From Candidatus Uhrbacteria bacterium (GTDB lineage Bacteria; Patescibacteriota; Patescibacteriia; 2-12-FULL-60-25): a stretch of 64,000 bases of DNA. The stretch's first letter is position 1. Each line of letters begins with the position of its first letter. Both the position numbers and the translations under genes were made by a program. The notes under the pieces were generated by a model, which did not search any database, was not told the origin of the DNA, and worked only from the letters and a program-made list of their open reading frames with translations. Positions 1 through 64,000 of this stretch are shown one piece after another. The DNA is taken from the NCBI GenBank assembly GCA_018499965.2, contig JAHBAS020000006.1, forward strand, positions 1-64,000. The letters are read 5' to 3'.

Positions 1-96
1 AGGTCCAAAAGGATCTTGCGGTTTCGGTTGTCGTAAAGTCTCTCGCCCTTGAAAAGGCCATTCGTGATGCATAACGGTTTCTCCTTGTGATCACGA

Positions 97-127
97 ATGG
101 CCTCTTCAACCGAAGAGGTTTTTTCTT
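97..127 (+). terminator. intrinsic terminator
   Basis: cctcttc-aacc-gaagagg followed by a T-run. Confidence 0.7.
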
Positions 128-399
128 TCTTAACGGACCTTCTTAAACGTAAGATCAAGTAACAACGGACGATATTCGTCCTCAACATCGTGGGAGTGTG
201 CATGGCAACCATGAATCATGAATGTCAGCGTGGCGAGAATACGAACGAGGCTTGTTGTGGCTCATGCGAAACCGATCATCAAGGGTTTTCGCATGAGGTG
301 TGCAGCGATCTTCATCTGCAGGACTCGGCGATCTATGTTCCGGGAGAGGGAAGCGGCGCATTTATTCCACATCCGGATTCGCTCGTAGGAGGATAGGAA

Positions 400-597
400 A
401 TGGCCTCACGTGTAACAGAGGGAGATCTTTGGAGGAATATTGTCGCGTCTGGAATTGATTGGGAGGATGTGAAAGGCCGTGAAGCAGCGCTGGATGTATC
501 GAATGCAAGACTTATCGCTATGGTGAATAGTGGTTTGACGCCAGAGGCTGTTTGTCAGTACCTCGATCGATCTTCTTCTTCGGTCGTTCCGTCTTGA
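400..597 (+). CDS. small hypothetical protein
   Basis: 65 aa ORF preceded by ggaggatagga (SD). Confidence 0.5.
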   Translation: MASRVTEGDLWRNIVASGIDWEDVKGREAALDVSNARLIAMVNSGLTPEAVCQYLDRSSSSVVPS

Positions 598-1002
598 TTG
601 TGTGAGTTCGTTCGTCGCTCGGCGAACGTGAGGTGCTTTGGGAACTCCTGAGGCACCTCTTCTATTTTCAAGCATCTCGTCCACATCTCTTGCCTGTTGA
701 CGAGTTTTTTCAATCAAGACAAACTTGAAGAGTCCGGTGGAATTCATTCCAGTCTGAATGAGGTTTCGAGCTAACTTCTACTATGGAGGCCATGACGTGC
801 GAAACCGTGGTTTTGCACCGATAACCTCGCGGCGTTCAATTCATCCCTCTTGTTCAAGCGGATTTCTGCCTGATCGGAAGGACGGACGCATGTGCCCAAC
901 TATCACATAGTCGAAAACCTCATCGACGTTCCCTGGTCAAACAGGGAGCCGGACATCTGAGAACCTCCAGTTTATCTGGGGGTTTTTAGATAGAAGGGCA
1001 CA

Positions 1003-1035
1003 AAAAACTCCCCAGTGAATCGGGGAGTTTTTCAA
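1003..1035. terminator. bidirectional intrinsic terminator downstream of HU gene
   Basis: aaaaaactcccc-agtgaatc-ggggagttttt. Confidence 0.75.
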
Positions 1036-1049
1036 AACCGTTTTGCTGT

Positions 1050-1331
1050 TTAGAGCACGGCGTCCTTTGCTGCCTTTGCAACGCGGAACTTGACCACGGT
1101 CTTTGCTGGGATCTTGATGGTTTCACCCGTGGCTGGATTGCGGCCCATGCGCTCCTTGCGGTGTACTTTGACGAGCTTGCCGATGCCTGGGAATACGAAT
1201 TCACCGCTCTTCTTCACCTGTACGTACGCCATGTCTGCAAGCGTATCCATCACGCTCACAACCTGCTTCTTGGCGAGCCCGGTCTTTTCGGCGAGCATCT
1301 GCATGATCTGAGATTTTGTAAGTTTTGCCAT
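1050..1331 (-). CDS. HU/IHF family DNA-binding protein
   Basis: MAKLTKSQIMQMLAEKTGLAKKQV...GRNPATGETIKIPAKTVVKFRVAKAAKDAV; RNPATG motif; start moved from the ORF-track start to MAKLTK. Confidence 0.95.
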   Translation of the reverse strand: MAKLTKSQIMQMLAEKTGLAKKQVVSVMDTLADMAYVQVKKSGEFVFPGIGKLVKVHRKERMGRNPATGETIKIPAKTVVKFRVAKAAKDAVL

Positions 1332-1512
1332 ATAATATGAGGAAAACTGAATGATAATGAATGAATGACTAGTATTATGGGCCGTTTTTGAATATAGAGC
1401 AAGGAAAGATGGGGAAAACGCAGGGCTTTTTGAAAAAGATGTCAAGTTTTGTCAAAAGAAGAACGCCCACATCTTAACGGAAGGCGTGAGGCGCACTTCT
1501 TAAGATGGGGCG

Positions 1513-2337
1513 TTATACGGCGACGCGATAGGCGTCACATAATGTTCGATACGCGTCCTGCGAAGGGAGCTTGAGGTCTTTGACGACATCGATGTGCCAC
1601 TCATCGATAGCGAAACGAAGCATGGCGACGATACCGGGAGATCCTTGATCGAGTTGTAGCATGGCTACGAGCTCTCTGGCGAAGTGGATGTGCGCTGTCC
1701 GCTCGCCTTTGCCGAGATTGTTCGGATTCGGACAGATGTTCTGAGCCTCGTCTGGATAGGCTTCCGAAACGGATCGAATGAAGTAGCCACATCCGAGATT
1801 CGGCATCGCGACCCATGTCGACGTGAGTCGCTTGGCTTCTCGAACGTATGTACGCTTTCGAAGGTCGTGATATTCCGATTCGGTCAGTGAAATGCTGATA
1901 TCTTCGTATCGGAGATGCAGGTGCTGCAAGACATAGTCGATGATGATCACGCTATCAATGGTCCCTGAGCCGTTCCGAAGGCGTTTGAGTTGTTCTCGGG
2001 CTCTTGCAAGAGGAACGTGGTTCTCGATGAGTTGCAGCGCCCGTTCTGCGATAATGTCCCGTTCTCCGCTATCCGATACAGGGTGCTTCGAATGTTTTCC
2101 TCGCAAAACTTGTCGGTATCCGCTGGTAAGGTCCAGGTGTTGCGGCGGAATGCTGTATCGTTTTGTGATCGGCTCCGAGTTCGGATTCGATGGCGGTTCT
2201 GATCGAAGCGCTGTAAAAGTGGTGAGATTCCCATCATCGGGATCTTCTTGCGTCGCGTGCGTTGGTGGTGGTCGTCTTTGTGGTCGGACTCCTGTTAACG
2301 CTAACGTTGGCATGGCAGGCGGTGGCTTGCTTTTCAT
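1513..2337 (-). CDS. hypothetical protein
   Basis: Long ORF; start chosen at MKSKPPP because it has an SD (ggagg) upstream. Confidence 0.6.
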   Translation of the reverse strand: MKSKPPPAMPTLALTGVRPQRRPPPTHATQEDPDDGNLTTFTALRSEPPSNPNSEPITKRYSIPPQHLDLTSGYRQVLRGKHSKHPVSDSGERDIIAERALQLIENHVPLARAREQLKRLRNGSGTIDSVIIIDYVLQHLHLRYEDISISLTESEYHDLRKRTYVREAKRLTSTWVAMPNLGCGYFIRSVSEAYPDEAQNICPNPNNLGKGERTAHIHFARELVAMLQLDQGSPGIVAMLRFAIDEWHIDVVKDLKLPSQDAYRTLCDAYRVAV

Positions 2338-2478
2338 TGCTAGTCCTCCGTTTTTTTGCAGGCGTTTTTCTGTTATTGTGAATTCCCCCAGATGGTAAAC
2401 GGTGCCACGCGCGTTTTTATGCGTCAATGAATGGGATGCTCTCCACTGCGCTTCGTCTTCGTGCTAGCATAGAATAAT

Positions 2479-3393
2479 ATGGTGAAGTCATCAAAAAAAT
2501 CTCCAAAAAAGATCAGAACACAAAAAACGCCAGCACAGTTGGCGAAGCGAACGATTAGCGATGAAGGCGCACGGCGTGTGGCTTCGTGGAATGGCGCACA
2601 GAAAATGAAAGGGGATCGTCGGTACCATAAGTGGCTCCAGAATAAGCACACGGAACTTCCGTTAAACGATCGTTTGCAGGCTTTCACGGATGATCCGAAC
2701 TGGCGTATTTTTCGTATCATGGCGGAGTTTATCGACGGTTTTGAGTTTTTAGACAGCCTTCGCGCCGAGGTGACGATTTTTGGAAGCGCACGCGCGCAAA
2801 CCGATGATGAATATTACCAGCTTGCGAAAAATCTCGGATTCGCTCTTGGAAAAGAAGGATATACGATGGTCACGGGCGGAGGTCCGGGCATTATGGAAGC
2901 GGCCAACTGGGGAGCATATGAAGCGGGCGGGGAGAGCATCGGTCTCGACATCGAACTTCCGACCGAACAGCGACGAAACCAATTCGTGACACGCGCCGTT
3001 GGTTTTCATCACTTCTTCACGCGTAAAGTGATGCTTTCCGCTTCGGCACAGGCTTACGTGTTCTTCCCTGGCGGATTCGGTACGCTCGATGAAATGTCTG
3101 AAATGGTCACACTTATCCAAACGGGAAAAATTCCACGGAACGTTCCGGTGATTTTGTTCGGGAAGGATTTTTGGACGCCGTTTCTCGAATGGGCGCGTCA
3201 AGAAATGTTCCAGAAGGATCGGTATATTTCCGAAAAAGATCTCGACATTCTCCAGCTCGTCGATACGGTGGATCAGGCCATGAAGATCATTCGAAAAACC
3301 GCCGAACGTCCGTATGGATCGTTTGCCGCAAAGGGGAATCAGGCCCCGCTTCAAGAGCCTCGCAAGCGTCTTCATCGCGGAGCGCGTCGGTAA
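2479..3393 (+). CDS. LOG-family / TIGR00730-type Rossmann protein
   Basis: VTIFGSARA, GGGPGIMEAAN and PGGFGTLDEMSE motifs. Confidence 0.9.
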   Translation: MVKSSKKSPKKIRTQKTPAQLAKRTISDEGARRVASWNGAQKMKGDRRYHKWLQNKHTELPLNDRLQAFTDDPNWRIFRIMAEFIDGFEFLDSLRAEVTIFGSARAQTDDEYYQLAKNLGFALGKEGYTMVTGGGPGIMEAANWGAYEAGGESIGLDIELPTEQRRNQFVTRAVGFHHFFTRKVMLSASAQAYVFFPGGFGTLDEMSEMVTLIQTGKIPRNVPVILFGKDFWTPFLEWARQEMFQKDRYISEKDLDILQLVDTVDQAMKIIRKTAERPYGSFAAKGNQAPLQEPRKRLHRGARR

Positions 3394-3464
3394 ACGAGTT
3401 CGTAGGTTGAAATGCAACGTAACGAAGACGTTTTGAAATTGATACTTTTAGTAGACCTATCATT

Positions 3465-4610
3465 ATGAAAAACAAGACATCCGCCCAATCTATCGCATTG
3501 CATAAGAAATTGCGTGGGAAGATCGCGATCCAATCGAAGACGAGCGTCAAAACGATGCGCGATCTTTCGCTTGTGTATACGCCAGGCGTTGGTGCGGTTT
3601 CTTCTGCGATCGCTGCGAACCCTAAGCTTGCGGATCAGCTCACATGGCGTCGGAATGCGGTTGCAATCGTGTCTGACGGATCTGCCGTGCTTGGTCTCGG
3701 AAATATCGGTCCAGCAGCTGCGCTTCCGGTGATGGAAGGGAAGAGTGTGATCTTCAAGCAATTTACGGGGATCGATGCCGTACCGATCGTCCTTGCCACG
3801 CAGGATACCGAAGCGATCATCGCAACTGTCAAAGCGATCGCGCCGACGTTTGGCGCGATCCAGTTGGAGGATATCTCCGCTCCTCGCTGCTTTGAGATTG
3901 AAGACCGTTTGTCCGCGGAATTGGACATGCCGGTGATGCATGATGATCAGCACGGAACCGCGATCGTCGTTTTGGCGGGATTGATGAATGCTATCAAAGT
4001 CGTTGGAAAGAAAATGTCCTCGCTTCATATCGTCCTCTCTGGTGCGGGTGCGGCAGGAACCGCGATCGCAAAATTACTCATCGCCGCAGGCGCGGATGAT
4101 ATTACGGTTTGCGACAGTAAGGGGATTCTCGGCATGGATCGCAAGGATTTGAATCCAGAGAAGGTTGCGCTTCGCGCCATCACGAATCCCCGAGGTCTTT
4201 CTGGCCATCTCAAGGATGCGTTGAAAGATGCGGACGTTTTCGTTGGCATTTCTGCGCCAGGCATTCTCACGAAAGAGCTCGTGAAAACGATGGCGAAAAA
4301 ACCGATCGTTTTTGCGCTTGCAAATCCGACGCCGGAAATTCTTCCGGAAGAAGCGAAGAAAGCAGGTGTGGCCGTGATCGCAACCGGTCGCAGTGATTTT
4401 CCGAATCAGGTGAATAATGCGTTGTGTTATCCAGGTCTCTTCCGTGGGATGTTGGATAAAGGCGTGAAGAAAGTTGATACCGCTGCCAAGATTCGGGCCG
4501 CAAAAGCCATTGCCGGTTTCATCAAAAAACCAACCGCAGATCGCATCATCCCAACGATCTTCGATAAGGGATTGCATCAGGCTGTAGCGAAGAGCGTGAA
4601 GAAGGGGTGA
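3465..4610 (+). CDS. NAD(P)-dependent malic enzyme
   Basis: LVYTPGVGAVS, VSDGSAVLGLGNIGPAAALPVMEGK, DDQHGTAIVVLAGL, ATGRSDFPNQVNNALCYPGLFRG. Confidence 0.95.
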   Translation: MKNKTSAQSIALHKKLRGKIAIQSKTSVKTMRDLSLVYTPGVGAVSSAIAANPKLADQLTWRRNAVAIVSDGSAVLGLGNIGPAAALPVMEGKSVIFKQFTGIDAVPIVLATQDTEAIIATVKAIAPTFGAIQLEDISAPRCFEIEDRLSAELDMPVMHDDQHGTAIVVLAGLMNAIKVVGKKMSSLHIVLSGAGAAGTAIAKLLIAAGADDITVCDSKGILGMDRKDLNPEKVALRAITNPRGLSGHLKDALKDADVFVGISAPGILTKELVKTMAKKPIVFALANPTPEILPEEAKKAGVAVIATGRSDFPNQVNNALCYPGLFRGMLDKGVKKVDTAAKIRAAKAIAGFIKKPTADRIIPTIFDKGLHQAVAKSVKKG

Positions 4611-4624
4611 GGCGGTGGACTGAA

Positions 4625-4662
4625 ATAATACAACGATCGTTCTATCGTTGTATTATTTTTAG
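4625..4662 (+). terminator. intrinsic terminator after malic enzyme
   Basis: aataatacaacgat-cgttct-atcgttgtattatttttag. Confidence 0.8.
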
Positions 4663-4686
4663 CAACCTGTTGTTATACTTATTCGC

Positions 4687-5529
4687 ATGAAAGCGAGGTC
4701 GGCTATTTTTTCATCTCGATCAGCAAGAGGCTTTACGCTGATCGAGCTTCTTGTGGTCATTGCAATCATCGGATTGCTTGCGACGTTTGCCGTGGTTCAA
4801 CTTTCAGGTTCGCGAGATAAGGCTCGTCTTGCAAAGGGCGCGGGATTTAGTGGGCAGGCGCTTCGGGCGCTTGGAGATGAAGTGGTTGCCCGTTGGGATT
4901 TTGATGAATGCACCGGAACGACGGTGACGGATTCGAGCGGGATGGGGAATAACGGATCACTTACAGCTGGTGTAGCATTTTCAACAAACACACCGAACAA
5001 CCAAGGTTGTTCATTGAGTTTTAATGGTTCAGGAAGCGTAACGTTCGCCGCGCCTCCTACGGCAGCGACGACGAATGTGACGATAACGGCCTGGGTCTAT
5101 CTCTCATCCGTTTCTTTGCGGGGAGCGTTTGTTCATAACGGAAGTCTTGTTGGCGGAGGTGATGGATTCGCTCTTGGCGTCGGTGGAACGAATTTTGATA
5201 CGTACGGAAATCATCTAATCCTTTTGGGTGATGCTGTCGCGTGGCGCGATAGCGGGGCGAATATTGGTATTGGTTGGCATCACGTTGCGATTACGAAGGA
5301 TGCTTCAACGTGGCAATTCTACCTTGATGGTTCTATCGTCGGAGCGAAGGCTTCCCTTACGCCTCTCGTTCCAACGGGCGGCGCTGCGCTGGGTATGGAT
5401 ACGGCGACGTACCCCCGGAACTTCACAGGAAATTTGGATGACGTCCGTATCTACAATCGAACGCTACTCTCTAAAGATATTCATCAGATGTACGTTCAGG
5501 GTCTGTCGCAGCACGTGGCAACAAGATAG
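4687..5529 (+). CDS. type IV pilin-like protein fused to LamG/ConA-like domain
   Basis: RGFTLIELLVVIAIIGLLATFAVVQL prepilin motif, then LamG-like WDFDE...LSFNGSGSVTF...WHHVAITKDASTWQFYLDG...GNLDDVRIYNRTLL. Confidence 0.9.
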   Translation: MKARSAIFSSRSARGFTLIELLVVIAIIGLLATFAVVQLSGSRDKARLAKGAGFSGQALRALGDEVVARWDFDECTGTTVTDSSGMGNNGSLTAGVAFSTNTPNNQGCSLSFNGSGSVTFAAPPTAATTNVTITAWVYLSSVSLRGAFVHNGSLVGGGDGFALGVGGTNFDTYGNHLILLGDAVAWRDSGANIGIGWHHVAITKDASTWQFYLDGSIVGAKASLTPLVPTGGAALGMDTATYPRNFTGNLDDVRIYNRTLLSKDIHQMYVQGLSQHVATR

Positions 5530-5587
5530 GTGAATCGATGCGTGCTGTCCTTTTGTCTTCAAAGATCCTTTTGATCAATTCAGCCAA

Positions 5588-5630
5588 CGAAAAAACGCGC
5601 AGCCGGAGTGTGGGCTTGCGCGTTTTTCGA
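5588..5630 (+). terminator. intrinsic terminator
   Basis: aaaaacgcgcagc...gcttgcgcgttttt. Confidence 0.6.
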
Positions 5631-5770
5631 TAAGATGAAAAGGAAGAAGTGAGTAGTCTACCCGTTCGCTCGCCGACGAAGGTATATCGTCCATGCGACA
5701 ACGGCGACGATGACGATGATGGCGATTGTGGCGATGATGCCGCGGGTCGGATCAATATGCAGGGTGATCG

Positions 5771-6421
5771 TCATAATACGTCTTTCGATGTTTCACTGAG
5801 TGTGTTCGCTGTAGCCTGTTCCCGGAGGAGCTGTTTCTGCATCTCATACGCAGAGCGTTGAAATTCACGAAGCATAGATTCTCCGTGTTCTGCGACGAGC
5901 TTTTGAATCAACTCAAGCATTTCTTGCGTCGTTCGTTTGGGGGCGTGACTTTCCGTCCTTTCCTCAAGCCAGACCAGATACTCCGCAAGACGTTCGGCTT
6001 GCAATGCAAAGATGGACGTGTGACGAAGCTCCTCAAATGGCAGTACGGCAGCGCGTTCCTCTAATGCTTTTCGATGTCGCTTCTCTCTGCGCTTATACAT
6101 CCAGTAGAGGATGTGTCCGATAATCGGCAATCTCCTCCATTGAATGGAGATCATCCAATCAACGATGATTCCCAAGGGCTTTGGCCAGACGACAGTGATG
6201 GTCAGGATCGCGAAGAGCAAGGCCGTTATCGTTGCTGCGAGCGGAGATGGTCCTCGTGTACGAGCCAAGATAGTGGTATCGATGCACATACAGACATAGG
6301 CAATCGCCAGGATAATGCGCTTGGCAAGATCATGCCTTCTCTCGGGAAGAAATCTCGTATTGATAAAGAGTCCTATCAGGATTATAGCTACAGCAAGGAT
6401 GATTGGTAATCGATATGGCAT
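5771..6421 (-). CDS. hypothetical membrane protein
   Basis: Start at MPYRLPIILAV with AAAGGA upstream; several hydrophobic segments then charged C-terminus. Confidence 0.6.
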   Translation of the reverse strand: MPYRLPIILAVAIILIGLFINTRFLPERRHDLAKRIILAIAYVCMCIDTTILARTRGPSPLAATITALLFAILTITVVWPKPLGIIVDWMISIQWRRLPIIGHILYWMYKRREKRHRKALEERAAVLPFEELRHTSIFALQAERLAEYLVWLEERTESHAPKRTTQEMLELIQKLVAEHGESMLREFQRSAYEMQKQLLREQATANTLSETSKDVL

Positions 6422-6473
6422 TGTTCGGTCCTTTTTTGTAATCCGATACTCTGCGCTAGCGCTTGCGCATTCT

Positions 6474-6764
6474 TTATCCCTTTCTCCTTTTGACAAAGTC
6501 TCTTTCTTCCGCCGCATGCGCTTGCATGCGTCGCCGGAGAAGGTCTGCGCGATACATGGATTCTTGGTTTGAATCCATGTTCATGATCGCGCCAAGATCC
6601 AGATCTAGCGAACGGTGCTGTTCGTCCTTTCGAAGCCAGCATCGATACCACCAGAAGAGGAGATGTTGGTTCCAAATCCACCTCCAGATTTTTCTCCACC
6701 AAGCTCGTGTGACGTTTTCGGCTTGAGGTTCATTGGTAGAAGATGCGAACAATAGAAAACCCAT
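6474..6764 (-). CDS. small hypothetical Trp-rich membrane-associated protein
   Basis: ORF from MGFLLFASST; WWRKIWRWIWNQHLLFWWYRCW; the upstream part of the track ORF is repeat DNA. Confidence 0.4.
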   Translation of the reverse strand: MGFLLFASSTNEPQAENVTRAWWRKIWRWIWNQHLLFWWYRCWLRKDEQHRSLDLDLGAIMNMDSNQESMYRADLLRRRMQAHAAEERDFVKRRKG

Positions 6765-6843
6765 GAGGGAATCCTCCGTGTTGAATGTTGAAGGTCCGTG
6801 AATACCTGTGATCATGAAATCAGAAAACAAGCGGAGCGTCAAA

Positions 6844-6984
6844 AGTGGGGAGAGGGTAGTGGGGAGAGGGAGTGAATGAGTTCCTCTCCCCACTACCCAC
6901 TACCCTCTACCCCAAACAAAAACTCCCCCGTTTCCGAGAGAGCTTTTTGCTGAGAGGGCGAGTCCGCCTAGGCGGAGTCCCTAC
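6844..6984 (-). repeat. intergenic terminator-cassette repeat, copy 1 (inverted relative to copies 2 and 3)
   Basis: Reverse complement matches 12930-13066: gtaggg...ctaggcggactcgccctc-cagcaa-aaa-ctctctcggaaacg-gggagtttttgttt plus gtggggagagg/cctctccccac. Confidence 0.85.
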
Positions 6985-7193
6985 TTCTTTACGACGGCCT
7001 TCTTCGTTGTCGTTGGAACGAGACCCTTTTTCTTCAACGTCTTAAGGGTTCGTGCGGCGATACGAAACTTCTTGCCATCGATGCGGATGGTTTGAAGGTT
7101 GATTCCTTGACGGCGAAGGGATCGCACGTTGGAGTGGCTGCGGGAGCGGGAAGCTTTTGGACCGCGGCCGGTGATGGCGCAAACTCGGGACAT
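6981..7193 (-). CDS. rpmB: 50S ribosomal protein L28
   Basis: MSRVCAITGRGPKASRSRSHSNVRSLRRQGINLQTIRIDGKKFRIAARTLKTLKKKG. Confidence 0.92.
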   Translation of the reverse strand: MSRVCAITGRGPKASRSRSHSNVRSLRRQGINLQTIRIDGKKFRIAARTLKTLKKKGLVPTTTKKAVVKK

Positions 7194-7326
7194 ATAATAG
7201 GTTGGGGGATGATGTAGGCGATCAGTGCAGGCCAAGGCCTACAGGGATATACAGACCGAGCCTGTCTTCCGCGTTGTCGCTCTAGTGCGGGGATGGTACG
7301 CTCCTTTAGCAATTTTTGCAAGAGGT

Positions 7327-7971
7327 ATGTTACTCCAGCTTCTCTTTTCCGATCCCATGCTCTTCGCGGCTGTCCTGCTTGCGATCATTGTCGCACTTAC
7401 GGTCCATGAATATTCCCATGCCGTAACCGCCTATGTATTAGGTGATCCTACGGCAGAACGTATGGGGCGTCTATCCTTGAATCCGCTTACGCATCTTGAT
7501 CCGGTCGGATTCATCATGATGCTGATCGTGGGTTTTGGGTATGCGAAGCCGGTTCCATACAATCCGCATAATTTACGCAATCTTCGTCGAGATCCGGTTT
7601 TAGTAGGACTGGCCGGACCATTCTCTAACCTTCTTTTGGCTACGATCGGCGCATACGCGGCCCTTTTCTTTGAACGAACGCTTGGAAATTCCAATCTCTT
7701 GGTACAGTTTTTGGTTTTTTTGGCTTATATTAACGTAAATCTTGCGGTTTTTAACCTTCTTCCCATTCCTCCCTTGGATGGATCGAGCGTGTTGCTTGCT
7801 TGGCTTCATGGTCCAAAATGGGCGCATGCCAGGGCGGTCCTCGTGCAGCAGGGCCCGATGATTCTCATTGCTGCGATCATCATTGATTCCGTGAGCGGCC
7901 TTGGATTTTTCTCCCGAATCTTTACCTTTTTCGGAAACGCCTTCTTTGCGTTGATCGGCATCTCCCTATGA
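7327..7971 (+). CDS. site-2 protease family (M50) membrane metalloprotease
   Basis: HEYSHAVTAYVLGDPTAERMGRLSLNPLTHLDPVG; NLLPIPPLDGS. Confidence 0.93.
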   Translation: MLLQLLFSDPMLFAAVLLAIIVALTVHEYSHAVTAYVLGDPTAERMGRLSLNPLTHLDPVGFIMMLIVGFGYAKPVPYNPHNLRNLRRDPVLVGLAGPFSNLLLATIGAYAALFFERTLGNSNLLVQFLVFLAYINVNLAVFNLLPIPPLDGSSVLLAWLHGPKWAHARAVLVQQGPMILIAAIIIDSVSGLGFFSRIFTFFGNAFFALIGISL

Positions 7972-9329
7972 TCGTCTCTTCCTCTTCGCGGTCAGATATC
8001 TTCGCAAAGCCATGGCAGGGATTTCGTTCGTGGTTCGTGAGCTCTCTCGCGTGTATCGCTATTTTTGAATTTCTCGCGCTTTTTGCCTGGAAAGTCGAAA
8101 GTGAGCGGGTGATTGATCTTACGATTGGAATGATCGGTATTCCGGCTGGGGCTTTTGCTATTATCGTGTGTATTGCCATGCTTTGGGCGGGTTTCGGCTC
8201 TGTTTCGCTCGGAAACGCCCTTGCATTCGTTACGCGTTTTTTGCCGATTGCTTGGGCAATTCCACTTTTTGACATCATTCGGACGTACGGAAACGGCGTG
8301 GTCCTCGGTCCGCCAAAGCTCAACGGGCTTTCCTATGTCTATGCGAGCCTGACCGGCGGAGTGTTGCCGATAACCTCTGGTATTCCTATTGGGATGCGTT
8401 TGGGGATGTTTTTGGGCGCTTGCGGGGTCGGCATCGTCGCCTGGCAGGTTTCACGTCGATGGTGGAAGGGGATTGTTTCCGGCTTGATCGTGAGTGCGGT
8501 TTTTATCTCGCTGATCAGCTCATTCTCATTTTTGGCGATTTCTCGATCGCCGTTCTCCGTAGAAAGCTGGACGGCGAAGTCCGTTGAAATCACGCGTCGC
8601 GCGACCATGGTATTGAGCCAGGGGTATTGGTGGAACAGTGCGTATGATCGTTTTCCAAGCGCGGTTGATGGGCAAACGGATGTCGCAATCAGGTTGGCAG
8701 CGGCCGGTTCCGCCGTTTTTATCCTCGGATTCGTGCTTTTACTGGCTTTTTTTCTGTTTCAAAAGGCGCGATGGCGAATGTTTAAGCGCTTCTTCATTAC
8801 CCTGCCTGCGGCGGAGATGTTGGTTGCGTTGGGTTTGGGTGCAGGATGCGCCTGGTCGGTCCTATCTCGGCAAACCAAAGGATGGACGTTTTTTATCGCC
8901 TCTGCCGTCGCGGTTCTTATTGTGCTTGCGCTTCGTGTCTCGTCTGCGCTAAGGTCTGATCTTGCTACTTCGATAGAACAAGGTGAGGATTCGCGAAGAG
9001 GGGATCTCGGAGTAGAGTCTGCCCGATCTATAGCGTCTGGAGCTGAATGGTATGCGGTGGCTGGGGCATGGGTACTCGGTTGGCCGATCGTTATCTCCGT
9101 TATCGTTGCGCTTGCGGCTTCTGCGCTCAGTCGAGACCGGAATTGGATCGCATGGCCTGTATTTAAGCCTGTTTCCAATGCTATTGGGCTTTCGGCTCTT
9201 GCAGCAATCGGCTTTTTTTTCCTTTCGCAAAAGGCGGTTATGAGCACGGGTCTTCTCGCGGCGATTCTCGCGGCATTCCTCTTTTCCTGCGCGATGTCTT
9301 GGGTCTGGCAGAAGATCGCCGTGAAGTGA
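7968..9329 (+). CDS. hypothetical polytopic membrane protein
   Basis: 453 aa ORF with many hydrophobic segments; overlaps the end of the M50 gene by 4 nt. Confidence 0.7.
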   Translation: MIVSSSSRSDIFAKPWQGFRSWFVSSLACIAIFEFLALFAWKVESERVIDLTIGMIGIPAGAFAIIVCIAMLWAGFGSVSLGNALAFVTRFLPIAWAIPLFDIIRTYGNGVVLGPPKLNGLSYVYASLTGGVLPITSGIPIGMRLGMFLGACGVGIVAWQVSRRWWKGIVSGLIVSAVFISLISSFSFLAISRSPFSVESWTAKSVEITRRATMVLSQGYWWNSAYDRFPSAVDGQTDVAIRLAAAGSAVFILGFVLLLAFFLFQKARWRMFKRFFITLPAAEMLVALGLGAGCAWSVLSRQTKGWTFFIASAVAVLIVLALRVSSALRSDLATSIEQGEDSRRGDLGVESARSIASGAEWYAVAGAWVLGWPIVISVIVALAASALSRDRNWIAWPVFKPVSNAIGLSALAAIGFFFLSQKAVMSTGLLAAILAAFLFSCAMSWVWQKIAVK

Positions 9330-9342
9330 GTTGTTTGTGCTC

Positions 9343-9372
9343 TTGACGATTTACCTTGTTCGCTGGTATAGT
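9343..9372 (+). promoter_or_regulatory. sigma70-type promoter for the str operon
   Basis: TTGACG-18 nt-TATAGT upstream of rpsL. Confidence 0.7.
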
Positions 9373-9418
9373 TCCGCCGCTAATTTCGGCCATCAAGGCC
9401 TCTCCATTTAAGGAATTC

Positions 9419-9847
9419 ATGCCTACTGTCAACCAGTTACTGCGGAAGAGCCGCACACAGACCCGGGTCAAATCAAAGAGCCCGGCTCTTCAGTATACCC
9501 TCGACACCATTCATCGTCATCGAACGGACCTCCGTCGCGGATCTTCGTTTAAGCGTGGCGTATGTACAAAGGTGAAGACCGTCACCCCAAAGAAGCCGAA
9601 CTCGGCTCTCCGAAAGGTTGCTCGTGTCCGCCTTTCCAACGGTGAAGAAGTCACGGCATACATTCCAGGAGAGGGTCATAACCTTCAGGAGCACTCCATC
9701 GTCCTCATTCGAGGCGGTCGCGTGAAAGACCTTCCTGGTGTCCGTTATCACATCGTTCGAGGTGTCTTTGATACCCAGGGCGTTGATAGTCGCCGCCGCG
9801 GTCGTTCCCTTTACGGAACGAAGCGTCCTAAGGTGAAGGCATCGTAA
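9419..9847 (+). CDS. rpsL: 30S ribosomal protein S12
   Basis: [12 protein letters not shown]...[56 protein letters not shown]. Confidence 0.98.
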
Positions 9848-9861
9848 TGCATTGAAATGGT

Positions 9862-10329
9862 ATGCGAGGAAAACAAGCCCCAAAACGATATATTAACCCA
9901 GACCCAAAGCACGCTCGAGTAGACGTCGCGAAGTTTGTGAACTACGTCATGGAGAGCGGAAAGAAGGCGACGGCACAGCGTGTTGTGTACGGAGCATTCG
10001 ATATCATTGCTGAAAAGACCAAGAAGGATCCAATGGAAGTCTTTGATGCAGCCATGAAGAACGTGAGCCCACTCTTGGAAGTCAAATCCAAGCGCGTTGG
10101 TGGCGCCAACTACCAGATCCCAATGCAGGTTCGTGCAGAACGCCGCGTGCAGCTCGCGTATCGCTGGATGCTTGCCGCTGCTCGCGCGACCAAGGGAAAG
10201 CCAATGGCGCAGCGCCTTGCTCAGGAGATCATTTCAGCAGCCGAAGGTGTTGGAGAGGCTGTCAAGAAGAAGCAGGATGTACAGCGCATGGCAGAAGCCA
10301 ACCGCGCCTTCGCGCACTTTGCGCGCTAA
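9862..10329 (+). CDS. rpsG: 30S ribosomal protein S7
   Basis: MRGKQAPKRYINPDPKH...; GGANYQIPMQVRAERRVQLAYRWML. Confidence 0.97.
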   Translation: MRGKQAPKRYINPDPKHARVDVAKFVNYVMESGKKATAQRVVYGAFDIIAEKTKKDPMEVFDAAMKNVSPLLEVKSKRVGGANYQIPMQVRAERRVQLAYRWMLAAARATKGKPMAQRLAQEIISAAEGVGEAVKKKQDVQRMAEANRAFAHFAR

Positions 10330-10431
10330 GGAGCGTATGGACGACGGCGCTGCTGGTTGCATTGTTTCTGAATCCATGAAGATGGCGTAGGAATACGCCG
10401 TCTTTTTCGTCACTCTATAATCTAAAATACT

Positions 10432-12513
10432 ATGCCACGAGAATACTCCCTCGAACTTACCCGAAACTTCGGGATCATCGCTCACATCGACGCCGGAAAA
10501 ACGACGTGTTCTGAGCGCGTATTGTTCTACACCGGAAAGAAGCACAAGATCGGTGAAGTGCATGAAGGTGAAGCGACCATGGACTGGATGGAGCAGGAAC
10601 AGGAGCGCGGCATCACGATCACCTCTGCGGCAACGACCTGTTTTTGGAAAGGTCATCGCATGAACCTCATCGATACTCCGGGACACGTGGACTTCACGAT
10701 TGAAGTCGAACGTTCGCTTCGCGTGCTCGATGGCGCCGTGACCGTGTTCGATGGCGTGGCTGGTGTGGAACCACAATCGGAAACCGTGTGGCGTCAGGCG
10801 GACAAGTACAATGTGCCTCGCATGTGTTTCGTGAACAAGCTCGATCGCACGGGTGCGGATTTCGAAAAGGACGTGCAGTCGATCCGTACGCGTCTTACGA
10901 AGCGCGCTTATCCGATCCAGCTCCCAGTCGGATCCGAAGCGAACTTCAAGGGCATCATCGACCTCATCACGATGCGCACCTACATGTATCAGGATGAACT
11001 CGGTCAGGTGATCACGGATGAAGAAATCCCAGCAGATTTGCGCGAGCATGCAGACGCAAAGCGCGCAGAGTTCCTCGAAGCGCTTTCGGAAACGGATGAA
11101 GTGCTCATGAACAAGTATCTCGCTGGTGAAACGTTGACGGTCGATGAAATCAAGAAGTCGCTCCGAAAAGCTGTTATCTCGAACCAGTTGATTCCGGTCT
11201 TGTTGGGATCTGCATTGAAGAACAAGGGCGTTCAGATGTTGCTCGACGCGATCGTGGATTACCTCCCAAGTCCGCTCGATGTTCCTCCGGTTCCTGGCCA
11301 CGCCATTGATGATGAAACCGTGCTCATGGAACGTCATGCGTCCGACGAAGAGCCGTTTACAGCACTCGCGTTCAAAGTGATGACCGATCCGTACGTCGGA
11401 AAGCTCATCTTCTTCCGCGTATACGCCGGAAAGATTTCCGCAGGTTCATACGTGTTGAACGCGACGACGGGTGAGCGTGAACGCTTGAGCCGTATCGTGC
11501 GAATGCACGCCAACTCGCGTGAAGAAGTGCAGGAAGTGTTCGCGGGTGAAATCGCGGCTGCGGTCGGATTGAAAGGAACGTTCACTGGCCACACGCTCTG
11601 CGATGAAAAGAACGGCATCGTGCTCGAAAGCATCAAGGCGCCAGAGCCGGTGATCTCCATTGCCATCGAACCGAAGACCAAGGCTGACCAGGATAAGATG
11701 GGTATCGCGCTCCAGAAGCTCGCCGAAGAAGATCCATCCTTCCGTGTTCATACGGATGAAGAAACGCTCCAGACGATCATCGAAGGTATGGGTGAACTTC
11801 ACCTTGATATCATCGTGGACCGCATGAAGCGCGAGTTCCAGGTGGAAGCGAATGTCGGTAAGCCACAGGTCGCCTACCGTGAAACGATTACGGGTGAAGC
11901 GGAAGCCGAAGGGAAATTCGTCCGTCAGTCCGGCGGTCGCGGTCAGTACGGTCACTGCCACCTCCGCGTGAAGCCACGCGAGAGCGGTGCCGGATACGAA
12001 TTCATCGACGAAGTGAAGGGCGGCGCGATTCCTCGCGAATACATCCCAGCCGTGAACAAGGGTGTTCAGGAAGCTATGACACGCGGTGTGCTCGCCGGAT
12101 ATCCGTTGCAGGATGTTTCCGTAACGCTCGATGATGGTTCGTTCCACGAAGTCGACTCTTCCGAAGCCGCTTTCAAGATCGCGGGTTCCATGGCATTCCA
12201 GGAAGCCACGCGTCGCGCAGGTCTCGTGCTCCTCGAACCAACGATGAAACTCGAAGTCGTCACGCCGGAAGAATTCATGGGAGACGTGATCGGCGACTTG
12301 AACTCCCGTCGCGGTCAGGTGCAGGAAATGACAGAGCGCATGGGTATGAAGATCATCGTCGCCCTCGTTCCGCTCGCGGAAATGTTCGGCTACGTCACGT
12401 CGCTCCGATCCCTTTCCCAGGGCCGTGCATCTTCCACCATGGAATTTGATCACTACGCCCCAACTCCACGCAACGTCGCAGACGCGATCATCGAAGGTCG
12501 CAATAAGAAATAG
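10432..12513 (+). CDS. fusA: elongation factor G
   Basis: [57 protein letters not shown]. Confidence 0.98.
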
Positions 12514-12522
12514 ATTAGGTCC

Positions 12523-12587
12523 GTAGGGGCGAGGTCCCCTCGCCCTCTCAGCAAGAAAAAGCTCTCTCGGAAACGGGGGAGTTTTTC
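12523..12587 (+). repeat. intergenic terminator-cassette repeat, copy 2
   Basis: gtaggggcg...cctcgccctctcagcaagaaaaagctctctcggaaacgggggagttttt. Confidence 0.8.
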
Positions 12588-12722
12588 ATTGTCTAAACCA
12601 TGATTCTCAGGATTCATTCTGCCATGGTTGTTTTGAAAGAATAGTATAAGCCATTGCTCAGACATTGTTTTTTTTCTGCTCCAAATATATGCTTCTTAAA
12701 TATTCTCCTAATAATAAAAAAT

Positions 12723-12926
12723 ATGTCTTTTGAAAGTTCACCACAGAATGTAGAGGAGGCGGAGCGAAAGGCTTTTGAAATAGCAGGTAAGCTCGATGAA
12801 ATTTTTCTAGATACCAAATTTAGTGTGTTAGAGCATGCCATTCGCATGATGGGAGCAAATACAAGAGAAACCTTAAAATTGGCGCTTCTGAAGGCTGAAA
12901 GAGTAGCGATTGAAGCAGAGAAATAA
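12723..12926 (+). CDS. small hypothetical protein
   Basis: MSFESSPQNVEEAERKAFEIAGKLDEIFLDTKFSVLEHAIRMMGANTRETLKLALLKAERVAIEAEK. Confidence 0.5.
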   Translation: MSFESSPQNVEEAERKAFEIAGKLDEIFLDTKFSVLEHAIRMMGANTRETLKLALLKAERVAIEAEK

Positions 12927-12929
12927 TGC

Positions 12930-13066
12930 GTAGGGGCGTCCGTCTAGGCGGACTCGCCCTCGCAGCAAGAAAAAAACTCTCTCGGAAACGAGGGAGTTTT
13001 TGTTTGGGGGAGTGGGGAGAGGGTAGTGAGTGAGTTCCTCTCCCCACTACCCACTACCCTCTACCC
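12930..13066 (+). repeat. intergenic terminator-cassette repeat, copy 3
   Basis: gtaggggcgtccgtctaggcggactcgccctcgcagcaag...ctctctcggaaacgagggagtttttgtttgggg then gtggggagagg...cctctccccac. Confidence 0.85.
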
Positions 13067-13145
13067 ATTTTTGACGCTCATCCCGACGTTTGCTTAAATG
13101 CGTTCACGCAGACGTTCCTTCTTCGTAAAGAAAGGGTTTCGCATC

Positions 13146-13544
13146 ATGGATGTTTTGGCAACAGGTACGATCACGATCACGCGTCGTCCGAAAGGCGAAG
13201 CGCCTCAATGGGTTCGGCAGGCATGGGTAGGTCTCACACTTCCGTGTCATCCCTATGTAGGTTTTCCAGATGCAGGTCTTGACCGAGGCGTTGTCTCCGG
13301 TGCTCCTGTCGAACGCAATGATTACGGATTCAGCGTTCCACAAGCCGAAGCTATTTACGCCCTCGGAGCAGCGCGTCGATCAGAGGCGGCAAGATGGTGG
13401 AAGTCTCAGGGATTTCCACAACCAGGCCAATGCTTCGGGTTTTCGGAGGAATGCGTAGATCCAAAGTCTGTCAAAGGCGTTCAGCGTCAAGTGATCAGGC
13501 CTTATGAATCGCTTGATCATTGTGGAACCGCAGATAGGGATTGA
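13146..13544 (+). CDS. hypothetical protein
   Basis: MDVLATGTITITRRPKGEAPQWVRQAWVGLTLPCHPYVGF... ORF. Confidence 0.45.
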   Translation: MDVLATGTITITRRPKGEAPQWVRQAWVGLTLPCHPYVGFPDAGLDRGVVSGAPVERNDYGFSVPQAEAIYALGAARRSEAARWWKSQGFPQPGQCFGFSEECVDPKSVKGVQRQVIRPYESLDHCGTADRD

Positions 13545-13662
13545 GGATGAGAGGAGTTGCTTCCACCTACCGAGCCAGGTCGGCTCAACTTGACGGAGGT
13601 CAAAAATTCAGCTATTCTTGATCTCATCAGTCTTGCGGATGGTCCTAGAAAGGAGCACCTTG

Positions 13663-13920
13663 ATGTTTCAACAGAATACGGCATTCACGTCGTTCAGCTC
13701 GCGAGGAGATCAGGTTGAGGTTTTTGCTCAGGATTTCTCTAGTGGTCTCGATACTCCAACCGAACTCCTTGCGCATGCGCTTGCTACCAACGATTGGTGG
13801 ACGGCTCGATCTCTCATTTCCCGCATTCAAGCGGATGAAGATCTACGGGATCAATTCGATCCCGTACTACTGCAAGCGGCTGAGCAGGCATTGCAACACG
13901 GAGCGGCATCGCTCCAATAA
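13663..13920 (+). CDS. small hypothetical protein
   Basis: MFQQNTAFTSFSSRGDQVEVFAQDF... preceded by aaaggagcacctt (SD). Confidence 0.5.
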   Translation: MFQQNTAFTSFSSRGDQVEVFAQDFSSGLDTPTELLAHALATNDWWTARSLISRIQADEDLRDQFDPVLLQAAEQALQHGAASLQ

Positions 13921-14139
13921 ACCCCTGTTTTTCAGGGGATTCTCCAGAGAAGGGTCTCGCGTGCCTACGACGCGGGACCCATTTTCTTTTTTTAGGGGAG
14001 TTAGGATGAGGTTCGGGGCTTCGCTCGACGCGATCGTGCAACGCTCTTGAGTGTGGAAAAAACGGCAGTCTGCCTATGGTATTGCTCATTCGAGCGGTAT
14101 ATACTAAAGTCATTCTTCACACACGTAAATTCATCCCCT

Positions 14140-14394
14140 ATGGCCATAAAATATACAGAATCTACAGGAGAAGACAGCAAGCCGAATGCGATTTTGGCCA
14201 TAGATAATGGCGACCTACAGGCTCTAAAAGAGGTGATGGAAACATACAACTTCATTGATCAGCAAGCATTATTGCGCTACGCATTGGTATCTCTTTTGTC
14301 TTCGGAAGACAATACGTTGTATATTCGCGAAGATGGAAATATCGTCGCCATGAAAATTGCAGACTTGCTTGTAAAGAAAGCGGATAAGACCTAA
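14140..14394 (+). CDS. small hypothetical protein
   Basis: MAIKYTESTGEDSKPNAILAIDNGDLQALKEVMETYNFIDQQALLRYALVSLLSSEDNTLYIREDG... Confidence 0.55.
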   Translation: MAIKYTESTGEDSKPNAILAIDNGDLQALKEVMETYNFIDQQALLRYALVSLLSSEDNTLYIREDGNIVAMKIADLLVKKADKT

Positions 14395-14401
14395 ATCATC
14401 T

Positions 14402-14647
14402 ATGCCGTTAAAAAAGAAGTCGGCACTCCCGTCAGAGCTTGAAGGCGTAGCCTTTGCTCAAGACGTAACTGCTCTACAGGATCACGTAGATAAATGCTAT
14501 TCTTCAGAACGGTATAAGGAATTTCAAGAATCTGTTGAGCATATACTTGATCGTTATTTGAAGGGAAAGGTCGGTTGGGTCGCAGCTGTCTGGATTGTAA
14601 CTGTTGTCGGCGGGATGTTGCTACAAAAATTTGTAAAAATTTTTTAA
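14402..14647 (+). CDS. small hypothetical protein with C-terminal hydrophobic segment
   Basis: 81 aa; VGWVAAVWIVTVVGGMLLQKFV; 7 nt after the preceding ORF. Confidence 0.55.
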   Translation: MPLKKKSALPSELEGVAFAQDVTALQDHVDKCYSSERYKEFQESVEHILDRYLKGKVGWVAAVWIVTVVGGMLLQKFVKIF

Positions 14648-14763
14648 TCTAATCCCACTACTTCTGCTGATCGCATTTTACTCTCGATTGTGTCTTGAAG
14701 GGATGTGTGCGCTTCTATCCCCATCTTGTCAGTTAAAACCGAGCATGGTCTGATGTCTTTATT

Positions 14764-15108
14764 ATGAGTCTGACCTCTATCCTGGATACTGCCCGAAAAT
14801 TGGGCATTCCCGTCGTTATTACCAATGATCGAGGAGATGCTCCTCAGGTCGTCATGCCCTTTGAAGATTTTGCCTCGATGGTTGGTGTGAACCTTCAAAA
14901 GGAACGTAAACCTCGTTTAACTTCTATCCCGAAGACGAAAGACGAGGTTGTTCAGGCACTCGAAGATCTCAAGGAAGAGGGTCGTATCCCGGATGAAGAG
15001 ATGTTCGGCGTATCTTCTGAAGAGATCGTGAACCTTCCTCCGGAAGCGGATCGATTGCTCGAAGACCACTTCTATTTTGAGCCACTTGATGACAAAGAAA
15101 GCCCATAA
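14764..15108 (+). CDS. hypothetical acidic protein
   Basis: 114 aa ORF followed by a terminator hairpin. Confidence 0.55.
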   Translation: MSLTSILDTARKLGIPVVITNDRGDAPQVVMPFEDFASMVGVNLQKERKPRLTSIPKTKDEVVQALEDLKEEGRIPDEEMFGVSSEEIVNLPPEADRLLEDHFYFEPLDDKESP

Positions 15109-15128
15109 AACGGGGCTTTCTTTGTAAG
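15099..15128 (+). terminator. intrinsic terminator
   Basis: gaaagccc-ataaaac-ggggctttcttt. Confidence 0.65.
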
Positions 15129-15183
15129 ACAACTTATCTTTCCGTTTTTATTTTTCCGCTCTATTGAGGGCAGAATACGACCC

Positions 15184-15212
15184 TTGCGTTTCAGAATGAG
15201 TAGTGATATACT
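15184..15212 (+). promoter_or_regulatory. candidate tuf promoter
   Basis: TTGCGT-17 nt-TATACT. Confidence 0.5.
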
Positions 15213-15254
15213 CCTCCTACTTAATTGAAGCTCATATAATTCCCACGTATTCCT

Positions 15255-16445
15255 ATGGCGGAGAAATTTGAACGCAAAAAGCCGCACGTTAACGTCGGCA
15301 CTATTGGCCACGTTGACCACGGCAAGACTACTCTCACGGCTGCGATTGTGACCGTGCTTTCCCAGAAGGGTTTGGCACAGGCTCGCGGCGTGGACGCTTT
15401 TGATAAAGCGCCTGAATCCAAGGCTCGCGGTATTACGATCGCGACGGCTCACTGTGAATACGAGTCGGAGAATCGCCACTACGCGCACGTGGACTGTCCA
15501 GGACACGCGGACTACATCAAGAACATGATCACGGGTGCCGCCCAGATGGACGGTGCTATTCTCGTGGTTTCTGCAACAGATGGTCCAATGCCACAGACAG
15601 CTGAGCACATCCTTCTCGCTCGCCAGGTCGGCGTGCCAGAAATCGTTGTCTTCTTGAACAAAGTCGACATGGTTGATGATGCTGAATTGATCGACCTCGT
15701 GGAAGAAGAAATTCGCGAACTCCTCAACAAGCAGGAATTCGACGGTGCAAACGCCACCATCATCCGTGGTTCTGCATTGAAGGCGCTTCAGAATCCAAAC
15801 GACGAAGCCGCAACAAAGCCAATCTGGGATCTCATGGCCGCTCTTGATACGCGCATCCCAGAGCCAGTTCGTGATACGGATAAGCCATTCCTCATGCCAA
15901 TCGAAGACGTGTTCTCGATCGAAGGTCGTGGAACAGTGGCAACGGGCCGTATCGAACGTGGTATCGTGAAAATCAACGAAGAAGTTTCGATCGTTGGTCT
16001 CCGCGAGGAACCAATGAAGACGGTTGTGACCGGTATCGAAATGTTCAACAAGTCCCTTGACGAAGGTCGCGCTGGTGATAACGCCGGTTTGCTCCTCCGT
16101 GGTGTGAAGAAGGAAGACTTGGAGCGCGGTATGGTGCTCGCAAAGACGGGTTCCATCACCCCACACACAGAATTCGAAGCTCACGTATACGCCCTCACGA
16201 AGGAAGAAGGTGGACGCCACAAGCCATTCTTCAAGGGATACAAGCCACAGTTCTACATCCGAACAACGGATGTGACGGGTGAAGTGACGCTCGCAGCAGG
16301 AACGGAAATGGTCATGCCTGGCGACACCGCTGACATCACCGTCAAGCTCATCACTCCAGTTGCTATGGAAGAAAAGATGCGCTTTGCCATCCGCGAAGGT
16401 GGTAAGACCGTTGGTGCTGGTACCGTGACCAAAATCATCAAGTAA
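15255..16445 (+). CDS. tuf: elongation factor Tu
   Basis: [59 protein letters not shown]. Confidence 0.98.
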
Positions 16446-16459
16446 TCATTGAGCCGTCT

Positions 16460-16510
16460 CGGGGCGGCTACCTTTCCACCGATACATTCGGTTGAAGAGT
16501 AGCCGCCCCG
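16460..16510 (+). other. strong 12-bp stem-loop between tuf and rpsJ
   Basis: cggggcggctac ... gtagccgccccg perfect inverted repeat; no T-run follows. Confidence 0.75.
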
Positions 16511-16526
16511 GGCGGACGAAAATTCC

Positions 16527-16862
16527 ATGGCTGAAGCTAAGAAGGCGAAAAAAGAAGAAGCCCATCGCGTTCGCATCAAGATCCGCGCGTATGATCACAA
16601 GATCATCGATCAATCTACGCGTACGATCATTGATACGGCTGAACGCTCTGGTGCTCACGTGATCGGACCAGTGCCGCTCCCAACGGAAAAGAAGAAGTGG
16701 ACCGTGAACCGTTCCACCTTCGTTCACAAGGGTGCGCGCGAACAGTTCGAAATGCGTATTCACAAGCGGATCGTTGATATCCTCGATCCAAATGCGAAGA
16801 CCATCGAAGCCCTTACCAGTTTGAATCTTCCGGCAGGCGTCGACGTTGAAATCAAAATGTAG
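16527..16862 (+). CDS. rpsJ: 30S ribosomal protein S10
   Basis: [71 protein letters not shown]. Confidence 0.97.
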
Positions 16863-17254
16863 CAAAAACGTTCCTCCGTGGAACGATTCCCAAGGAGTAA
16901 GTTGCTTCTCTCGTATCGTTGATATGGATGAGAGAGATAACCATCGCAAGCGAATGTGATGCTAGGGCAGAACCTCCCTGTTGCGAAACGTTGTACGGAG
17001 TACAGACAAAAAGAAAAGACGATCATGAGGTGCGGTGCAATCCGCGTTTCATGATCACGCCTTGTTCGCTCCGAGGCCAGAGGATCGCGTCCCGAAAGAT
17101 ATCGGGGCGCAGTCCTCTGGCTTTTTCCGTGCCAAATGGTTCGGATGGGAGTTCAGGGTCGAAGGAATATTGCTTCTTTGCGAGCAAAACATCCTTCATC
17201 AAAGAGGGAATTCACTCACATCAAAAGAGACGTCCTCGAGAGAGGACCAATCCT
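16863..17254 (+). promoter_or_regulatory. structured 392-nt leader upstream of rplC
   Basis: Hairpins gatcatga/tcatgatc (17021-17056) and gccagagga...tcctctggc+TTTTT (17076-17126). Confidence 0.65.
17076..17126 (+). terminator. internal terminator/attenuator-like hairpin before rplC
   Basis: gccagaggatcgcgtcccg-aaagatat-cggggcgcagtcctctggc-ttttt. Confidence 0.7.
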
Positions 17255-17854
17255 ATGAAATTCATTCTTGGTCGAAAAATTGAGATGTCGCAGGTCTACC
17301 GTCCAGATGGGACGGTTGTTCCCGTGACGCTCGTCGAAGCCGGACCTTGCGTGGTTACGCAGGTGAAGACCGACGATCGTGATGGGTACTCAGCCGTTCA
17401 GCTTGGCTTCTCGCCACGCCGAACGATTTCCAAGCCTCAACAGGGGCATCTGAAAGATCTCCCAGCATTTTCGGTGTTACGCGAATTTCGCGTGAACGAA
17501 ACTCCATCCGTTAAGCGTGGAGATGCCGTTGATGCAACCGTATTTACGCCTGGTGACGCCATCCACGTAAGTGGAACGTCGAAGGGTCGTGGTTTCCAGG
17601 GCGTTGTTAAGCGCCACGGATTCCATGGACAGAAGCAAACGCACGGTCATAAAGACCAGGCGCGTGCACCAGGAAGTATCGGTGCCGGTGGTATTCAGCG
17701 CGTTTTTAAAGGGATGCGCATGGCTGGTCACATGGGTTCCGAGCGCATTACCGTTCAGAATCTCGAAGTGGTCGAAGTTCGTGATGGTGTCATTGCAATC
17801 AAGGGAGCGATTCCTGGCGCGCGAAACAGCGTGGTCGAAATCGTATCCGCGTAA
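17255..17854 (+). CDS. rplC: 50S ribosomal protein L3
   Basis: MKFILGRKIEMSQVYRPDGTVVPVTLVEAGPCVVTQVK...; GHMGSERITVQNLEVV; start moved from the ORF-track start. Confidence 0.96.
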   Translation: MKFILGRKIEMSQVYRPDGTVVPVTLVEAGPCVVTQVKTDDRDGYSAVQLGFSPRRTISKPQQGHLKDLPAFSVLREFRVNETPSVKRGDAVDATVFTPGDAIHVSGTSKGRGFQGVVKRHGFHGQKQTHGHKDQARAPGSIGAGGIQRVFKGMRMAGHMGSERITVQNLEVVEVRDGVIAIKGAIPGARNSVVEIVSA

Positions 17855-17859
17855 AACAT

Positions 17860-18489
17860 ATGCCTAAGGTATCTGTATACAACGTGCAGGGTAAAGTGGC
17901 TGGCGACATGGAATTGAACGCCGCGCATTTTGGCGTGGCCGTAAAGCCAAGTCTCATCCACGAAGCCGTTATCGCACAGGAAGCAAATGCTCGCCATCCG
18001 ATCGCACACACGAAGACGCGCGGTGAAGTTCGTGGAGGTGGTAAGAAACCATGGAAGCAGAAGGGAACTGGACGTGCCCGTCACGGGTCTATTCGTTCTC
18101 CGATCTGGGTCGGTGGTGGTATCACATTCGGTCCACGAAATGTCCGAAACTTCGGCGTGAAGATCAACCGCAAGGCCAAGAAGAAAGCATTGTTCATGGC
18201 ATTGTCGGACAAACTCGCTCACAGCAAATTGTTCGTCACGGAATCATTCAGCAATAACCCGATGAAGACCAAGGCTTTTGCCTCGTTCATCGCAAGTCTT
18301 CCAGAGAAGCGAACGACGTTGTACGTCATTCCGTCTTCCCGTCCGGAATTGGTTCGTGCTGCACGAAACTTGGATCAGGTGTTCGTGGTGACGGCAAATA
18401 GTTTGAACGTTGTTGATGTGATTCGTTACGATGCCATCGTGTTCGAAAAGGACGCGATCGGTGCCTTCGAAACACTCCACGCGGCATAA
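17860..18489 (+). CDS. rplD: 50S ribosomal protein L4
   Basis: HTKTRGEVRGGGKKPWKQKGTGRARHGSIRSPIWVGGGITFGP. Confidence 0.97.
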   Translation: MPKVSVYNVQGKVAGDMELNAAHFGVAVKPSLIHEAVIAQEANARHPIAHTKTRGEVRGGGKKPWKQKGTGRARHGSIRSPIWVGGGITFGPRNVRNFGVKINRKAKKKALFMALSDKLAHSKLFVTESFSNNPMKTKAFASFIASLPEKRTTLYVIPSSRPELVRAARNLDQVFVVTANSLNVVDVIRYDAIVFEKDAIGAFETLHAA

Positions 18490-18494
18490 TCTCT

Positions 18495-18893
18495 ATGGCA
18501 ATACTCGAACGATTAACCAAGAAGAAGGCGCCAGCCAAGAAGACGACCAAGGTTGTGAAGGAAGAGTCGTCGACAGAAGCGAAGGCGTCTGTTGCAAGTG
18601 CTCGTGCTGCGGATTTTGCAGGCGTGCTCTTGAAGCCGCATGTCAGCGAAAAGGCTGCCATGAAGGCCGATAAGGGAGTGTACATCTTTGATGTCCCTGT
18701 CAGTGTCAATAAAGTTGAAGTGCGCAAAGCGGTTGAAGCGATCTACGGCGTGAAGGTTCTTGCGGTTCGCACGCAGCGTGGAATCGGAAAAGTTGTCCGC
18801 CGCGGTCGAACGGCTGGTCGACGCAATGCCTGGAAGAAGGCGTTGGTTGAATTGAAGCCGGGTCAAACATTGTCCCTCATTGAGGGCGTCTAA
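18495..18893 (+). CDS. rplW: 50S ribosomal protein L23 (extended N-terminus)
   Basis: LLKPHVSEKAAMKADKGVYIFDVPVSVNKVEVRKAVEAIYGVKVLAVRT. Confidence 0.95.
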   Translation: MAILERLTKKKAPAKKTTKVVKEESSTEAKASVASARAADFAGVLLKPHVSEKAAMKADKGVYIFDVPVSVNKVEVRKAVEAIYGVKVLAVRTQRGIGKVVRRGRTAGRRNAWKKALVELKPGQTLSLIEGV

Positions 18894-18898
18894 GGAAT

Positions 18899-19747
18899 AT
18901 GCCGATTAAGATTTATCGTCCTACAACAAACGCGCGACGGAATTCATCCGTTCAGGATTTTTCTGATATCACGCGCACGACGCCAGAGAAGTCTCTCATC
19001 GTCGCAAAGCATCAGAAGGCCGGACGAAACAGCTATGGCCGCATCACGGTTCGTCATCGTGGCGCAGGAAATAAGCGTTATATCCGCCAGGTGGACTTCC
19101 GTCGTGAGAAGTACGACATTCCGGCAAAGATCGATTCCATCGAATACGATCCAAACCGAGGCGCTCGTCTCGCTCTCCTCGTCTACGCGGATGGAGAGAA
19201 GCGATACATCATCGCCCCACAGGGAGTAAAGGTTGGCGATGTGGTGCTTTCCACCAAAACGCAGAAGATCGAAGTGGTTCCGGGTAACCGCGTTCCGCTC
19301 GAACATTTGCCTGTTGGTATTTTCGTCCATTCCGTAGAGCTTCAGCCTGGAAAGGGTGGACAGATCGGACATGGCGCTGGTGCTAGTATTCAGATCATGG
19401 CCATTGAAGGACAGTACGCCACGTTGAAGCTCCCATCCGGTGAGGTTCGTATGGTGCCGAAGTCCTGCTCTGCAACGGTTGGTGCCGTGTCGAACCCAGA
19501 TTGGCGCTTGATTCGTTGGGGAAAAGCTGGTCGAACTCGCCACCGCAATATCCGTCCTACGGTTCGCGGTAAGGTGATGAACCCGGTTGATCACCCGCAT
19601 GGCGGAGGTGAAGGTCGAAACCCGATCGGTTTGAAACGACCGAAGACCCCATGGGGTCGCCCTGCTCTTGGTGTGAAGACGCGAAAGCGCAAGCATCAAA
19701 CGAACACGTTGATTATTCAGCGTCGCAAGAACAAGAATAAGCGCTAA
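18899..19747 (+). CDS. rplB: 50S ribosomal protein L2
   Basis: [46 protein letters not shown]. Confidence 0.98.
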
Positions 19748-19752
19748 ATGAT

Positions 19753-20055
19753 ATGTCTCGTAGTCTTAAAAAAGGTCCATACGTGGACGCGAAACTCATG
19801 AAGAAGGTGTCCAAGCTCGCACCTGGCGATAAAACGCCAATCAAGACTTGGGCCCGCGCCTCTACCATTACTCCGGAAATGGTTGGATTCGTGTTCGGTA
19901 TCCATAACGGAAAGCAGCACATCCCTGTCGTGGTGACAGAAAACATGGTTGGTCATAAGCTTGGTGAATTTTCGCCAACGCGTAAGTTCACTCGCCACGG
20001 TGGAAAGATGATGAAGGAGCTTGAGCAGAAGACCACCCAGTCACCAACGACCTAA
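19753..20055 (+). CDS. rpsS: 30S ribosomal protein S19
   Basis: [19 protein letters not shown]...[27 protein letters not shown]. Confidence 0.97.
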
Positions 20056-20057
20056 GT

Positions 20058-20519
20058 ATGCAAGTATACGCACGACTTCGTCAGTTACGCATGGCGCCCC
20101 GCAAGGTGCGGCTCGTTGCTGACCTCATCCGCGGATGTACCGTGGAAGGGGCAGTGAATCAGCTCGCGTTTTGCGACAAGGCAGCTGCAGAGCCTCTCAC
20201 AAAACTTGTGAAGAGCGCTGCCGCAAATGCGGAACATAATTTTCAGGCGGATCTCTCCACGCTTCGCGTGGCGAAGATCACCGTTGATGGTGGTCCAACG
20301 CTGGGTCGATGGCGCGCTCGCGCCTATGGCCGCGCAGCGCCGATCCGAAAGCGTTCTTCGCACATCACTTTGGTGTTGAGCGATGAATCGGTGGTTGATG
20401 TCCATGCCCCACGCGCTCGTCGCGGTGCGGTCAAGGCATCGAAGCCAGCTTCGGCTCCAGCCGTAGCCAAGAGTCCAAAGAAGAAAGCCTCTGGCGTAAA
20501 GAAGGCGAAAGCCAACTAG
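20058..20519 (+). CDS. rplV: 50S ribosomal protein L22 (C-terminal extension)
   Basis: MAPRKVRLVADLIRG; GPTLGRWRARAYGRAAPIRKRSSHITLVL. Confidence 0.96.
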   Translation: MQVYARLRQLRMAPRKVRLVADLIRGCTVEGAVNQLAFCDKAAAEPLTKLVKSAAANAEHNFQADLSTLRVAKITVDGGPTLGRWRARAYGRAAPIRKRSSHITLVLSDESVVDVHAPRARRGAVKASKPASAPAVAKSPKKKASGVKKAKAN

Positions 20520-20523
20520 TCCT

Positions 20524-21318
20524 ATGGGTCACAAAGTCAATCCAAAGTTATTCCGTATCGGCGTCACGAACACGTGGCCGAGCCGTTGGTTCGCTCGAGG
20601 TGATGCGTATCGCAACCACCTTCGTCAGGATCTCGGGATTCGCACCTTCATCATGAAGGAGTTGAAGGACGGAGCAGTGAGCCGCGTCGCCATCGATCGC
20701 TCGCAGGGCACGATCGCCATCACGATCCATACCGGGAAACCGGGATTCGTGATCGGTCGAAGCGCCGCAGGGATCGAAGAGCTTCGCAAGAAGGTGGTAA
20801 AGGAATTCTTCCGCGGCCGAAAGGTGAATGTTCGCCTCGACGTCGTCGAAATTCCAAAGTCAAACCTTGATGCGACGATCGTGGCGCAGCAGGTGGTGTC
20901 CGATATCGAACGCCGCATGCCATTCCGCCGCATCTTGAAGCAGACGATCGAGCGCGTGAAGAAATCCGGTGGTCTCGGCGTGAAGGTTGCAGTGTCCGGT
21001 CGTTTGAACGGTGCGGAAATCGCCCGTCGCGAATGGCTCGGTTGGGGAAAGATTCCTCTCACGAGCTTGCGAGCCGATATCGACTACGCGTCTGGTACGG
21101 CACGAACGCAGGCAGGTGCGATCGGTATCAAGGTCTGGATTTACCGCGGAGACGTTTTTGAACAAGATCGCTTGTCGATGTATCAGCCAACGACCCCTTC
21201 TCGCGGACAGCGCGGGGATCGTCGTGAAGGCGGAGGACATCGTATGGGTGGTCGGAGCATGCGTCGCGACGAGCAGCCATCCGAATCAACGGAGGCGCCA
21301 GCGCGAGACGCATCCTAA
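20524..21318 (+). CDS. rpsC: 30S ribosomal protein S3
   Basis: MGHKVNPKLFRIGVTNTWPSRWFA; GKPGFVIGR; SGRLNGAEIARREW. Confidence 0.97.
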   Translation: MGHKVNPKLFRIGVTNTWPSRWFARGDAYRNHLRQDLGIRTFIMKELKDGAVSRVAIDRSQGTIAITIHTGKPGFVIGRSAAGIEELRKKVVKEFFRGRKVNVRLDVVEIPKSNLDATIVAQQVVSDIERRMPFRRILKQTIERVKKSGGLGVKVAVSGRLNGAEIARREWLGWGKIPLTSLRADIDYASGTARTQAGAIGIKVWIYRGDVFEQDRLSMYQPTTPSRGQRGDRREGGGHRMGGRSMRRDEQPSESTEAPARDAS

Positions 21319-21331
21319 ATGGGAATGAAGT

Positions 21332-21748
21332 ATGTTGATTCCAAAAAAGGTTAAACACCGCAAATGGCATAAGGGCCGCGCCCGCTTCCGTCGTACGGCA
21401 ACTGACAAGATTGCCCTCGCTTTCGGATCGTGCGGCTTGAAAGCAATGTCCCCGGCATGGGTGACATCCCGCCAGATCGAAGCTTGCCGCCGCGTCTTAA
21501 CGCGTTACCTCCGCCGTGGAGGAAAGATCTGGATTCGTATTTTCCCAGACCGACCAATCACCCGAAAGGGAAGCGAAGTGCCGATGGGTTCCGGAAAAGG
21601 AGCCGTTGAACACTACGTGGTCGAAGTGAAGCCAGGCATGGTCCTCTTTGAAATCGATGGCGTCCCGGATGATAAGGCGCGCCAGGCGATGAAGGATGCC
21701 TCTTATAAACTCCCTTGCATCTGCTCGGTGATCTCAAAGAACGCCTAA
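21332..21748 (+). CDS. rplP: 50S ribosomal protein L16
   Basis: MLIPKKVKHRKWHKGR...; PDRPITRKGSEVPMGSGKGAVEHYVVEVKPG. Confidence 0.97.
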   Translation: MLIPKKVKHRKWHKGRARFRRTATDKIALAFGSCGLKAMSPAWVTSRQIEACRRVLTRYLRRGGKIWIRIFPDRPITRKGSEVPMGSGKGAVEHYVVEVKPGMVLFEIDGVPDDKARQAMKDASYKLPCICSVISKNA

Positions 21749-21752
21749 TCCT

Positions 21753-21956
21753 ATGGAACCGAAAGAACTTCGCACCCAAGGCATTCAGCAGCTTCGCGAT
21801 CTCGCTCGTGCAGCCGCGTCAAAGGTTCGTGAACTCCGTTTCACGGTCGCGACGCGTCAGCAGGGGCATGTGCGCCAGCTTCGCTATGCCAAGCGCGATC
21901 TCGCTCGTATGAACACCGTCCTCCGCGAAAAAGCGAATGAGGAAACGGCATCCTAA
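21753..21956 (+). CDS. rpmC: 50S ribosomal protein L29
   Basis: ELRTQGIQQLRDLARAAASKVRELRFTVATRQQGHVRQLRYAKRDLARMNTVLREK; position in operon. Confidence 0.93.
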   Translation: MEPKELRTQGIQQLRDLARAAASKVRELRFTVATRQQGHVRQLRYAKRDLARMNTVLREKANEETAS

Positions 21957-21961
21957 CTGAT

Positions 21962-22216
21962 ATGAAGAACGCTCAACACCGCCGGTTGCGTGGAACGGTC
22001 GTCTCGACCGGAATGCAGAAGACGATCGTCGTCCGCATTGACCGTCAGGTCTCGCATCCGAAATATAAGAAAATGTACACTGTCTCGAAGCGATACAAGG
22101 TCGACGAGCCGAACGGAACCGTTCGGTTGGGGAACCTTGTTGAAATCGAGGAGTGCCGCCCACTTTCTAAAACAAAGTGCTGGCGCTATGTCCGCACTGT
22201 TGCGGAAACTGTCTAA
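21962..22216 (+). CDS. rpsQ: 30S ribosomal protein S17
   Basis: [70 protein letters not shown]. Confidence 0.97.
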
Positions 22217-22221
22217 ACGCT

Positions 22222-22593
22222 ATGGTTCAGCATCGATCAATGCTCGTGTCAGCGGATAACAGTGGCGCAAAGAAGTTGCAGGTCATTCGCGTCCTTGGCG
22301 GTTACCAGAAGCGATACGCCCGTTTGGGTGATATCGTGACCTGTGCCGTCAAAGAAGCGACGCCACGTGCGACCGTAAAGAAGTCGGATGTCGTTCACGC
22401 GGTTCTCGTGCGAACGGCTAAGGAAACCCGCCGAAAGGACGGAACGTATATTCGCTTCGATGAGAATGCGGCTGTGGTCATCGACCGTAAGACCCGCGAA
22501 CCGAAAGGAACGCGTATCTTTGGACCGGTGGCTCGCGAATTGCGCGCCAAAGGGTTTGCAAAAATCGTTTCCCTCGCTCCAGAGGTTCTATAA
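22222..22593 (+). CDS. rplN: 50S ribosomal protein L14
   Basis: [27 protein letters not shown]...; [28 protein letters not shown]. Confidence 0.97.
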
Positions 22594-22595
22594 TT

Positions 22596-22904
22596 ATGAA
22601 GAAACTCCGAGTACACACTGGCGACACCGTAAAGGTCATCGCCGGCAAAGATAAGGGAAAGACCGGAAAAGTCGTTCAGGCTTTTCCAACCATGAATCGC
22701 GTCGTCGTCGAAGGCGTGAATATGTCCAAGCGTCACCTTCGTACGCGCAAGCAGGGAGAAAAGGGTCAGATCGTGGAATTCTCCATGCCGATCCATGCGT
22801 CGAACGTTCAGGTGATGGGGGATGATGGAAAGACCTACCGCCATCGACAGGCGAAGCGCGAGGCAGCTCCTGCGCCAGCCAAGAAGGCGTCCAAGAAAAG
22901 CTAA
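22596..22904 (+). CDS. rplX: 50S ribosomal protein L24
   Basis: VHTGDTVKVIAGKDKGKTGKVVQAFPTMNRVVVEGVNMSKRHLR. Confidence 0.96.
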   Translation: MKKLRVHTGDTVKVIAGKDKGKTGKVVQAFPTMNRVVVEGVNMSKRHLRTRKQGEKGQIVEFSMPIHASNVQVMGDDGKTYRHRQAKREAAPAPAKKASKKS

Positions 22905-22913
22905 TTTATCCGT

Positions 22914-23453
22914 ATGACGATGCAAGAACGCTACACAAAAGAGATTGCCCCGGCATTGCGGAAAGCCATGGGCGACGTTAACGTCCACATGATTCCAAAG
23001 CCGGTATCTGTGACGATTGGCGTGGGAATTTCCCCAACGAAGCATAAGGACGGAAAGCTCATGGAAACGGCCACGGAAGTGCTTACGCGCATCTCTGGAC
23101 AAAAGCCTGTGCAGACCAAGTCCCGCAAGTCGATCTCGAACTTCAAAACACGAGCCGGTCAGGTGATCGGATTGAAAGTCACGCTTCGCGGTAAGCGAAT
23201 GTGGGACTTCATCGACAAGATGGTGAATCTCACCTTCCCACGTGTTCGTGACTTCCGAGGCATTTCGCCGAAGGTGATCGATCGCACGGGAAACTTGTCG
23301 GTCGGGTTTACGGAACACATTGCTTTCCCAGAAATCCATTCGGATGAAATCGAACGGGTCCATGGGTTACAGGTGTCGATCTCGACAACGGCGAAAGACG
23401 CCGCATCCGGTCTCGCGCTTTTTGAGGCGCTCGGATTCCCATTTCAGAAATAA
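22914..23453 (+). CDS. rplE: 50S ribosomal protein L5
   Basis: TRISGQKPVQTKSRKSISNFKTRAGQVIGLKVTLRGKRMWDFIDKMVNLTFPRVRDFRGI. Confidence 0.97.
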   Translation: MTMQERYTKEIAPALRKAMGDVNVHMIPKPVSVTIGVGISPTKHKDGKLMETATEVLTRISGQKPVQTKSRKSISNFKTRAGQVIGLKVTLRGKRMWDFIDKMVNLTFPRVRDFRGISPKVIDRTGNLSVGFTEHIAFPEIHSDEIERVHGLQVSISTTAKDAASGLALFEALGFPFQK

Positions 23454-23459
23454 TGATCT

Positions 23460-23645
23460 ATGGCAACGGAAAATCAGCGAGCAAAGTCTCGCAGAAAGCC
23501 TAAGTTCTCCACCCGCTCGGTTCACCGATGCTGGCGCTGTGGTCGTAATCGCGGATACATGCGCGACTTCGATCTTTGCCGCATTTGCTTCCGCGAACTC
23601 GCGAACCGTGGTGAATTGCCAGGCGTAACGAAATCAAGCTGGTAG
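23460..23645 (+). CDS. rpsZ: 30S ribosomal protein S14, zinc type
   Basis: [39 protein letters not shown]; CxxC...CxxC. Confidence 0.96.
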
Positions 23646-23646
23646 T

Positions 23647-24039
23647 ATGTTTAATGATCCTATTGCTGACTTCCTCACGCGCATTCGAAATGCGCAGATG
23701 GCGGGACAGGAAACGGTAACAGCTCCATCATCGAAGATGAAGGTGCGTATTGCGAAAGTTCTCGAGGCCGAGGGCTACGTTGAAGCGGTTCGCGAAGACG
23801 TAGACGGTTCCAAGAAGACGCTCGTGGTTGCGCTTTCCTACGATGGAAAAGAGCCGAAGATCCGTTCGATCAAGCGAATCTCCAAGCCGGGGTTGCGCGT
23901 GTATCGAAAAGCGGATGAACTCCCTCGTGTGATGTCTGACGTTGGTATTGCCATCGTGTCGACCTCCGTGGGCATTATGACAAACAAGGATGCTCGTCGT
24001 CGCAAGTTGGGCGGTGAAATCCTTTGCGAAGTAACCTAA
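23647..24039 (+). CDS. rpsH: 30S ribosomal protein S8
   Basis: [50 protein letters not shown]. Confidence 0.97.
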
Positions 24040-24043
24040 ATCT

Positions 24044-24592
24044 ATGTCTCGTATTGGTCGAAAACCTATTGTGATCCCGAACGGCGTTGACGTGACAGTG
24101 TCCGGCAACACGGTATCGGTAAAGGGTCCGAAGGGCTCATTGAGCCTCGAGACGCATCCACATGTTACGGTTACCGTGACTCCGGAGCGCACCGTCGAAG
24201 TGATGGTTGCGGACACGGAGGATACGGGTGATCGCTCGTTGTGGGGGTTGTTCCGCAATCTCGTGGCGAATGCCGTTGAAGGCGTTCAAAAGCCATTCGA
24301 AAAGAAGCTCGAATTCATCGGCGTCGGATACCGCGTGTCCGTTCAGGGTACGACGGTGCAGATGGAAGTCGGGTATTCCCATCCGGTAAATTTCCCATTG
24401 CCAGAAGGTGTGAGTGCATCGGCGGAAAAGAACACGTTGACCCTCACTGGTATTGATAAACAGCTCGTGGGTGAAATGGCGGCTCAAATCCGTCGCATCC
24501 GTCCACCGGAGCCGTATAAGGGGAAAGGAATTAAGTACACTGATGAAGTGATCCGCCGAAAGGCCGGAAAGGCCGCCAAGGCCGGAGCCTAA
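24044..24592 (+). CDS. rplF: 50S ribosomal protein L6
   Basis: MSRIGRKPIVIPNGVDVTVSGNTVSVKGPKGSLSL; RPPEPYKGKGIKYTDEVIRRKAGKA. Confidence 0.97.
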   Translation: MSRIGRKPIVIPNGVDVTVSGNTVSVKGPKGSLSLETHPHVTVTVTPERTVEVMVADTEDTGDRSLWGLFRNLVANAVEGVQKPFEKKLEFIGVGYRVSVQGTTVQMEVGYSHPVNFPLPEGVSASAEKNTLTLTGIDKQLVGEMAAQIRRIRPPEPYKGKGIKYTDEVIRRKAGKAAKAGA

Positions 24593-24601
24593 TGCAAACG
24601 T

Positions 24602-24967
24602 ATGATGACGAACGCTCAACGTGATTTGCAGAGCACACGCGCCCGACGCGTCGTGCGGGTTCGTGCTCGGATCAATGGGACGTCAGAACGACCTCGCCTC
24701 GCCGTTTCTCGAACGCTTCGCCATACCACGGCGCAGTTGATCGATGACGTGGCTGGACGAACTGTCGCTTCTGCTTCGGACCGTGATGTGAAGGGTGCGG
24801 ACAAGATGAAGCCTCTCGAAATCGCTCGTGAAGTCGGCAAGATTGTGGCGGCTCGCGGGATTGAAGCGAAGGTTTCCAAGGTGGTATTCGATCGCCGCGG
24901 AAAGCGGTACCATGGTCGCGTGAAGGCACTCGCAGAGGGTGCCCGCGAAGGTGGTTTAGCGTTTTAA
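24602..24967 (+). CDS. rplR: 50S ribosomal protein L18
   Basis: [65 protein letters not shown]. Confidence 0.96.
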
Positions 24968-24973
24968 GACTAT

Positions 24974-25642
24974 ATGGCCGAATCAACAAACCAAAAAACT
25001 CAGACGGCAGGTAATGCCGGTGGTCGTCCAGGGGATGCTCGAACGTTCCGTCTTCGCTCTTCGCGAGGCGGGAATGCTCCGGGTGGCCGCAGCGGCGGTG
25101 GCGATCGTGGACGCGCAGGCGGCCGCGGTGGTCGTCGTGACCAGCGAGGCTCGGATATTCCGGAGCAGTCTGATTACGAAGAGAAGAGCTTGGAAATCGC
25201 GCGCGTCACCCGTGTGACTGCGGGTGGAAAGCGTATGCGTTTCCGTGCACTCGGCATTGTCGGCAACCGCAAGGGACGCGTCGGTTACGGTATTGCAAAG
25301 GGCTTGGACGTTGCTGCGGCAACATCGAAGGCCTTTACGCAAGGACGAAAGAGCTTGATCACGGTTCCGTTCGTGCACGATACGATCCCACATGAGGTCC
25401 GTGCAAAATACGGTTCAGCGATGGTGCTCTTGAAACCGGCTCCACGCGGAACGGGTGTGAAGGCAGGTGGCGCTGTTCGTCAGGTCCTTCAGATTGCAGG
25501 TGTTCCGAACGTGACGGCAAAGATGTTAGGCGCCTCGAATAAAGTGAATAACGTGCGTGCAACGATCGCAGCGCTTAGCTCGTTCCGTGTCACGCAGAAA
25601 GCTCCGGAAACCGATCGTACCAACGATCGTGCCGAGGCCTAA
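24974..25642 (+). CDS. rpsE: 30S ribosomal protein S5 (Gly/Arg-rich N-terminal extension)
   Basis: ALGIVGNRKGRVGYGIAKGLDVAAATSKAF; APRGTGVKAGGAVRQVLQIAGVPNVTAKMLGASNKVNNVRATI. Confidence 0.97.
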   Translation: MAESTNQKTQTAGNAGGRPGDARTFRLRSSRGGNAPGGRSGGGDRGRAGGRGGRRDQRGSDIPEQSDYEEKSLEIARVTRVTAGGKRMRFRALGIVGNRKGRVGYGIAKGLDVAAATSKAFTQGRKSLITVPFVHDTIPHEVRAKYGSAMVLLKPAPRGTGVKAGGAVRQVLQIAGVPNVTAKMLGASNKVNNVRATIAALSSFRVTQKAPETDRTNDRAEA

Positions 25643-25653
25643 TGAATGAATGT

Positions 25654-26178
25654 ATGACGGAAATTCGTCTCCATACCATCAAGCCAGCGAAGGGATCCCG
25701 AACGGTCGCAAAGCGTCTCGGACGAGGTCCTGGTAGCGGAAAAGGCAAGACAGCCGGTCGCGGAACCAAGGGTCAGCGCGCACGTTCTGGCGGAAAAGCG
25801 CGGAACACGATCAAGGGTTTGAAGCGCATCGTCCTTCGCGTGCCAAAGAATCGCGGTTTTACGAGCAGCATTATTCACCCAACAGCCGTGACGGTTGAGC
25901 AGATCGACCGATGGTCTATCGCAGGTGCGCGCGTTGACGTGAAATCGCTCAAAGCTGCGAATCGCATTCCGGCTGACGCCGTTGGTGCAAAGATCGTCAA
26001 TACGGGTGCCATGACGAAACCAGTGGTCATCGTTGATCTTCTTGCAACGCCTGGCGCTCGAGCGGTGATTGAAAAGGCCGGCGGTTCTTTTGAACCGGTC
26101 GCTCCTGTCTCCAACAAGGGGAAGAAGAACAAGAGCAAGTACAAGCAGAAGCAGGAGTACAAGAAGAAGCATGCCTAA
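25654..26178 (+). CDS. rplO: 50S ribosomal protein L15
   Basis: LHTIKPAKGSRTVAKRLGRGPGSGKGKTAGRGTKGQRARSGGKA. Confidence 0.96.
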   Translation: MTEIRLHTIKPAKGSRTVAKRLGRGPGSGKGKTAGRGTKGQRARSGGKARNTIKGLKRIVLRVPKNRGFTSSIIHPTAVTVEQIDRWSIAGARVDVKSLKAANRIPADAVGAKIVNTGAMTKPVVIVDLLATPGARAVIEKAGGSFEPVAPVSNKGKKNKSKYKQKQEYKKKHA

Positions 26179-26218
26179 GTCCGCATTACCGCGTGTAGCG
26201 CGCGGCCTCTAACAATGT

Positions 26219-27487
26219 ATGTGGCAAAAACTTGTCCAAGCGTGGAAGATTAAAGAAGTTCGGAACAATCTGATCTTCGTCATCGCGATGATGGCGCTCT
26301 TCCGATTCCTTGCAAGCATCCCGCTTCCGGGTATTAACGTGGCGGCATTGCAGCGCTATTTGGAAACGAACCAGATCCTCGGAATGTTCAATATGTTCAG
26401 CGGCGGCACCTTGGAGAATTTCTCCGTGGTCGCCATGGGCGTTGCGCCATTCATCACGGCTTCGATCGTCTTCCAGCTTCTTGGCATGATCTTTCCGAAG
26501 ATCGAAGAGATGCAGAAAGATAGCGAGCAAGGACGTCAGAAAATCAATCAGTGGTCTCGAATGTTGACGGTGCCTTTGTCTGTCATTCAGGCGTTCGGAT
26601 TGATCGCGATCTTGAAAGCGTCCTCGGTGCAGATCGTGAACAACATGAACGCGTTCCAACTCGTAACATTGATTACGACGGTGACGGGAGGAACGGTTTT
26701 CCTCATGTGGATCGGTGAGTTGATTACGGAAAAGAAGGTTGGAAACGGAACGTCCTTGCTCATTTTTGCAGGTATCGTATCCGGACTTCCTTCGATGATT
26801 CAGCGGGCACTCATCTCGTATGACTCTTCTCAACTCGTGACATGGGTCGGGTATGCGGTCGCGGCAATCGTCACGATCGTGGGCGTGGTCTTCATTACGG
26901 AGGCTCAGCGAAACATTCCAGTGCAGTATGCCAGACAGGTTCGTGGCATGGGCGGTGGTGTTGCTTCAAATCTCCCACTTCGCATGTTGATGGCAGGTGT
27001 GATCCCGATCATTTTCGCGGTCTCCATGCTAATCTTCCCAACCGTCATTGCGCAGTTCTTCATCCAAGCGAAGAGCGCATGGGTTGCTGATGGTGCTCGA
27101 TGGGTCTTGATGGTCTTGCAGAATCAGACGGTGTACGCTGCGTTGTATTTTGCGCTCGTCGTGATCTTTACCTACTTCTACACGTCCATCGTGTTCAAGC
27201 CGGATCAGATTGCGGAGAATTTGCAGAAGCAGGGCGGCTTTATCCCGGGTATCCGCCCAGGGACGCCAACGTCTGAGTACCTCCAGCACGTCATTAACCG
27301 CATCACCCTTCCGGGTTCCTTGTTCTTGGGCGCGATCGCCGTTCTCCCGGTTCTCATCCAGAACTATACGGGAACACAGGCGTTCGCGATCGGTGGAACA
27401 TCCCTGCTTATCGTGGTTTCGGTTGTGATCGAGTCCATGAAGCAGATCGAATCGCATGTCACCATGCGTGAGTACGACGCCTACTAA
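26219..27487 (+). CDS. secY: protein translocase subunit SecY
   Basis: LVQAWKIKEVRNNLIFVIAMMALFRFLASIPLPGIN; GNGTSLLIFAGIVSGLP; polytopic. Confidence 0.98.
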   Translation: MWQKLVQAWKIKEVRNNLIFVIAMMALFRFLASIPLPGINVAALQRYLETNQILGMFNMFSGGTLENFSVVAMGVAPFITASIVFQLLGMIFPKIEEMQKDSEQGRQKINQWSRMLTVPLSVIQAFGLIAILKASSVQIVNNMNAFQLVTLITTVTGGTVFLMWIGELITEKKVGNGTSLLIFAGIVSGLPSMIQRALISYDSSQLVTWVGYAVAAIVTIVGVVFITEAQRNIPVQYARQVRGMGGGVASNLPLRMLMAGVIPIIFAVSMLIFPTVIAQFFIQAKSAWVADGARWVLMVLQNQTVYAALYFALVVIFTYFYTSIVFKPDQIAENLQKQGGFIPGIRPGTPTSEYLQHVINRITLPGSLFLGAIAVLPVLIQNYTGTQAFAIGGTSLLIVVSVVIESMKQIESHVTMREYDAY

Positions 27488-27520
27488 GAAAGGCATTATT
27501 TTTTCAACAGCCATAGATCA

Positions 27521-27549
27521 AACCTCCGGCCTTCGGGCCGGAGGTTTTT
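27521..27549 (+). terminator. intrinsic terminator after secY
   Basis: aacctccggcc-ttcg-ggccggaggttttt. Confidence 0.85.
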
Positions 27550-27582
27550 GATTTTAGACGTCAACTGCTACAATCCTGCTAT

Positions 27583-28929
27583 ATGACACCGAAGCAATGG
27601 CAGGCGGTATGGAGATGGTTGATTCCGATGCTCGTATTAGCAAACGCGATCGTGATCTTCTTTTTTTGGTGGAAGATATCGGGGTATCTGATCTATCGGC
27701 CCATGAAGGGTTCGTGGTTGATCGCAGGTGGACATATTACGGGACTTGCCGCGCAATATCTCTTGCTCATGCAGGTGGTGCTCGTGGGGCGCATTCGGGC
27801 ATTTGAAGAAGCGTACGGATTCCCGGCGCTCAATCGTTTGCATCAAACGGTTGGGAAGTGGCTTTTGGCGTGTATTGCTTTGCATCCATTCCTGTTGGCT
27901 GCTGGCTACGCGGCGCGAACGTCTTTGGGGATATGGGGGCAGCTCGTGGATTTCGTCCAGCACTGGGAAGATGTGTCTCTGGCGCTGATCGGTTTAAGCG
28001 TGATTTTGATCGCTGGATTGCTCTCATTCCGATTCGTCAAGAAGTATCTCCGATTTGAAACGTGGTACGGAACGCACTTGCTCATGTACGTAGGAATCAT
28101 CCTCGTTTTTGGACATCAATTGGAAGGCGGAAGCATGTCGAATCCTTCGTTTTTACAGTTCTGGCTTTGGCTAAATGGCGTTGGATTTGGATTGGTCCTA
28201 GCCTATCGTTTTTTACGACCTTTCGCCTTATGGTTTCGCCATCGTTTTACGATCACGGATATCCGTCAGGAAACGGCGAATATCATCTCGCTTACACTTT
28301 CAGGTCGTCTCATGGACCGTTTTCGTCTTGAACCCGGGCAGTATGCGAATTTCCATTTCTTCGGGCTTGCGCCTCGTTGGGCTGCACATCCGTTTTCCTT
28401 TTCTGCGGCACCGAACGGAAAAACGTTACGCGTGTCCGTAAAGCAGCTTGGGGATTTTACGAACGCCTTGCCGAAGATCAAGGTTGGCACCGGGGTAATG
28501 ATCGACGGTCCTCTCGGTCGATTTACCTTGTCGGCGGCACAAACGGATCGATATCTCTTGATCGCTGGAGGAATCGGCATCACGCCGATTCGCGCCATGC
28601 TCGATACGATTGCGGAGCAGGGGAAAGAAGCGGTGTTGCTCTACGCCGCCCGGACGCCTGCGGATTTGGCGTTCCGATCGGAAATCGACGCGATCGTGAA
28701 GGCGCATCCGAATATTCGTGTGATATATCTCGTTGAATCCCAAGAAGGGGACATGATGTGCCACGTGGGTCGCGTCGATGAAGTGTGTTTGCGGACGTAT
28801 CTCGACGATGTGCATGCTTGGGATGTATACGTATGCGGACCTCCGATCATGATGGAAAACGTGACGGCTGTTCTTCGTAAGATGGGGATGCCGAAACGCC
28901 ACATTCATTCAGAGCGATTTTCATGGTAG
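27583..28929 (+). CDS. ferric-reductase-like membrane domain fused to FAD/NAD(P) oxidoreductase domain
   Basis: Hydrophobic N-terminal half with His residues (LHQTVG, ALHPF, THLLMY, FGHQL); HPFSFSAAP and IAGGIGITPIRAML; CGPPIMMENV. Confidence 0.85.
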   Translation: MTPKQWQAVWRWLIPMLVLANAIVIFFFWWKISGYLIYRPMKGSWLIAGGHITGLAAQYLLLMQVVLVGRIRAFEEAYGFPALNRLHQTVGKWLLACIALHPFLLAAGYAARTSLGIWGQLVDFVQHWEDVSLALIGLSVILIAGLLSFRFVKKYLRFETWYGTHLLMYVGIILVFGHQLEGGSMSNPSFLQFWLWLNGVGFGLVLAYRFLRPFALWFRHRFTITDIRQETANIISLTLSGRLMDRFRLEPGQYANFHFFGLAPRWAAHPFSFSAAPNGKTLRVSVKQLGDFTNALPKIKVGTGVMIDGPLGRFTLSAAQTDRYLLIAGGIGITPIRAMLDTIAEQGKEAVLLYAARTPADLAFRSEIDAIVKAHPNIRVIYLVESQEGDMMCHVGRVDEVCLRTYLDDVHAWDVYVCGPPIMMENVTAVLRKMGMPKRHIHSERFSW

Positions 28930-29807
28930 AGGAATCACGTGACAGTGCCACGGCGAATCCGACGGAAGTTCCGTGGGCGTTTTTGCCGAAGCATGCGAGT
29001 GCGCTTCGCATGGTCATGCTCGTGGCGGCAACGGGTCTCGTCGGGTGCTTGGTGACGATCGCCGTCCGAGTGGCGGCATCGTCCCAGATCGTCTTTCCAA
29101 GCCAGGCTCCGCAAGGGTTGATTGCCTGGCAGTGGCTGATCGGGGCGGCGTTTCTCCTCGCGGTGTTCGGGGCGATCATTCGGGCGGCAAGCGGTCGAAT
29201 GTTCGTGGATGTGTTATTGACCGTCCTGCTTTTCTTCGGTGTTTGGGTATGGTGTTGGGGAGTGATGCCATGGGAGATCGGCCTTCTCGTGGCTTCAGTG
29301 TTAACGCTGATTCAGGCCCGGATGCGGCGCGTGATCGTGCATGACCTTTTTTTATGCCTTGGATGCGCCGGGGTGGCGATCGAATTCGGATTTCTGTTTC
29401 CACTCAAGACACTTGTCCTCATCTTGGTGGGATTGAGCGTATATGATATGGTCGCGGCACGACCACATGGCGCAGCGCAAGTTCTGGCTGGAGCATTGAT
29501 GCATCGCGGCGCCGTTCCCGGTCTTGTCATCCCGGATGCCGTTCCCTCCCTCGGAAAGGATATTCGGGATGTGATTCGGTCTCCGTTCGCAAGTTTTCTT
29601 GGCGCCGGAGACCTTATCCTTCCGATGACACTCGTGGCGCAAGCCGCGGTTCGCGGATGGGGAGCGGCCATCATCGTCATCGTGGGAGCGATGGCTGGCG
29701 CGTACCTTCTTGGTCAACGAAAGAGCCTCAAGCCCTTTCCGGCGCTCCTTCCGCTTCTTGGTGGTTCCGGCTTCGCCTTCGCGTGCGTATACGCGTTTCT
29801 CCGTTAA
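28923..29807 (+). CDS. presenilin/signal-peptide-peptidase-like intramembrane aspartyl protease (A22-type)
   Basis: Polytopic; VYD motif (Y174-D175), GAGD (227-230), PAL (273-275) in the expected order. Confidence 0.82.
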   Translation: MVEESRDSATANPTEVPWAFLPKHASALRMVMLVAATGLVGCLVTIAVRVAASSQIVFPSQAPQGLIAWQWLIGAAFLLAVFGAIIRAASGRMFVDVLLTVLLFFGVWVWCWGVMPWEIGLLVASVLTLIQARMRRVIVHDLFLCLGCAGVAIEFGFLFPLKTLVLILVGLSVYDMVAARPHGAAQVLAGALMHRGAVPGLVIPDAVPSLGKDIRDVIRSPFASFLGAGDLILPMTLVAQAAVRGWGAAIIVIVGAMAGAYLLGQRKSLKPFPALLPLLGGSGFAFACVYAFLR

Positions 29808-29813
29808 AGACGT

Positions 29814-30473
29814 ATGCAACGAAAAAAACTCCGTGCAGTTATTTTTGGTCCTCAGGGTTGCGGCAAAGGTACGCAAGGGGTTTTGTTGAGCGATAAATTT
29901 GATGTTCCGATCGTTGGATCTGGGGAATTGTTTCGTGCGGAAATCGCCAAAGGTTCTCCGCTTGGTCGCATCGCCGAAGAATATACGCGAAGCGGATGTT
30001 TGGCTCCGGATGAATTGGTCAATGGCATCATGAGCAGCCAATTGAAGTCCATGGATCTTTCGCGTGGATTCATTTTGGACGGGTATCCTCGCACTGTTGA
30101 TCAGGCGGGTTTTTTACAGCGCATTCTTCCGATCAATGTCGCAATCTTAATCAAGATTCCAGACGAGGTCGCTGTTCAGCGTTTGCTTTCGCGCATCCAA
30201 TGTCCAAAGTGTAAAACGGTTTACAATACGAGCGAAGCCCGTCCGGCGATTTCCGGCGTATGTGCGGTATGCGGAGGTGCGCTCAAGCGTCGTGACGATG
30301 ATACGGAAGACGCGATTCGAACGCGTTTGGTAAATTACCATTTCATGACTGAGCCACTCGCGCAGTACTATCGCCAAAAGGGGACGCTTCTCATGATCAA
30401 AGGTGATCAGTCTATTGAATACGTGCATAAGGTGATGATGGGGAAGTTGGCGAAACTGGGATTTGGGGTATAG
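29814..30473 (+). CDS. adk: adenylate kinase, zinc-type lid
   Basis: VIFGPQGCGKGTQ; FILDGYPRT; CPKC...CAVCGG. Confidence 0.95.
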   Translation: MQRKKLRAVIFGPQGCGKGTQGVLLSDKFDVPIVGSGELFRAEIAKGSPLGRIAEEYTRSGCLAPDELVNGIMSSQLKSMDLSRGFILDGYPRTVDQAGFLQRILPINVAILIKIPDEVAVQRLLSRIQCPKCKTVYNTSEARPAISGVCAVCGGALKRRDDDTEDAIRTRLVNYHFMTEPLAQYYRQKGTLLMIKGDQSIEYVHKVMMGKLAKLGFGV

Positions 30474-30518
30474 GTTCATCCCTTTACTTCCTTGGCGTTT
30501 CGATTTACCCTCCTTGCT

Positions 30519-31310
30519 ATGGCTCTCATCAAAACACCCAAGGAAATAGCGATTCTAAAGAAAGGCGGGGCTCTCCTTTCATCCGTGCTCCGCGAAGTGC
30601 GCGCGGCTTGCGTGGCCGGCGTAACCACGAAGTCTTTAGATGATCTCGCTCAGAAGCTCATCAAGAAGCATGGCGGAACTCCCTCGTTTTTGAATTATCG
30701 CATCAGCCCGTCTGATCCGGGATATCCGGCTGCTCTTTGCGTATCGGTGAATGACGAAGTGGTCCATGGCATTCCGTCCAAAGATCGTATTATCCAGGAT
30801 GGTGATATCGTGGGATTGGATATCGGTATGTGGCTTGAGGGATTATGTACCGACATGGCGAGTACCGTCATGGTCGGGAACGTGCCGAAGAAAACGCAGG
30901 AACTCGTTCGTGCGACTCGCGAAGGATTGGTGCGTGGCATTTCTACGATTCGCGCCGGAGGAACCGTTGGAGATATCGGCGATGCGATCGAGGCCTTCAT
31001 CAAGCCGAAGGGTTTTGGCATCGTGCGTGATCTCGTTGGGCACGGCGTGGGACACTCGGTTCATGAAGATCCGAACGTTCCGAATTACAGCGAACGAAGC
31101 GCGCACCGTATTCCGCTCGTCACGGGGATGGTCTTGGCGATCGAGCCGATGATTAACCTCAAAGGTTGGCGCATCTATCAGCGCGATGACGGTTGGACAA
31201 TCGCCACGGAAGACGGCAGTCCGAGCGCTCACTTCGAAGTTACAATCGTGGTAACGGATGATGGGTATGAACTCATTACGCCGTTCCCAGACGAGGAAGT
31301 CGCGGCATAG
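30519..31310 (+). CDS. map: type I methionine aminopeptidase
   Basis: IALIKTPKEIAILKKGG-like start; VNDEVVHGIPSKD; DIVGLDIGM; GHGVGHSVHEDPNVPNY. Confidence 0.96.
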   Translation: MALIKTPKEIAILKKGGALLSSVLREVRAACVAGVTTKSLDDLAQKLIKKHGGTPSFLNYRISPSDPGYPAALCVSVNDEVVHGIPSKDRIIQDGDIVGLDIGMWLEGLCTDMASTVMVGNVPKKTQELVRATREGLVRGISTIRAGGTVGDIGDAIEAFIKPKGFGIVRDLVGHGVGHSVHEDPNVPNYSERSAHRIPLVTGMVLAIEPMINLKGWRIYQRDDGWTIATEDGSPSAHFEVTIVVTDDGYELITPFPDEEVAA

Positions 31311-31326
31311 AGCGTTGCTCTACTTT

Positions 31327-31731
31327 ATGCGTATTCTCGGAATCGACTACGGTTCATCTCGCGTAGGTATCGCGCTCGGCGATACGGATGCGCCTCTTGC
31401 GAGCGCGTGGATGGTATTGCAAAACAAGGGAGAGGATTCGTTGATTTCGGAAATTCAAGATGTGGTGAAGCGCGAGATGGCGGAAAAAGTCGTGGTCGGC
31501 ATTCCTCGTCCATTCGCGAATCAATCCGCAGCGAATGATCAGGTTCGCGACATTTTCGCGTTCGTTGAGAAACTTCGCGCCACCGGTCTGGACGTCGACA
31601 CGTTCGATGAATCGCTTACGAGCCGCATCGCTTCCCAGCAAGCGCATGAAAGCGGTCGAAAGGGGAGTCAGGATGACCTCGCGGCTGCGTCGATGCTTCA
31701 GGGTTGGCTGGATCGGAATGTGAGAGAGTAG
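31327..31731 (+). CDS. ruvX: YqgF/RuvX-type Holliday junction resolvase-like protein
   Basis: MRILGIDYGSSRVGIALGDTDAPLA; FDESLTSRIA; KGSQDDLAAASMLQGWLD. Confidence 0.92.
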   Translation: MRILGIDYGSSRVGIALGDTDAPLASAWMVLQNKGEDSLISEIQDVVKREMAEKVVVGIPRPFANQSAANDQVRDIFAFVEKLRATGLDVDTFDESLTSRIASQQAHESGRKGSQDDLAAASMLQGWLDRNVRE

Positions 31732-31806
31732 GGTGTAGAGCGTAGAGGGGGGTGAATATTGTTTGATAAAAGCTTTTGAGAAGTCGGTCTTATTTCGTGC
31801 CCCTGT

Positions 31807-32583
31807 ATGTATCTCCGCGACCATGTCGTTATCCTCCGATCCGATCCGTTCCGTGAACATGATCGACGTATTGTGATGTTTGGGGAGTCGCATGGGTTGC
31901 TTGAAGCCGTTGCACGCGGCGTAGACCGCAAAGAATCGAAACAAGCAGGGCATCTTTTGCCGATGATGGAGGCGGAAGTAATGATCGCCAAGGGTGCGGC
32001 ATTTGATAAGTTGGCTGTAGCGCGCGCGACACGATCCTATCGAACGCTCCGGACGCGCTTGGGGTCGCTCGCGATCGCTGGATCGTTTTTAGATCTCTTC
32101 GAGCGTTTGCAACGCCCGGGAATCGTCGACGCGGGTTCGTATGCTTTACTCACGGACTTGTTAGATATCGCCGATCGTCTTCCAGAAGAACCGTCTATCG
32201 AACGAGCGAAGCTTCTCTTTGCGACTGCAGCCATGAAACTTCTTGATCGAACGGGATTTGCGCCGCAACTCACGCGTTGCGGATTGTGCTATGACGGTTT
32301 TCGTGAAGAAGATGTTCGCCAGCTTCCACAAGACGGGACGATCGTGCACGAAGACTGCTATCGATCCGTTCGCACCGCGCAGCCGAATGCGATGCTGATT
32401 CCGCATACCGTGCGCACGGTCGCGCGGTTTTTACGTGACGAGTCGTTAGAAAAAGCATTATTGATTACGGGCACGTCCCAAAGCTTCGCCGCCGTTTCTT
32501 CAATGGTTTATCGATTCATCCGTCAAACGCCGCTCACGCATGAGCCGCATGGGATGAGTACGATTGCAGTGATGTTGGGGTAG
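31807..32583 (+). CDS. recO: DNA repair protein RecO
   Basis: VVILRSDPFREHDRRIVMFGESHGLLEAVARG; C-terminal zinc-ribbon-like Cys. Confidence 0.85.
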   Translation: MYLRDHVVILRSDPFREHDRRIVMFGESHGLLEAVARGVDRKESKQAGHLLPMMEAEVMIAKGAAFDKLAVARATRSYRTLRTRLGSLAIAGSFLDLFERLQRPGIVDAGSYALLTDLLDIADRLPEEPSIERAKLLFATAAMKLLDRTGFAPQLTRCGLCYDGFREEDVRQLPQDGTIVHEDCYRSVRTAQPNAMLIPHTVRTVARFLRDESLEKALLITGTSQSFAAVSSMVYRFIRQTPLTHEPHGMSTIAVMLG

Positions 32584-32659
32584 ACTTCGTCTATTGATGA
32601 ATTGCGAATTGTTTTTTTATGCCTGCGGCTATAGGTGGTTTTAGATATATCAAGGACAC

Positions 32660-32688
32660 TTGACAAAGTGGCCTTTTTCTGCTATCCT
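32660..32688 (+). promoter_or_regulatory. sigma70-type promoter
   Basis: TTGACA-17 nt-TATCCT. Confidence 0.8.
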
Positions 32689-32800
32689 TCACCGTTATTT
32701 GCTCGAAATAGGTTCGGGCCAAGTAACGCGCACGTTTACCCCGTTCGATCGCGAACGGCGTGTTAGGTTCACAATTTCAGAAAAAGAGAGGAAATTCATC

Positions 32801-34246
32801 ATGAACAAGCTATTCGTTTCGGCTACGTTGACGGCTGTTTTGGCTTTCGTTGCTGCTTGCGGCGGTCGTATGGAGCCTGGCATTCAGGATTCCCAGGCTG
32901 CTGCAGGATATACGTCCGATGACGTCGAAGATGGAATTGGTGGAGAGGTTTCCGCTGGAGGCTCGTCTGCAACCGCAGCACGATCAACCGGAGGAGCGTC
33001 TGTAGTAGCGTCTTCGGCAGGCGGATCTCCCGAAATCATCACGGATGACTTTGGGGGTAATGCATCGACTGGCGACACCTCCTCATCTACGTCGTTCGCG
33101 ACGGGTGGAAGTTCTGCGACGAACGTTGCAGGATCTTCGTCTGTTGCAGCAACCGGAGGATCGTCTGCTATGGCGACTGGCGGTTCTGCTGGAGCGACGA
33201 CGCAGGCATGTGAGCACGAGCTCTCCGTTCAGTCCGCTCAGCACAATCAAGAAACGGTCCTTCCTGGAGAACGGGACGTATCGACATTAACTGTGCGCGT
33301 GACGGCATTGTGCCAAGACGTTCACATTCGCAAGATGTCTTTTCAGTTTTCAGCCCTCACGAAAGACGTTGCTGGCAAAGGTCCGTTTCGTAGCGGAGGT
33401 GTAGAAAACTTTACGAATATCCGGCTCATGAATCCAGGGAATGTGACATATGCCGGACCAACAGCGCTCGTCTCAACGACGAAGGAAGAGGTTAACCTCG
33501 CGACCTTCGTTGATGCGATCACTGTTCCTGCATATACGACGCATACGTTCACCGTGAAGGTGGATGTCTCGCCGGATTTCTCGTCGCCTCTGAAAGATAG
33601 TCAGTATTCCGTCGCGTTTTACGCCTTGGAGACGGAGGGTTCGCCTGTTCGTCTGTTGCAAGGGATGACAGAAAGCTTCCCGCGGAATACATTCGGTTTC
33701 CCGCGGCTCGATTCTATCGGGATGCCAACGCCATTCTTCACGGTCGCATTGGTCGGGAAAGAAGCTCCTGTTCACATCAGTTTGGCGCCAACAACGCCCC
33801 CTGGTCGGACGATGAGTATCGATGAAGCTGAGGGCACGATGATCGCGAATGACGAAAGGCTTCGCGTCGTCGTGACTGCGAAGGATAGGGATACGAATTT
33901 CAAGGGCTTGATCATCCGTCGTTCGGGAACGTCTACGGCTCCTATCACATCCGCGCTCGTGGGTGATAATGTCGGTAGTGAGACATTCGTCGAAACTGTC
34001 GATAATGCCACCGGAACAATCGTAGCGGTTCCAAACGGCGGCGTTCGGGTTATTCCGGCAAACACGTCGCTCACATTGTACGTGCACACGACCTTCGATG
34101 TTCGAGAAGAAGATAATGGAAAGACGGTCTCGTTTGGTGTCGAGAGTCTTTCGGATGTGTTCTCGCCTGTTACGGGAGATTCCGGTTTCCCGATTCGTGG
34201 CAATACGTTCACGTTCACAAACATCCAGTCATTCCCTCTCAACTAG
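32801..34246 (+). CDS. probable secreted lipoprotein with Gly/Ser/Ala-rich linker
   Basis: MNKLFVSATLTAVLAFVAAC lipobox-like signal; SD gagaggaaattc; ATGGSSA-type low complexity. Confidence 0.75.
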   Translation: MNKLFVSATLTAVLAFVAACGGRMEPGIQDSQAAAGYTSDDVEDGIGGEVSAGGSSATAARSTGGASVVASSAGGSPEIITDDFGGNASTGDTSSSTSFATGGSSATNVAGSSSVAATGGSSAMATGGSAGATTQACEHELSVQSAQHNQETVLPGERDVSTLTVRVTALCQDVHIRKMSFQFSALTKDVAGKGPFRSGGVENFTNIRLMNPGNVTYAGPTALVSTTKEEVNLATFVDAITVPAYTTHTFTVKVDVSPDFSSPLKDSQYSVAFYALETEGSPVRLLQGMTESFPRNTFGFPRLDSIGMPTPFFTVALVGKEAPVHISLAPTTPPGRTMSIDEAEGTMIANDERLRVVVTAKDRDTNFKGLIIRRSGTSTAPITSALVGDNVGSETFVETVDNATGTIVAVPNGGVRVIPANTSLTLYVHTTFDVREEDNGKTVSFGVESLSDVFSPVTGDSGFPIRGNTFTFTNIQSFPLN

Positions 34247-34293
34247 TTCGTTCTTTCTTTGCAAGTAGGTGTATTACACCGAACGCTTTTGCT

Positions 34294-34330
34294 CGCACCC
34301 CATCAAGGTCTACTTGGTGGGGTGTTTGCA
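34294..34330 (+). terminator. intrinsic terminator
   Basis: caccccatcaag...cttggtggggtgttt. Confidence 0.65.
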
Positions 34331-34380
34331 TATCCAGCCCTCTTTTCCGTTCGCTTCAAACCACGTACACTGTGTGAGCT

Positions 34381-34971
34381 ATGTCTGTCCCAGAAGCAAT
34401 CATCAAACATAAAATCGTCGTTGGCTCGGCAATCACCGTCATTCTCATCCTTCTTGGCGGTTTTTTGTACATGCAGCAGGAGGGTGAAGAGCAGGAAAAT
34501 CTTGCAGAAGAAAAAACGCCATCTATTGAAGTTCGGATTATCAAAGAAGGTGAGGAATGCGGTGGAGCAGATACGGCGTGCGGACCAGGTCTTACATGTG
34601 CGTCTCCGGAAACGGGGAAGCGAACCTGCGTCTCGATCGCTCCGGACGGACATCCGTTCATTGCCGCCATCCTTCCGGAGGGTATGACCTTGGAATCCGG
34701 AGCCTATCGGGCGGATGCCGGAAAGCCGATTCAGGTAACGGTTCGGGCTGTGAATGTAACCGGAGGGGCATTATATCTTAAGCCAATGGGCTCAAATGAC
34801 CAGGAGATGAGTCCAAATGAAAAAGTAGCAGATCTCACCCCTCGGGCGGTTGCGAACGAGTATGAGGGCATGTTTGCGCTTGGCGATAAAATGCAAGGTG
34901 GACTTTACGCCGTTATGCAGGCAAAAGATGGACAAGAAGTCCGATTATCGGTTAATGTAGCAGCAAGATAG
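34381..34971 (+). CDS. hypothetical membrane-anchored protein
   Basis: One N-terminal TM (VVGSAITVILILLGGFLYM) and a soluble domain. Confidence 0.65.
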   Translation: MSVPEAIIKHKIVVGSAITVILILLGGFLYMQQEGEEQENLAEEKTPSIEVRIIKEGEECGGADTACGPGLTCASPETGKRTCVSIAPDGHPFIAAILPEGMTLESGAYRADAGKPIQVTVRAVNVTGGALYLKPMGSNDQEMSPNEKVADLTPRAVANEYEGMFALGDKMQGGLYAVMQAKDGQEVRLSVNVAAR

Positions 34972-35033
34972 GACCGTGGGCCCGGGAGCCTGTCCCGACG
35001 GATCCGTAGGTCTAAATCCAAATTGAATTATCT

Positions 35034-36431
35034 ATGAAACGAACAATGATTGGCGAGACATCCTCGCTTGCAGGACAGACGGTGCTCTTGAAGGGCTGGG
35101 TGAATGCTCGTCGTGATATGGGCAAGGTTTGTTTTATCGACTTGCGTGATCGCACGGGGATTCTTCAGGTCGTGCTCGTGCCATCCGTGCTTGGGGAGGA
35201 AGGGAAAGAATTGATGAAAGGCTTGCGTTCGGAATACGTACTTGCGATCGAAGGTGAAATCAAAGACCGTGATGCCAAGTCGATCAACGAAAATATCCCA
35301 ACCGGAAAGATCGAAATGCTCGCCACGAAGATCACGATTTTGAATGCCGCAAAAACGCCTCCGTTTGAATTGGATAAAGACACGCGCGGCATCAACGAAG
35401 AAGTCCGCTTGAAATATCGCTACCTCGACCTTCGCACGGAACGCATGCAGAAGAATATCCGTTTGCGTGATCGTGTGATGCAACATTCTCGTCAGTTCTT
35501 GGCGAAAGAGGGGTTCACGGAAATCGAAACACCGATGCTCACGAAGGGAACGCCAGAAGGTTCCCGCGAATTCATCGTGCCAAGTCGTTTGCATCCGGAA
35601 AATTTCTACGTGCTCCCACAATCTCCGCAACAGTTCAAACAGCTTCTCATGGTGGCAGGCGTTGAGCGCTACTTCCAATTCGCTCGTTGTTTGCGCGATG
35701 AAGACCAGCGCGGAGACCGTCAGCCGGAGTTCACGCAGTGCGACTTGGAAATGTCTTTCGTGGAACGTGAAGACGTGATGGATCTCGTGGAACGCTTGAT
35801 GACGGATATGGTGAAAACCGTGACGCCGGAAAAGGTGATCGCACAAACGCCATTCCCGGTGATGACGTATAAGGAGGCTATGGAAAAGTACGGATCCGAC
35901 AAGCCGGATCTTCGCAAAGACAAGAATGATCCGAATGAAATGGCGTTTTGCTGGGTGGTTGACTTCCCGATGTTCGAAACGCTCGATGACGGATCCGTGC
36001 AGGCCATGCATCACCCGTTCTGTTCGGTGAATCCAGAGGACCGCGAAAAGTTGATGAGCGGAAACGACATGATGTCGATTCGCGCGAATGCGTACGATCT
36101 CGTATGCAATGGCTATGAAATTTGGGGCGGTTCCATTCGTATCCACGAACGCGATGTGCAGAATCGCATCTTCGAATTGCTCGGACTCTCGCCGGAAGAA
36201 ATTCAAACCAAGTTCGGTCATATGCTCGAAGCCTTTGAATTCGGCGCGCCTCCGCATGGCGGCATCGCATCCGGCTTCGATCGCGTCATGATGATCTTGT
36301 GCAATGAACCGAATATCCGCGAAGTCATCGCCTTCCCAAAGACCGGCGACGCCCGCGACCTCTTGATGAATGCTCCAAGTCCGCTCCCAAAGAAATCTTT
36401 GGATGAAGCGAATATCCAGGTGAAGAAGTAA
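35034..36431 (+). CDS. aspS: aspartyl-tRNA synthetase (bacterial-type, GAD domain absent)
   Basis: RDRTGILQVV; KYRYLDLRTERMQKNIRLR; GSREFIVPSR; LPQSPQQFKQLLMVAGVERYFQFARCLRDEDQRGDRQPEFTQ; HGGIASGFDRVMM. Confidence 0.95.
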   Translation: MKRTMIGETSSLAGQTVLLKGWVNARRDMGKVCFIDLRDRTGILQVVLVPSVLGEEGKELMKGLRSEYVLAIEGEIKDRDAKSINENIPTGKIEMLATKITILNAAKTPPFELDKDTRGINEEVRLKYRYLDLRTERMQKNIRLRDRVMQHSRQFLAKEGFTEIETPMLTKGTPEGSREFIVPSRLHPENFYVLPQSPQQFKQLLMVAGVERYFQFARCLRDEDQRGDRQPEFTQCDLEMSFVEREDVMDLVERLMTDMVKTVTPEKVIAQTPFPVMTYKEAMEKYGSDKPDLRKDKNDPNEMAFCWVVDFPMFETLDDGSVQAMHHPFCSVNPEDREKLMSGNDMMSIRANAYDLVCNGYEIWGGSIRIHERDVQNRIFELLGLSPEEIQTKFGHMLEAFEFGAPPHGGIASGFDRVMMILCNEPNIREVIAFPKTGDARDLLMNAPSPLPKKSLDEANIQVKK

Positions 36432-36448
36432 GAGAGAAGAATAAGAGA

Positions 36449-36480
36449 AAAGAGCGGGTGAAGAGCCTGCTCTTTTTTTG
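36449..36480 (+). terminator. intrinsic terminator
   Basis: agagcgggtgaagagcctgctcttttttt. Confidence 0.6.
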
Positions 36481-36561
36481 ATGCGCTCCCTGGATGACGA
36501 AAAGAGATGCCAAGTAGGCTATATCTGGAAAAATCTTCGCAAATCCGCTAACCTTCCTCCT

Positions 36562-37305
36562 ATGCCGGTGACGTTCCGCGTTGAGCGCTTTGAGGGGCCT
36601 TTGGACCTCCTTTTGCAACTCGTGGAGCGGGAAGAGCTTGATATTAGCGAGGTTTCTTTGACCACCGTGGCAGAGCAGTACGTGGAGCATGTGCGTACGA
36701 ATAAAGGGCATATTCCGCCGGAAGAGTTGGCGGATTTTTTAGTGGTTGCGGCAAAGCTCGTGTACCTCAAGTCCCGCTTGCTCATGCCAACGCTTGAGGA
36801 TGAAGAGTTGGACGAAGGGCCGGACTTGGCTACGCAGTTGCGTCTCTATCAGAGATTCATGGGTGCGGCGACTAAGTTGCAGGAGCGTTGGGAGGCGGGG
36901 CATGTGTGCTACGGTCGCGATCCAAAGCCAGTCCGTTCATTGCAACCAACGTTTGCACCTCCACCGGATCTTACGCATGAACTTCTCTCGTCCATCATGT
37001 TGCATGTGATTGCGCGTCTCAAGCCGGTCGTGCGCATGCCGCAAGCAGCGATTCGTCGTATCGTTCGCATTCAGGATAAGATCGGTGAGTTGGCCGCGCG
37101 ATTGCGAAACATGGCAAAGTTCACATTCTCGAATTTTGTGTCGCAAGCAAAAGATAAGCAAGAACGGCTCGTCTCATTCCTCGCCCTCCTCGAACTCGTC
37201 AAACAGCGCGTGGTCACGGTCGATCAGCAGGGGATTTTCGAGGATATCGATATTGCCGCAAACGACTTGGATCGGCTGGCGGATTTAAAGATTGAATTTG
37301 TATGA
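36562..37305 (+). CDS. scpA: segregation and condensation protein A
   Basis: FEGPLDLLLQLVEREELDISEVSLTTVAEQY; ELADFLVVAAKLVYLKSRLLMP. Confidence 0.92.
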   Translation: MPVTFRVERFEGPLDLLLQLVEREELDISEVSLTTVAEQYVEHVRTNKGHIPPEELADFLVVAAKLVYLKSRLLMPTLEDEELDEGPDLATQLRLYQRFMGAATKLQERWEAGHVCYGRDPKPVRSLQPTFAPPPDLTHELLSSIMLHVIARLKPVVRMPQAAIRRIVRIQDKIGELAARLRNMAKFTFSNFVSQAKDKQERLVSFLALLELVKQRVVTVDQQGIFEDIDIAANDLDRLADLKIEFV

Positions 37306-37327
37306 GGTAGATGATTGTTTGCGAGTT

Positions 37328-37396
37328 GACGAGTTGTCGTGTTAACGGGTTTATGAAAAACCCGTTAACCCGCAAACCCGTTAACCCGCCAACGCC
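37328..37396 (+). repeat. intergenic inverted/direct repeat built on aacccgttaac
   Basis: gttaacgggttt-atgaaa-aacccgttaacccgcaaacccgttaacccgcc. Confidence 0.75.
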
Positions 37397-37422
37397 TTCC
37401 TCGATCCGTTGACGTGTTGTCT

Positions 37423-38031
37423 ATGTCTCTCTCCCATCAACTCGAAGCTATCCTATTCGCCGGTGCGCGATCGTTCAGTCTGAAACGGCTGGCGGATGTA
37501 ACGTCGTCCGCGAGTGCGGATGTTGAGGCGGCACTTGCGGAATTGTCGGAACGATTGGAGCAAACATCGCTCATGGTGCAGCGCGCGGGGAATGACGTGC
37601 AGCTCGTGACGAAGCCGGAATATGCAACGACCGTGCAGCAAGTCGTCAAAGATGAACTCCATGGAGAGCTGACGCGCCCGGCGCTCGAAGCGTTGACTAT
37701 CCTTGCGTATCGCGGTCCGCTTACGCGTCCGGAATTGGAGCAGATTCGTGGCGTGCACTCGTCCATGATTTTGCGCAATCTCATGCTTCGCGGATTGGTG
37801 GAAGAAAAAGAAGATACGCGTCTCGGTCAACCAACCTATGCGGTGACGCTCGATTTCTTGCGACATATCGGCGTGGCATCCGTGGAAGAACTTCCATCAT
37901 ATGAAGATTTGCGTGGACATCAGCACGTGGTTGATATCCTGAATGACTTGCAAGAGAAGTCAGGAGAAAAGGGGGAGGGGGCGTCGGAAGGTTCGAATAA
38001 CGAAGAGGGTAAAGATACGATTGTGGTATGA
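37423..38031 (+). CDS. scpB: segregation and condensation protein B
   Basis: LSHQLEAILFAGARSFSLKRLADV; RPALEALTILAYRGPLTRPELEQIRGVHSSMILRNLMLRGLVEEK. Confidence 0.92.
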   Translation: MSLSHQLEAILFAGARSFSLKRLADVTSSASADVEAALAELSERLEQTSLMVQRAGNDVQLVTKPEYATTVQQVVKDELHGELTRPALEALTILAYRGPLTRPELEQIRGVHSSMILRNLMLRGLVEEKEDTRLGQPTYAVTLDFLRHIGVASVEELPSYEDLRGHQHVVDILNDLQEKSGEKGEGASEGSNNEEGKDTIVV

Positions 38032-38942
38032 CATTGAATGGTTTCGTGGCGCTCGCTGCAGCGCTTGTGGTTCAGGCGAATCCTTCGCCCGCAGCGCTTC
38101 CGCAGCAGCTTGATATTCAGCCGGTGTATCGTATTGCCGTAAGTACGCCGATGCGTCCGGAACGCGTACGTCCGGATTCCTACGGCGTTAAAACCACGGC
38201 TGGTTCTGCGATCGTGGCGGACGTTTCCAGTGGCGCTGTTCTATATTCCAAGAAGGCTACCGTCGCACGGCCGATCGCATCGATTTCAAAAGTCATGACT
38301 GCGATGGTGCTTATTGATGCAGGATTGAAGCCGGATGAATTACTTACGGTTCGCGCGACGCATATCGAAGCGATTGGAAGTCATGCGTTTAACGACGGAG
38401 ATACGGTAAAGCGCGGAGAAGCGTTGCGCGCGATGCTCGTAGAGTCTTCGAATGAGATCGCGAACGCATTCGCTGACGCATACGAAGGCGGTCGACAAGC
38501 ATTCGTAGACGCGATGAATGAAAAAGCGCGCACGCTCGGATTGGAACAAACGCATTTTGAGGATCCGAGCGGTATCAGTCCACGAAATGCGGGGAGCGCA
38601 CTTGATGTGGCGCGTATGCTCCGAAGCGCGTTGGCGTATTCCGAGATTCGTGACGCCACGCAGTCCCCGGCCTATTTCTTGAAAACAACGGCTGGACGAT
38701 CCATCAAAATCGAACCGACGAATCAACTTTTAGATTCGTATTTGAATAAAGACACCTACCGTATCACGCTCGGAAAAACGGGATCATTGCCAGAGGCGGG
38801 ATTCTGTTTGGCGATGGTGACGCGTAAAGCAGAGGGTCAGCAAGTGATTTCCGTTGTACTCGGAAGCGATTCACATCCCTCGCGCTTTCAAGACGTAAAA
38901 GCGCTTACCGCCTGGACGTTTGAAGCATTCGCCTGGAAGTAG
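38028..38942 (+). CDS. serine-type D-Ala-D-Ala carboxypeptidase (S11-like)
   Basis: RPIASISKVMTAMVL (SxxK), ESSNEIA (SxN), LGKTGSLPEAGFC (KTG). Confidence 0.92.
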   Translation: MTLNGFVALAAALVVQANPSPAALPQQLDIQPVYRIAVSTPMRPERVRPDSYGVKTTAGSAIVADVSSGAVLYSKKATVARPIASISKVMTAMVLIDAGLKPDELLTVRATHIEAIGSHAFNDGDTVKRGEALRAMLVESSNEIANAFADAYEGGRQAFVDAMNEKARTLGLEQTHFEDPSGISPRNAGSALDVARMLRSALAYSEIRDATQSPAYFLKTTAGRSIKIEPTNQLLDSYLNKDTYRITLGKTGSLPEAGFCLAMVTRKAEGQQVISVVLGSDSHPSRFQDVKALTAWTFEAFAWK

Positions 38943-38947
38943 TTCGT

Positions 38948-40069
38948 ATGATCGTGGGTTTTGATCTTCGCTCCATTCCATCCGGACACCCTGGTGCAGG
39001 CGTGGCGCATGCGGCGATCCATATGGCGCGGGCTATGGAGAAAAGCATTCCGTCATCGTGTCAGATTCGGGCATACGCCTTAGAAGGCGCGACTGTGCCG
39101 ATCGCCTCGGAGTGCATTCGATTGTCTTCTGGTCGCCGATCAAAGCTCGTTGCGGCTTTGCGCGAGCATCCGTGCGATATTCTCTTTTGCTTTTCCGGTG
39201 CTGTTCCGTTGTTTTTGCCCGTTCCTGCGATTCCATGGGTCCATGATCTGGATATCTTTGAACATCCGGAATGGTTTCCGCAGTCCAGGTGGAAACGTCT
39301 GTTGACGACGAATATTTTTCTTCGTGGCCTACGGAAAGCGCCGATAGTTTGTGCTTCCACGGAATACGCAAAGCAGCAGGTTTTCGATATCGCAAAGATA
39401 TCGCCGGATCGTGTTATCGTGACCGGTGAGGGCGGGGATGAATTCGGATCAGCGATGGATTGGGAAGATTTGGTGGATGCACGTCGATCTGCGCGCGCCG
39501 AACTCGCATCGAGTTTGAAGATGACACGCCCGTTCGTGCTCCTTTTCGGGACGTTCGAACCGCGAAAGAACGCGCCGTTCATCCTTTCGTGTTGGGCGGA
39601 TATTATTCGACAACTGCCAGGCATTGATCTCGTGATCGCCGGTCGGGACGGATGGAAGATGGAGTCGCTTTCAAAAGCGCTCGCGTGGACGCAGACGACA
39701 TGTAAGGAGATGGATACGCGCATCATCCGTCTTCCGGATGTCTCGGATGTGTTGCGCATGGATTTGCTTCGAGGTGCGATGCTGCTTGTGACGCCGTCTT
39801 TTTCCGAAGGATTCGGTCTGGCTCCGTTGGAAGCGATTCAAAACGGCACGCCGGCATTTGTTTCGGATCGTGGGGCATTGCCGGAGGTCTTCGGTCCGGG
39901 GGAGTGGGTATTGCCGTTAAAGCGCGAGGTGTGGATCCAGGCGATCGTCCGCGGAATGTCCGATGCGCTTTTTCGAGGGAATATTTTCGAAGCGCAACGC
40001 GAGTTGTGCGAACGATGGTCTTGGGCAAAATCAGCAGAGGCGGCGTGGAGGGCGATCGGTTCACGGTAG
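38948..40069 (+). CDS. GT-B glycosyltransferase (group 1)
   Basis: FVLLFGTFEPRKNAPFILSCW; VTPSFSEGFGLAPLEAIQNGTPAFVSDRGALPEV. Confidence 0.9.
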   Translation: MIVGFDLRSIPSGHPGAGVAHAAIHMARAMEKSIPSSCQIRAYALEGATVPIASECIRLSSGRRSKLVAALREHPCDILFCFSGAVPLFLPVPAIPWVHDLDIFEHPEWFPQSRWKRLLTTNIFLRGLRKAPIVCASTEYAKQQVFDIAKISPDRVIVTGEGGDEFGSAMDWEDLVDARRSARAELASSLKMTRPFVLLFGTFEPRKNAPFILSCWADIIRQLPGIDLVIAGRDGWKMESLSKALAWTQTTCKEMDTRIIRLPDVSDVLRMDLLRGAMLLVTPSFSEGFGLAPLEAIQNGTPAFVSDRGALPEVFGPGEWVLPLKREVWIQAIVRGMSDALFRGNIFEAQRELCERWSWAKSAEAAWRAIGSR

Positions 40070-40123
40070 GTGTTGTAACCTTCTCATTTACCAATCATCT
40101 CAAGAGTGTCATCATAAAAATCT

Positions 40124-40519
40124 ATGAAAGGATTTATTGCAAATATTGAGCAGCTCTCGCTTGAGAATACGGATTTTCGACACGTGCTCTATACGGCGAA
40201 GAATAGTCAGCTCGTGTTGATGTGTCTTCAGCCGAATGAAGACATTGGTGAAGAGGTTCACCATCTGGATCAGTTTTTGCGCATTGAGGCTGGAACCGGC
40301 AAAGCGATCCTTGACGGCGTAGAGCATGAAATCGCCGATGGGTCTGCGATCGTCGTTCCTGCCGGGGCGCGCCATAACATCATCAATACGTCTCCCGACG
40401 CGCCATTAAAGCTCTATACCGTGTATTCGCCGCCAGAGCATAAAGATGGAATTATTCGCTCAACAAAGGCAGAAGCTGAGGCAACGGAAGAACATTTTGA
40501 CGGAGTAACCACAGAATAG
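40124..40519 (+). CDS. cupin domain protein
   Basis: NEDIGEEVHHLDQFLRIEAGTGKAILDGVEHEIADGSAIVVPAGARHNIINTS. Confidence 0.9.
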   Translation: MKGFIANIEQLSLENTDFRHVLYTAKNSQLVLMCLQPNEDIGEEVHHLDQFLRIEAGTGKAILDGVEHEIADGSAIVVPAGARHNIINTSPDAPLKLYTVYSPPEHKDGIIRSTKAEAEATEEHFDGVTTE

Positions 40520-40559
40520 GGTAGACGCTCCTATTGGATTCAAGTATCATGGGCCACAT

Positions 40560-41570
40560 ATGAAGAAACATTTCATGCTTGTTTGCGCACTCGGCGGATC
40601 GATCGTGTTCCCGGGTTTGGCGCTTGCAGCCACGCCACAGCAAATGCTGGACGCCGCTGTCCTTAAATCAAATGCCGTCGCTCCGTTCAATATGACGGGA
40701 GAGATGGTGATTCGAACGTCTGAAAAGGCCTTGCGCGAAAAGACACCGGGCCAACAGGTGGAAGTGAAGTTGAATCTCGCACAGCGTCGTAATGGCATGA
40801 GTTCCGAAGGGAATCTCGCCATCAAGTCTTTTTCAGCAAAGATGAATGGCGTTGAAGTTCCAACGACGAACGATCCAGCGACCATTGAGTGGAAAGTGAC
40901 GGATGGCAAAGCCTACCTTCGCGTTTCCCAGGCTTCGGATGCCGTTCTCGGTGCATTAAAGCTTTATGGAATTGACGTGAGCGGCACCGTAGGAACATGG
41001 GTGGAAGTCGATCTTCTTTCTCTGTTCTCCATGGTTGGGCCTTCGGATGTGGCAATGGCGAATGAAGCAGCCAATGTCGCCGCGAGCGAAGCTTCGAAGT
41101 TCGGCGATATCAAGACATTGCAAGTTACGCGCGTTGAACGTCGATGGAAGGAGGATGGCGTAGACATGATCCGCGTTCGCGTTCGTTTGAACCCGGCTGT
41201 GATCAATAAGGCGATGTCCATGGATTTGAAAGCGATCGATGCGAAGGCCAAGGATGCAAAGGCACAGCGCGCAGCCGTGAACGCGAAGTATGCGGAAATG
41301 CGCAAGTTCGCCGCGAACTTCCAAATTGCGATCAATATCAAAGTGCAGGAACAGTCCATTGATCGCATCGAAATGGGATACAAGCGCGTTGATCCGGTAA
41401 AGGAATGTTCCAAGAACAGTCTTGGAAAAGAGGTTTGTAAGACCACGGGATCCCGCACGTCCGAAATGAATGCCGGATTCTTCCTCCGTGGCGCTTCGAA
41501 TGCGCCAGTCCAGGCCCCAAAGAACGCCGTTTCTTCGGATGTCCTTCTTGAGGGTATTTTGGGTCGGTAA
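40560..41570 (+). CDS. hypothetical secreted protein
   Basis: Signal peptide MKKHFMLVCALGGSIVFPGLALA; long ORF. Confidence 0.75.
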   Translation: MKKHFMLVCALGGSIVFPGLALAATPQQMLDAAVLKSNAVAPFNMTGEMVIRTSEKALREKTPGQQVEVKLNLAQRRNGMSSEGNLAIKSFSAKMNGVEVPTTNDPATIEWKVTDGKAYLRVSQASDAVLGALKLYGIDVSGTVGTWVEVDLLSLFSMVGPSDVAMANEAANVAASEASKFGDIKTLQVTRVERRWKEDGVDMIRVRVRLNPAVINKAMSMDLKAIDAKAKDAKAQRAAVNAKYAEMRKFAANFQIAINIKVQEQSIDRIEMGYKRVDPVKECSKNSLGKEVCKTTGSRTSEMNAGFFLRGASNAPVQAPKNAVSSDVLLEGILGR

Positions 41571-41590
41571 TTCAAAAAACGTTGAAATAG

Positions 41591-41620
41591 AAGGCATCCA
41601 AGCTCGCTTGGGTGCTTTTT
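41591..41620 (+). terminator. intrinsic terminator
   Basis: gcatccaagc-tc-gcttgggtgcttttt. Confidence 0.75.
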
Positions 41621-41638
41621 ATGTTTTGTCTATCCGTC

Positions 41639-41667
41639 TTGACAAAAAGTAAAAAGTACGGTGTAAT
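41639..41667 (+). promoter_or_regulatory. sigma70-type promoter
   Basis: TTGACA-17 nt-TGTAAT. Confidence 0.75.
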
Positions 41668-41733
41668 CGACATGAACGTTCCATGTTGGGGCGTTTTCGA
41701 CAAGTAAACAGCAGTGAAATTGGAGCATGTCCA

Positions 41734-43134
41734 ATGGCAAAAAAAGGATACGTAGGGATATGGATCAGCCTTATCGTCGCAGTTTTTGCGATGGTTGGGT
41801 GTCAGTTCGGCGAGGACGTCTATGACGACCCTCAAGAAGAGGCCGGAAAAGCAACGGTGCAGCAGGACCTTGGCGTCACATGTGGCGTCTTACGGGACTG
41901 TCAGCCGTATGACGTGTGTATCAAAAACGGGAGCGCGCAGTGTATCAGCAATCGCTGCAAGTCGGTTCAAACGGCTGCAGGGATTGTAGATTTGCAATGC
42001 GTGATCGACGTTTACACCGGCTTAAGCGGCGCTCCTCCGAGCACGTCGTCAACGAGTGGGACGACTTCGACTCCAACGACTTCTACGACATCTACGGCAA
42101 TATGCGGTCGCGTCGATCCTCCTGTGCAGGAAGTTGCGAAGTATAACGGTTTCGATAAGCATGCGAATTGCGACCGGGCCACGGAAGCATGGGCTGGAAG
42201 GATGTTGGCTGAAGTGAAAGAGGCAAGGGCTTGGGTCGATGTGGTTGCAGATACGCCGGGATCAACGATCGAGGTTTTAGAACTGACGTTGTACGGCGTG
42301 TTATCGAACGGTCAGTCGGTTGTTGTTCGCAGAACGACAAAAGGCCAGCCTGCGATTACATGGATCGCTGAATTTTCTCGCGATGAGTGGTTCGTGCCCA
42401 CGACACCTCTCTCGACAACGCCTCCCCTTAAGCCGTTATCGAGCGACGTGTACAGCGTTCCGTTGAATCCTCGTTTGATTCATTTCGGAAATGGAGCGGC
42501 GCCTATTGGTCAATACGTTGATTTTTACGTTGTCGGCGTCTTCAGGACGACTGGCACCGCTAAGGTCAAGGTTGGAGCTGATGCGTACTATCCGTCATAT
42601 GCAAATGGAACGGATCATTACGGATGGGAAATCGGGAATAGTCACTGGTACTCCTGCACAAGCGGGACGATCACGGTTGTTTCCTATAACCCGACGCTTG
42701 CCGATCCTTGCTCGAATCAAATTGGCGTTGTAAGTACGACGTCAACGACAACCACGACTACGACAACGTCGAATGGATGCCCATCGACGGGAATCAAAGT
42801 CACTCCGGGTTCGTCGCTTATCTCTTCGTGCGCATCCGATCTTCGGTTGGTCACGTGGGATAATGCGGGTAACACGATTCGATCGCCGTCGGATGATGCG
42901 CCACTTGTGACCACGCCAAATTTCTTAGGGTTCCTCGCTGTCACATCGACATGCGGCGGAGCGTATCGAACGAGTTGGCCGTCGGTTGGATCAAGCGCGG
43001 TAAGCGCAGGATTCTCGCAAGTGTGTTCGCAGGGTCAGGATGTGACGAGCACCTCTGTCATTTGCAATGACGGAAACGGCTCGAAACTATCCATTGCGAT
43101 TAATCCGAAAGAATCAACTGGTCGCTGTCTATAA
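41734..43134 (+). CDS. probable lipoprotein with Ser/Thr-rich linkers
   Basis: MAKKGYVGIWISLIVAVFAMVGC; STSGTTSTPTTSTTSTA and STTSTTTTTTTTSNG linkers; Cys-rich N-terminal part. Confidence 0.7.
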   Translation: MAKKGYVGIWISLIVAVFAMVGCQFGEDVYDDPQEEAGKATVQQDLGVTCGVLRDCQPYDVCIKNGSAQCISNRCKSVQTAAGIVDLQCVIDVYTGLSGAPPSTSSTSGTTSTPTTSTTSTAICGRVDPPVQEVAKYNGFDKHANCDRATEAWAGRMLAEVKEARAWVDVVADTPGSTIEVLELTLYGVLSNGQSVVVRRTTKGQPAITWIAEFSRDEWFVPTTPLSTTPPLKPLSSDVYSVPLNPRLIHFGNGAAPIGQYVDFYVVGVFRTTGTAKVKVGADAYYPSYANGTDHYGWEIGNSHWYSCTSGTITVVSYNPTLADPCSNQIGVVSTTSTTTTTTTTSNGCPSTGIKVTPGSSLISSCASDLRLVTWDNAGNTIRSPSDDAPLVTTPNFLGFLAVTSTCGGAYRTSWPSVGSSAVSAGFSQVCSQGQDVTSTSVICNDGNGSKLSIAINPKESTGRCL

Positions 43135-43343
43135 TGATTCGTACGGATGTGCGTGAACAACGAGTCTGCGGTATAGGCGCCCGTTCGAATGTTCGTCGCT
43201 TTTATGAGAAGCGATGACGCGAAGTTGTGGTTGTGCCAAGCCTGGCATCTCGTCTTCCGTTTCACTGCATACGATTATTTTTTCTCGGGTTTTTGAAATG
43301 TCCTGAAATGAGGATGTTGGCCCATTGTTCGTTTGTCTCTCGG

Positions 43344-43371
43344 GGACCGTAAACCACGTGGTTTACGGTCC
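43344..43371. other. 28-nt perfect palindrome
   Basis: ggaccgtaaaccac|gtggtttacggtcc followed by tcttctatttt. Confidence 0.85.
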
Positions 43372-43393
43372 TCTTCTATTTTAGGAATAGGTA

Positions 43394-43422
43394 TCAAAAA
43401 AACCGCCTTTCGGCGATTTTTC
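43394..43422 (-). terminator. intrinsic terminator for the initiator tRNA
   Basis: Minus strand aaaaatcgccg-aaa-ggcggttttttt. Confidence 0.75.
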
Positions 43423-43425
43423 TTT

Positions 43426-43502
43426 TGGTTGCGGGAACCGGATTTGAACCGGTGACCTCCAGGTTATGGGCCTGGCGAGCTGCCTGGCTGCTCTATCCCG
43501 CG
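43426..43502 (-). tRNA. initiator tRNA-fMet(CAU)
   Basis: CGCGGGAUAGAGCAGCCAGGCAGCUCGCCAGGCCCAUAACCUGGAGGUCACCGGUUCAAAUCCGGUUCCCGCAACCA; C1xA72 mismatch, A11-U24, encoded CCA. Confidence 0.95.
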
Positions 43503-43507
43503 AGAGG

Positions 43508-43536
43508 ATACTACTGAATTTCGGCATATTTGTCAA
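43508..43536 (-). promoter_or_regulatory. candidate promoter for initiator tRNA
   Basis: Minus strand TTGACA-17 nt-TAGTAT. Confidence 0.6.
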
Positions 43537-43572
43537 ATGGGGATGCCTCGATTCCTTTAATATTTCGCATCT

Positions 43573-45900
43573 ATGCTACCATTATTTTATATGTTTATGC
43601 CTTTTCGTGTGCCGAGGGTTCTTCGGAGGGTGTTCGGAACGATCATCGGAATCGCTGTTCTTGCGATGAGTAGCTTCGTCCTGTATCCGGAGTCGCTTTT
43701 TGCAGCTTCATCGTCTTGTTCGCTGACAACGGGTGGAGCTTATCGAACGGCATCCGTCACAACGGTGTACGTGATCACGTCCGATTGCCAGAAACGTCCT
43801 ATTTTCAATCCGGACGTTTATTTCTCTTACTACCAAGATTGGAGTCCGGTGAAGTTCATCGAACAATCCGCGCTTGATCGCGTTCCGGATCATGCGCTTC
43901 GATTCATGCCTTGGGGTCCGCGTCGAACGTTCCAGAACGGATCGTTGATCAAAACCACGGATGATCCGCATGTCTATCTCGTGGAAGATGGGAAGATCTA
44001 TCCGTTCGGCGGCGAAGATGCGTTTAAGGCATTTGGTTTTACGTTTGACCAGGTGGAAGACGTGGCCGAAGACGTGATGAAGAAGTTCCAGAAACAGTCG
44101 CAAGACATCCAGGGATTGGATCAGGTTCCGGCATCACTCGTTTTCAAGTATTCGAATGCCCCGGCGGTCTACGTATTGGTAAGTGAGTCGGGCGTATTGA
44201 AAAAACAGCATGTCACTTCCATGGAATCCTTGCGAAGCCTCGGACGCGCCGATCGCATCGCGGTTCTGCCTATATCAAAGACATTCCCGGATGGCGGCAC
44301 GGCATCGCCGCCCGCGAATCAGGGATCCGCAGATGACGCAGCGGAACTTGCGAGCGCGGATATTACGATCACGGTTGATCCTGCAAAGACCAAGGCGATT
44401 TCGCCGTATATCTACGGAATCAACTTCAACCATGATGTTACGGATGCTCCATCAGGACTTACGTTGAATCGATACGGAGGAAATCGATGGACGGCATACA
44501 ACTGGGAGAATAATGCGTCCAATGCAGGAAGCGATTGGAATTATTCAAGCGATAGCTATCTCGGCGGGGGAGAGACGCCTGCAGAAGCGGTACGCTCCGG
44601 CATCGCGGGCGATCAGTCGCGTCATCAAGCGAGCTTGGTCACGTTCCAGCTTCAAGGATACGTGTCTGCGGACAAAGACGGTTCGGTTGATGCGAACAAG
44701 GGTGATCTCGCAGATCGGTTCAAGAAAGTCGTTTTCAAGAAAGGCTCTGCGTTTTCATTAACGCCGAGCACGTCTGACGCGAACGTGTACATGGATGAAT
44801 TCGCCTGGGCGTTGAACCAAAAACAGTCCGGCATTTTCACGACGAATGCCTCATATCCAACGTTCGTGAGTTTGGATAATGAGCCGGAATTGTGGAATAG
44901 CACGCATTCCGAAATCCAGGGGACGGGCATGGCCACTTCAGGCGATTACATCGCAAAAACGATCGGCCTTACTAAGGCATTAAAAGATCAATTCCCGGAA
45001 ATGGTGATTTTCGGTCCAGTACATTACGGCTTCCTCGGCATGTATAATTTCCAGGATGATAAGACGGAATCGTACTCAAACGATTATTGGTTCACGGACA
45101 AATATCTTTCTGAATTAAAAAAGGCATCCGATGCCTACGGCAAACGTTTGCTTGATGTCTATGACTTCCATTGGTATTCCGAGGCGCAAAGCAGCGACGG
45201 ATCTCGCGTATCCGGATTAACCGGTTCCAGCCTCACGGCGGATCAGGTACAAGCGATCGTGCAGAGTCCGCGTAGCCTTTGGGATCCGACGTACACGGAA
45301 AAATCGTGGATTACGCAGTGGATGACGAATGGACCGATCAATATCCTTGGAAAGTTGCAGGATAAAATCAACAAGATTTGGCCTGGTACGAAGATCGCGA
45401 TCACGGAGTACGAACACGGGGGAGATAATCACGTTGCCGGAGCTATTGCGCAAGCGGATGTGCTCGGAATTTTTGGAAGCCAGGGAGTCTTTGCCGGCAC
45501 CTGGTGGCCACCGTACGGGACGTATCCGTACACCGTCGGAGCCTTCCGTGCCTATCGAGGATTCGATGGCGGAAGCGCAAATTTCGGTGACGTATCCCTC
45601 CAGGCGTCATCCAGCGATATCGAAGATGTTTCCGCATACGCAAGTACGGATAGCCAGAAATCCGGACGAACGGTTTTCGTGGTCATCAACCGATCAACAG
45701 CAACGAAGAAGGTTGCGCTAAGCGGTCAGTCGCTTTCCGGTACGGCTTCCATCTATCGCATCACGGCATCGTCTGGCGCATCTCAAATCAAGGCTGGAAA
45801 GCCGGTTTCTCCGGTATTTGTGAGCAACATGTCCGTAAGCGGTAAAGTCATGGTTGTAGAGGTACCAGCCTTGAGCGTAACCACGATTGAGGTCAAATAG
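43573..45900 (+). CDS. secreted GH44-like glycoside hydrolase with N-terminal repeat region
   Basis: SPYIYGINFNHD, LNRYGGNRWTAYNWENN, SLDNEPELWNSTH, VYDFHWYSEA, KIAITEYEHGGDNHV. Confidence 0.85.
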   Translation: MLPLFYMFMPFRVPRVLRRVFGTIIGIAVLAMSSFVLYPESLFAASSSCSLTTGGAYRTASVTTVYVITSDCQKRPIFNPDVYFSYYQDWSPVKFIEQSALDRVPDHALRFMPWGPRRTFQNGSLIKTTDDPHVYLVEDGKIYPFGGEDAFKAFGFTFDQVEDVAEDVMKKFQKQSQDIQGLDQVPASLVFKYSNAPAVYVLVSESGVLKKQHVTSMESLRSLGRADRIAVLPISKTFPDGGTASPPANQGSADDAAELASADITITVDPAKTKAISPYIYGINFNHDVTDAPSGLTLNRYGGNRWTAYNWENNASNAGSDWNYSSDSYLGGGETPAEAVRSGIAGDQSRHQASLVTFQLQGYVSADKDGSVDANKGDLADRFKKVVFKKGSAFSLTPSTSDANVYMDEFAWALNQKQSGIFTTNASYPTFVSLDNEPELWNSTHSEIQGTGMATSGDYIAKTIGLTKALKDQFPEMVIFGPVHYGFLGMYNFQDDKTESYSNDYWFTDKYLSELKKASDAYGKRLLDVYDFHWYSEAQSSDGSRVSGLTGSSLTADQVQAIVQSPRSLWDPTYTEKSWITQWMTNGPINILGKLQDKINKIWPGTKIAITEYEHGGDNHVAGAIAQADVLGIFGSQGVFAGTWWPPYGTYPYTVGAFRAYRGFDGGSANFGDVSLQASSSDIEDVSAYASTDSQKSGRTVFVVINRSTATKKVALSGQSLSGTASIYRITASSGASQIKAGKPVSPVFVSNMSVSGKVMVVEVPALSVTTIEVK

Positions 45901-45918
45901 GGGATTGTTGTTTCGTTC

Positions 45919-45967
45919 GAACGCTTCAGCGGTCGAAAAGCCGCTGAAGCGTTCTTTAGGCCTTTTT
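45919..45967 (+). terminator. intrinsic terminator
   Basis: gaacgcttcagcgg-tcgaaaag-ccgctgaagcgttc then tttaggccttttt. Confidence 0.85.
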
Positions 45968-45986
45968 CACAGGCTGTTCTCGGCTC

Positions 45987-46015
45987 TTGTCAATTTACCA
46001 GAAATCCGCTATATT
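45987..46015 (+). promoter_or_regulatory. tRNA promoter
   Basis: TTGTCA-17 nt-TATATT. Confidence 0.65.
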
Positions 46016-46043
46016 TTCCCCACAAAAGAAGCATTGGTACCAT

Positions 46044-46120
46044 GCCGGGGTAGCTCAGTTGGTTAGAGCGTGGGACTCATAAGCCCGAGGTCGGCGGTTC
46101 AAATCCGCCCCCCGGTACCA
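46044..46120 (+). tRNA. tRNA with CAU anticodon (elongator Met or Ile2)
   Basis: GCCGGGGUAGCUCAGUUGGUUAGAGCGUGGGACUCAUAAGCCCGAGGUCGGCGGUUCAAAUCCGCCCCCCGGUACCA; D and T arms intact; encoded CCA. Confidence 0.88.
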
Positions 46121-46122
46121 AT

Positions 46123-46154
46123 AAAAACGATCCGCCTAGGCGGATCGTTTTTAT
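46123..46154. terminator. bidirectional palindromic terminator
   Basis: aaaaacgatccgcctaggcggatcgttttt. Confidence 0.85.
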
Positions 46155-46177
46155 ATGCCGAGATGTAAAATCCTCTC

Positions 46178-48166
46178 TTAGAGGACCGAAATTTTCCCGC
46201 TATCCCCATCAATCCGAATCTGATCTCCGATGGAGATGTGTTCTTTGAGGATGTCGACATTCGTTACAACGGGGATGTGTTGTTCGCGAGCAAGGATAGC
46301 GAGATGCGAAAGGATGCCTCCTTGGGATGAGACGATGCCAACGATATAGTCGAAGTACTGCACGAGATCCGGCGTGAGCATTTCCGTATACAAGATACAT
46401 CGCGGGTCTTTTTTCTTATCAAGTTGTTCTCGTGAAACGAGAACTCCTTCCGTAGTCCCGGATGAAATTCCCTGAGGTTTTTCTCGTCGAACGGATTCCG
46501 GCAGATTCGAAAGTCGAGGTGGAAACGACCAATGGGAGTATTGGGCATGTTGCTTGCGTCGTTCTGTGACTTCTGTTTTCGAAACGTGTCCATTTTCAAG
46601 TTCCTCAATGGTGGAAAAATACGAAGATGTTCCGATCGCGCGACGAAGCGCATTGATATATCCGACCGTAAGCCAGCGGCCTCGTTCCCGGAGATGGTCG
46701 CATGCCACGGCTTTTTCTAGGAATGGCCTGAGGAATGTTTTTCTCCATTCGGGAAGCGCGTTCCACCAAGAAATCATTTCGGGATCATCAGCGTACGTCG
46801 GCGTCCGTGTCATGAAAGCGTCTGTATTCGCGATCTCCAATCCATTTCCGATCCATCCTTTCGGCGGCGCATCCGCCTTAGGAGAAAAGAATGTTTCTCG
46901 AAGCGATGTGCTTAGGATTTGAATGGCTGTTTTTCCATAGGGTTTGAGAATCGCATCCAGTCGACGAACGGATATTTCGGCTAAAAGGTTTATTTCAAAA
47001 ATAAGCTCATAGCAATGAGAAAATGCCGGCCATATCTCGGAAAGATCGGATGAATCCGGAATCTGCTTGAGTTCGTTTTTTACAGATGTCACGAATGCGT
47101 CAACGTCTCGAATAGCGATCTTCCCTAAGGCGGCTGTGTTTTGCCAGCTACGCCAAAAACCTTTCATCGTGGATCGGGTCGGCGTTGCGGAGGTTGGTTT
47201 GCGGAAGTAGCTGTAGGATGGCAAAAGCGTGTGTAACTCTTGTTCACGGTCGACGTATAATTGATTGCCGATGATGCGAAGGAAATCTCGCGCTTCAAAC
47301 GTTACGCCGTATTTTTGATATACGCGTTGGATGGGCCCGTTGTCGGCATAGAGGCGTTTAAGGATAGACAAGGTAAAAGGCGTTGGACGCGGCGCTATTT
47401 CGCTGATCGTTGTCTGTTCATAGAGAAAGGGGTTTCCCGACGGAAGTGCTTGATCAAGATAGAGGAGTCCCTGGTACTGTTCTTTTGAAATGGTCGTAAT
47501 CGGTCGCGCCTGCAACAGGTACCATTGTCCGTTTTGCAAACACCATTCAATGTCTTGAGGATGTTCGCATGCGCGTTCTATTTTTTGAAAGACGGGAAGA
47601 ATGTCTTTCAGAGGCAATTGATGACGGGGGAGTGGTTCATTCCAATACCATTCAATTGATTCAGGTTTTATCTTTCCAGATACGAGATCTTCTCCGATAC
47701 CTTGATGGTATTCGACAAGCATTTGACGCTTGTTTCCCGGATGGCGCGTAAAGGCCACGCCGGAAAAATCTGCTCTGATGTATTCTTGAACAATGATTGA
47801 GCATTTTGCGAGATCTCCTTTGAGATATGCACGTGCATGTTCGATGACTTCTGAAATACGCATGCCGATATCATGTGGTTTAACATCGACGTGCGTCAAA
47901 AATTGTCCTGCAAACGAGTGCTCGGCATCGTCCTCGATCAGTGCTGCGGATCGAACAGCGAATGTATCGGCACGAAGCCGTTCCAGGATGTGCTTAACGA
48001 GTTTGTCCAACTTTTTAGCATCTAGCGTACTCACGACGGAAGTGGGAATGACAACAAAAGGCGGGACAGTGCATCCTAATGCTTTCAGGCGTGCAAGATT
48101 GATGGCTTTTTTACCGACGGTATCGGCATGCGCCTCTAGCTGATCCGAATCGAGAACCATGTCCAT
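46178..48166 (-). CDS. PEP-synthase/dikinase-like protein (ATP-grasp + phosphohistidine swivel domain)
   Basis: GKKAINLARLKALGCTVPPFVVIP; AVRSAALIEDDAEHSFAGQF; C-terminal SSQGGILSHLAILAREQHIPVVTNV; no PEP-binding barrel follows. Confidence 0.87.
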   Translation of the reverse strand: MDMVLDSDQLEAHADTVGKKAINLARLKALGCTVPPFVVIPTSVVSTLDAKKLDKLVKHILERLRADTFAVRSAALIEDDAEHSFAGQFLTHVDVKPHDIGMRISEVIEHARAYLKGDLAKCSIIVQEYIRADFSGVAFTRHPGNKRQMLVEYHQGIGEDLVSGKIKPESIEWYWNEPLPRHQLPLKDILPVFQKIERACEHPQDIEWCLQNGQWYLLQARPITTISKEQYQGLLYLDQALPSGNPFLYEQTTISEIAPRPTPFTLSILKRLYADNGPIQRVYQKYGVTFEARDFLRIIGNQLYVDREQELHTLLPSYSYFRKPTSATPTRSTMKGFWRSWQNTAALGKIAIRDVDAFVTSVKNELKQIPDSSDLSEIWPAFSHCYELIFEINLLAEISVRRLDAILKPYGKTAIQILSTSLRETFFSPKADAPPKGWIGNGLEIANTDAFMTRTPTYADDPEMISWWNALPEWRKTFLRPFLEKAVACDHLRERGRWLTVGYINALRRAIGTSSYFSTIEELENGHVSKTEVTERRKQHAQYSHWSFPPRLSNLPESVRREKPQGISSGTTEGVLVSREQLDKKKDPRCILYTEMLTPDLVQYFDYIVGIVSSQGGILSHLAILAREQHIPVVTNVDILKEHISIGDQIRIDGDSGKISVL

Positions 48167-48170
48167 AGGA

Positions 48171-49682
48171 TCATTGGGATTTTAATTTCCACGGCTCGGC
48201 AAATCGTCCAAGGAATGCGTGTCCGCGTCGTTCTAATTCTACGCCAGTCAATTTTGCATCAAAACAATTCACGTATTCGTCGCAGACCGTGATGACTTGT
48301 GAGTTTGGTGGAACTTGTGCAAATGCCTTCTCGATGCCGATCGAAGGCGTGTACATGAGAGGGATGTTGATGCTTCCGGGGATGTGCCAAGCGTTAAAAG
48401 ATGCAGGTGGTCGCGAATCGACCATGATCGTTCCTTTGTTTACGGAGTCCTGGAATGCATTTGGGGTAAATACTCGTTTGTACCGATCATCGGTGTAGAC
48501 TTTCAAGAATGCGATTTCTCCACTCCACGTGCCTTGATCCGCGACCCAGCCATTCGCGCCTTTTTCCAAATACCGAGCAGCAATTTTTTTCGTCCGAAGG
48601 AATTCCGCGACCTCTTTGCCACGGATGCCGGACCAACAGAATACATAGACCGGGCGATCGGTCGGGAGCTCGATCCATCGACCGGCTTTGAGGTCTGCGA
48701 ATCGAATATGCGTTGCATCAGGGAAATGTCCGTTTTCAAATTCAACGTCCTCTCGCGCATCCAAGATGAGGAACGGTGATGTTTGATTGAGCGCGGTTTG
48801 AAAATCCGCATTGGATATCGCTTCTGGAAGCTTTGTTTGTGCAGTGAAATAGTCCGTTGTCGACGCTTGAAGGAGTATTGGCGTCGTTGATGACGTTGCG
48901 ACGCTTGAAGACTCGCTGAGAACGCGCACGAGGGAGCTTTCTACCCGTGTCGGTTGACCGTCTTCTGCACGTTTAATTACCATGAGCACGCCGTAGCGTG
49001 TCGTTTTTCCGTCCTCGGTCAGCGTGAGTTCCAAGGATGACGTTTTATCGTCAATGCGCTGCAATCGGTCGATAGAAATGTCCGTCGTGGACGCATACCA
49101 TTCCTTGAACGTCTCAAGCGAAACGGATTTTTTGGACATTTCATACGCATCAGAAAATTGATGCGCTGCAATGCTGGCATAGTAGCGTTGAATGAATTTC
49201 GATACCGCATCTTCCGGTTGCGCGACGGCCTTCTGAGCGGGTTTTTGGTCGCCGAGCGTAAGCTGATCGAGCTCGTCCGTTGGAACGCTCGTTCGCGTTG
49301 ACGTTGGTTCTTGGTCGATATTGATCTGATCGGGGTCTGTCGTAGCCATTGAACTTTGTGCTAGCCAAAGTTTCATTTCTTGCTGTTGTACGTATCGTCC
49401 ATACAGCCATGCTCCGCCGCCTGATAAGGTAATCGCTCCAAGTCCTGCGATGATCCAAAAGACGAGCTTTCGCTTTCCGGCGAATCGTTGCTGGAAGAAT
49501 CGGTAAACCACGCTTCCGGCGGCTGAAAAGAGAATGACGGAAATGGAGAAAAATTGGGCGATTTGGGATGTAACGTTGAAAATGAAGTCCGGAGGCGGAA
49601 CGGCTTTGGCTGGATGGGCCGAAAGGACGAATAGGGCTGCTGCAACGAAATAGAGGTATGTCATGCGGGAAAAGCGTATCAA
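48171..49682 (-). CDS. membrane protein with two C-terminal rhodanese domains
   Basis: N-terminal hydrophobic segments; LILDAREDVEFENGHFPDATHI...VYVFCWSGIRGKEVAEFLR and IMVDSRPPASFNAWHIPGSINIP...VITVCDEYVNC. Confidence 0.88.
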   Translation of the reverse strand: MIRFSRMTYLYFVAAALFVLSAHPAKAVPPPDFIFNVTSQIAQFFSISVILFSAAGSVVYRFFQQRFAGKRKLVFWIIAGLGAITLSGGGAWLYGRYVQQQEMKLWLAQSSMATTDPDQINIDQEPTSTRTSVPTDELDQLTLGDQKPAQKAVAQPEDAVSKFIQRYYASIAAHQFSDAYEMSKKSVSLETFKEWYASTTDISIDRLQRIDDKTSSLELTLTEDGKTTRYGVLMVIKRAEDGQPTRVESSLVRVLSESSSVATSSTTPILLQASTTDYFTAQTKLPEAISNADFQTALNQTSPFLILDAREDVEFENGHFPDATHIRFADLKAGRWIELPTDRPVYVFCWSGIRGKEVAEFLRTKKIAARYLEKGANGWVADQGTWSGEIAFLKVYTDDRYKRVFTPNAFQDSVNKGTIMVDSRPPASFNAWHIPGSINIPLMYTPSIGIEKAFAQVPPNSQVITVCDEYVNCFDAKLTGVELERRGHAFLGRFAEPWKLKSQ

Positions 49683-49869
49683 AGTATGTCGGGTTGTGAA
49701 ATAGGGAATTAATTAGCGATTTACGAAATCCATGGGCAGTTAAAGTAACGATGAATAATCGAGCTTATTCAAAAATACTGAAAACGAAAGATAAAGTTTT
49801 GATAAAGTTTTAGATATCGAGGCTTGTTAGATGCGGTTATCGCATGTACTGTTGATTAATGATATTCCG

Positions 49870-50236
49870 ATGAATCCTCTGGTTGCACATACTCGTCTCT
49901 CATCAAAAAAGATAGCGGTTATACTGGCCGTTTCTTTCTTCGTTTTTCTTCTTTTTATTTTTCATGAAAGAGTCTCAACGCTTGTCATTGGGATAGTCTG
50001 TGATATTTTTTTTAAAACCTCCCGAGCGAACATTTTGTCTAGATGCGTCTGATAGTTATAGGTGTATAACAGATCGAGCTATTCAAAATAAAGATGCCGA
50101 TATTTGTTACTATCTCGATGCTGGGAATAGTGATCGTTGTATTGACGAAGTCGTATTGACCGGAAAGGACGGATCTATTTGTAAGAATATTCGAAATTTT
50201 TGGACAAAAAAATATTGTTTAGAGAAATACAAATAG
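49870..50236 (+). pseudogene. membrane-anchored Cys-repeat protein with apparent frameshift at T8
   Basis: Two overlapping ORFs (49831-50052 and 50000-50236) join if one T is removed at 50006-50013; SDSYRCITDRAIQNKDADICYYLDAGNSDRCIDE. Confidence 0.55.
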
Positions 50237-50274
50237 TTAAAAAAGCTGATTTTTCTATTTGAGGAAGATGCTAT

Positions 50275-51342
50275 TTAATTTTTTTTGACGGAAGTGACGA
50301 AGCGGGCGAAATCCTGATACCTCATCCTCTCGAACATTTTATAGATTTCAAGAGGATTTTCAGATGGGAGATCTGCGTAGGTTTCAAAACGAAAACCCTG
50401 GAGCCATAAGAGTGAGTCGGTCGCATCGATGCCGTCGAGGGCTCGACGGAAGCGTTGCAAGAAATCTTGTTTTGTTTGATTGAACTCTAGGACCGAAATA
50501 GGATGTAGAAAGAATTTTTTTGCGGATGCTTGCTGTACACCAGAAACAAAAAAGATGGTCTGATGTTTGAACTGCGCGAAGGTGTAATCGGCATTTGAGG
50601 GGAGGGATTGCGAACGTTGGTCTAAGAGCTGTCCGAAGAAAAGGAGATAGGGATGTTTCTTCGTGCATGAAACGACAAGCGCGTGCGCATTTTTCTTTGT
50701 GACAAATTCCGTTTTGATCATATTCCACTCCGTGCATTTCGTATGCTTTTTGGTGGTCTTAAATAGGTTGTGACAGAAGACAACGTGTTTCTTTGTTACG
50801 GACTCACCGACCAAAAGGATATCGATAGGCGTTTCTTGGAGGAGATGATTCCAATAACGTTTGATTTTCTGTACGTCTGAAAATTGAAGTTTTTTTAGAC
50901 GCGGAAGATTTCCAAGGATTTCTCGTTGGGGGATGGAAAGGAAAGTGTCGACGCTTTTACGCTGCCGGTGCTCCGTGGATCTCATGTATGCACGTGTTTC
51001 CTGAAGAAGATCTTGTTTTTCATCTTCAAAGATATTCGAACGGCATTTCCAACGAAAGATCATTTCATAAAGCGTTTTTATCGCCTCATGAACGTCTGAC
51101 ATATCCACGAGACAGAAGATGCTCACTTCTTCGCGAGAGGTTCTTGCTTCCAGCGAATGGAAAAATCGATCATGTTTTTCTCGGAGTTGGTATCGCGTGT
51201 CCTTTTCCGTTCCGCTAAACATGAGGTGTTCAGCGAAGTGCGTAAAGCCCTCGGTCTCCCCATTTTCAAAAAGACTTCCATTGTTCATGGTGATCACGAT
51301 GCCGACGGTTTTCTTCCATCCATTTGGAAAAACACGAATCAT
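50275..51342 (-). CDS. M16-like zinc peptidase, short form
   Basis: GFTHFAEHLMFSGTEK (HxxEH) near the N-terminus. Confidence 0.8.
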   Translation of the reverse strand: MIRVFPNGWKKTVGIVITMNNGSLFENGETEGFTHFAEHLMFSGTEKDTRYQLREKHDRFFHSLEARTSREEVSIFCLVDMSDVHEAIKTLYEMIFRWKCRSNIFEDEKQDLLQETRAYMRSTEHRQRKSVDTFLSIPQREILGNLPRLKKLQFSDVQKIKRYWNHLLQETPIDILLVGESVTKKHVVFCHNLFKTTKKHTKCTEWNMIKTEFVTKKNAHALVVSCTKKHPYLLFFGQLLDQRSQSLPSNADYTFAQFKHQTIFFVSGVQQASAKKFFLHPISVLEFNQTKQDFLQRFRRALDGIDATDSLLWLQGFRFETYADLPSENPLEIYKMFERMRYQDFARFVTSVKKN

Positions 51343-51422
51343 ATATGTCTAGTTTATAAGAGTAGGTGGGATCCGTCTATGAACGAATCCCACCCGAGAT
51401 TTCTGGCGAATGAGAGGTTCGC

Positions 51423-51593
51423 TCAGAAGATGCCGAGGAACCTTGTTCGTTTCGGCGGCTTGTTGCCCTTGGCTTTTTGCGAGTGATGCCCACCATCTCG
51501 ATGTTGAGCATTTTTACCGGGTCCATCCTTCGTCTTCTGACGACTTCCGTTGCCACCGCGGTACTTGTTTCCGTTGCTGTATCCATGAGCCAT
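51423..51593 (-). CDS. 56-aa basic Gly/Lys/Asn/His-rich protein (below ORF-track cutoff)
   Basis: Minus strand MAHGYSNGNKYRGGNGSRQKTKDGPGKNAQHRDGGHHSQKAKGNKPPKRTRFLGIF*, SD caggagaaatagcc. Confidence 0.6.
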   Translation of the reverse strand: MAHGYSNGNKYRGGNGSRQKTKDGPGKNAQHRDGGHHSQKAKGNKPPKRTRFLGIF

Positions 51594-51616
51594 GGCTATT
51601 TCTCCTGACGGTACAA

Positions 51617-51639
51617 ATTCACTTAACTTTTAAGTGAAT
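51617..51639. promoter_or_regulatory. inverted repeat upstream of the 56-aa ORF
   Basis: attcactta-acttt-taagtgaat. Confidence 0.6.
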
Positions 51640-51729
51640 GATAGGTGGTATGTATAGTATATTTGCTAACTTGTCAAGTCTTGTACCTATTTATGCCATT
51701 TTTTACCTAAATGATAAGATACTCTTAAC

Positions 51730-52572
51730 ATGACCCCCAAAAAGAAAGCCCTCTTCTCCATCCTCATAGGATTTTTTGCCCTTATCCTCGTCTTTTTCCT
51801 CTGGCAAGCGCTAAAGCCTGTGCCGACGGAAGGGGATTGGCAGACGCCGTTGGCGGTGCTTTCGACCGCGGAGTTTGAGGGGGATTCGGTGACCGTGAAG
51901 AACGTGCGCAATTTTCGATATCGTGGAAGTGAACAGGAAAAGGATTTGGAACCGGCATACTACGACAAGACGTATGATCTCAATCAGGTGGTTAGAGTAT
52001 GGTACGTGACGGAGCCGTTTAAAAATTTGAGCATCGCCGCGCATACGTTTTTATCGTTCGAATTTTCGAACGGGGATTTTTTGAGCATTTCCATTGAAGC
52101 GCGCAAGCGAAAAGGTCAGGATTATAATCTGTTCTTGGGAATGCTCCGTACGTATCCGCTCATGTACATCGCTGCGGATGAGCGGGATTCGGTTTTTGTG
52201 CGTGCGAATATCCGAAAGTCGGATGTATACGTGTATCCGGTGAAGATCGGAAGTACGGAAAACGCGAAAATGTTGTTAACGGACATGCTGAATAAGATGA
52301 ACGATCTCGTGGTTCACCCGGCTTGGTATAACACGCTTTGGGCTAACTGCACGTCGAGCATTGCCCGGCACGTGAATCAATTGTGGCCGCATCGCCTCAA
52401 AGGTTTGCAGTGGCAATTGTGGCTTACGGGATATGCGGATGAGCTCGTGTTCAAGAGCGGGTTGATCGATGCAGATCTCTCGCTTGAGGGCGCACGAAAA
52501 GCATTCGGTGTTACGGAGAAATCACAACGGATCGGGAATGTTGAAAATTACTCGAGGTTGATTCGAGAGTAA
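51730..52572 (+). CDS. membrane-anchored DUF4105-like protein
   Basis: N-terminal TM; VRNFRYRG; HTFLSFEFSNGDFLSISIEARK; LWANCTSSIARHVN. Confidence 0.75.
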   Translation: MTPKKKALFSILIGFFALILVFFLWQALKPVPTEGDWQTPLAVLSTAEFEGDSVTVKNVRNFRYRGSEQEKDLEPAYYDKTYDLNQVVRVWYVTEPFKNLSIAAHTFLSFEFSNGDFLSISIEARKRKGQDYNLFLGMLRTYPLMYIAADERDSVFVRANIRKSDVYVYPVKIGSTENAKMLLTDMLNKMNDLVVHPAWYNTLWANCTSSIARHVNQLWPHRLKGLQWQLWLTGYADELVFKSGLIDADLSLEGARKAFGVTEKSQRIGNVENYSRLIRE

Positions 52573-52649
52573 ATGAAAACGTCGCCGGGTGAGGTGCGGC
52601 GACGTCGTCAAGGAGGTGTATCGGGGGAGAGGGTTCTTTCTGCTGCTCG

Positions 52650-53312
52650 TTAGACAACGAGAGCGGTTTTGAGGTTGAGGTCAGTGAAATTCGGTGTAGC
52701 GTTTTGAGGATATTCCGAATCCAATTCTCGCGAGAGGCTCATGGCGGTATAGCTTCTCGAGACGATTTCTCGACCGGCGTTACTGAGTGGCTCGTTATGG
52801 GTGGTGTATCCGTTCGCGCAGAGTTCCCGCCCTGCATCCGCTAACCGCTCTTTGACGTCGGCGAGGAGTTCTTGTATCGCAACGGTCCAAGAAGTCGTTC
52901 GACGAACGGTGCCGCCGTGTTCGCGTGAGCTTTTTGTGAGAACAACGGTCGTTCCGTTCTGCAGGAATACGAACATTGTGCCTCCGCTGTGCTCTGATCT
53001 CATTTGAAGCTCTTCGCCCACGTGGATGACCAGCATGGAAGTATGTTTCCATGGTAGCGGTGTGTATTGCACGATACAGTCCGGATCCTCGGTGAACGAG
53101 TAGAGAATGCCTTTCAGCTTTTCATGCTCGATGCCGATATTGATACCGTCCTGAATTTGAACGGTACGAATGCCGTTTTGGCATTGTGACTGACCAGCGA
53201 TGCTGTTCGAGATCTGGCGCATGAGAGAGATGAGCGCTTGGGGCGCGTTGCTCTGTGTTGCGTGTGGAATAGCGAATCGCTGACCCTGATTGTGTATGGT
53301 ACGAACGGGCAT
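52650..53312 (-). CDS. hypothetical protein
   Basis: 220 aa ORF with strong SD (aaaggaggg). Confidence 0.65.
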   Translation of the reverse strand: MPVRTIHNQGQRFAIPHATQSNAPQALISLMRQISNSIAGQSQCQNGIRTVQIQDGINIGIEHEKLKGILYSFTEDPDCIVQYTPLPWKHTSMLVIHVGEELQMRSEHSGGTMFVFLQNGTTVVLTKSSREHGGTVRRTTSWTVAIQELLADVKERLADAGRELCANGYTTHNEPLSNAGREIVSRSYTAMSLSRELDSEYPQNATPNFTDLNLKTALVV

Positions 53313-53403
53313 AAAGCCCTCCTTTCCCGAAAATAAAGATCGTCCTTCACGGTATTGTGAAGGACGATACTATGCCGATTTTTCCAAAAACTGTCAATGG
53401 ATC

Positions 53404-55200
53404 CTAGGCGTTCGCGCGTCGGCGTTCGAATTCCTTAAGGAAACGCTTGCGCATGCGGATGTTGATCGGTGTCACTTCCACAAGTTCGTCATCACCGATG
53501 TATTCAATGGCGGTTTCAAGCGTGATCTGACGAGCTGGGTGAAGAGGGTCTGCCGCGCCATCGCCCTTGGAGCGCATGTTCGAAAGTTTCTTTTCTTTAC
53601 ACACGTTCACGACCATATCTTCAGCCTTCGCGTTCTCGCCAACGACCATACCTTCGTATACTTCAACCGCAGGGCCGATGAAGAGGTCTCCACGTTCCTG
53701 GGCGTTCACGAGTCCGTAGGTGAGCGAGGTTCCGGATTCATGCGCGATGAGGGATCCGTGTGGGAGCGCGGTGAGTTCTCCGGCGAATGGCTTATATCCG
53801 AGCAAGAGGGTATTCATGATGCCCAAGCCTTTCGTATCCGTAATGAAACGGCTTCGGTATCCGATCAAGCCACGTGTTGGCGCCTCGAATTCCAAGAAGG
53901 CGATGCCATTCTCGTTCTTCATGTCCTTGAGTTCGCCTTTGCGTTTTGCGAGCTGTTCAATCACGGCTCCAGCGGAGTTCTCCGGGACTTCGATCGAGAC
54001 CTGTTCATACGGTTCAAGCGTTTCTCCGTTTTCTTCTTTCAAAATCACGCGTGGACGGGAGACTTGCAATTCAAATCCTTCGCGACGCATCTTTTCGATC
54101 AAGATTGAAAGGTGGAGTTCGCCGCGTCCGGAAACTTCAAAGCTTCCATCGGACGTTCCGGTTTCCACGCGAAGCGCTACGTCGTTCTGCAATTCACGCT
54201 GAAGACGATCGGAGATGTTGCGGCTGGTTGTGAACTGACCTTCTTTGCCCGCGAACGGGGAAGTATTCACGCCGAAGGTCATCTTCACGGTCGGTTCTTC
54301 GATCTTCATGACCGGCAAGGCGTCCGGTTGGTTGATGTCCGCAAGCGTTTCACCGATGTTGATATCTGGAATACCAGAGATCGCCACGATTTCACCGGCT
54401 TGGGCGGCCTGTACTTCATCGCGACCCATGCCCATGAAGGTCATGATGTGGTTGATCTTCGCTGGCTTCATCACGCCATCGCGATTGATCCACGCGACTG
54501 GTCCTGGTTTAGCAACGCCGCGAACGACACGACCAATGGCGAGCTTTCCTTTGTACGAATCGTACTGCACGTTAGCAACCGAAATCTGCAATGGGCCATT
54601 GTCGTCCACCTTTGGTGCGGCGATGTTTTCAATCACGCTCTTAAAGAGCGGTTTGATATCCGTCATGGTTTCAAGATTCGCCTCGAGTCCAGCTTTGCCT
54701 TGTTTAGCGGAAGCGTAGATCACCGGGAAATCCGTTTGTTCATCCGTGGCATGCAAGTGCACGAAGAGATCGAACGTTTGATCGAGGACCCAATCCGGTC
54801 GTGCATCCGGCTTGTCGATTTTGTTGATGACCACGATGATGCGGTGTCCGGCTTCAATGGCTTTCTTCAAGACGAATTTCGTCTGCGGCATCGGACCTTC
54901 CTTGGCATCCACGAGCAAGAGCGCGCCGTCAACGAGGTTCATGATACGTTCCACTTCACCGCCGAAGTCCGCGTGTCCCGGCGTATCAACGATGTTGATC
55001 TTTACGCCATCGTACATCACGGCCGCGTTCTTGGAGAAAATCGTAATACCGCGCTCGCGTTCGAGCTCGTTCGAATCCATGATCGTGTCGCCTTCAAGTC
55101 CGCGTTCCCGGAATGTTTCAGACTGCTTTAACAAGGAGTCCACGAGCGTTGTTTTGCCGTGGTCGACGTGGGCGATGATCGCGATGTTACGTAAATCCAT
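53404..55200 (-). CDS. typA: translational GTPase TypA/BipA
   Basis: [79 protein letters not shown]. Confidence 0.97.
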   Translation of the reverse strand: MDLRNIAIIAHVDHGKTTLVDSLLKQSETFRERGLEGDTIMDSNELERERGITIFSKNAAVMYDGVKINIVDTPGHADFGGEVERIMNLVDGALLLVDAKEGPMPQTKFVLKKAIEAGHRIIVVINKIDKPDARPDWVLDQTFDLFVHLHATDEQTDFPVIYASAKQGKAGLEANLETMTDIKPLFKSVIENIAAPKVDDNGPLQISVANVQYDSYKGKLAIGRVVRGVAKPGPVAWINRDGVMKPAKINHIMTFMGMGRDEVQAAQAGEIVAISGIPDINIGETLADINQPDALPVMKIEEPTVKMTFGVNTSPFAGKEGQFTTSRNISDRLQRELQNDVALRVETGTSDGSFEVSGRGELHLSILIEKMRREGFELQVSRPRVILKEENGETLEPYEQVSIEVPENSAGAVIEQLAKRKGELKDMKNENGIAFLEFEAPTRGLIGYRSRFITDTKGLGIMNTLLLGYKPFAGELTALPHGSLIAHESGTSLTYGLVNAQERGDLFIGPAVEVYEGMVVGENAKAEDMVVNVCKEKKLSNMRSKGDGAADPLHPARQITLETAIEYIGDDELVEVTPINIRMRKRFLKEFERRRANA

Positions 55201-55344
55201 AGGAGTTGAGGTTGGAGGTCAGGATTGGAGATCGGATATCACCAATCTTTTCGGTGGTCTGACCTTCAGTTTGTTGCGGGAGTGTAAGCGAAATCGGAGT
55301 TTTTGTCAAAGGGATTGGACGCCTAGGCTGCTATGTAACGAGGA

Positions 55345-55378
55345 AGCCCTACAGAACGCGTGTTCTGTAGGGCTTTTG
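55345..55378. terminator. palindromic terminator-like hairpin
   Basis: agccctacagaaca/tgttctgtagggct around cgcg. Confidence 0.65.
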
Positions 55379-55402
55379 CGGGGAGAATGGCCATAAAATG
55401 GC

Positions 55403-55615
55403 CTAGGGATGGTTTTCCGTTCGGCAATCCGGACAGTGAAAGTCTTGATCAAGGTGCTTGAGGCGCGTCGCTCGTTGACATGCGATGCATCGTTGCGCTT
55501 TTCCGCTAATCAAGAGAAATAATTCATCTTCCACATCGTTTGGTTCAAGCCACGGGCTCTTGGGTTTCGGATCCGGCAAATCATTGCTTGTTGGCGTTCT
55601 CGAACAGAATCCCAT
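55403..55615 (-). CDS. small zinc-ribbon-like protein
   Basis: RCIACQRATRLKHLDQDFHCPDC; SD gaaaggagcatcctc. Confidence 0.6.
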   Translation of the reverse strand: MGFCSRTPTSNDLPDPKPKSPWLEPNDVEDELFLLISGKAQRCIACQRATRLKHLDQDFHCPDCRTENHP

Positions 55616-55761
55616 GAGGATGCTCCTTTCATGAATGCGGTGCGAACGGTTGAATCTTTACGCCTTCAGGAAGAAAAGGCAAGAGTCAAGAAGAGCCCGG
55701 AACGCGTAGGAGTGCGTCCGGGCTCGACTGAAAAGAAGCGTATCGAAAAAAGAAGAAGGAT

Positions 55762-56919
55762 TTACGATCGGAGATTCATGGTATCGGCGGCAAAAACGAC
55801 TCTGCCGTTATCGATGACGACGGCTTTGCGTCCACCGTCCTCTTCGACCCGTCCGGCTTTCCAGGCTCGTATACAGTGTTTCTCGGCGTAGTTGATAATT
55901 TCTTCCGTGAAATCCGGATCCACGTATAACGCGAATCCGGCGCCCATGTTGTACGTACCCCACATTTCCTGTTCTTCGACCGGACCCATTCGTTGGATAA
56001 AGTCGAAAACCGGTTGTGGTTCCGGAAGCATGTCGATGTGATACACGAACGGCCGCTTGGCGCGCATGAGTTTGCGCCACCCGTGTCCCGTGATGTTCAC
56101 GGCGTAGTTGATGATGATCCCAACGTCTTGCAAGGCTTTGATGATCGGGGAGTAGAGTATCGTCGGAGCGACGAGCGCTTCGCCGAATTCTTTTCCGTCG
56201 CTGAGCAGTGTGTTGTATCCGTCTGGAAGTTTTGGAATGATGTCCTTCCAGATCATCGTGATACCGTTGGCATGCAACCCAGAGCTTTCGAAAAGCACGA
56301 TGTCATCTCCGTCCTAGATACGACTTTCGCGAATCACGTCTTCCGGAGATCGGATTACGCCTGAGGCGGAACCACTCAAGAGCACTTCCCCTGGTGTAAT
56401 GATGCGTTTGAGCGTCGGTGTTTCTCCGCCGCCCCATACGCACTCGGTTATGTCGCATGCATGGCTCCATCCTTTGAGGATTTCCATCCATTTCTGTTCG
56501 TTCTCGAACCAGTCGCTTGACCCTACGGCCAAGTGCATGGCGCATACGAGCGGAAGCGCGCCGGTGGTCAAGAGATCGTTGACGCACATGGCGAAGTTAT
56601 CGATGGAGATGTTGAAGTGCGGCCTGACCGTGTCGGAAGATGGATGATAGTCGTCCGCGATCACGGATTTCGTTCCCAACCCTTCGTTCACGTCCGCGAG
56701 GTAGGCGAATTTTGCCGGATCCACGACGCGCATCACGTACGCGCTTTCGCCGCGGCTCCACGGCTCTTCTTGAAATCCGTACTGCAAGCAGTACGAAGCT
56801 GTTAGTCCGGCGAGTCGTTGTGCAGCGATCTTGAAAGGATCCATCACGTCGTAGTTCACGCCGGATCCTTGGTAGGTGATGAATGTTCCAGGGACAGATT
56901 CCGTTGTCGATTCTTGCAT
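55762..56919 (-). pseudogene. purM: phosphoribosylformylglycinamidine cyclo-ligase interrupted by an in-frame TAG
   Basis: 56314-56919 (YQGSGVNYDVMDPFKIAAQRLA...VWGGGETPTL) and 55762-56298 (VLFESSGLHANG...NITGHGWRKLMRAK...GTYNMGAGFALYV) are in the same frame, separated only by TAG at 56314-56316. Confidence 0.85.
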
Positions 56920-57049
56920 GATGTTCCTCCTGTGTTCTTCTTTTGTGATCCATCGAATCGGCGAATCCGATTCGGCGACTCGACGGAGTTCCGTGAAGTC
57001 GCGTGTACTATACAGAGAACAGGAAAAAAATCAAGCCTGAAACAACAAA

Positions 57050-57074
57050 ACCTCCGGGTGTATCCCGGAGGTTT
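57050..57074. terminator. terminator-like hairpin
   Basis: aaacctccggg-tgtat-cccggaggttt. Confidence 0.6.
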
Positions 57075-57080
57075 CTGTGA

Positions 57081-57167
57081 TGGTGGGCAAGGAGAGAATC
57101 GAACTCTCATGAGGTTGCCCCCGCAGGATTTTGAGTCCTGTGCGTCTACCAATTCCGCCACTCGCCC
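57081..57167 (-). tRNA. tRNA-Leu(CAA)
   Basis: GGGCGAGUGGCGGAAUUGGUAGACGCACAGGACUCAAAAUCCUGCGGGGGCAACCUCAUGAGAGUUCGAUUCUCUCCUUGCCCACCA; long variable arm, encoded CCA. Confidence 0.95.
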
Positions 57168-57383
57168 GTGTGAGTCGCTAATAGCCTGTAGCTAGTAGCT
57201 GGTATGAGGAACAACGTCTAAATGACGACCAAAACAATACACGGTTTTAATAGCCTCGTCAATCAACGAAAAACGCGGAAAAAAGTGACCTACGGACTCA
57301 CGGACCTACGATCCTGCGGACCTGTAGCTGTGGGCAATCAGGCCTTGAACAAAGGCCTCCGACAGGCGTATGATACTCGGGTT

Positions 57384-58166
57384 ATGGGACGAATTATCTC
57401 TGTGGTCAACCAGAAGGGTGGCGTGGGCAAAACGACCACGGCGATCAACCTAGGTGCCTATCTCGCAGAGGCGGGAAAGTTCGTCCTTATCGTGGATTTG
57501 GATCCGCAGGCCAATGCCACTTCCGGCATCGGCGTTGATTTTCAAACCATCGAACGCGGCGTGTACGAGGCGGTGCTTGGGGATGTGAGCATGAAAGAAA
57601 TCGTGCAGCCGACGGCGCACGATACGCTCCGTATCGCTCCGGCTACTCCGGCGCTCGCGGGCTTGAACGTGGAACTCGTGCCGATGGAGCGTCGCGAACA
57701 TCGATTGCGAGATTCGTTGCTGGAAATCCGTCATGACTACGATTATATTTTGATTGACTGTCCACCAACGCTCGGATTGATCACGTTGAATGGTATTGTT
57801 GCCGCAGACGAAGTGTTGATTCCGGTCCAGGCGGAATATTTTGCGCTTGAAGGTTTGGGTCAATTGCTCGAAACCGTGAATCTCGTGAAAGACCGCATCC
57901 GTCCAGAGGTAAATATTCTTGGTGCGGTCCTTACGATGTACGACGGCCGCACGAAACTTTCGGAAGACGTGCTTCAAGAACTCTACAAGTATTTCCCGAA
58001 TAACATTTTCCGATCCGTGGTCCCTCGGAGCGTGCGTTTGGCGGAGGCTCCGTCATTCGGCCGATCCATCGCGGCATTCGATCGATTCTCAAAGGGCGCC
58101 AAAGCGTACGAGCGTTTAGCTCGCGAAATTATCGAAACAGAAATCAATCACATCAAAGCGGTATGA
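57384..58166 (+). CDS. parA: chromosome partitioning ATPase ParA
   Basis: MGRIISVVNQKGGVGKTTTAINLGAYLAEAGKFVLIVDLDPQANATSGIG. Confidence 0.95.
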   Translation: MGRIISVVNQKGGVGKTTTAINLGAYLAEAGKFVLIVDLDPQANATSGIGVDFQTIERGVYEAVLGDVSMKEIVQPTAHDTLRIAPATPALAGLNVELVPMERREHRLRDSLLEIRHDYDYILIDCPPTLGLITLNGIVAADEVLIPVQAEYFALEGLGQLLETVNLVKDRIRPEVNILGAVLTMYDGRTKLSEDVLQELYKYFPNNIFRSVVPRSVRLAEAPSFGRSIAAFDRFSKGAKAYERLAREIIETEINHIKAV

Positions 58167-59077
58167 TCATGATGAAACGTCCATCGGGTTTGGGTCGCGG
58201 ATTAGGCGCGCTCATTCCGCCGTCACAAGGCGGAACTTTTTCTTCCACGCGTCCGGCGGACCTTGAAGTCCCGCTTTCCGCTCCGCAAGAAGACGCTCCG
58301 GTTGCGCTCGGCGTGTATCGTGAGGTCCCGATCGCGGACGTCGAAGCGAATCCGCATCAGCCCCGAAAACATTTCGATCATGCGGCGCTCGAAGATCTCG
58401 TGTCTTCCATTCGTGATCGTGGCATCATCGAGCCACTGGTCGTGACAGAACGTGGGGATGGGAAATATGAACTCATCGCCGGTGAACGGCGATTGCGCGC
58501 CGCGAATATCGCCGGGCTCCGCGTAGTCCCGTGCGTGGTGCGCGAACAAACGGATGATCGGGAAAAATTGGAACTGGCGATCATCGAAAACGTGCAGCGC
58601 CATGATTTGAATCCAATCGAAGAAGCGTTAGCCTATCAACGCCTGATCGACGAATTCGGACTCACGCAAGATGAAGTGGGCGTACGCGTAGGCAAGAGCC
58701 GTCCGCAGGTGGGGAACATCGTTCGATTGTTGCAACTGCCAAACGAGATCCAGCAGGCGCTCATGGAACGGAAAATTTCCGCGTCGAATGCACGTACGCT
58801 TTTATCGTTGCCGACGGATGCGGAGCGCATGGAATTATTCCGCGCCATGCTTTCGCAGAACTTCACGGTTCGTCAAACCGAGGAGCGCGTTGGTCATACG
58901 CGCGCGCCTCGTACGCCGGTTGACCCGAATCTCGCAGAGCAGGAACGACATCTTCGCGAACAGATCGGGCATCGTGTTTCGATCAAGCGATCGCCTTCCG
59001 GCGAGGGAGAGATCCGTATCGCGTTCCAGTCCGAGGAAGATTTGATGGACGTGTGTCGACGGTTAGGAGGGGAATAG
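58163..59077 (+). CDS. parB: chromosome partitioning protein ParB
   Basis: GLGRGLGALIP; NPHQPRKHFDHAALEDLVSSIRDRGIIEPLVV; GERRLRAANIAGL. Confidence 0.95.
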   Translation: MIMMKRPSGLGRGLGALIPPSQGGTFSSTRPADLEVPLSAPQEDAPVALGVYREVPIADVEANPHQPRKHFDHAALEDLVSSIRDRGIIEPLVVTERGDGKYELIAGERRLRAANIAGLRVVPCVVREQTDDREKLELAIIENVQRHDLNPIEEALAYQRLIDEFGLTQDEVGVRVGKSRPQVGNIVRLLQLPNEIQQALMERKISASNARTLLSLPTDAERMELFRAMLSQNFTVRQTEERVGHTRAPRTPVDPNLAEQERHLREQIGHRVSIKRSPSGEGEIRIAFQSEEDLMDVCRRLGGE

Positions 59078-59219
59078 TGCCAGAACCCATCCCTAGCCCT
59101 TCCCTTGTCAGGGAAGGGGATAAGATTTTTTTAAAAAGAAAAAGTCTCCCCTGATAAGGGGAGATTTAGAGGGGTTTGTATCTCTTGCCAATCCGGCTCG
59201 ATAGCCTTACGCTTATTTC

Positions 59220-60731
59220 ATGTCACGGCCTCAACCAACGATCGAAGACATCATTCAAGAGGCGCTACAAAATGATCCGAATGCGGACGTTGAAACGCTT
59301 CGGGCGGCTTTTGCGTTTGCGGATGAAGCGCACGCGGGTCAGAAGCGAGCGAGCGGCGAGCCGTACATCAACCACTGTTTGTTTACGGCCATGTATTTGG
59401 CGGAAATGCGATTGCCAGTCAACATGATCGTGGCTGGATTGCTGCACGACGTTCCGGAGGATACGGCGAAGACGAGCGAAGAGATCGAGGCGAAGTTCGG
59501 TAAAGATGTGGCGACCATGATCGCGGGCATCACCAAACTCGGTCGCATTAAGTATCGTGGCATTGAACGGTACGTGGAAAACCTTCGAAAGATGTTTTTA
59601 GCCATGGCCGAAGATATCCGTGTCATCATCATCAAGTTCGCAGATCGATTGCACAATCTCGAGACGCTCGAATCCCTCCCTCCGAAAAAAGCCTATCGCG
59701 TAGCGCTTGAATCGCTCGAAATTTATGCGCCGATCGCCAACCGTCTTGGAATGGGTGAAATGAAAGGGCGATTGGAAGACGCTTCGTTCAAGTACGTGTA
59801 TCCCAAGGAATACGAATGGACGCTTTCGCTCGCGCAATCCACGCGTGAAGGTAAGCGGGAATACCTTACGGATGTGATTGAAAAAACGGATCAGGCATTG
59901 GCCGAAGCTGGGGTGAAGCATATCGAGGTCCATGGCCGCTCCAAGCATCTCTATTCGTTATATCGCAAGCTGCTTCGTCAGGATCGAGACATCGCGCGCA
60001 TCTACGACCTTATCGCCGTACGCGTGATCGCCCCGACGGTTGCGGATTGTTACGCAGCGCTTGGAGTGATTCATGGCGTATGGACCCCGCTAAAAGGACG
60101 TATTAAGGACTATATCGCCACGCCAAAGCCGAACGGATATTCGTCGCTGCATACCACGGTGTTCTGCGAAGAAGGGGAGATCGTTGAGTTCCAAATTCGT
60201 ACGCAAGAGCTCCATAATCGAGCGGAGTACGGTATTGCCGCACACTGGCAGTACGATGAGCATAAAGGGAAAGAAGATCATGTTACGCGAAAAGCGCCGG
60301 TACACATGGACTGGATTTCGCAGCTTTCGGATTTGCATCATGAGGCATCGGACACGGGTCAGTACATCAAGATGTTGGAAGAAATGAAGATCGATCTTTT
60401 TAAAGACCGCATTTTCGTATTCACCCCAAAGGGCGATGTCATCGAATTACCGGAAGATTCAACGCCGGTTGATTTTGCCTATCAGATCCATTCGGATATC
60501 GGAAACAAGTGTACGGCCGCCAAGGTGAATAATAAAATGGAACAATTGAACGTGATGTTAAAGAGTGGAGACGTTGTAGAAATCGTCACGGATAAATCTC
60601 GTAAAGGACCGAATCCGGATTGGTTGAATTTCGTCAAAACGCGATACGCGCGGTCTAAAATCCGTCAGCATGCGCAAGCGTCGATTAAAGGCTGGATCAA
60701 GGGATTGATTCCGGGCAGTGGAAGAGGGTAG
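59220..60731 (+). CDS. RelA/SpoT-family (p)ppGpp synthetase/hydrolase
   Basis: VAGLLHDVPEDT; FADRLHNLETL; YDLIAVRVI; PNGYSSLHTTV; TGS region IFVFTPKGDVIELPEDSTPVDFAYQIHSDIGN. Confidence 0.95.
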   Translation: MSRPQPTIEDIIQEALQNDPNADVETLRAAFAFADEAHAGQKRASGEPYINHCLFTAMYLAEMRLPVNMIVAGLLHDVPEDTAKTSEEIEAKFGKDVATMIAGITKLGRIKYRGIERYVENLRKMFLAMAEDIRVIIIKFADRLHNLETLESLPPKKAYRVALESLEIYAPIANRLGMGEMKGRLEDASFKYVYPKEYEWTLSLAQSTREGKREYLTDVIEKTDQALAEAGVKHIEVHGRSKHLYSLYRKLLRQDRDIARIYDLIAVRVIAPTVADCYAALGVIHGVWTPLKGRIKDYIATPKPNGYSSLHTTVFCEEGEIVEFQIRTQELHNRAEYGIAAHWQYDEHKGKEDHVTRKAPVHMDWISQLSDLHHEASDTGQYIKMLEEMKIDLFKDRIFVFTPKGDVIELPEDSTPVDFAYQIHSDIGNKCTAAKVNNKMEQLNVMLKSGDVVEIVTDKSRKGPNPDWLNFVKTRYARSKIRQHAQASIKGWIKGLIPGSGRG

Positions 60732-60777
60732 GGGCGGAGTTTTCCCGCCCGAAGTGCAAAAAGGATCTTGTTTTTGA

Positions 60778-60806
60778 TTGACAAATTGCCTTGACTGTGA
60801 TACAAT
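60778..60806 (+). promoter_or_regulatory. sigma70-type promoter
   Basis: TTGACA-17 nt-TACAAT. Confidence 0.75.
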
Positions 60807-60817
60807 ATACCTATTCT

Positions 60818-62245
60818 ATGAACCCAGAGGGCACGTCATCTATGGATCCGGTTTCGGATCCGATCGTTGATCCGTGGATCAATCAACCTGATTTTGATGA
60901 TGGTGAAAACGACGTTGTCCTTGGTGCACGTCGTAAGGAGAATAATGACGAGCAAGGCGAAGGCCGTGAAGGAAACCGTCGTCGCAAGAAAGGCAAGAAA
61001 GGCAAGGGTGGAGGTGGAGGAAACGGCGGACAGAACCAAAATCAGGGTGGTGGAAAGAAGAATAAAAGTAAGAGTGGAGGAGGCGGAGGCGGTGATAAAG
61101 GAGCGAAAGAGTATGAGCGCTTTGCGCCGGTGGAGTTGTCTCAGACCGAGCTTGAAGCTGCGATCGCATCGGTCGTAGAAGATCCTTCATTGCGCGAGCC
61201 GGAAAAAGAAGAAATCGAAGAAGTTCCATCTGAGGTCGAAATTCAGAAGACGGCTTTTTTGCAAAAATGCGATGGAGTGCTTGCACATCGAGAGGCCTGG
61301 AAAGCCGAAGCTACAATTCTACGACAGAAGGATTCGCCCTCCATTGATGAGCAGCTTCGCAAAGAGAGACTTATGAAGCGTCTTACGCTCGTAATGTATT
61401 ATGAGCGTTTTCAAAATGCCGTAAAAGAAATTGATGAATTAAAAGAGAAGCTGAAAGCGTTACAGGAAGAACAACGTCAGGACGCAATTCGTTTAAAGGC
61501 CATTTTGAAACATACGGAAGCGACTCAGGAAGAGCGAAAGAAAAGGGAAGATGCGGTCAAAGCAGCGCAGAAGGCGTTTGATATCGCAAAAGCTGCTTCA
61601 GAAGAGGCGCCAACGGAATTGAATAAAAGCGTAGATCAGTTAAATGCACAGGAAGCATTGGATGCGGCAAAGGCCGATCAGGCTGCTTTGCAAGAGCTTC
61701 CAGAAAATTGGGAGCAGATACAGGCGGGTCTCGTGAGACGAATGAGGAATCGTACGGAAAGTATTGATGAAGGAAATGATACATTCGTAGATCTTACGGA
61801 AAAGCTTGAAAAAATGATGGGGGATCTCGCTATTGTTGAACATGAAGCTGGGAATTTGGCTGATCCTCAGGCTCCAGAGGGGGAGTCTGCGATTGGGGAA
61901 CAGACGGCGGCTGATCGTGTCGCGGATCAAACGCTTCGTGTGGCGCGTGCGATGCGTCGAGGCACGGTCAAGGCGGCGAAAGTCGGAGGAAGGGTCGGAT
62001 ATATCGGTGGCATGGGAACGCTTGCCGTCGGCGCAGGTTTGCTTTCGATCCCGGGAAGATTTGTCGCAACCCAGATGGAACGCTTGTACCATTTCGCCAT
62101 GAATCCGTCCGTCTTCGGGAAAGGCGTGGATCGCATCAAGAAGTTCTATCAAGACGAGGGTCTATGGGATGGAACGAACGATGCCGTGAAATGGTTGCTC
62201 TTAGGTGATCCACAGAAGGAAGAAAAGAAGAAAGAGAAGAAATAG
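60818..62245 (+). CDS. hypothetical coiled-coil protein with Gly/Lys-rich N-terminus
   Basis: GKGGGGGNGGQNQNQGGGKKNKSKSGGGGGG then heptad-like charged helices; start choice uncertain. Confidence 0.7.
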   Translation: MNPEGTSSMDPVSDPIVDPWINQPDFDDGENDVVLGARRKENNDEQGEGREGNRRRKKGKKGKGGGGGNGGQNQNQGGGKKNKSKSGGGGGGDKGAKEYERFAPVELSQTELEAAIASVVEDPSLREPEKEEIEEVPSEVEIQKTAFLQKCDGVLAHREAWKAEATILRQKDSPSIDEQLRKERLMKRLTLVMYYERFQNAVKEIDELKEKLKALQEEQRQDAIRLKAILKHTEATQEERKKREDAVKAAQKAFDIAKAASEEAPTELNKSVDQLNAQEALDAAKADQAALQELPENWEQIQAGLVRRMRNRTESIDEGNDTFVDLTEKLEKMMGDLAIVEHEAGNLADPQAPEGESAIGEQTAADRVADQTLRVARAMRRGTVKAAKVGGRVGYIGGMGTLAVGAGLLSIPGRFVATQMERLYHFAMNPSVFGKGVDRIKKFYQDEGLWDGTNDAVKWLLLGDPQKEEKKKEKK

Positions 62246-62277
62246 TCAGGTCCGTAGGGGCGTCCCTACGTAAATAA

Positions 62278-62306
62278 AACACCCCGATGTCCATCAGGGT
62301 GTTTTT
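62278..62306. terminator. bidirectional terminator between convergent genes
   Basis: aaaacacccc-gatgtccatc-agggtgttttt. Confidence 0.75.
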
Positions 62307-62320
62307 GATTCAGGTCTCGT

Positions 62321-64000
62321 CTATTCCTCTTCTTCTCGAACTCGGGTGTACTCGCAGGTTTCATTCGAGCATGAGATCTTCGTCTTTTTGGCGATAAGCG
62401 GCCATCCGCAGGTTGGGCACGGTTCGTCGCTCGGTTTGTCCCAGAAGGCCTGATCACAGGCTGGGTACTGGTTGCAGGCGTAAAATGTTTTGCCTTTCTT
62501 CGTTCGCTTTTCGATGATTTCGCCCTTCTTGCATTTTGGACAAATAACGCCGGTTTTCTTCTCGATGGATTTGATGTTCTTGCATTCCGGATAGCGCGAA
62601 CAGGAAAGGAATGGGCCAAAACGTCCGATTTTCTTTACCATCGGTGCATCACACTTGTCGCATTTCTCGTCCGTCGGTTCCGGAGCGGCGAGTTCCGGAG
62701 CGCCTTTGACCGGTCGCGTGCGTTTGCATTCCGGGTAGCCGCTGCAAGCCAAGAATTTTCCAAAGCGTCCATGTTTGAGAATCATGGGTTTCCCACATTT
62801 GTCGCAGACTTCGCCTTCGGCTTCGGTCTGTGCTTCTGCGTCGAGTTCTTTGCCCTGCGCTTCGAGGTTCAAGTGGAACGGGCCGTAGAAGGCTTGGAGG
62901 AGGGGTTGCCACTCCATTTCTCCTTCCGCGATTTTATCGAGTGACGCTTCAAGCCGTGCGGTAAATTCTGGATCAACGATATTCGGGAAGCGTTTGACCA
63001 AGAGGTCGTTCACTTGTCCGGCGACCTCGGTCGGCGCGAGTCGTTTGCGCTCATCGCGTTCTACGTATCCGCGGTCAATGAGTGTAGAAATGGTACTCGC
63101 ATACGTGGAAGGTCGACCAATGCCATCTTCTTCGAGTTTTTTCACGAGCGATGCATCGGAGAATCGTGCTGGCGGTTCCGTGAAGTGCTGCTTGCCTTCA
63201 ACGCTGTCTGCGGTAATAGCATCGCCTTCGTGGAGTTCCGGGAGGAGTTTGTCTTTATCCTGGTCCGGGTAGATCTTGAGGTATCCGTCAAAGACCACGT
63301 GTTGGCCCGTGGCGCGGAACGTGGCTTCGCCGCCCGTGATATCCACGGAGGTGGACATCATGCGAGCCGCTTGCATTTGCGTGGCAACCGCACGCTGCCA
63401 GATGAGTCGATAGAGCTTTAAGAGACCAGCTTCGAGGTATGGGGCCACGAGATCTGGCGTTCGGGAAACGTCCGTTGGGCGAATGGCTTCGTGCGCTTCT
63501 TGCGCGCCTTTGCTCGAAGTCTTGTGCCGGCGTGGCGCATCAAGGACGTATTCTTTGCCGTAGGTTTGTTCGATGTGCGCCTTCGCTTCCGTTAAGAATT
63601 TTTCCGAAAGGTTTTGCGAGTCTGTTCGCATGTACGTGATCAAACCGATCTGGCCTTCATTGCCGAGTTCAATACCTTCGTAGAGTTTTTGCGCAAGCGT
63701 CATCGTTTGCTTGGAGGTAAATCCAAGGCGCGTGTTCGCCGCCTGCTGCAATGTGGATGTGGTGAACGGCGCCGGGGGATTGGAGGCTTTTTCTTTGGCG
63801 CTCACGTGCGTAATGCTCCAAGACGCATTTTTGAGCTGTTCAAGAATTTCATCTGCGCGCGTCTTCGTTCCGATTTCCAGCTTGTCGATCGTCTTTCCGT
63901 TTAAGGCGTGAAGTTTGGCTTCGAATGGATCAGAGGATCCGGATCGGAACAGGCCTTCGATGCTCCAATATTCTTGCGGCACGAAGGCGAGGATCTCGCG
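62321..64000 (-). CDS. topA: DNA topoisomerase I (N-terminus outside the window)
   Basis: GLITYMRTDSQNLSEKFLTEA; GRPSTYASTISTLIDRGYVERDERKRLAPTE; several C-terminal Cys4 zinc-ribbon units. Confidence 0.95.
   Translation of the reverse strand, partial: REILAFVPQEYWSIEGLFRSGSSDPFEAKLHALNGKTIDKLEIGTKTRADEILEQLKNASWSITHVSAKEKASNPPAPFTTSTLQQAANTRLGFTSKQTMTLAQKLYEGIELGNEGQIGLITYMRTDSQNLSEKFLTEAKAHIEQTYGKEYVLDAPRRHKTSSKGAQEAHEAIRPTDVSRTPDLVAPYLEAGLLKLYRLIWQRAVATQMQAARMMSTSVDITGGEATFRATGQHVVFDGYLKIYPDQDKDKLLPELHEGDAITADSVEGKQHFTEPPARFSDASLVKKLEEDGIGRPSTYASTISTLIDRGYVERDERKRLAPTEVAGQVNDLLVKRFPNIVDPEFTARLEASLDKIAEGEMEWQPLLQAFYGPFHLNLEAQGKELDAEAQTEAEGEVCDKCGKPMILKHGRFGKFLACSGYPECKRTRPVKGAPELAAPEPTDEKCDKCDAPMVKKIGRFGPFLSCSRYPECKNIKSIEKKTGVICPKCKKGEIIEKRTKKGKTFYACNQYPACDQAFWDKPSDEPCPTCGWPLIAKKTKISCSNETCEYTRVREEEE

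Follow-up and report, generated by a model that had tools for sequence, protein, structure and literature searches.

Presenilin is the enzyme at the heart of the Alzheimer's gamma-secretase. Proteases of the presenilin type have been studied in eukaryotes and archaea, and archaeal presenilin homologues (PSH) were shown to be active in 2010 (PMC2947513). Signal peptide peptidase (SPP) is reported to have the orientation opposite to that of presenilin, in keeping with type II substrates such as signal peptides (PMC2947513). In the literature that we searched, no presenilin homologue was reported in Patescibacteria and no catalytically dead presenilin orthologue was reported in prokaryotes, absence from that literature not being proof in either case.

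Here we describe a presenilin/PSH-type gene found in a 64,000-nt stretch of a contig (hereafter the window) from Candidatus Uhrbacteria, which belong to the ultra-small Patescibacteria. We put at roughly 80% the probability that this gene encodes a catalytically competent presenilin/PSH GxGD protease in the presenilin orientation, with the clean-up of transmembrane (TM) segments as its likeliest role and with non-catalytic binders among its relatives. The genomes of these relatives are named as Candidatus Uhrbacteria and other Patescibacteria, and the family adds a compact, single-chain bacterial set to the presenilin-type proteases.

Assignment of the window protein to the presenilin family

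A sequence-only reading of the window had called a presenilin-like GxGD intramembrane aspartyl protease, and upon translation of the window the open reading frame and its YD, GAGD, and PAL motifs all lay exactly at the nucleotides given for them (Table 1). The same reading had counted 55 residues between the two catalytic Asp; D175 and D230 are indeed 55 positions apart, but 54 residues lie in between. In the sequence and in the predicted model, YD, GxGD, and PAL follow one another in order and the two Asp sit on neighbouring TM helices, as in peptidase family A22. This motif pattern is not due to chance, because a homologue is encoded in 24 of 57 related genomes and 13 of the 26 members from the same family have both catalytic motifs.

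Table 1. Features of the protease gene and its surroundings in the window.
Feature	Position	Strand	Remarks
secY	26219..27487	+	Pfam SecY 3.7e-104
Terminator-like hairpin after secY, ahead of next gene; stem of 12 pairs, T-rich tail	27520..27547	+	consensus scan
Ferric-reductase-like / FAD-NAD oxidoreductase gene, transmembrane, 448 aa	27583..28929	+	between secY and protease gene
Presenilin/PSH-type intramembrane aspartyl protease gene	28923..29807	+	294 aa, 9 predicted TM helices
YD motif (Y174-D175), first putative catalytic Asp, end of TM6	29442..29447	+	
PGLVIP (199-204), TM6-7 loop, subfamily hallmark; includes predicted beta-strand 200-203	29517..29534	+	
GAGD motif (227-230), second putative catalytic Asp, start of TM7	29601..29612	+	
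PAL motif (273-275), about start of TM9	29739..29747	+	
adk (adenylate kinase)	29814..30473	+	Pfam; 6 nt downstream of protease gene
map (methionine aminopeptidase)	30528..31310	+	Pfam; start codon approximate

As a single sequence, the window protein falls below the cut-offs of the family models, with E=0.026 and 14.4 bits against Pfam SPP (cut-off 23.9) and E=0.0015 and a score of 18.1 against NCBIfam PSH (cut-off 125). A single-sequence phmmer search of the window protein against the PDB and a Pfam SPP search of its own genome at E 1e-3 retrieved no match. We take the latter two null results to reflect limits of sensitivity, because a profile search overcame them: a profile made from 13 relatives with both catalytic motifs intact (A2) retrieved the archaeal PSH structure PDB 4HYC with E=3.6e-11 over 250 positions, the second-best match having E=1.6, and its alignment places YD over YD and GAGD over GMGD. 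The proposed HMM comparison with the A22 and SPP families thus stayed sub-threshold for the lone protein but was positive for the profile of its relatives. Profile-profile comparison of the subfamily with the classical PSH set of other Patescibacteria using hhalign gave 99.8% (E=1.1e-28), and the classical bacterial set matched 4HYC at 2.6e-25. In the alignment, Y174, D175, G227, G229, and D230 are invariant in the 13 active members, which are 29-40% identical to the window protein; at this level of identity, such invariance would be difficult to account for if catalysis were not under selection.

Nine helices cross the membrane in the AlphaFold model of the window protein (pLDDT 81.9, pTM 0.79): YD ends TM6, GAGD starts TM7, PAL lies ahead of TM9, and strands 200-203 and 224-227 precede TM7. 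Presenilin, SPPL2a, and PSH account for all 25 of the best VIA-align matches to this model (Z 10.8-17.6, rmsd 3.2-4.8; next Z 5.8), and all 14 Foldseek matches below 1e-3 were presenilin/PSH. Structural comparison of the predicted model thus ranked the nine-TM presenilin fold first, so that the original call is borne out by sequence profile, profile-profile comparison, and predicted fold alike.

The secY-adk locus and the distribution of the gene

Per Pfam, the protease gene is flanked by genes encoding SecY, adenylate kinase, methionine aminopeptidase, RuvX (ruvX), and RecO (recO). The placement between secY and adk that had been pointed out in the window is real and conserved, being found in 25 of the 26 gene-bearing genomes of the GTDB family (in the remaining one, the contig ends before secY), but the gene is not directly beside secY here, as the 448-aa ferric-reductase-like gene intervenes and its 3' end overlaps the start of the protease open reading frame by 7 nt. 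The terminator consensus scan found 7 sites in total versus 6.8 in shuffles, the hairpin after secY being the one with the longest stem; this terminator-like hairpin would make joint expression of the protease gene with adk and the oxidoreductase likelier here than joint expression with secY. Nothing similar to the ferric-reductase-like gene was found in any other locus fetched, which suggests that it was gained locally at a variable site. The stretch from secY to the protease gene varies, holding the ferric reductase in the window and DUF389 or unknown proteins in relatives. Inserts in the secY-adk interval were seen at loci L069, L070, L072, L074, L075, L078, L080, L102, and L108, and their types differ by genome (DUF389 protein, Na/Ca exchanger, citrate-transporter-like protein, and unknown proteins). 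Where the family genomes lack the protease gene, adk follows secY directly in all 11 that were read (of 15), with a gap of 27-387 bp.

The gene is present in 26 of the 41 genomes of the GTDB family; since it is absent from the other 15 and lacks the second catalytic Asp (Asp2) in 11, its role is dispensable. The patchy distribution and repeated loss would fit an accessory regulatory role, in which the protein performs regulated proteolysis on one dedicated substrate, for instance an anti-sigma-like or receptor protein encoded nearby or elsewhere, and the variable single genes that many relatives have inserted after secY, ahead of the protease gene, could be read in the same way. However, no conserved partner was found among these inserted genes, which are mostly different each time, and we consider a dedicated substrate unlikely.

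Presenilin homologues of Patescibacteria are already within Pfam's reach in the form of classical PSH, which exceed the Pfam cut-off in 12 of 379 genomes of the phylum; the window protein and nearly all of its relatives scanned are below the cut-off or unmatched. In our tree, for which the archaeal outgroup comprised 4HYC and one Natrinema plasmid gene only, a well-supported branch (99/99) sets the secY-linked subfamily apart from the classical PSH. Most other PSH genes of the phylum adjoin unrelated genes, and no common neighbour was found for the classical PSH outside the secY locus, the one exception being a Beta-Casp metallo-hydrolase that adjoins two of these genes. Three classical PSH genes that fall outside this clade (L063, L064, and L155) also sit between secY and adk. 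The site is therefore probably older than the subfamily, a divergent Patescibacteria group that probably descends from a PSH gene located there. The placement points to a possible old tie with the Sec translocon.

We would also like to note three features in their own right. A haloarchaeal PSH on the Natrinema thermotolerans plasmid CP031304.1 (L154:956-2044), annotated as hypothetical, lies two genes downstream of srp19. At 7372-7851, the window encodes a short M50 (site-2) protease, matched over two stretches of a 252-aa frame; counterparts of it occur throughout the family. Additionally, a 528-aa Ser/Gly/Ala-rich protein with no Pfam match and a lipoprotein-like signal (LAFVAACGG) is encoded at 32660-34246.

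Predicted orientation and likely role

Orientation was predicted from Lys/Arg counts in the loops (positive-inside). The N-terminus and the TM6-7 loop are predicted to be cytosolic in 48/48 prokaryotic sequences, which is the presenilin orientation (N-in in 13/13 active, 11/11 Asp2-less, 2/2 altered, 20/20 classical, and 2/2 archaeal sequences), and by this charge-based prediction none of the 48 has the SPP-type arrangement of an extracytosolic N-terminus and TM6-7 loop. The prediction provides a testable split between presenilin-like and SPP-like work.

Judging by homology, D175 in TM6 and D230 in TM7 would activate water within the membrane, and the PAL loop, together with the short beta-strand of the TM6-7 loop, would keep the substrate helix in place once it is unwound. 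The predicted orientation suggests TM segments with cytosolic C-termini as the substrate class, so that the cut would fall in TM segments whose C-terminal side is toward the cytosol. The likeliest role would then be to remove leftover or misinserted TM segments of Sec-dependent membrane proteins, rather than classical signal-peptide degradation, gene order making a link with Sec possible.

Signal-peptide turnover had been put forward in the sequence-only reading, and in its fullest form this explanation casts the protein as a bacterial signal peptide peptidase, one that would rid the SecYEG translocon of leftover signal peptides in place of the missing SppA. It draws on the conserved secY neighbourhood, on the Natrinema plasmid PSH two genes from srp19, and on SppA (S49), which is missing from 38 of the 41 family genomes, the window genome included, the SppA-bearing genomes (three only) all being without an active copy. 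Strict co-occurrence with SppA loss was considered and rejected, SppA being present in only 3 of 41 genomes, which is too few. Nevertheless, removal of signal peptides is not favoured, because the orientation predicted in all 48 sequences is presenilin-like and signal peptides are oriented as type II segments (PMC2947513). Many family genomes also have neither SppA nor an active copy: the gene is absent from 15/41 and Asp2-less in 11/41, and most of these genomes are without SppA, so the protein is not a required signal-peptide peptidase. Additionally, M50 proteases occur in 41/41 family genomes and could do the job; an M50 protease that clears signal peptides is RseP of E. coli. Given predicted orientation and family distribution together, we regard a signal-peptide peptidase as improbable, and the clean-up of TM segments remains our preferred reading. 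The other link suggested in the sequence-only reading, with the turnover of membrane proteins, may hold.

Relatives without the second aspartate and likeness to known systems

Of the 26 family members, 13 have YD and GxGD, 11 lack the second Asp, and two have an altered motif in which that Asp is kept (GAID in G023 and MPAD in G010). The Asp2-less proteins of eight genomes, all from one genus, have lost GxGD, with Asp or Glu at the first position; those of G025 and G006 read GLTE and GLSE, and that of G018 is very divergent. At another locus, both G025 and G006 also encode a classical PSH that is intact (L150, G025:C77:4777-5583, and L151, G006:C97:1684-2439). At least two separate losses of Asp2 are needed on the tree, in which the grouping of G018 with the eight-genome genus may be long-branch attraction.

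When compared with the active set by hhalign, the proteins of the eight-genome genus gave 99.5% (E=2e-22). The first 22 structural matches to their model (pLDDT 81.3) belong to the presenilin family (Z 10.1-14.2; next 6.3), and Foldseek also ranks the presenilin family first, but with E of 0.009 or weaker. The dN/dS values within this genus are 0.09 (G428/G429) and 0.15 (G032/G426), compared to 0.12 for an active pair, dS being near saturation in G032/G426 and in the active pair. The hhalign match, the model fold, and the purifying selection that the low dN/dS reveals together indicate that the Asp2-less protein of the eight-genome genus is maintained without a catalytic dyad, and it is a bacterial "pseudo-presenilin". 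The PGxxxP of the TM6-7 loop is kept in most degenerate members and lost in G018, a retention that fits a preserved substrate-side surface. The presenilin fold of the degenerate branches probably serves to bind TM segments and no longer to cut them. We see an even chance that a non-proteolytic presenilin fold has been selected in bacteria, in the eight-genome genus and separately in a second genus (G025/G006), probably as a TM-segment binder or chaperone working with the Sec translocon; in both Asp2-less genera the gene still precedes adk and the PGxxxP loop is largely preserved, and the evidence on fold and selection comes from the eight-genome genus. The rhomboid pseudoproteases (iRhoms and Derlins), which keep an intramembrane protease fold without catalysis, are an analogy for this degenerate branch and an analogy only, as their fold is unrelated to presenilin. 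Naturally active and inactive members at one locus offer a clean comparison of catalysis versus substrate binding in the presenilin fold.

Half of the family has a lost or altered active site and is still conserved, which could be taken to mean that all members are non-catalytic TM-helix binders and that the motifs of the active half are a relic; the invariant Y, D, and GxGD across the 13 divergent active members make this very improbable. An A24 prepilin/preflagellin peptidase, from the other GxGD family, would share the motif and the membrane location, but this identity has next to no probability, as the profile and fold matches are A22 presenilins and a separate A24 prepilin peptidase gene lies at another locus, as in most family genomes (38/41), so that the A24 and M50 jobs are already taken by the genome's own A24 and M50 enzymes. 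No A24 match was found in the Pfam scan of the window protein or among the structural matches listed.

Among known systems, the classical PSH of Patescibacteria share phylum and domain with the window protein, and three copies lie between secY and adk; they differ in forming a separate clade (99/99), in having no degenerate copies among those read, and in mostly occupying other genome sites. The archaeal PSH MCMJR1 (Methanoculleus marisnigri; PDB 4HYC; Pfam PF06550, MEROPS A22) has nine TM helices and the YD / GxGD / PAL-type order, like the window protein, and the two are similar in size and predicted orientation, with a fold Z of about 14 in addition to the profile match given above. In contrast to MCMJR1, the window protein is bacterial, about 22% identical to it, and sub-threshold for Pfam as a single sequence, and its subfamily is set apart by the PGxxxP hallmark in the TM6-7 loop, the secY-adk locus, and the degeneration of half of its members. 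With human presenilin 1 (gamma-secretase) and SPPL2a, the window protein shares the fold (Z about 17) and the motifs; its predicted orientation is that of presenilin, opposite to the SPP type, and it is without the large TM6-7 insertion that presenilin has.

Follow-up and report, generated by a model that had tools for sequence, protein, structure and literature searches.

The 64,000-nt stretch of DNA analyzed here, which we call the window, comes from a Candidatus Uhrbacteria bacterium (positions 1 to 64,000 of contig JAHBAS020000006.1) and contains an initiator tRNA gene with C at position 33 and an A-U pair at 29-41. The locus raises the question of whether these bases are an oddity of one gene, a sign that the initiation machinery has changed with them, or a variation that initiator tRNAs tolerate. 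The features on which the analysis rests are as follows.

43426..43502, minus strand: initiator tRNA gene (tRNA-fMet, anticodon CAU), 77 nt, intact, CCA encoded
43469, minus strand: C33; the genome's 41 other tRNAs have U33
43473, minus strand: A29, partner U41; the E. coli equivalent is G29-C41
43461, minus strand: U41, partner of A29
43468-43466, minus strand: anticodon CAT, coordinates checked by script
43508..43536, minus strand: sigma-70-like promoter (TTGACA, 17-nt spacer, TAGTAT), separated by 5 nt from the 5′ end of the tRNA
43396..43419, minus strand: terminator-like hairpin AAATCGCC-GAAA-GGCGGTTT followed by a T run, read by eye and absent from the scan's list
46044..46120, plus strand: elongator tRNA-Met (CAU) with U33, called by ARAGORN, the within-genome control

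ARAGORN and Rfam (RF00005, 57.2 bits) agree on a minus-strand tRNA at 43426-43502. Its acceptor reads C1 G2 C3 ... C71 A72 A73 CCA, which leaves C1xA72 without a Watson-Crick pair at 1-72, and both G2-C71 and C3-G70 are there. The D stem is GAGC/GCUC (A11-U24), and the anticodon arm is CCAGG-CC-CAU-AA-CCUGG, in which 30-40 and 31-39 are G-C and 29-41 is A-U, so the third G-C pair is absent. The stems of the cloverleaf are recovered on folding (z = -3.3 versus shuffles), and a promoter scan of a 401-nt region found one promoter versus 0.2 expected in shuffles. The initiator identity given in the original prediction is therefore borne out by C1xA72, A11-U24, and CAU in an intact 77-nt gene. E. 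coli tRNA-fMet (metY, NC_000913) shares C1xA72, A11-U24, G30-C40, G31-C39, C32, and CAU-AA with the window tRNA, but the latter has C33 for U33, A29-U41 for G29-C41, and C27-G43 for U27-A43, and also differs by A7-U66 and A9. Around the gene, a 14-pair inverted repeat at 43342-43373, lying 53 bp beyond the 3′ end of the tRNA, is terminator-like on the plus strand, and the divergent neighbor at 43573-45900 (plus strand) encodes a 775-aa protein with a glycoside hydrolase family 44 domain (Pfam PF12891).

The window genome (1.11 Mb, 46 contigs, 94.4% complete) gave 43 Rfam tRNA matches and 42 tRNAs by ARAGORN. Two of the latter carry CAT, the initiator and the elongator Met listed above, and the initiator is the only one of the 42 without U33. 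The original prediction had named another fMet gene as a point to check, and no second initiator was found by Rfam and ARAGORN in this 94.4%-complete genome. Because the same genome has no detectable 16S, tRNA-Asp, tRNA-Thr(TGT), or tRNA-Ile(CAT), that absence is not strict. Each matched relative, nearly closed assemblies included, has a single long initiator match by BLAST, with extra matches being fragments of 35 nt or less. The window tRNA is thus probably the sole initiator of a Patescibacteria cell, as judged from these gene censuses. A Met-tRNA formyltransferase is encoded at G000:C4:4342-5256 (275.3 bits, above the TIGR00460 cut-off). Elsewhere in the tRNA set, the tRNA-like gene L022 (G000:C15:55289-55361) is called tRNA-Ser(AGA) but is of doubtful identity, as it has C1-G72, lacks a long variable arm, and does not encode CCA.

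The survey of related initiators that had been proposed was run by BLAST against 57 genomes, the window's own included, of which 49 matched, and the best match of all 49 was read. Position 33 is C in 40 of these 49 initiators and U in 9; C33 occurs with A29-U41 in 33 of the 49 and with G29-C41 in 7. Since both changes are found together in 33 of 49 initiators, the two bases are not read errors, and C33 and A29-U41 were real as first described. For the class, to which genomes named Uhrbacteria, Magasanikbacteria, and Paceibacter belong, we used a pattern whose only fixed elements are the D stem GAGC/GCTC, CATAA, and two G bases further on; it matched 109 of 153 genomes. A member of the window genome's own family (G032) is a named Patescibacteria bin. 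C33 alone was found in 73 of the matched genomes, U33 alone in 35, and both in 1, which places C33 in 74 of 110 class initiators. The earlier picture of an odd single case does not hold, as C33 is the majority among matched class genomes and recurs in other phyla. The genome with both states (G528, same class) has one C33 and one U33 match with D arms of different length, from either a second gene or bin contamination. A GAGC/GCTC-type initiator was not found in 44 of the 153 class genomes or in 165 of 379 phylum genomes, which may have initiators with a different D arm or with an interrupted gene.

Across the 379 phylum genomes, a stricter C33 pattern matched 29 and a pattern allowing any base at 33 matched 214. 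U33 with A29-U41 is common elsewhere in the phylum among the matches listed, so position 33 and pair 29-41 are separable traits. Inside the class, A29-U41 accompanies 52 of 74 C33 initiators versus 6 of 36 U33 initiators (Fisher p = 1.4e-7, uncorrected for ancestry), and by these counts the two may be coupled there. Both C33 and U33 occur inside families f1 and f185 of the class and, among the matches listed for the phylum, inside families f23 and f24.

The pairs of the anticodon stem vary unequally. Pair 30-40 is G-C in all 110 class initiators, and 31-39 is G-C in 98, G-U in 11, and A-U in 1, whereas 29-41 is A-U in 58, G-C in 38, and U-A in 14. The named-genome scan for C33 initiators gave at least 116 stretches, 80 of them listed; a strict fixed-register check of the 118 pattern hits in these loci left 100 intact cloverleaves and 18 that were not, of which 5 lie at contig edges and 13 are outside the register, many because their variable loop differs in length or a single T-stem pair is weak. 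Among the 100 intact C33 initiators from that scan (at least 116 stretches), G-C is found at 30-40 in 100 and at 31-39 in 99, with 29-41 being A-U in 55, G-C in 35, and U-A in 10. According to PMC11497404, A1339 makes a type I contact with pair 30-40 and G1338 a type II contact with 29-41 via the 2′-OH of C41, and invariance of 30-40 with variation of 29-41 fits these contacts as described there. A review describes the three G-C pairs as highly conserved in all domains (PMC7949028). However, with A29-U41 in 58 of 110 class initiators and in four U33 genes of an Ensifer strain, the third G-C pair is typical rather than a defining hallmark, and the original prediction's three conserved G-C pairs need qualifying at 29-41. 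As a separate observation on the acceptor, 1-72 in the 100 intact C33 initiators (scan of at least 116 stretches) is CxA in 48, CxU in 14, AxA in 13, UxA in 8, CxC in 8, UxU in 6, and other in 3; variants are seen, for example, in L056, L065, L147, and L125, and U1-A72 would be a true pair.

Besides Patescibacteria, C33 was found, among the matches listed, in Weissella, Leuconostoc, Convivina, Fructilactobacillus, and Erysipelotrichaceae; in Phycisphaerae and Sedimentisphaerales (Planctomycetota), Elusimicrobia, and Omnitrophota; and in Saccharibacteria, Dehalococcoidia, Ensifer, and bins labeled Pacearchaeota. All initiator-like genes were sought in 20 of the scanned genomes, and C33 was the sole type found in Weissella confusa, W. 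muntiaci, and W. minor (2 of 2 genes each), Leuconostoc inhae (1 of 1), and Convivina intestini (1 of 1). The near-universal U33 of the original prediction is thus not supported for bacterial initiators, given C33 in 74 of 110 class initiators and in cultured Weissella and Leuconostoc. In the Lactobacillaceae, the family of W. confusa, 82 of 101 genomes matched, and by reading the result rows we counted 20 with C33, 61 with U33, and 1 mixed. The Weissella, Leuconostoc, and Convivina initiators share C33 with the window tRNA at a distance of phyla but, unlike it, keep G29-C41; both changes recur in three other Lactobacillaceae genomes (G585, G619, and G649), where C33 with A29-U41 is the only initiator found. 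Fructilactobacillus lindneri (L175) carries one U33 and one C33 initiator gene, separated by about 600 bp. Four initiator-like genes of Ensifer sp. Root278 have A29-U41 like the window tRNA but U33, and the same strain has two odd initiator-like genes close together, one of them C33 (L177, G430:C34:170232-171181). Three loci labeled Pacearchaeota or archaeon (L137, L143, and L187) have C33 initiators with apparently A1-U72. The presence of both states at 33 within f1, f185, f23, f24, and Lactobacillaceae implies several independent changes, and from these sequences we conclude that C33 is a widespread, repeatedly evolved initiator variant. A partial literature search found no paper on C33 in bacterial initiators, which does not establish priority.

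The elongator comparison took all distinct tRNAs in the fetched loci, which were chosen for C33 initiators, with the E. coli loci left out. Initiators in these loci are 128 C33 to 10 U33, and all other tRNAs are 394 U33 to 6 C33, so genomes with C33 initiators keep U33 in their elongators. The six non-initiator C33 tRNAs comprise two diverged initiators (L070 and L089) and four on one contig (L131). That contig, from an actinomycete bin, has several elongators with C33 (for Ala, Val, and Gln, plus a CAT tRNA) and may be a phage-type tRNA cluster.

The explanation that we consider probable is relaxed constraint: an initiator, as a P-site-only tRNA, escapes the constraints on U33 and on pair 29-41. 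The sequences lead us to infer this cause, and likewise the charging, formylation, and use of the tRNA. The chief role of U33 is in decoding at the A site. The window tRNA would reach the P site by way of formyl-Met and IF2, where the 30S head would grip it as in E. coli. Positions 33 and 29-41 would have drifted, neither being strictly needed for initiation. Because U33 matters mainly in A-site decoding and an initiator never visits the A site, initiators would tolerate a change of U33 to C, whereas elongators would hardly ever do so. Because G1338 touches 29-41 mainly through the 2′-OH of residue 41, A-U or U-A would serve there, and pair 30-40, read by A1339, would remain G-C. A review ties the U-turn to A-site acceptance (PMC11231383). 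Relaxed constraint on a P-site-only tRNA would account for the near-confinement of C33 to initiators, its repeated appearance, and the unchanged partners described below. Against it stands the dominance of C33 in the class, an outcome not necessarily expected from drift alone.

That dominance is what selection might produce if C33 marks the initiator as P-site-only and a poor A-site decoder, converging on the C33 initiators of animals. C33 is the majority among matched genomes of a whole class and is nearly limited to initiators, as such a marker would be. Metazoan initiation differs, however, having A1-U72 in the initiator and no formylation. The likeness of the window tRNA to the metazoan cytosolic initiator tRNA-Met lies in C33, which a eukaryote survey notes in initiator tRNA-Met (PMC9023262). 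Mixed states within families and the two differing initiators of F. lindneri look like tolerance rather than a selected marker, and no correlated change is seen in uS9 or 16S. We regard selection for such a marker as distinctly unlikely.

A further proposal, of a kind already made for phage tRNAs, is that C33 shields the initiator against VapC and other nucleases that attack the anticodon loop. Titles cited in PMC10264068 report cleavage of initiator tRNA by VapC, that paper describes anticodon-loop changes in phage tRNAs, and the only C33 elongators that we met cluster on the one contig L131. However, the tRNA-fMet cut named in PMC10264068 falls within the anticodon itself, and a class-wide spread would need persistent nuclease pressure. 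We consider shielding very improbable.

The original prediction was that the initiation machinery has co-adapted to C33 and the A29-U41 pair. Both positions are indeed places where the tRNA touches the 30S head and uS9, as described in PMC7550191 and PMC11497404; the former reports that in E. coli Arg130 of uS9 is stacked on U33 and also holds phosphates of the backbone. We examined 30 Patescibacteria genomes, 16 with C33 and 14 with U33, of which G065 and G162 count as U33 by inference, since they match the any-base-33 pattern and not the C33 pattern. The uS9 C-terminus is Lys-Arg in all 29 tails read, in C33 and U33 genomes alike (G033, whose uS9 is cut off, is left out), so no compensating change is seen in the S9 tail. 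16S was found in 24 of the 30 genomes, the window's own not among them; with one set of fragments (G235) left out and one sequence (G021) lacking coverage of 1338, G1338 and A1339 are intact in 22 of 22 readable sequences from relatives, and no compensating change appears at these two bases either. A790, G926, and C1400 are unchanged in every readable sequence from relatives. Fmt was matched in 29 of 30 genomes and IF3 in 28 of 30, and the window genome has both. By the start caller of this analysis, the ATG share of starts is 0.893 with C33 versus 0.879 with U33 in Patescibacteria and 0.910 versus 0.888 in Lactobacillaceae. We therefore see no co-adaptation in the presence of Fmt and IF3, in start codons, in the 16S P-site bases, or in the tail of uS9, and with the last three alike in C33 and U33 relatives we consider co-adaptation still less probable than nuclease shielding. 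That the gene is a pseudogene, a misassembly, or a tRNA-like element, as a draft genome of 46 contigs might allow, has a negligible chance and is ruled out in practice by the intact cloverleaf, the terminator-like hairpin and promoter that flank it, the single long copy in each matched relative, and identical bases conserved in tens of genomes.

C33 initiators also bear on why bacterial genes have an excess of A at CDS position 4, which one proposal attributes to pairing with initiator U33 (PMC9841429) and another to proofing against frameshifts (PMC5850271). We compared A4 with the first base of later codons in ATG genes, using a start caller that gave 37 of 38 starts right when checked on E. 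coli; group sizes are unequal. In Lactobacillaceae the A ratio is x1.59 with C33 (12 genomes, 640 genes) versus x1.63 with U33 (7 genomes, 269 genes), and in Patescibacteria it is x1.47 with C33 (7 genomes including the window's, 335 genes) versus x1.20 with U33 (6 genomes, 320 genes). When the Lactobacillaceae C33 set grew from 324 to 640 genes, its ratio went from 1.79 to 1.59. The G4 ratio is below 1 in all four ATG-gene groups. Raw A4 share in Lactobacillaceae is 0.447 with C33 versus 0.517 with U33 (p = 0.058; p = 0.047 in the Shine-Dalgarno subset), and the G4 ratio is 0.86 versus 0.78 (p = 0.083 by genome). The lower raw A4 and higher G4 with C33 go slightly in the direction predicted by pairing, which may have a small effect. 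Because the excess persists in C33 lineages, it does not depend on U33, and A4-U33 pairing as its cause is not supported.

A broader reading, which we think unlikely though somewhat less so than the selected marker, would make U33 a rule for elongators in the A site. Initiators of some DPANN archaea and of several bacterial lineages (Patescibacteria, lactic acid bacteria, Planctomycetota, Elusimicrobia, and Omnitrophota) would have moved convergently to C33, perhaps selected to avoid the A site as in animals, and the A4 excess could not rest on A4-U33 pairing. Apart from that reading, claims that U33 and the three G-C pairs are near-universal need narrowing, with 30-40 constant and 33 and 29-41 lineage-variable. 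The cultured C33 species (Weissella, Leuconostoc, and Convivina), F. lindneri with both states, and their U33 relatives form a natural experiment in which three roles of U33 can be tested directly: in initiation, in keeping the initiator out of elongation, and in the A-at-position-4 rule. Position 4 also shows a different bias in one genome, G111 (L389-L391), where T and not A is enriched, to 0.447 of 47 ATG genes (x2.28), the strongest T enrichment among the genomes sampled.

Follow-up and report, generated by a model that had tools for sequence, protein, structure and literature searches.

A divergent purM interrupted by a single in-frame amber codon in a Candidatus Uhrbacteria draft genome

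The interrupted purM frame

The window analysed here is a stretch of 64,000 nucleotides from the Candidatus Uhrbacteria assembly GCA_018499965.2 (hereafter G000). Its minus strand carries a PurM-like frame with the following features.

55762..56919, minus strand: PurM-like (AIR synthetase family) frame, interrupted; 386 codons, ATG at 56919, ending with TAA
56926..56931, minus strand: AGGAGG, Shine-Dalgarno-like, upstream of ATG 56919 (read directly)
56314..56919, minus strand: N-terminal open frame, 201 aa, PF00586 AIRS (Pfam match)
56314..56316, minus strand: in-frame amber codon TAG, codon 202; Gln, Arg or Lys in most relatives
56307..56310, minus strand: GGAG, Shine-Dalgarno (SD)-like, 8 nt before GTG 56298, inside codons of the common GD segment (read directly)
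55762..56298, minus strand: C-terminal open frame with restart at GTG 56298, 178 aa, PF02769 AIRS_C (Pfam match)

Translation of the frame at 55762-56919 revealed the TAG at codon 202 as the sole lesion, without a frameshift or second stop. This agrees with an earlier inspection of the DNA (the sequence-only reading), which had described purM as split by one in-frame TAG at 56314-56316 with coding sequence on both sides. The AIRS domain of the N half and the AIRS_C domain of the C half both exceed their Pfam cut-offs, and the TAG stands between them; in the read-through frame, the AIRS match extends to residue 188 and the AIRS_C match begins at residue 202. The purM gene of G000 has one feature of a nonsense pseudogene, a premature stop in a frame that homologues keep open. 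The residue at the TAG site is, as the same reading had stated, an ordinary one in other AIR synthetases: among about 115 homologues it is Q in 47, R in 23, K in 21, and another residue in the remainder. Gln codons lead at this site (CAA in 26 and CAG in 21). From a Gln or Lys codon, one substitution suffices to produce TAG.

Genomes and searches

G000 is a Patescibacteria (CPR) draft of 1.11 Mb in 46 contigs and is 94.4% complete. Of its 1,114,431 bases, 1,111,313 were searched; 5.6% of the genome lies outside the assembly. G001, G002, and G003 are genus-mates of G000, and G009 belongs to the same family. Completeness is 99% for G009, 88% for G002, and 82% for G011. A scan of viral contigs for the purM stop site gave no match. 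A literature search found no paper in which phosphoribosylformylglycinamidine cyclo-ligase is mentioned together with the candidate phyla radiation.

A divergent PurM without detected pathway partners

The read-through frame was compared with the purM equivalog TIGR00878, for which the curated cut-off is 236.35 bits. It scored 169.4 bits, under the cut-off, as did the intact purM-like genes of relatives (all 12 others; best 195 bits). Since all relatives found score under this cut-off, they are considered a divergent PurM clade. The G000 protein shares 29% identity with E. coli PurM across residues 52-345. Like PurM (TIGR00878; PF00586 and PF02769), it has both domains in the same order, and its clade relatives lie near purL, purF, purD, or purN in several genomes. 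Unlike PurM, it falls under the TIGR00878 cut-off, is interrupted by TAG, and resides in a genome without the other pathway enzymes. The divergent clade is common to Patescibacteria, Opitutaceae, Phycisphaerae and other Planctomycetota, and Armatimonadetes, and its members are near purF or purL in several cases.

FGAM synthetase (PurL) produces the substrate of PurM. In the 94% complete assembly of G000, tblastn with E. coli queries detected none of PurL, PurD, PurC, PurE, PurK, PurB, and PurA; the PurF- and PurN-like matches were weak and partial, and a profile search for PurL gave no match. The same queries do recover PurL, PurF, and PurD beside purM of the same clade in other genomes, which indicates that the tblastn method works. 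With the partner enzymes undetected, the PurM substrate is not produced via a known route. A stand-alone frame of about 200 aa resembling the N-terminal part of PurH (IMP cyclohydrolase-like) was observed at G000:C44:8082-8486, with no transformylase domain downstream in frame.

Thirteen relatives bear purM. The eight that also have PurL show no stops; the five without PurL (G000, G002, G009, G011, and G041) include two. This association between a purM stop and the absence of PurL is suggestive only (Fisher P of about 0.13, computed by hand and based on two stops).

Distribution, neighborhood, and a second stop

PurM-like genes were found in 13 of the 58 relatives; within the order, 8 of 41 genomes have one. 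Two of the three genus-mates lack purM; in the third, G002, the gene is on another contig at another location. Next to the G000 gene are two conserved neighbors.

57081..57167, minus strand: tRNA-Leu(CAA), conserved neighbor; the slot beyond it holds purM in G000 and other contents in genus-mates
57222..58166, plus strand: parA, conserved backbone gene adjoining tRNA-Leu in 4 of 4 genus genomes

Synteny around TypA is not conserved with the genus-mates, and parA was used as the anchor instead. In G001 and G003, the slot beyond tRNA-Leu(CAA) contains tRNA-Met genes together with unrelated frames; in G002, it contains a different frame. Across the four genus genomes, this variable slot by tRNA-Leu(CAA)/parAB (55762-57167 in the window; L238-L240) resembles an insertion site. 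Identity between G000 and G002 is 48% for purM, compared with 74% for TypA and 84% for ParA; plain vertical descent is thus not apparent. The gene looks accessory, and its presence does not seem a matter of simple inheritance within the genus.

Among 117 homologous loci checked, some of which are duplicates of one gene, an in-frame stop occurs in two: that of G000 and that of G009. The G009 purM (L003 1501-2646; G009:C4:7411-8556) is interrupted by an independent in-frame TAA and is otherwise intact. The TAA replaces the Glu of the nearly invariant GGGETP motif, where 112 of the 113 other sequences read have GAA or GAG. Degradation of a homologue in a related genome, which the sequence-only reading had named as a finding that would count against its proposal, was thus seen in G009.

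Constraint and age of the stop

About 3.6% of random substitutions in the purM frame create a stop. Under a neutral model, the probability of finding no stop besides the TAG is 0.13 when divergence is 5% and falls to 0.016 when it is 10%, which argues for a recent TAG if the gene is neutral. The G000 purM branch is long, the third of 96, and both halves are equally long; the C/N branch-length ratio is 0.98, and the family median is 1.04. Four of the 63 positions that at least 95% of relatives conserve are changed in G000, two of them conservatively. A functional two-part protein, or an assembly error, would equally be expected to show preserved residues and equal rates in both halves. Branch length, half ratio, and conserved-site changes fail to separate a young pseudogene from its rivals. 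Relaxation of the N half versus the C half was uninformative as a test because both halves of a dead gene would relax. UDP-galactopyranose mutase, tried as a control for the background of in-frame stops, was likewise uninformative because nearly all matches were partial.

Alternative readings of the amber codon

Insertion of an amino acid at the TAG, through a suppressor tRNA or programmed readthrough, would yield full-length PurM. The frame is open on either side of the codon, and a suppressor tRNA could sit in the unassembled 5.6%, where at least the tRNA-Asp gene, not found in the G000 assembly, presumably also falls. Against this, TAG is a normal stop elsewhere, as previously noted: it terminates 331 of the 975 ORFs of at least 100 aa in G000, including pheS, which ends with TAG directly before pheT in the same frame. 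ARAGORN reported 42 tRNAs and a tmRNA in the 94% complete assembly, and the CUA anticodon, for which a search had been advised, is found in none of the 42; a permissive search pairing a CUA anticodon loop with a T-loop turned up a single site, itself unconvincing, and PylS is absent from G000. Pfam was used to scan ten in-frame TAG junctions whose flanks look coding. At five, the TAG clearly separates two genes (PheS/PheT, for example); the remainder have a Pfam match on one side only or none, and those with no family match are uninformative. Among the nine junctions tested other than that of purM, no gene cut by its TAG was seen. In-frame TAA and TGA junctions likewise gave no split genes, their families falling in separate genes or on one side only. 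No significant RNA structure was found downstream of the purM TAG (z -1.16). Normal TAG use, the lack of a CUA tRNA and of PylS in the assembly, and the junction scan led us to reject global or local reassignment of TAG. Expression by readthrough, one of the options raised earlier, is thus poorly supported, and we regard it as the least likely of the readings, with hardly any chance of being correct.

The two halves might instead be made as two polypeptides, with termination at the TAG, a restart at GTG 56298, and assembly of AIRS and AIRS_C as a split enzyme. The stop does fall at the domain boundary (188/202), the GTG is 15 nt past the stop with GGAG 8 nt upstream, and constraint is equal on the N and C halves. 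However, none of the 117 homologous loci is split at this point, and the GGAG lies inside the codons of the GD segment, so that coding accounts for the motif. SD-like motifs stand before 14% of naive starts and 12% of internal control positions and are therefore common by chance. The GTG restart would also lose the DGDDI stretch, in which G204 is invariant across the alignment, and PurL, the maker of the substrate, is absent. For the earlier suggestion of two polypeptides, with a start at 56298, the domain-boundary stop and the GGAG before the GTG stand; against it are the unsplit homologues and the coding role of the GGAG. We judge such a restart improbable. A heteromeric PurM split at AIRS/AIRS_C, made by termination and restart on one mRNA and acting on scavenged substrate, is more improbable still. 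It is also unlikely, to a lesser degree, that the gene is intact in the organism and that the TAG in the metagenome-assembled genome (MAG) reflects either an error of sequencing or consensus calling or a polymorphism at minority or strain level. The draft state of the assembly, in 46 contigs, and a single substitution as the only lesion between otherwise well-preserved halves are consistent with an error or polymorphism, but the gene context makes loss expected. The rarity of single-base consensus errors in well-covered assemblies also counts against an error. The sequence-only reading had paired a very recent nonsense mutation with an assembly error; the evidence favors this pair, with the mutation as its probable member and the error or polymorphism as the unlikely one.

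Probable loss of a stranded purM

The TAG probably arose recently, as a nonsense mutation in a purM of the divergent clade that was stranded and dispensable. The gene would have belonged to the accessory genes, sitting beside tRNA-Leu. Loss of the other pathway enzymes probably came first, leaving the PurM substrate unmade. Because the partner enzymes are missing and the substrate is not made by a known route, constraint on purM was probably weak already before the stop arose. One nonsense change at a non-conserved site, for example Gln CAG to TAG, would then have inactivated the gene, and the TAG would represent an early step in its loss. The G000 purM resembles the nonsense pseudogenes of reduced bacterial genomes in having one in-frame stop in an intact frame, in its accessory status, and in its missing partners; it differs in that its recency and loss of function are deduced from sequence.

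If the nonsense mutation is correctly recognized, the locus is a snapshot of pathway erosion in Patescibacteria, in which purM briefly outlasts PurL and then gains a nonsense mutation, and such a mutation arose apparently twice, independently, in one family. The G000 stop is most likely an ordinary event of modest interest as pathway erosion, and it offers a minor test of the order in which genes are lost. Its main use is for annotation, where it cautions that the presence of purM does not equal purine synthesis.

Additional observations

Methylation-driven C-to-T change at CCAGG, given an ancestral CAG, was considered as the source of the substitution; the search found no dcm-family C5-methyltransferase, and this origin is not supported. 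ARAGORN predicted a tRNA-Ser(AGA) of 74 nt at G000:C15:55289-55362, which lacks a long variable arm and carries a mismatch in the acceptor; it has one distant match only in 40 other genomes of the order and may be decayed or foreign. CTAG is strongly depleted in G000 (550 observed versus about 4323 from base composition), and GATC is over-represented (10045 observed versus about 4323).
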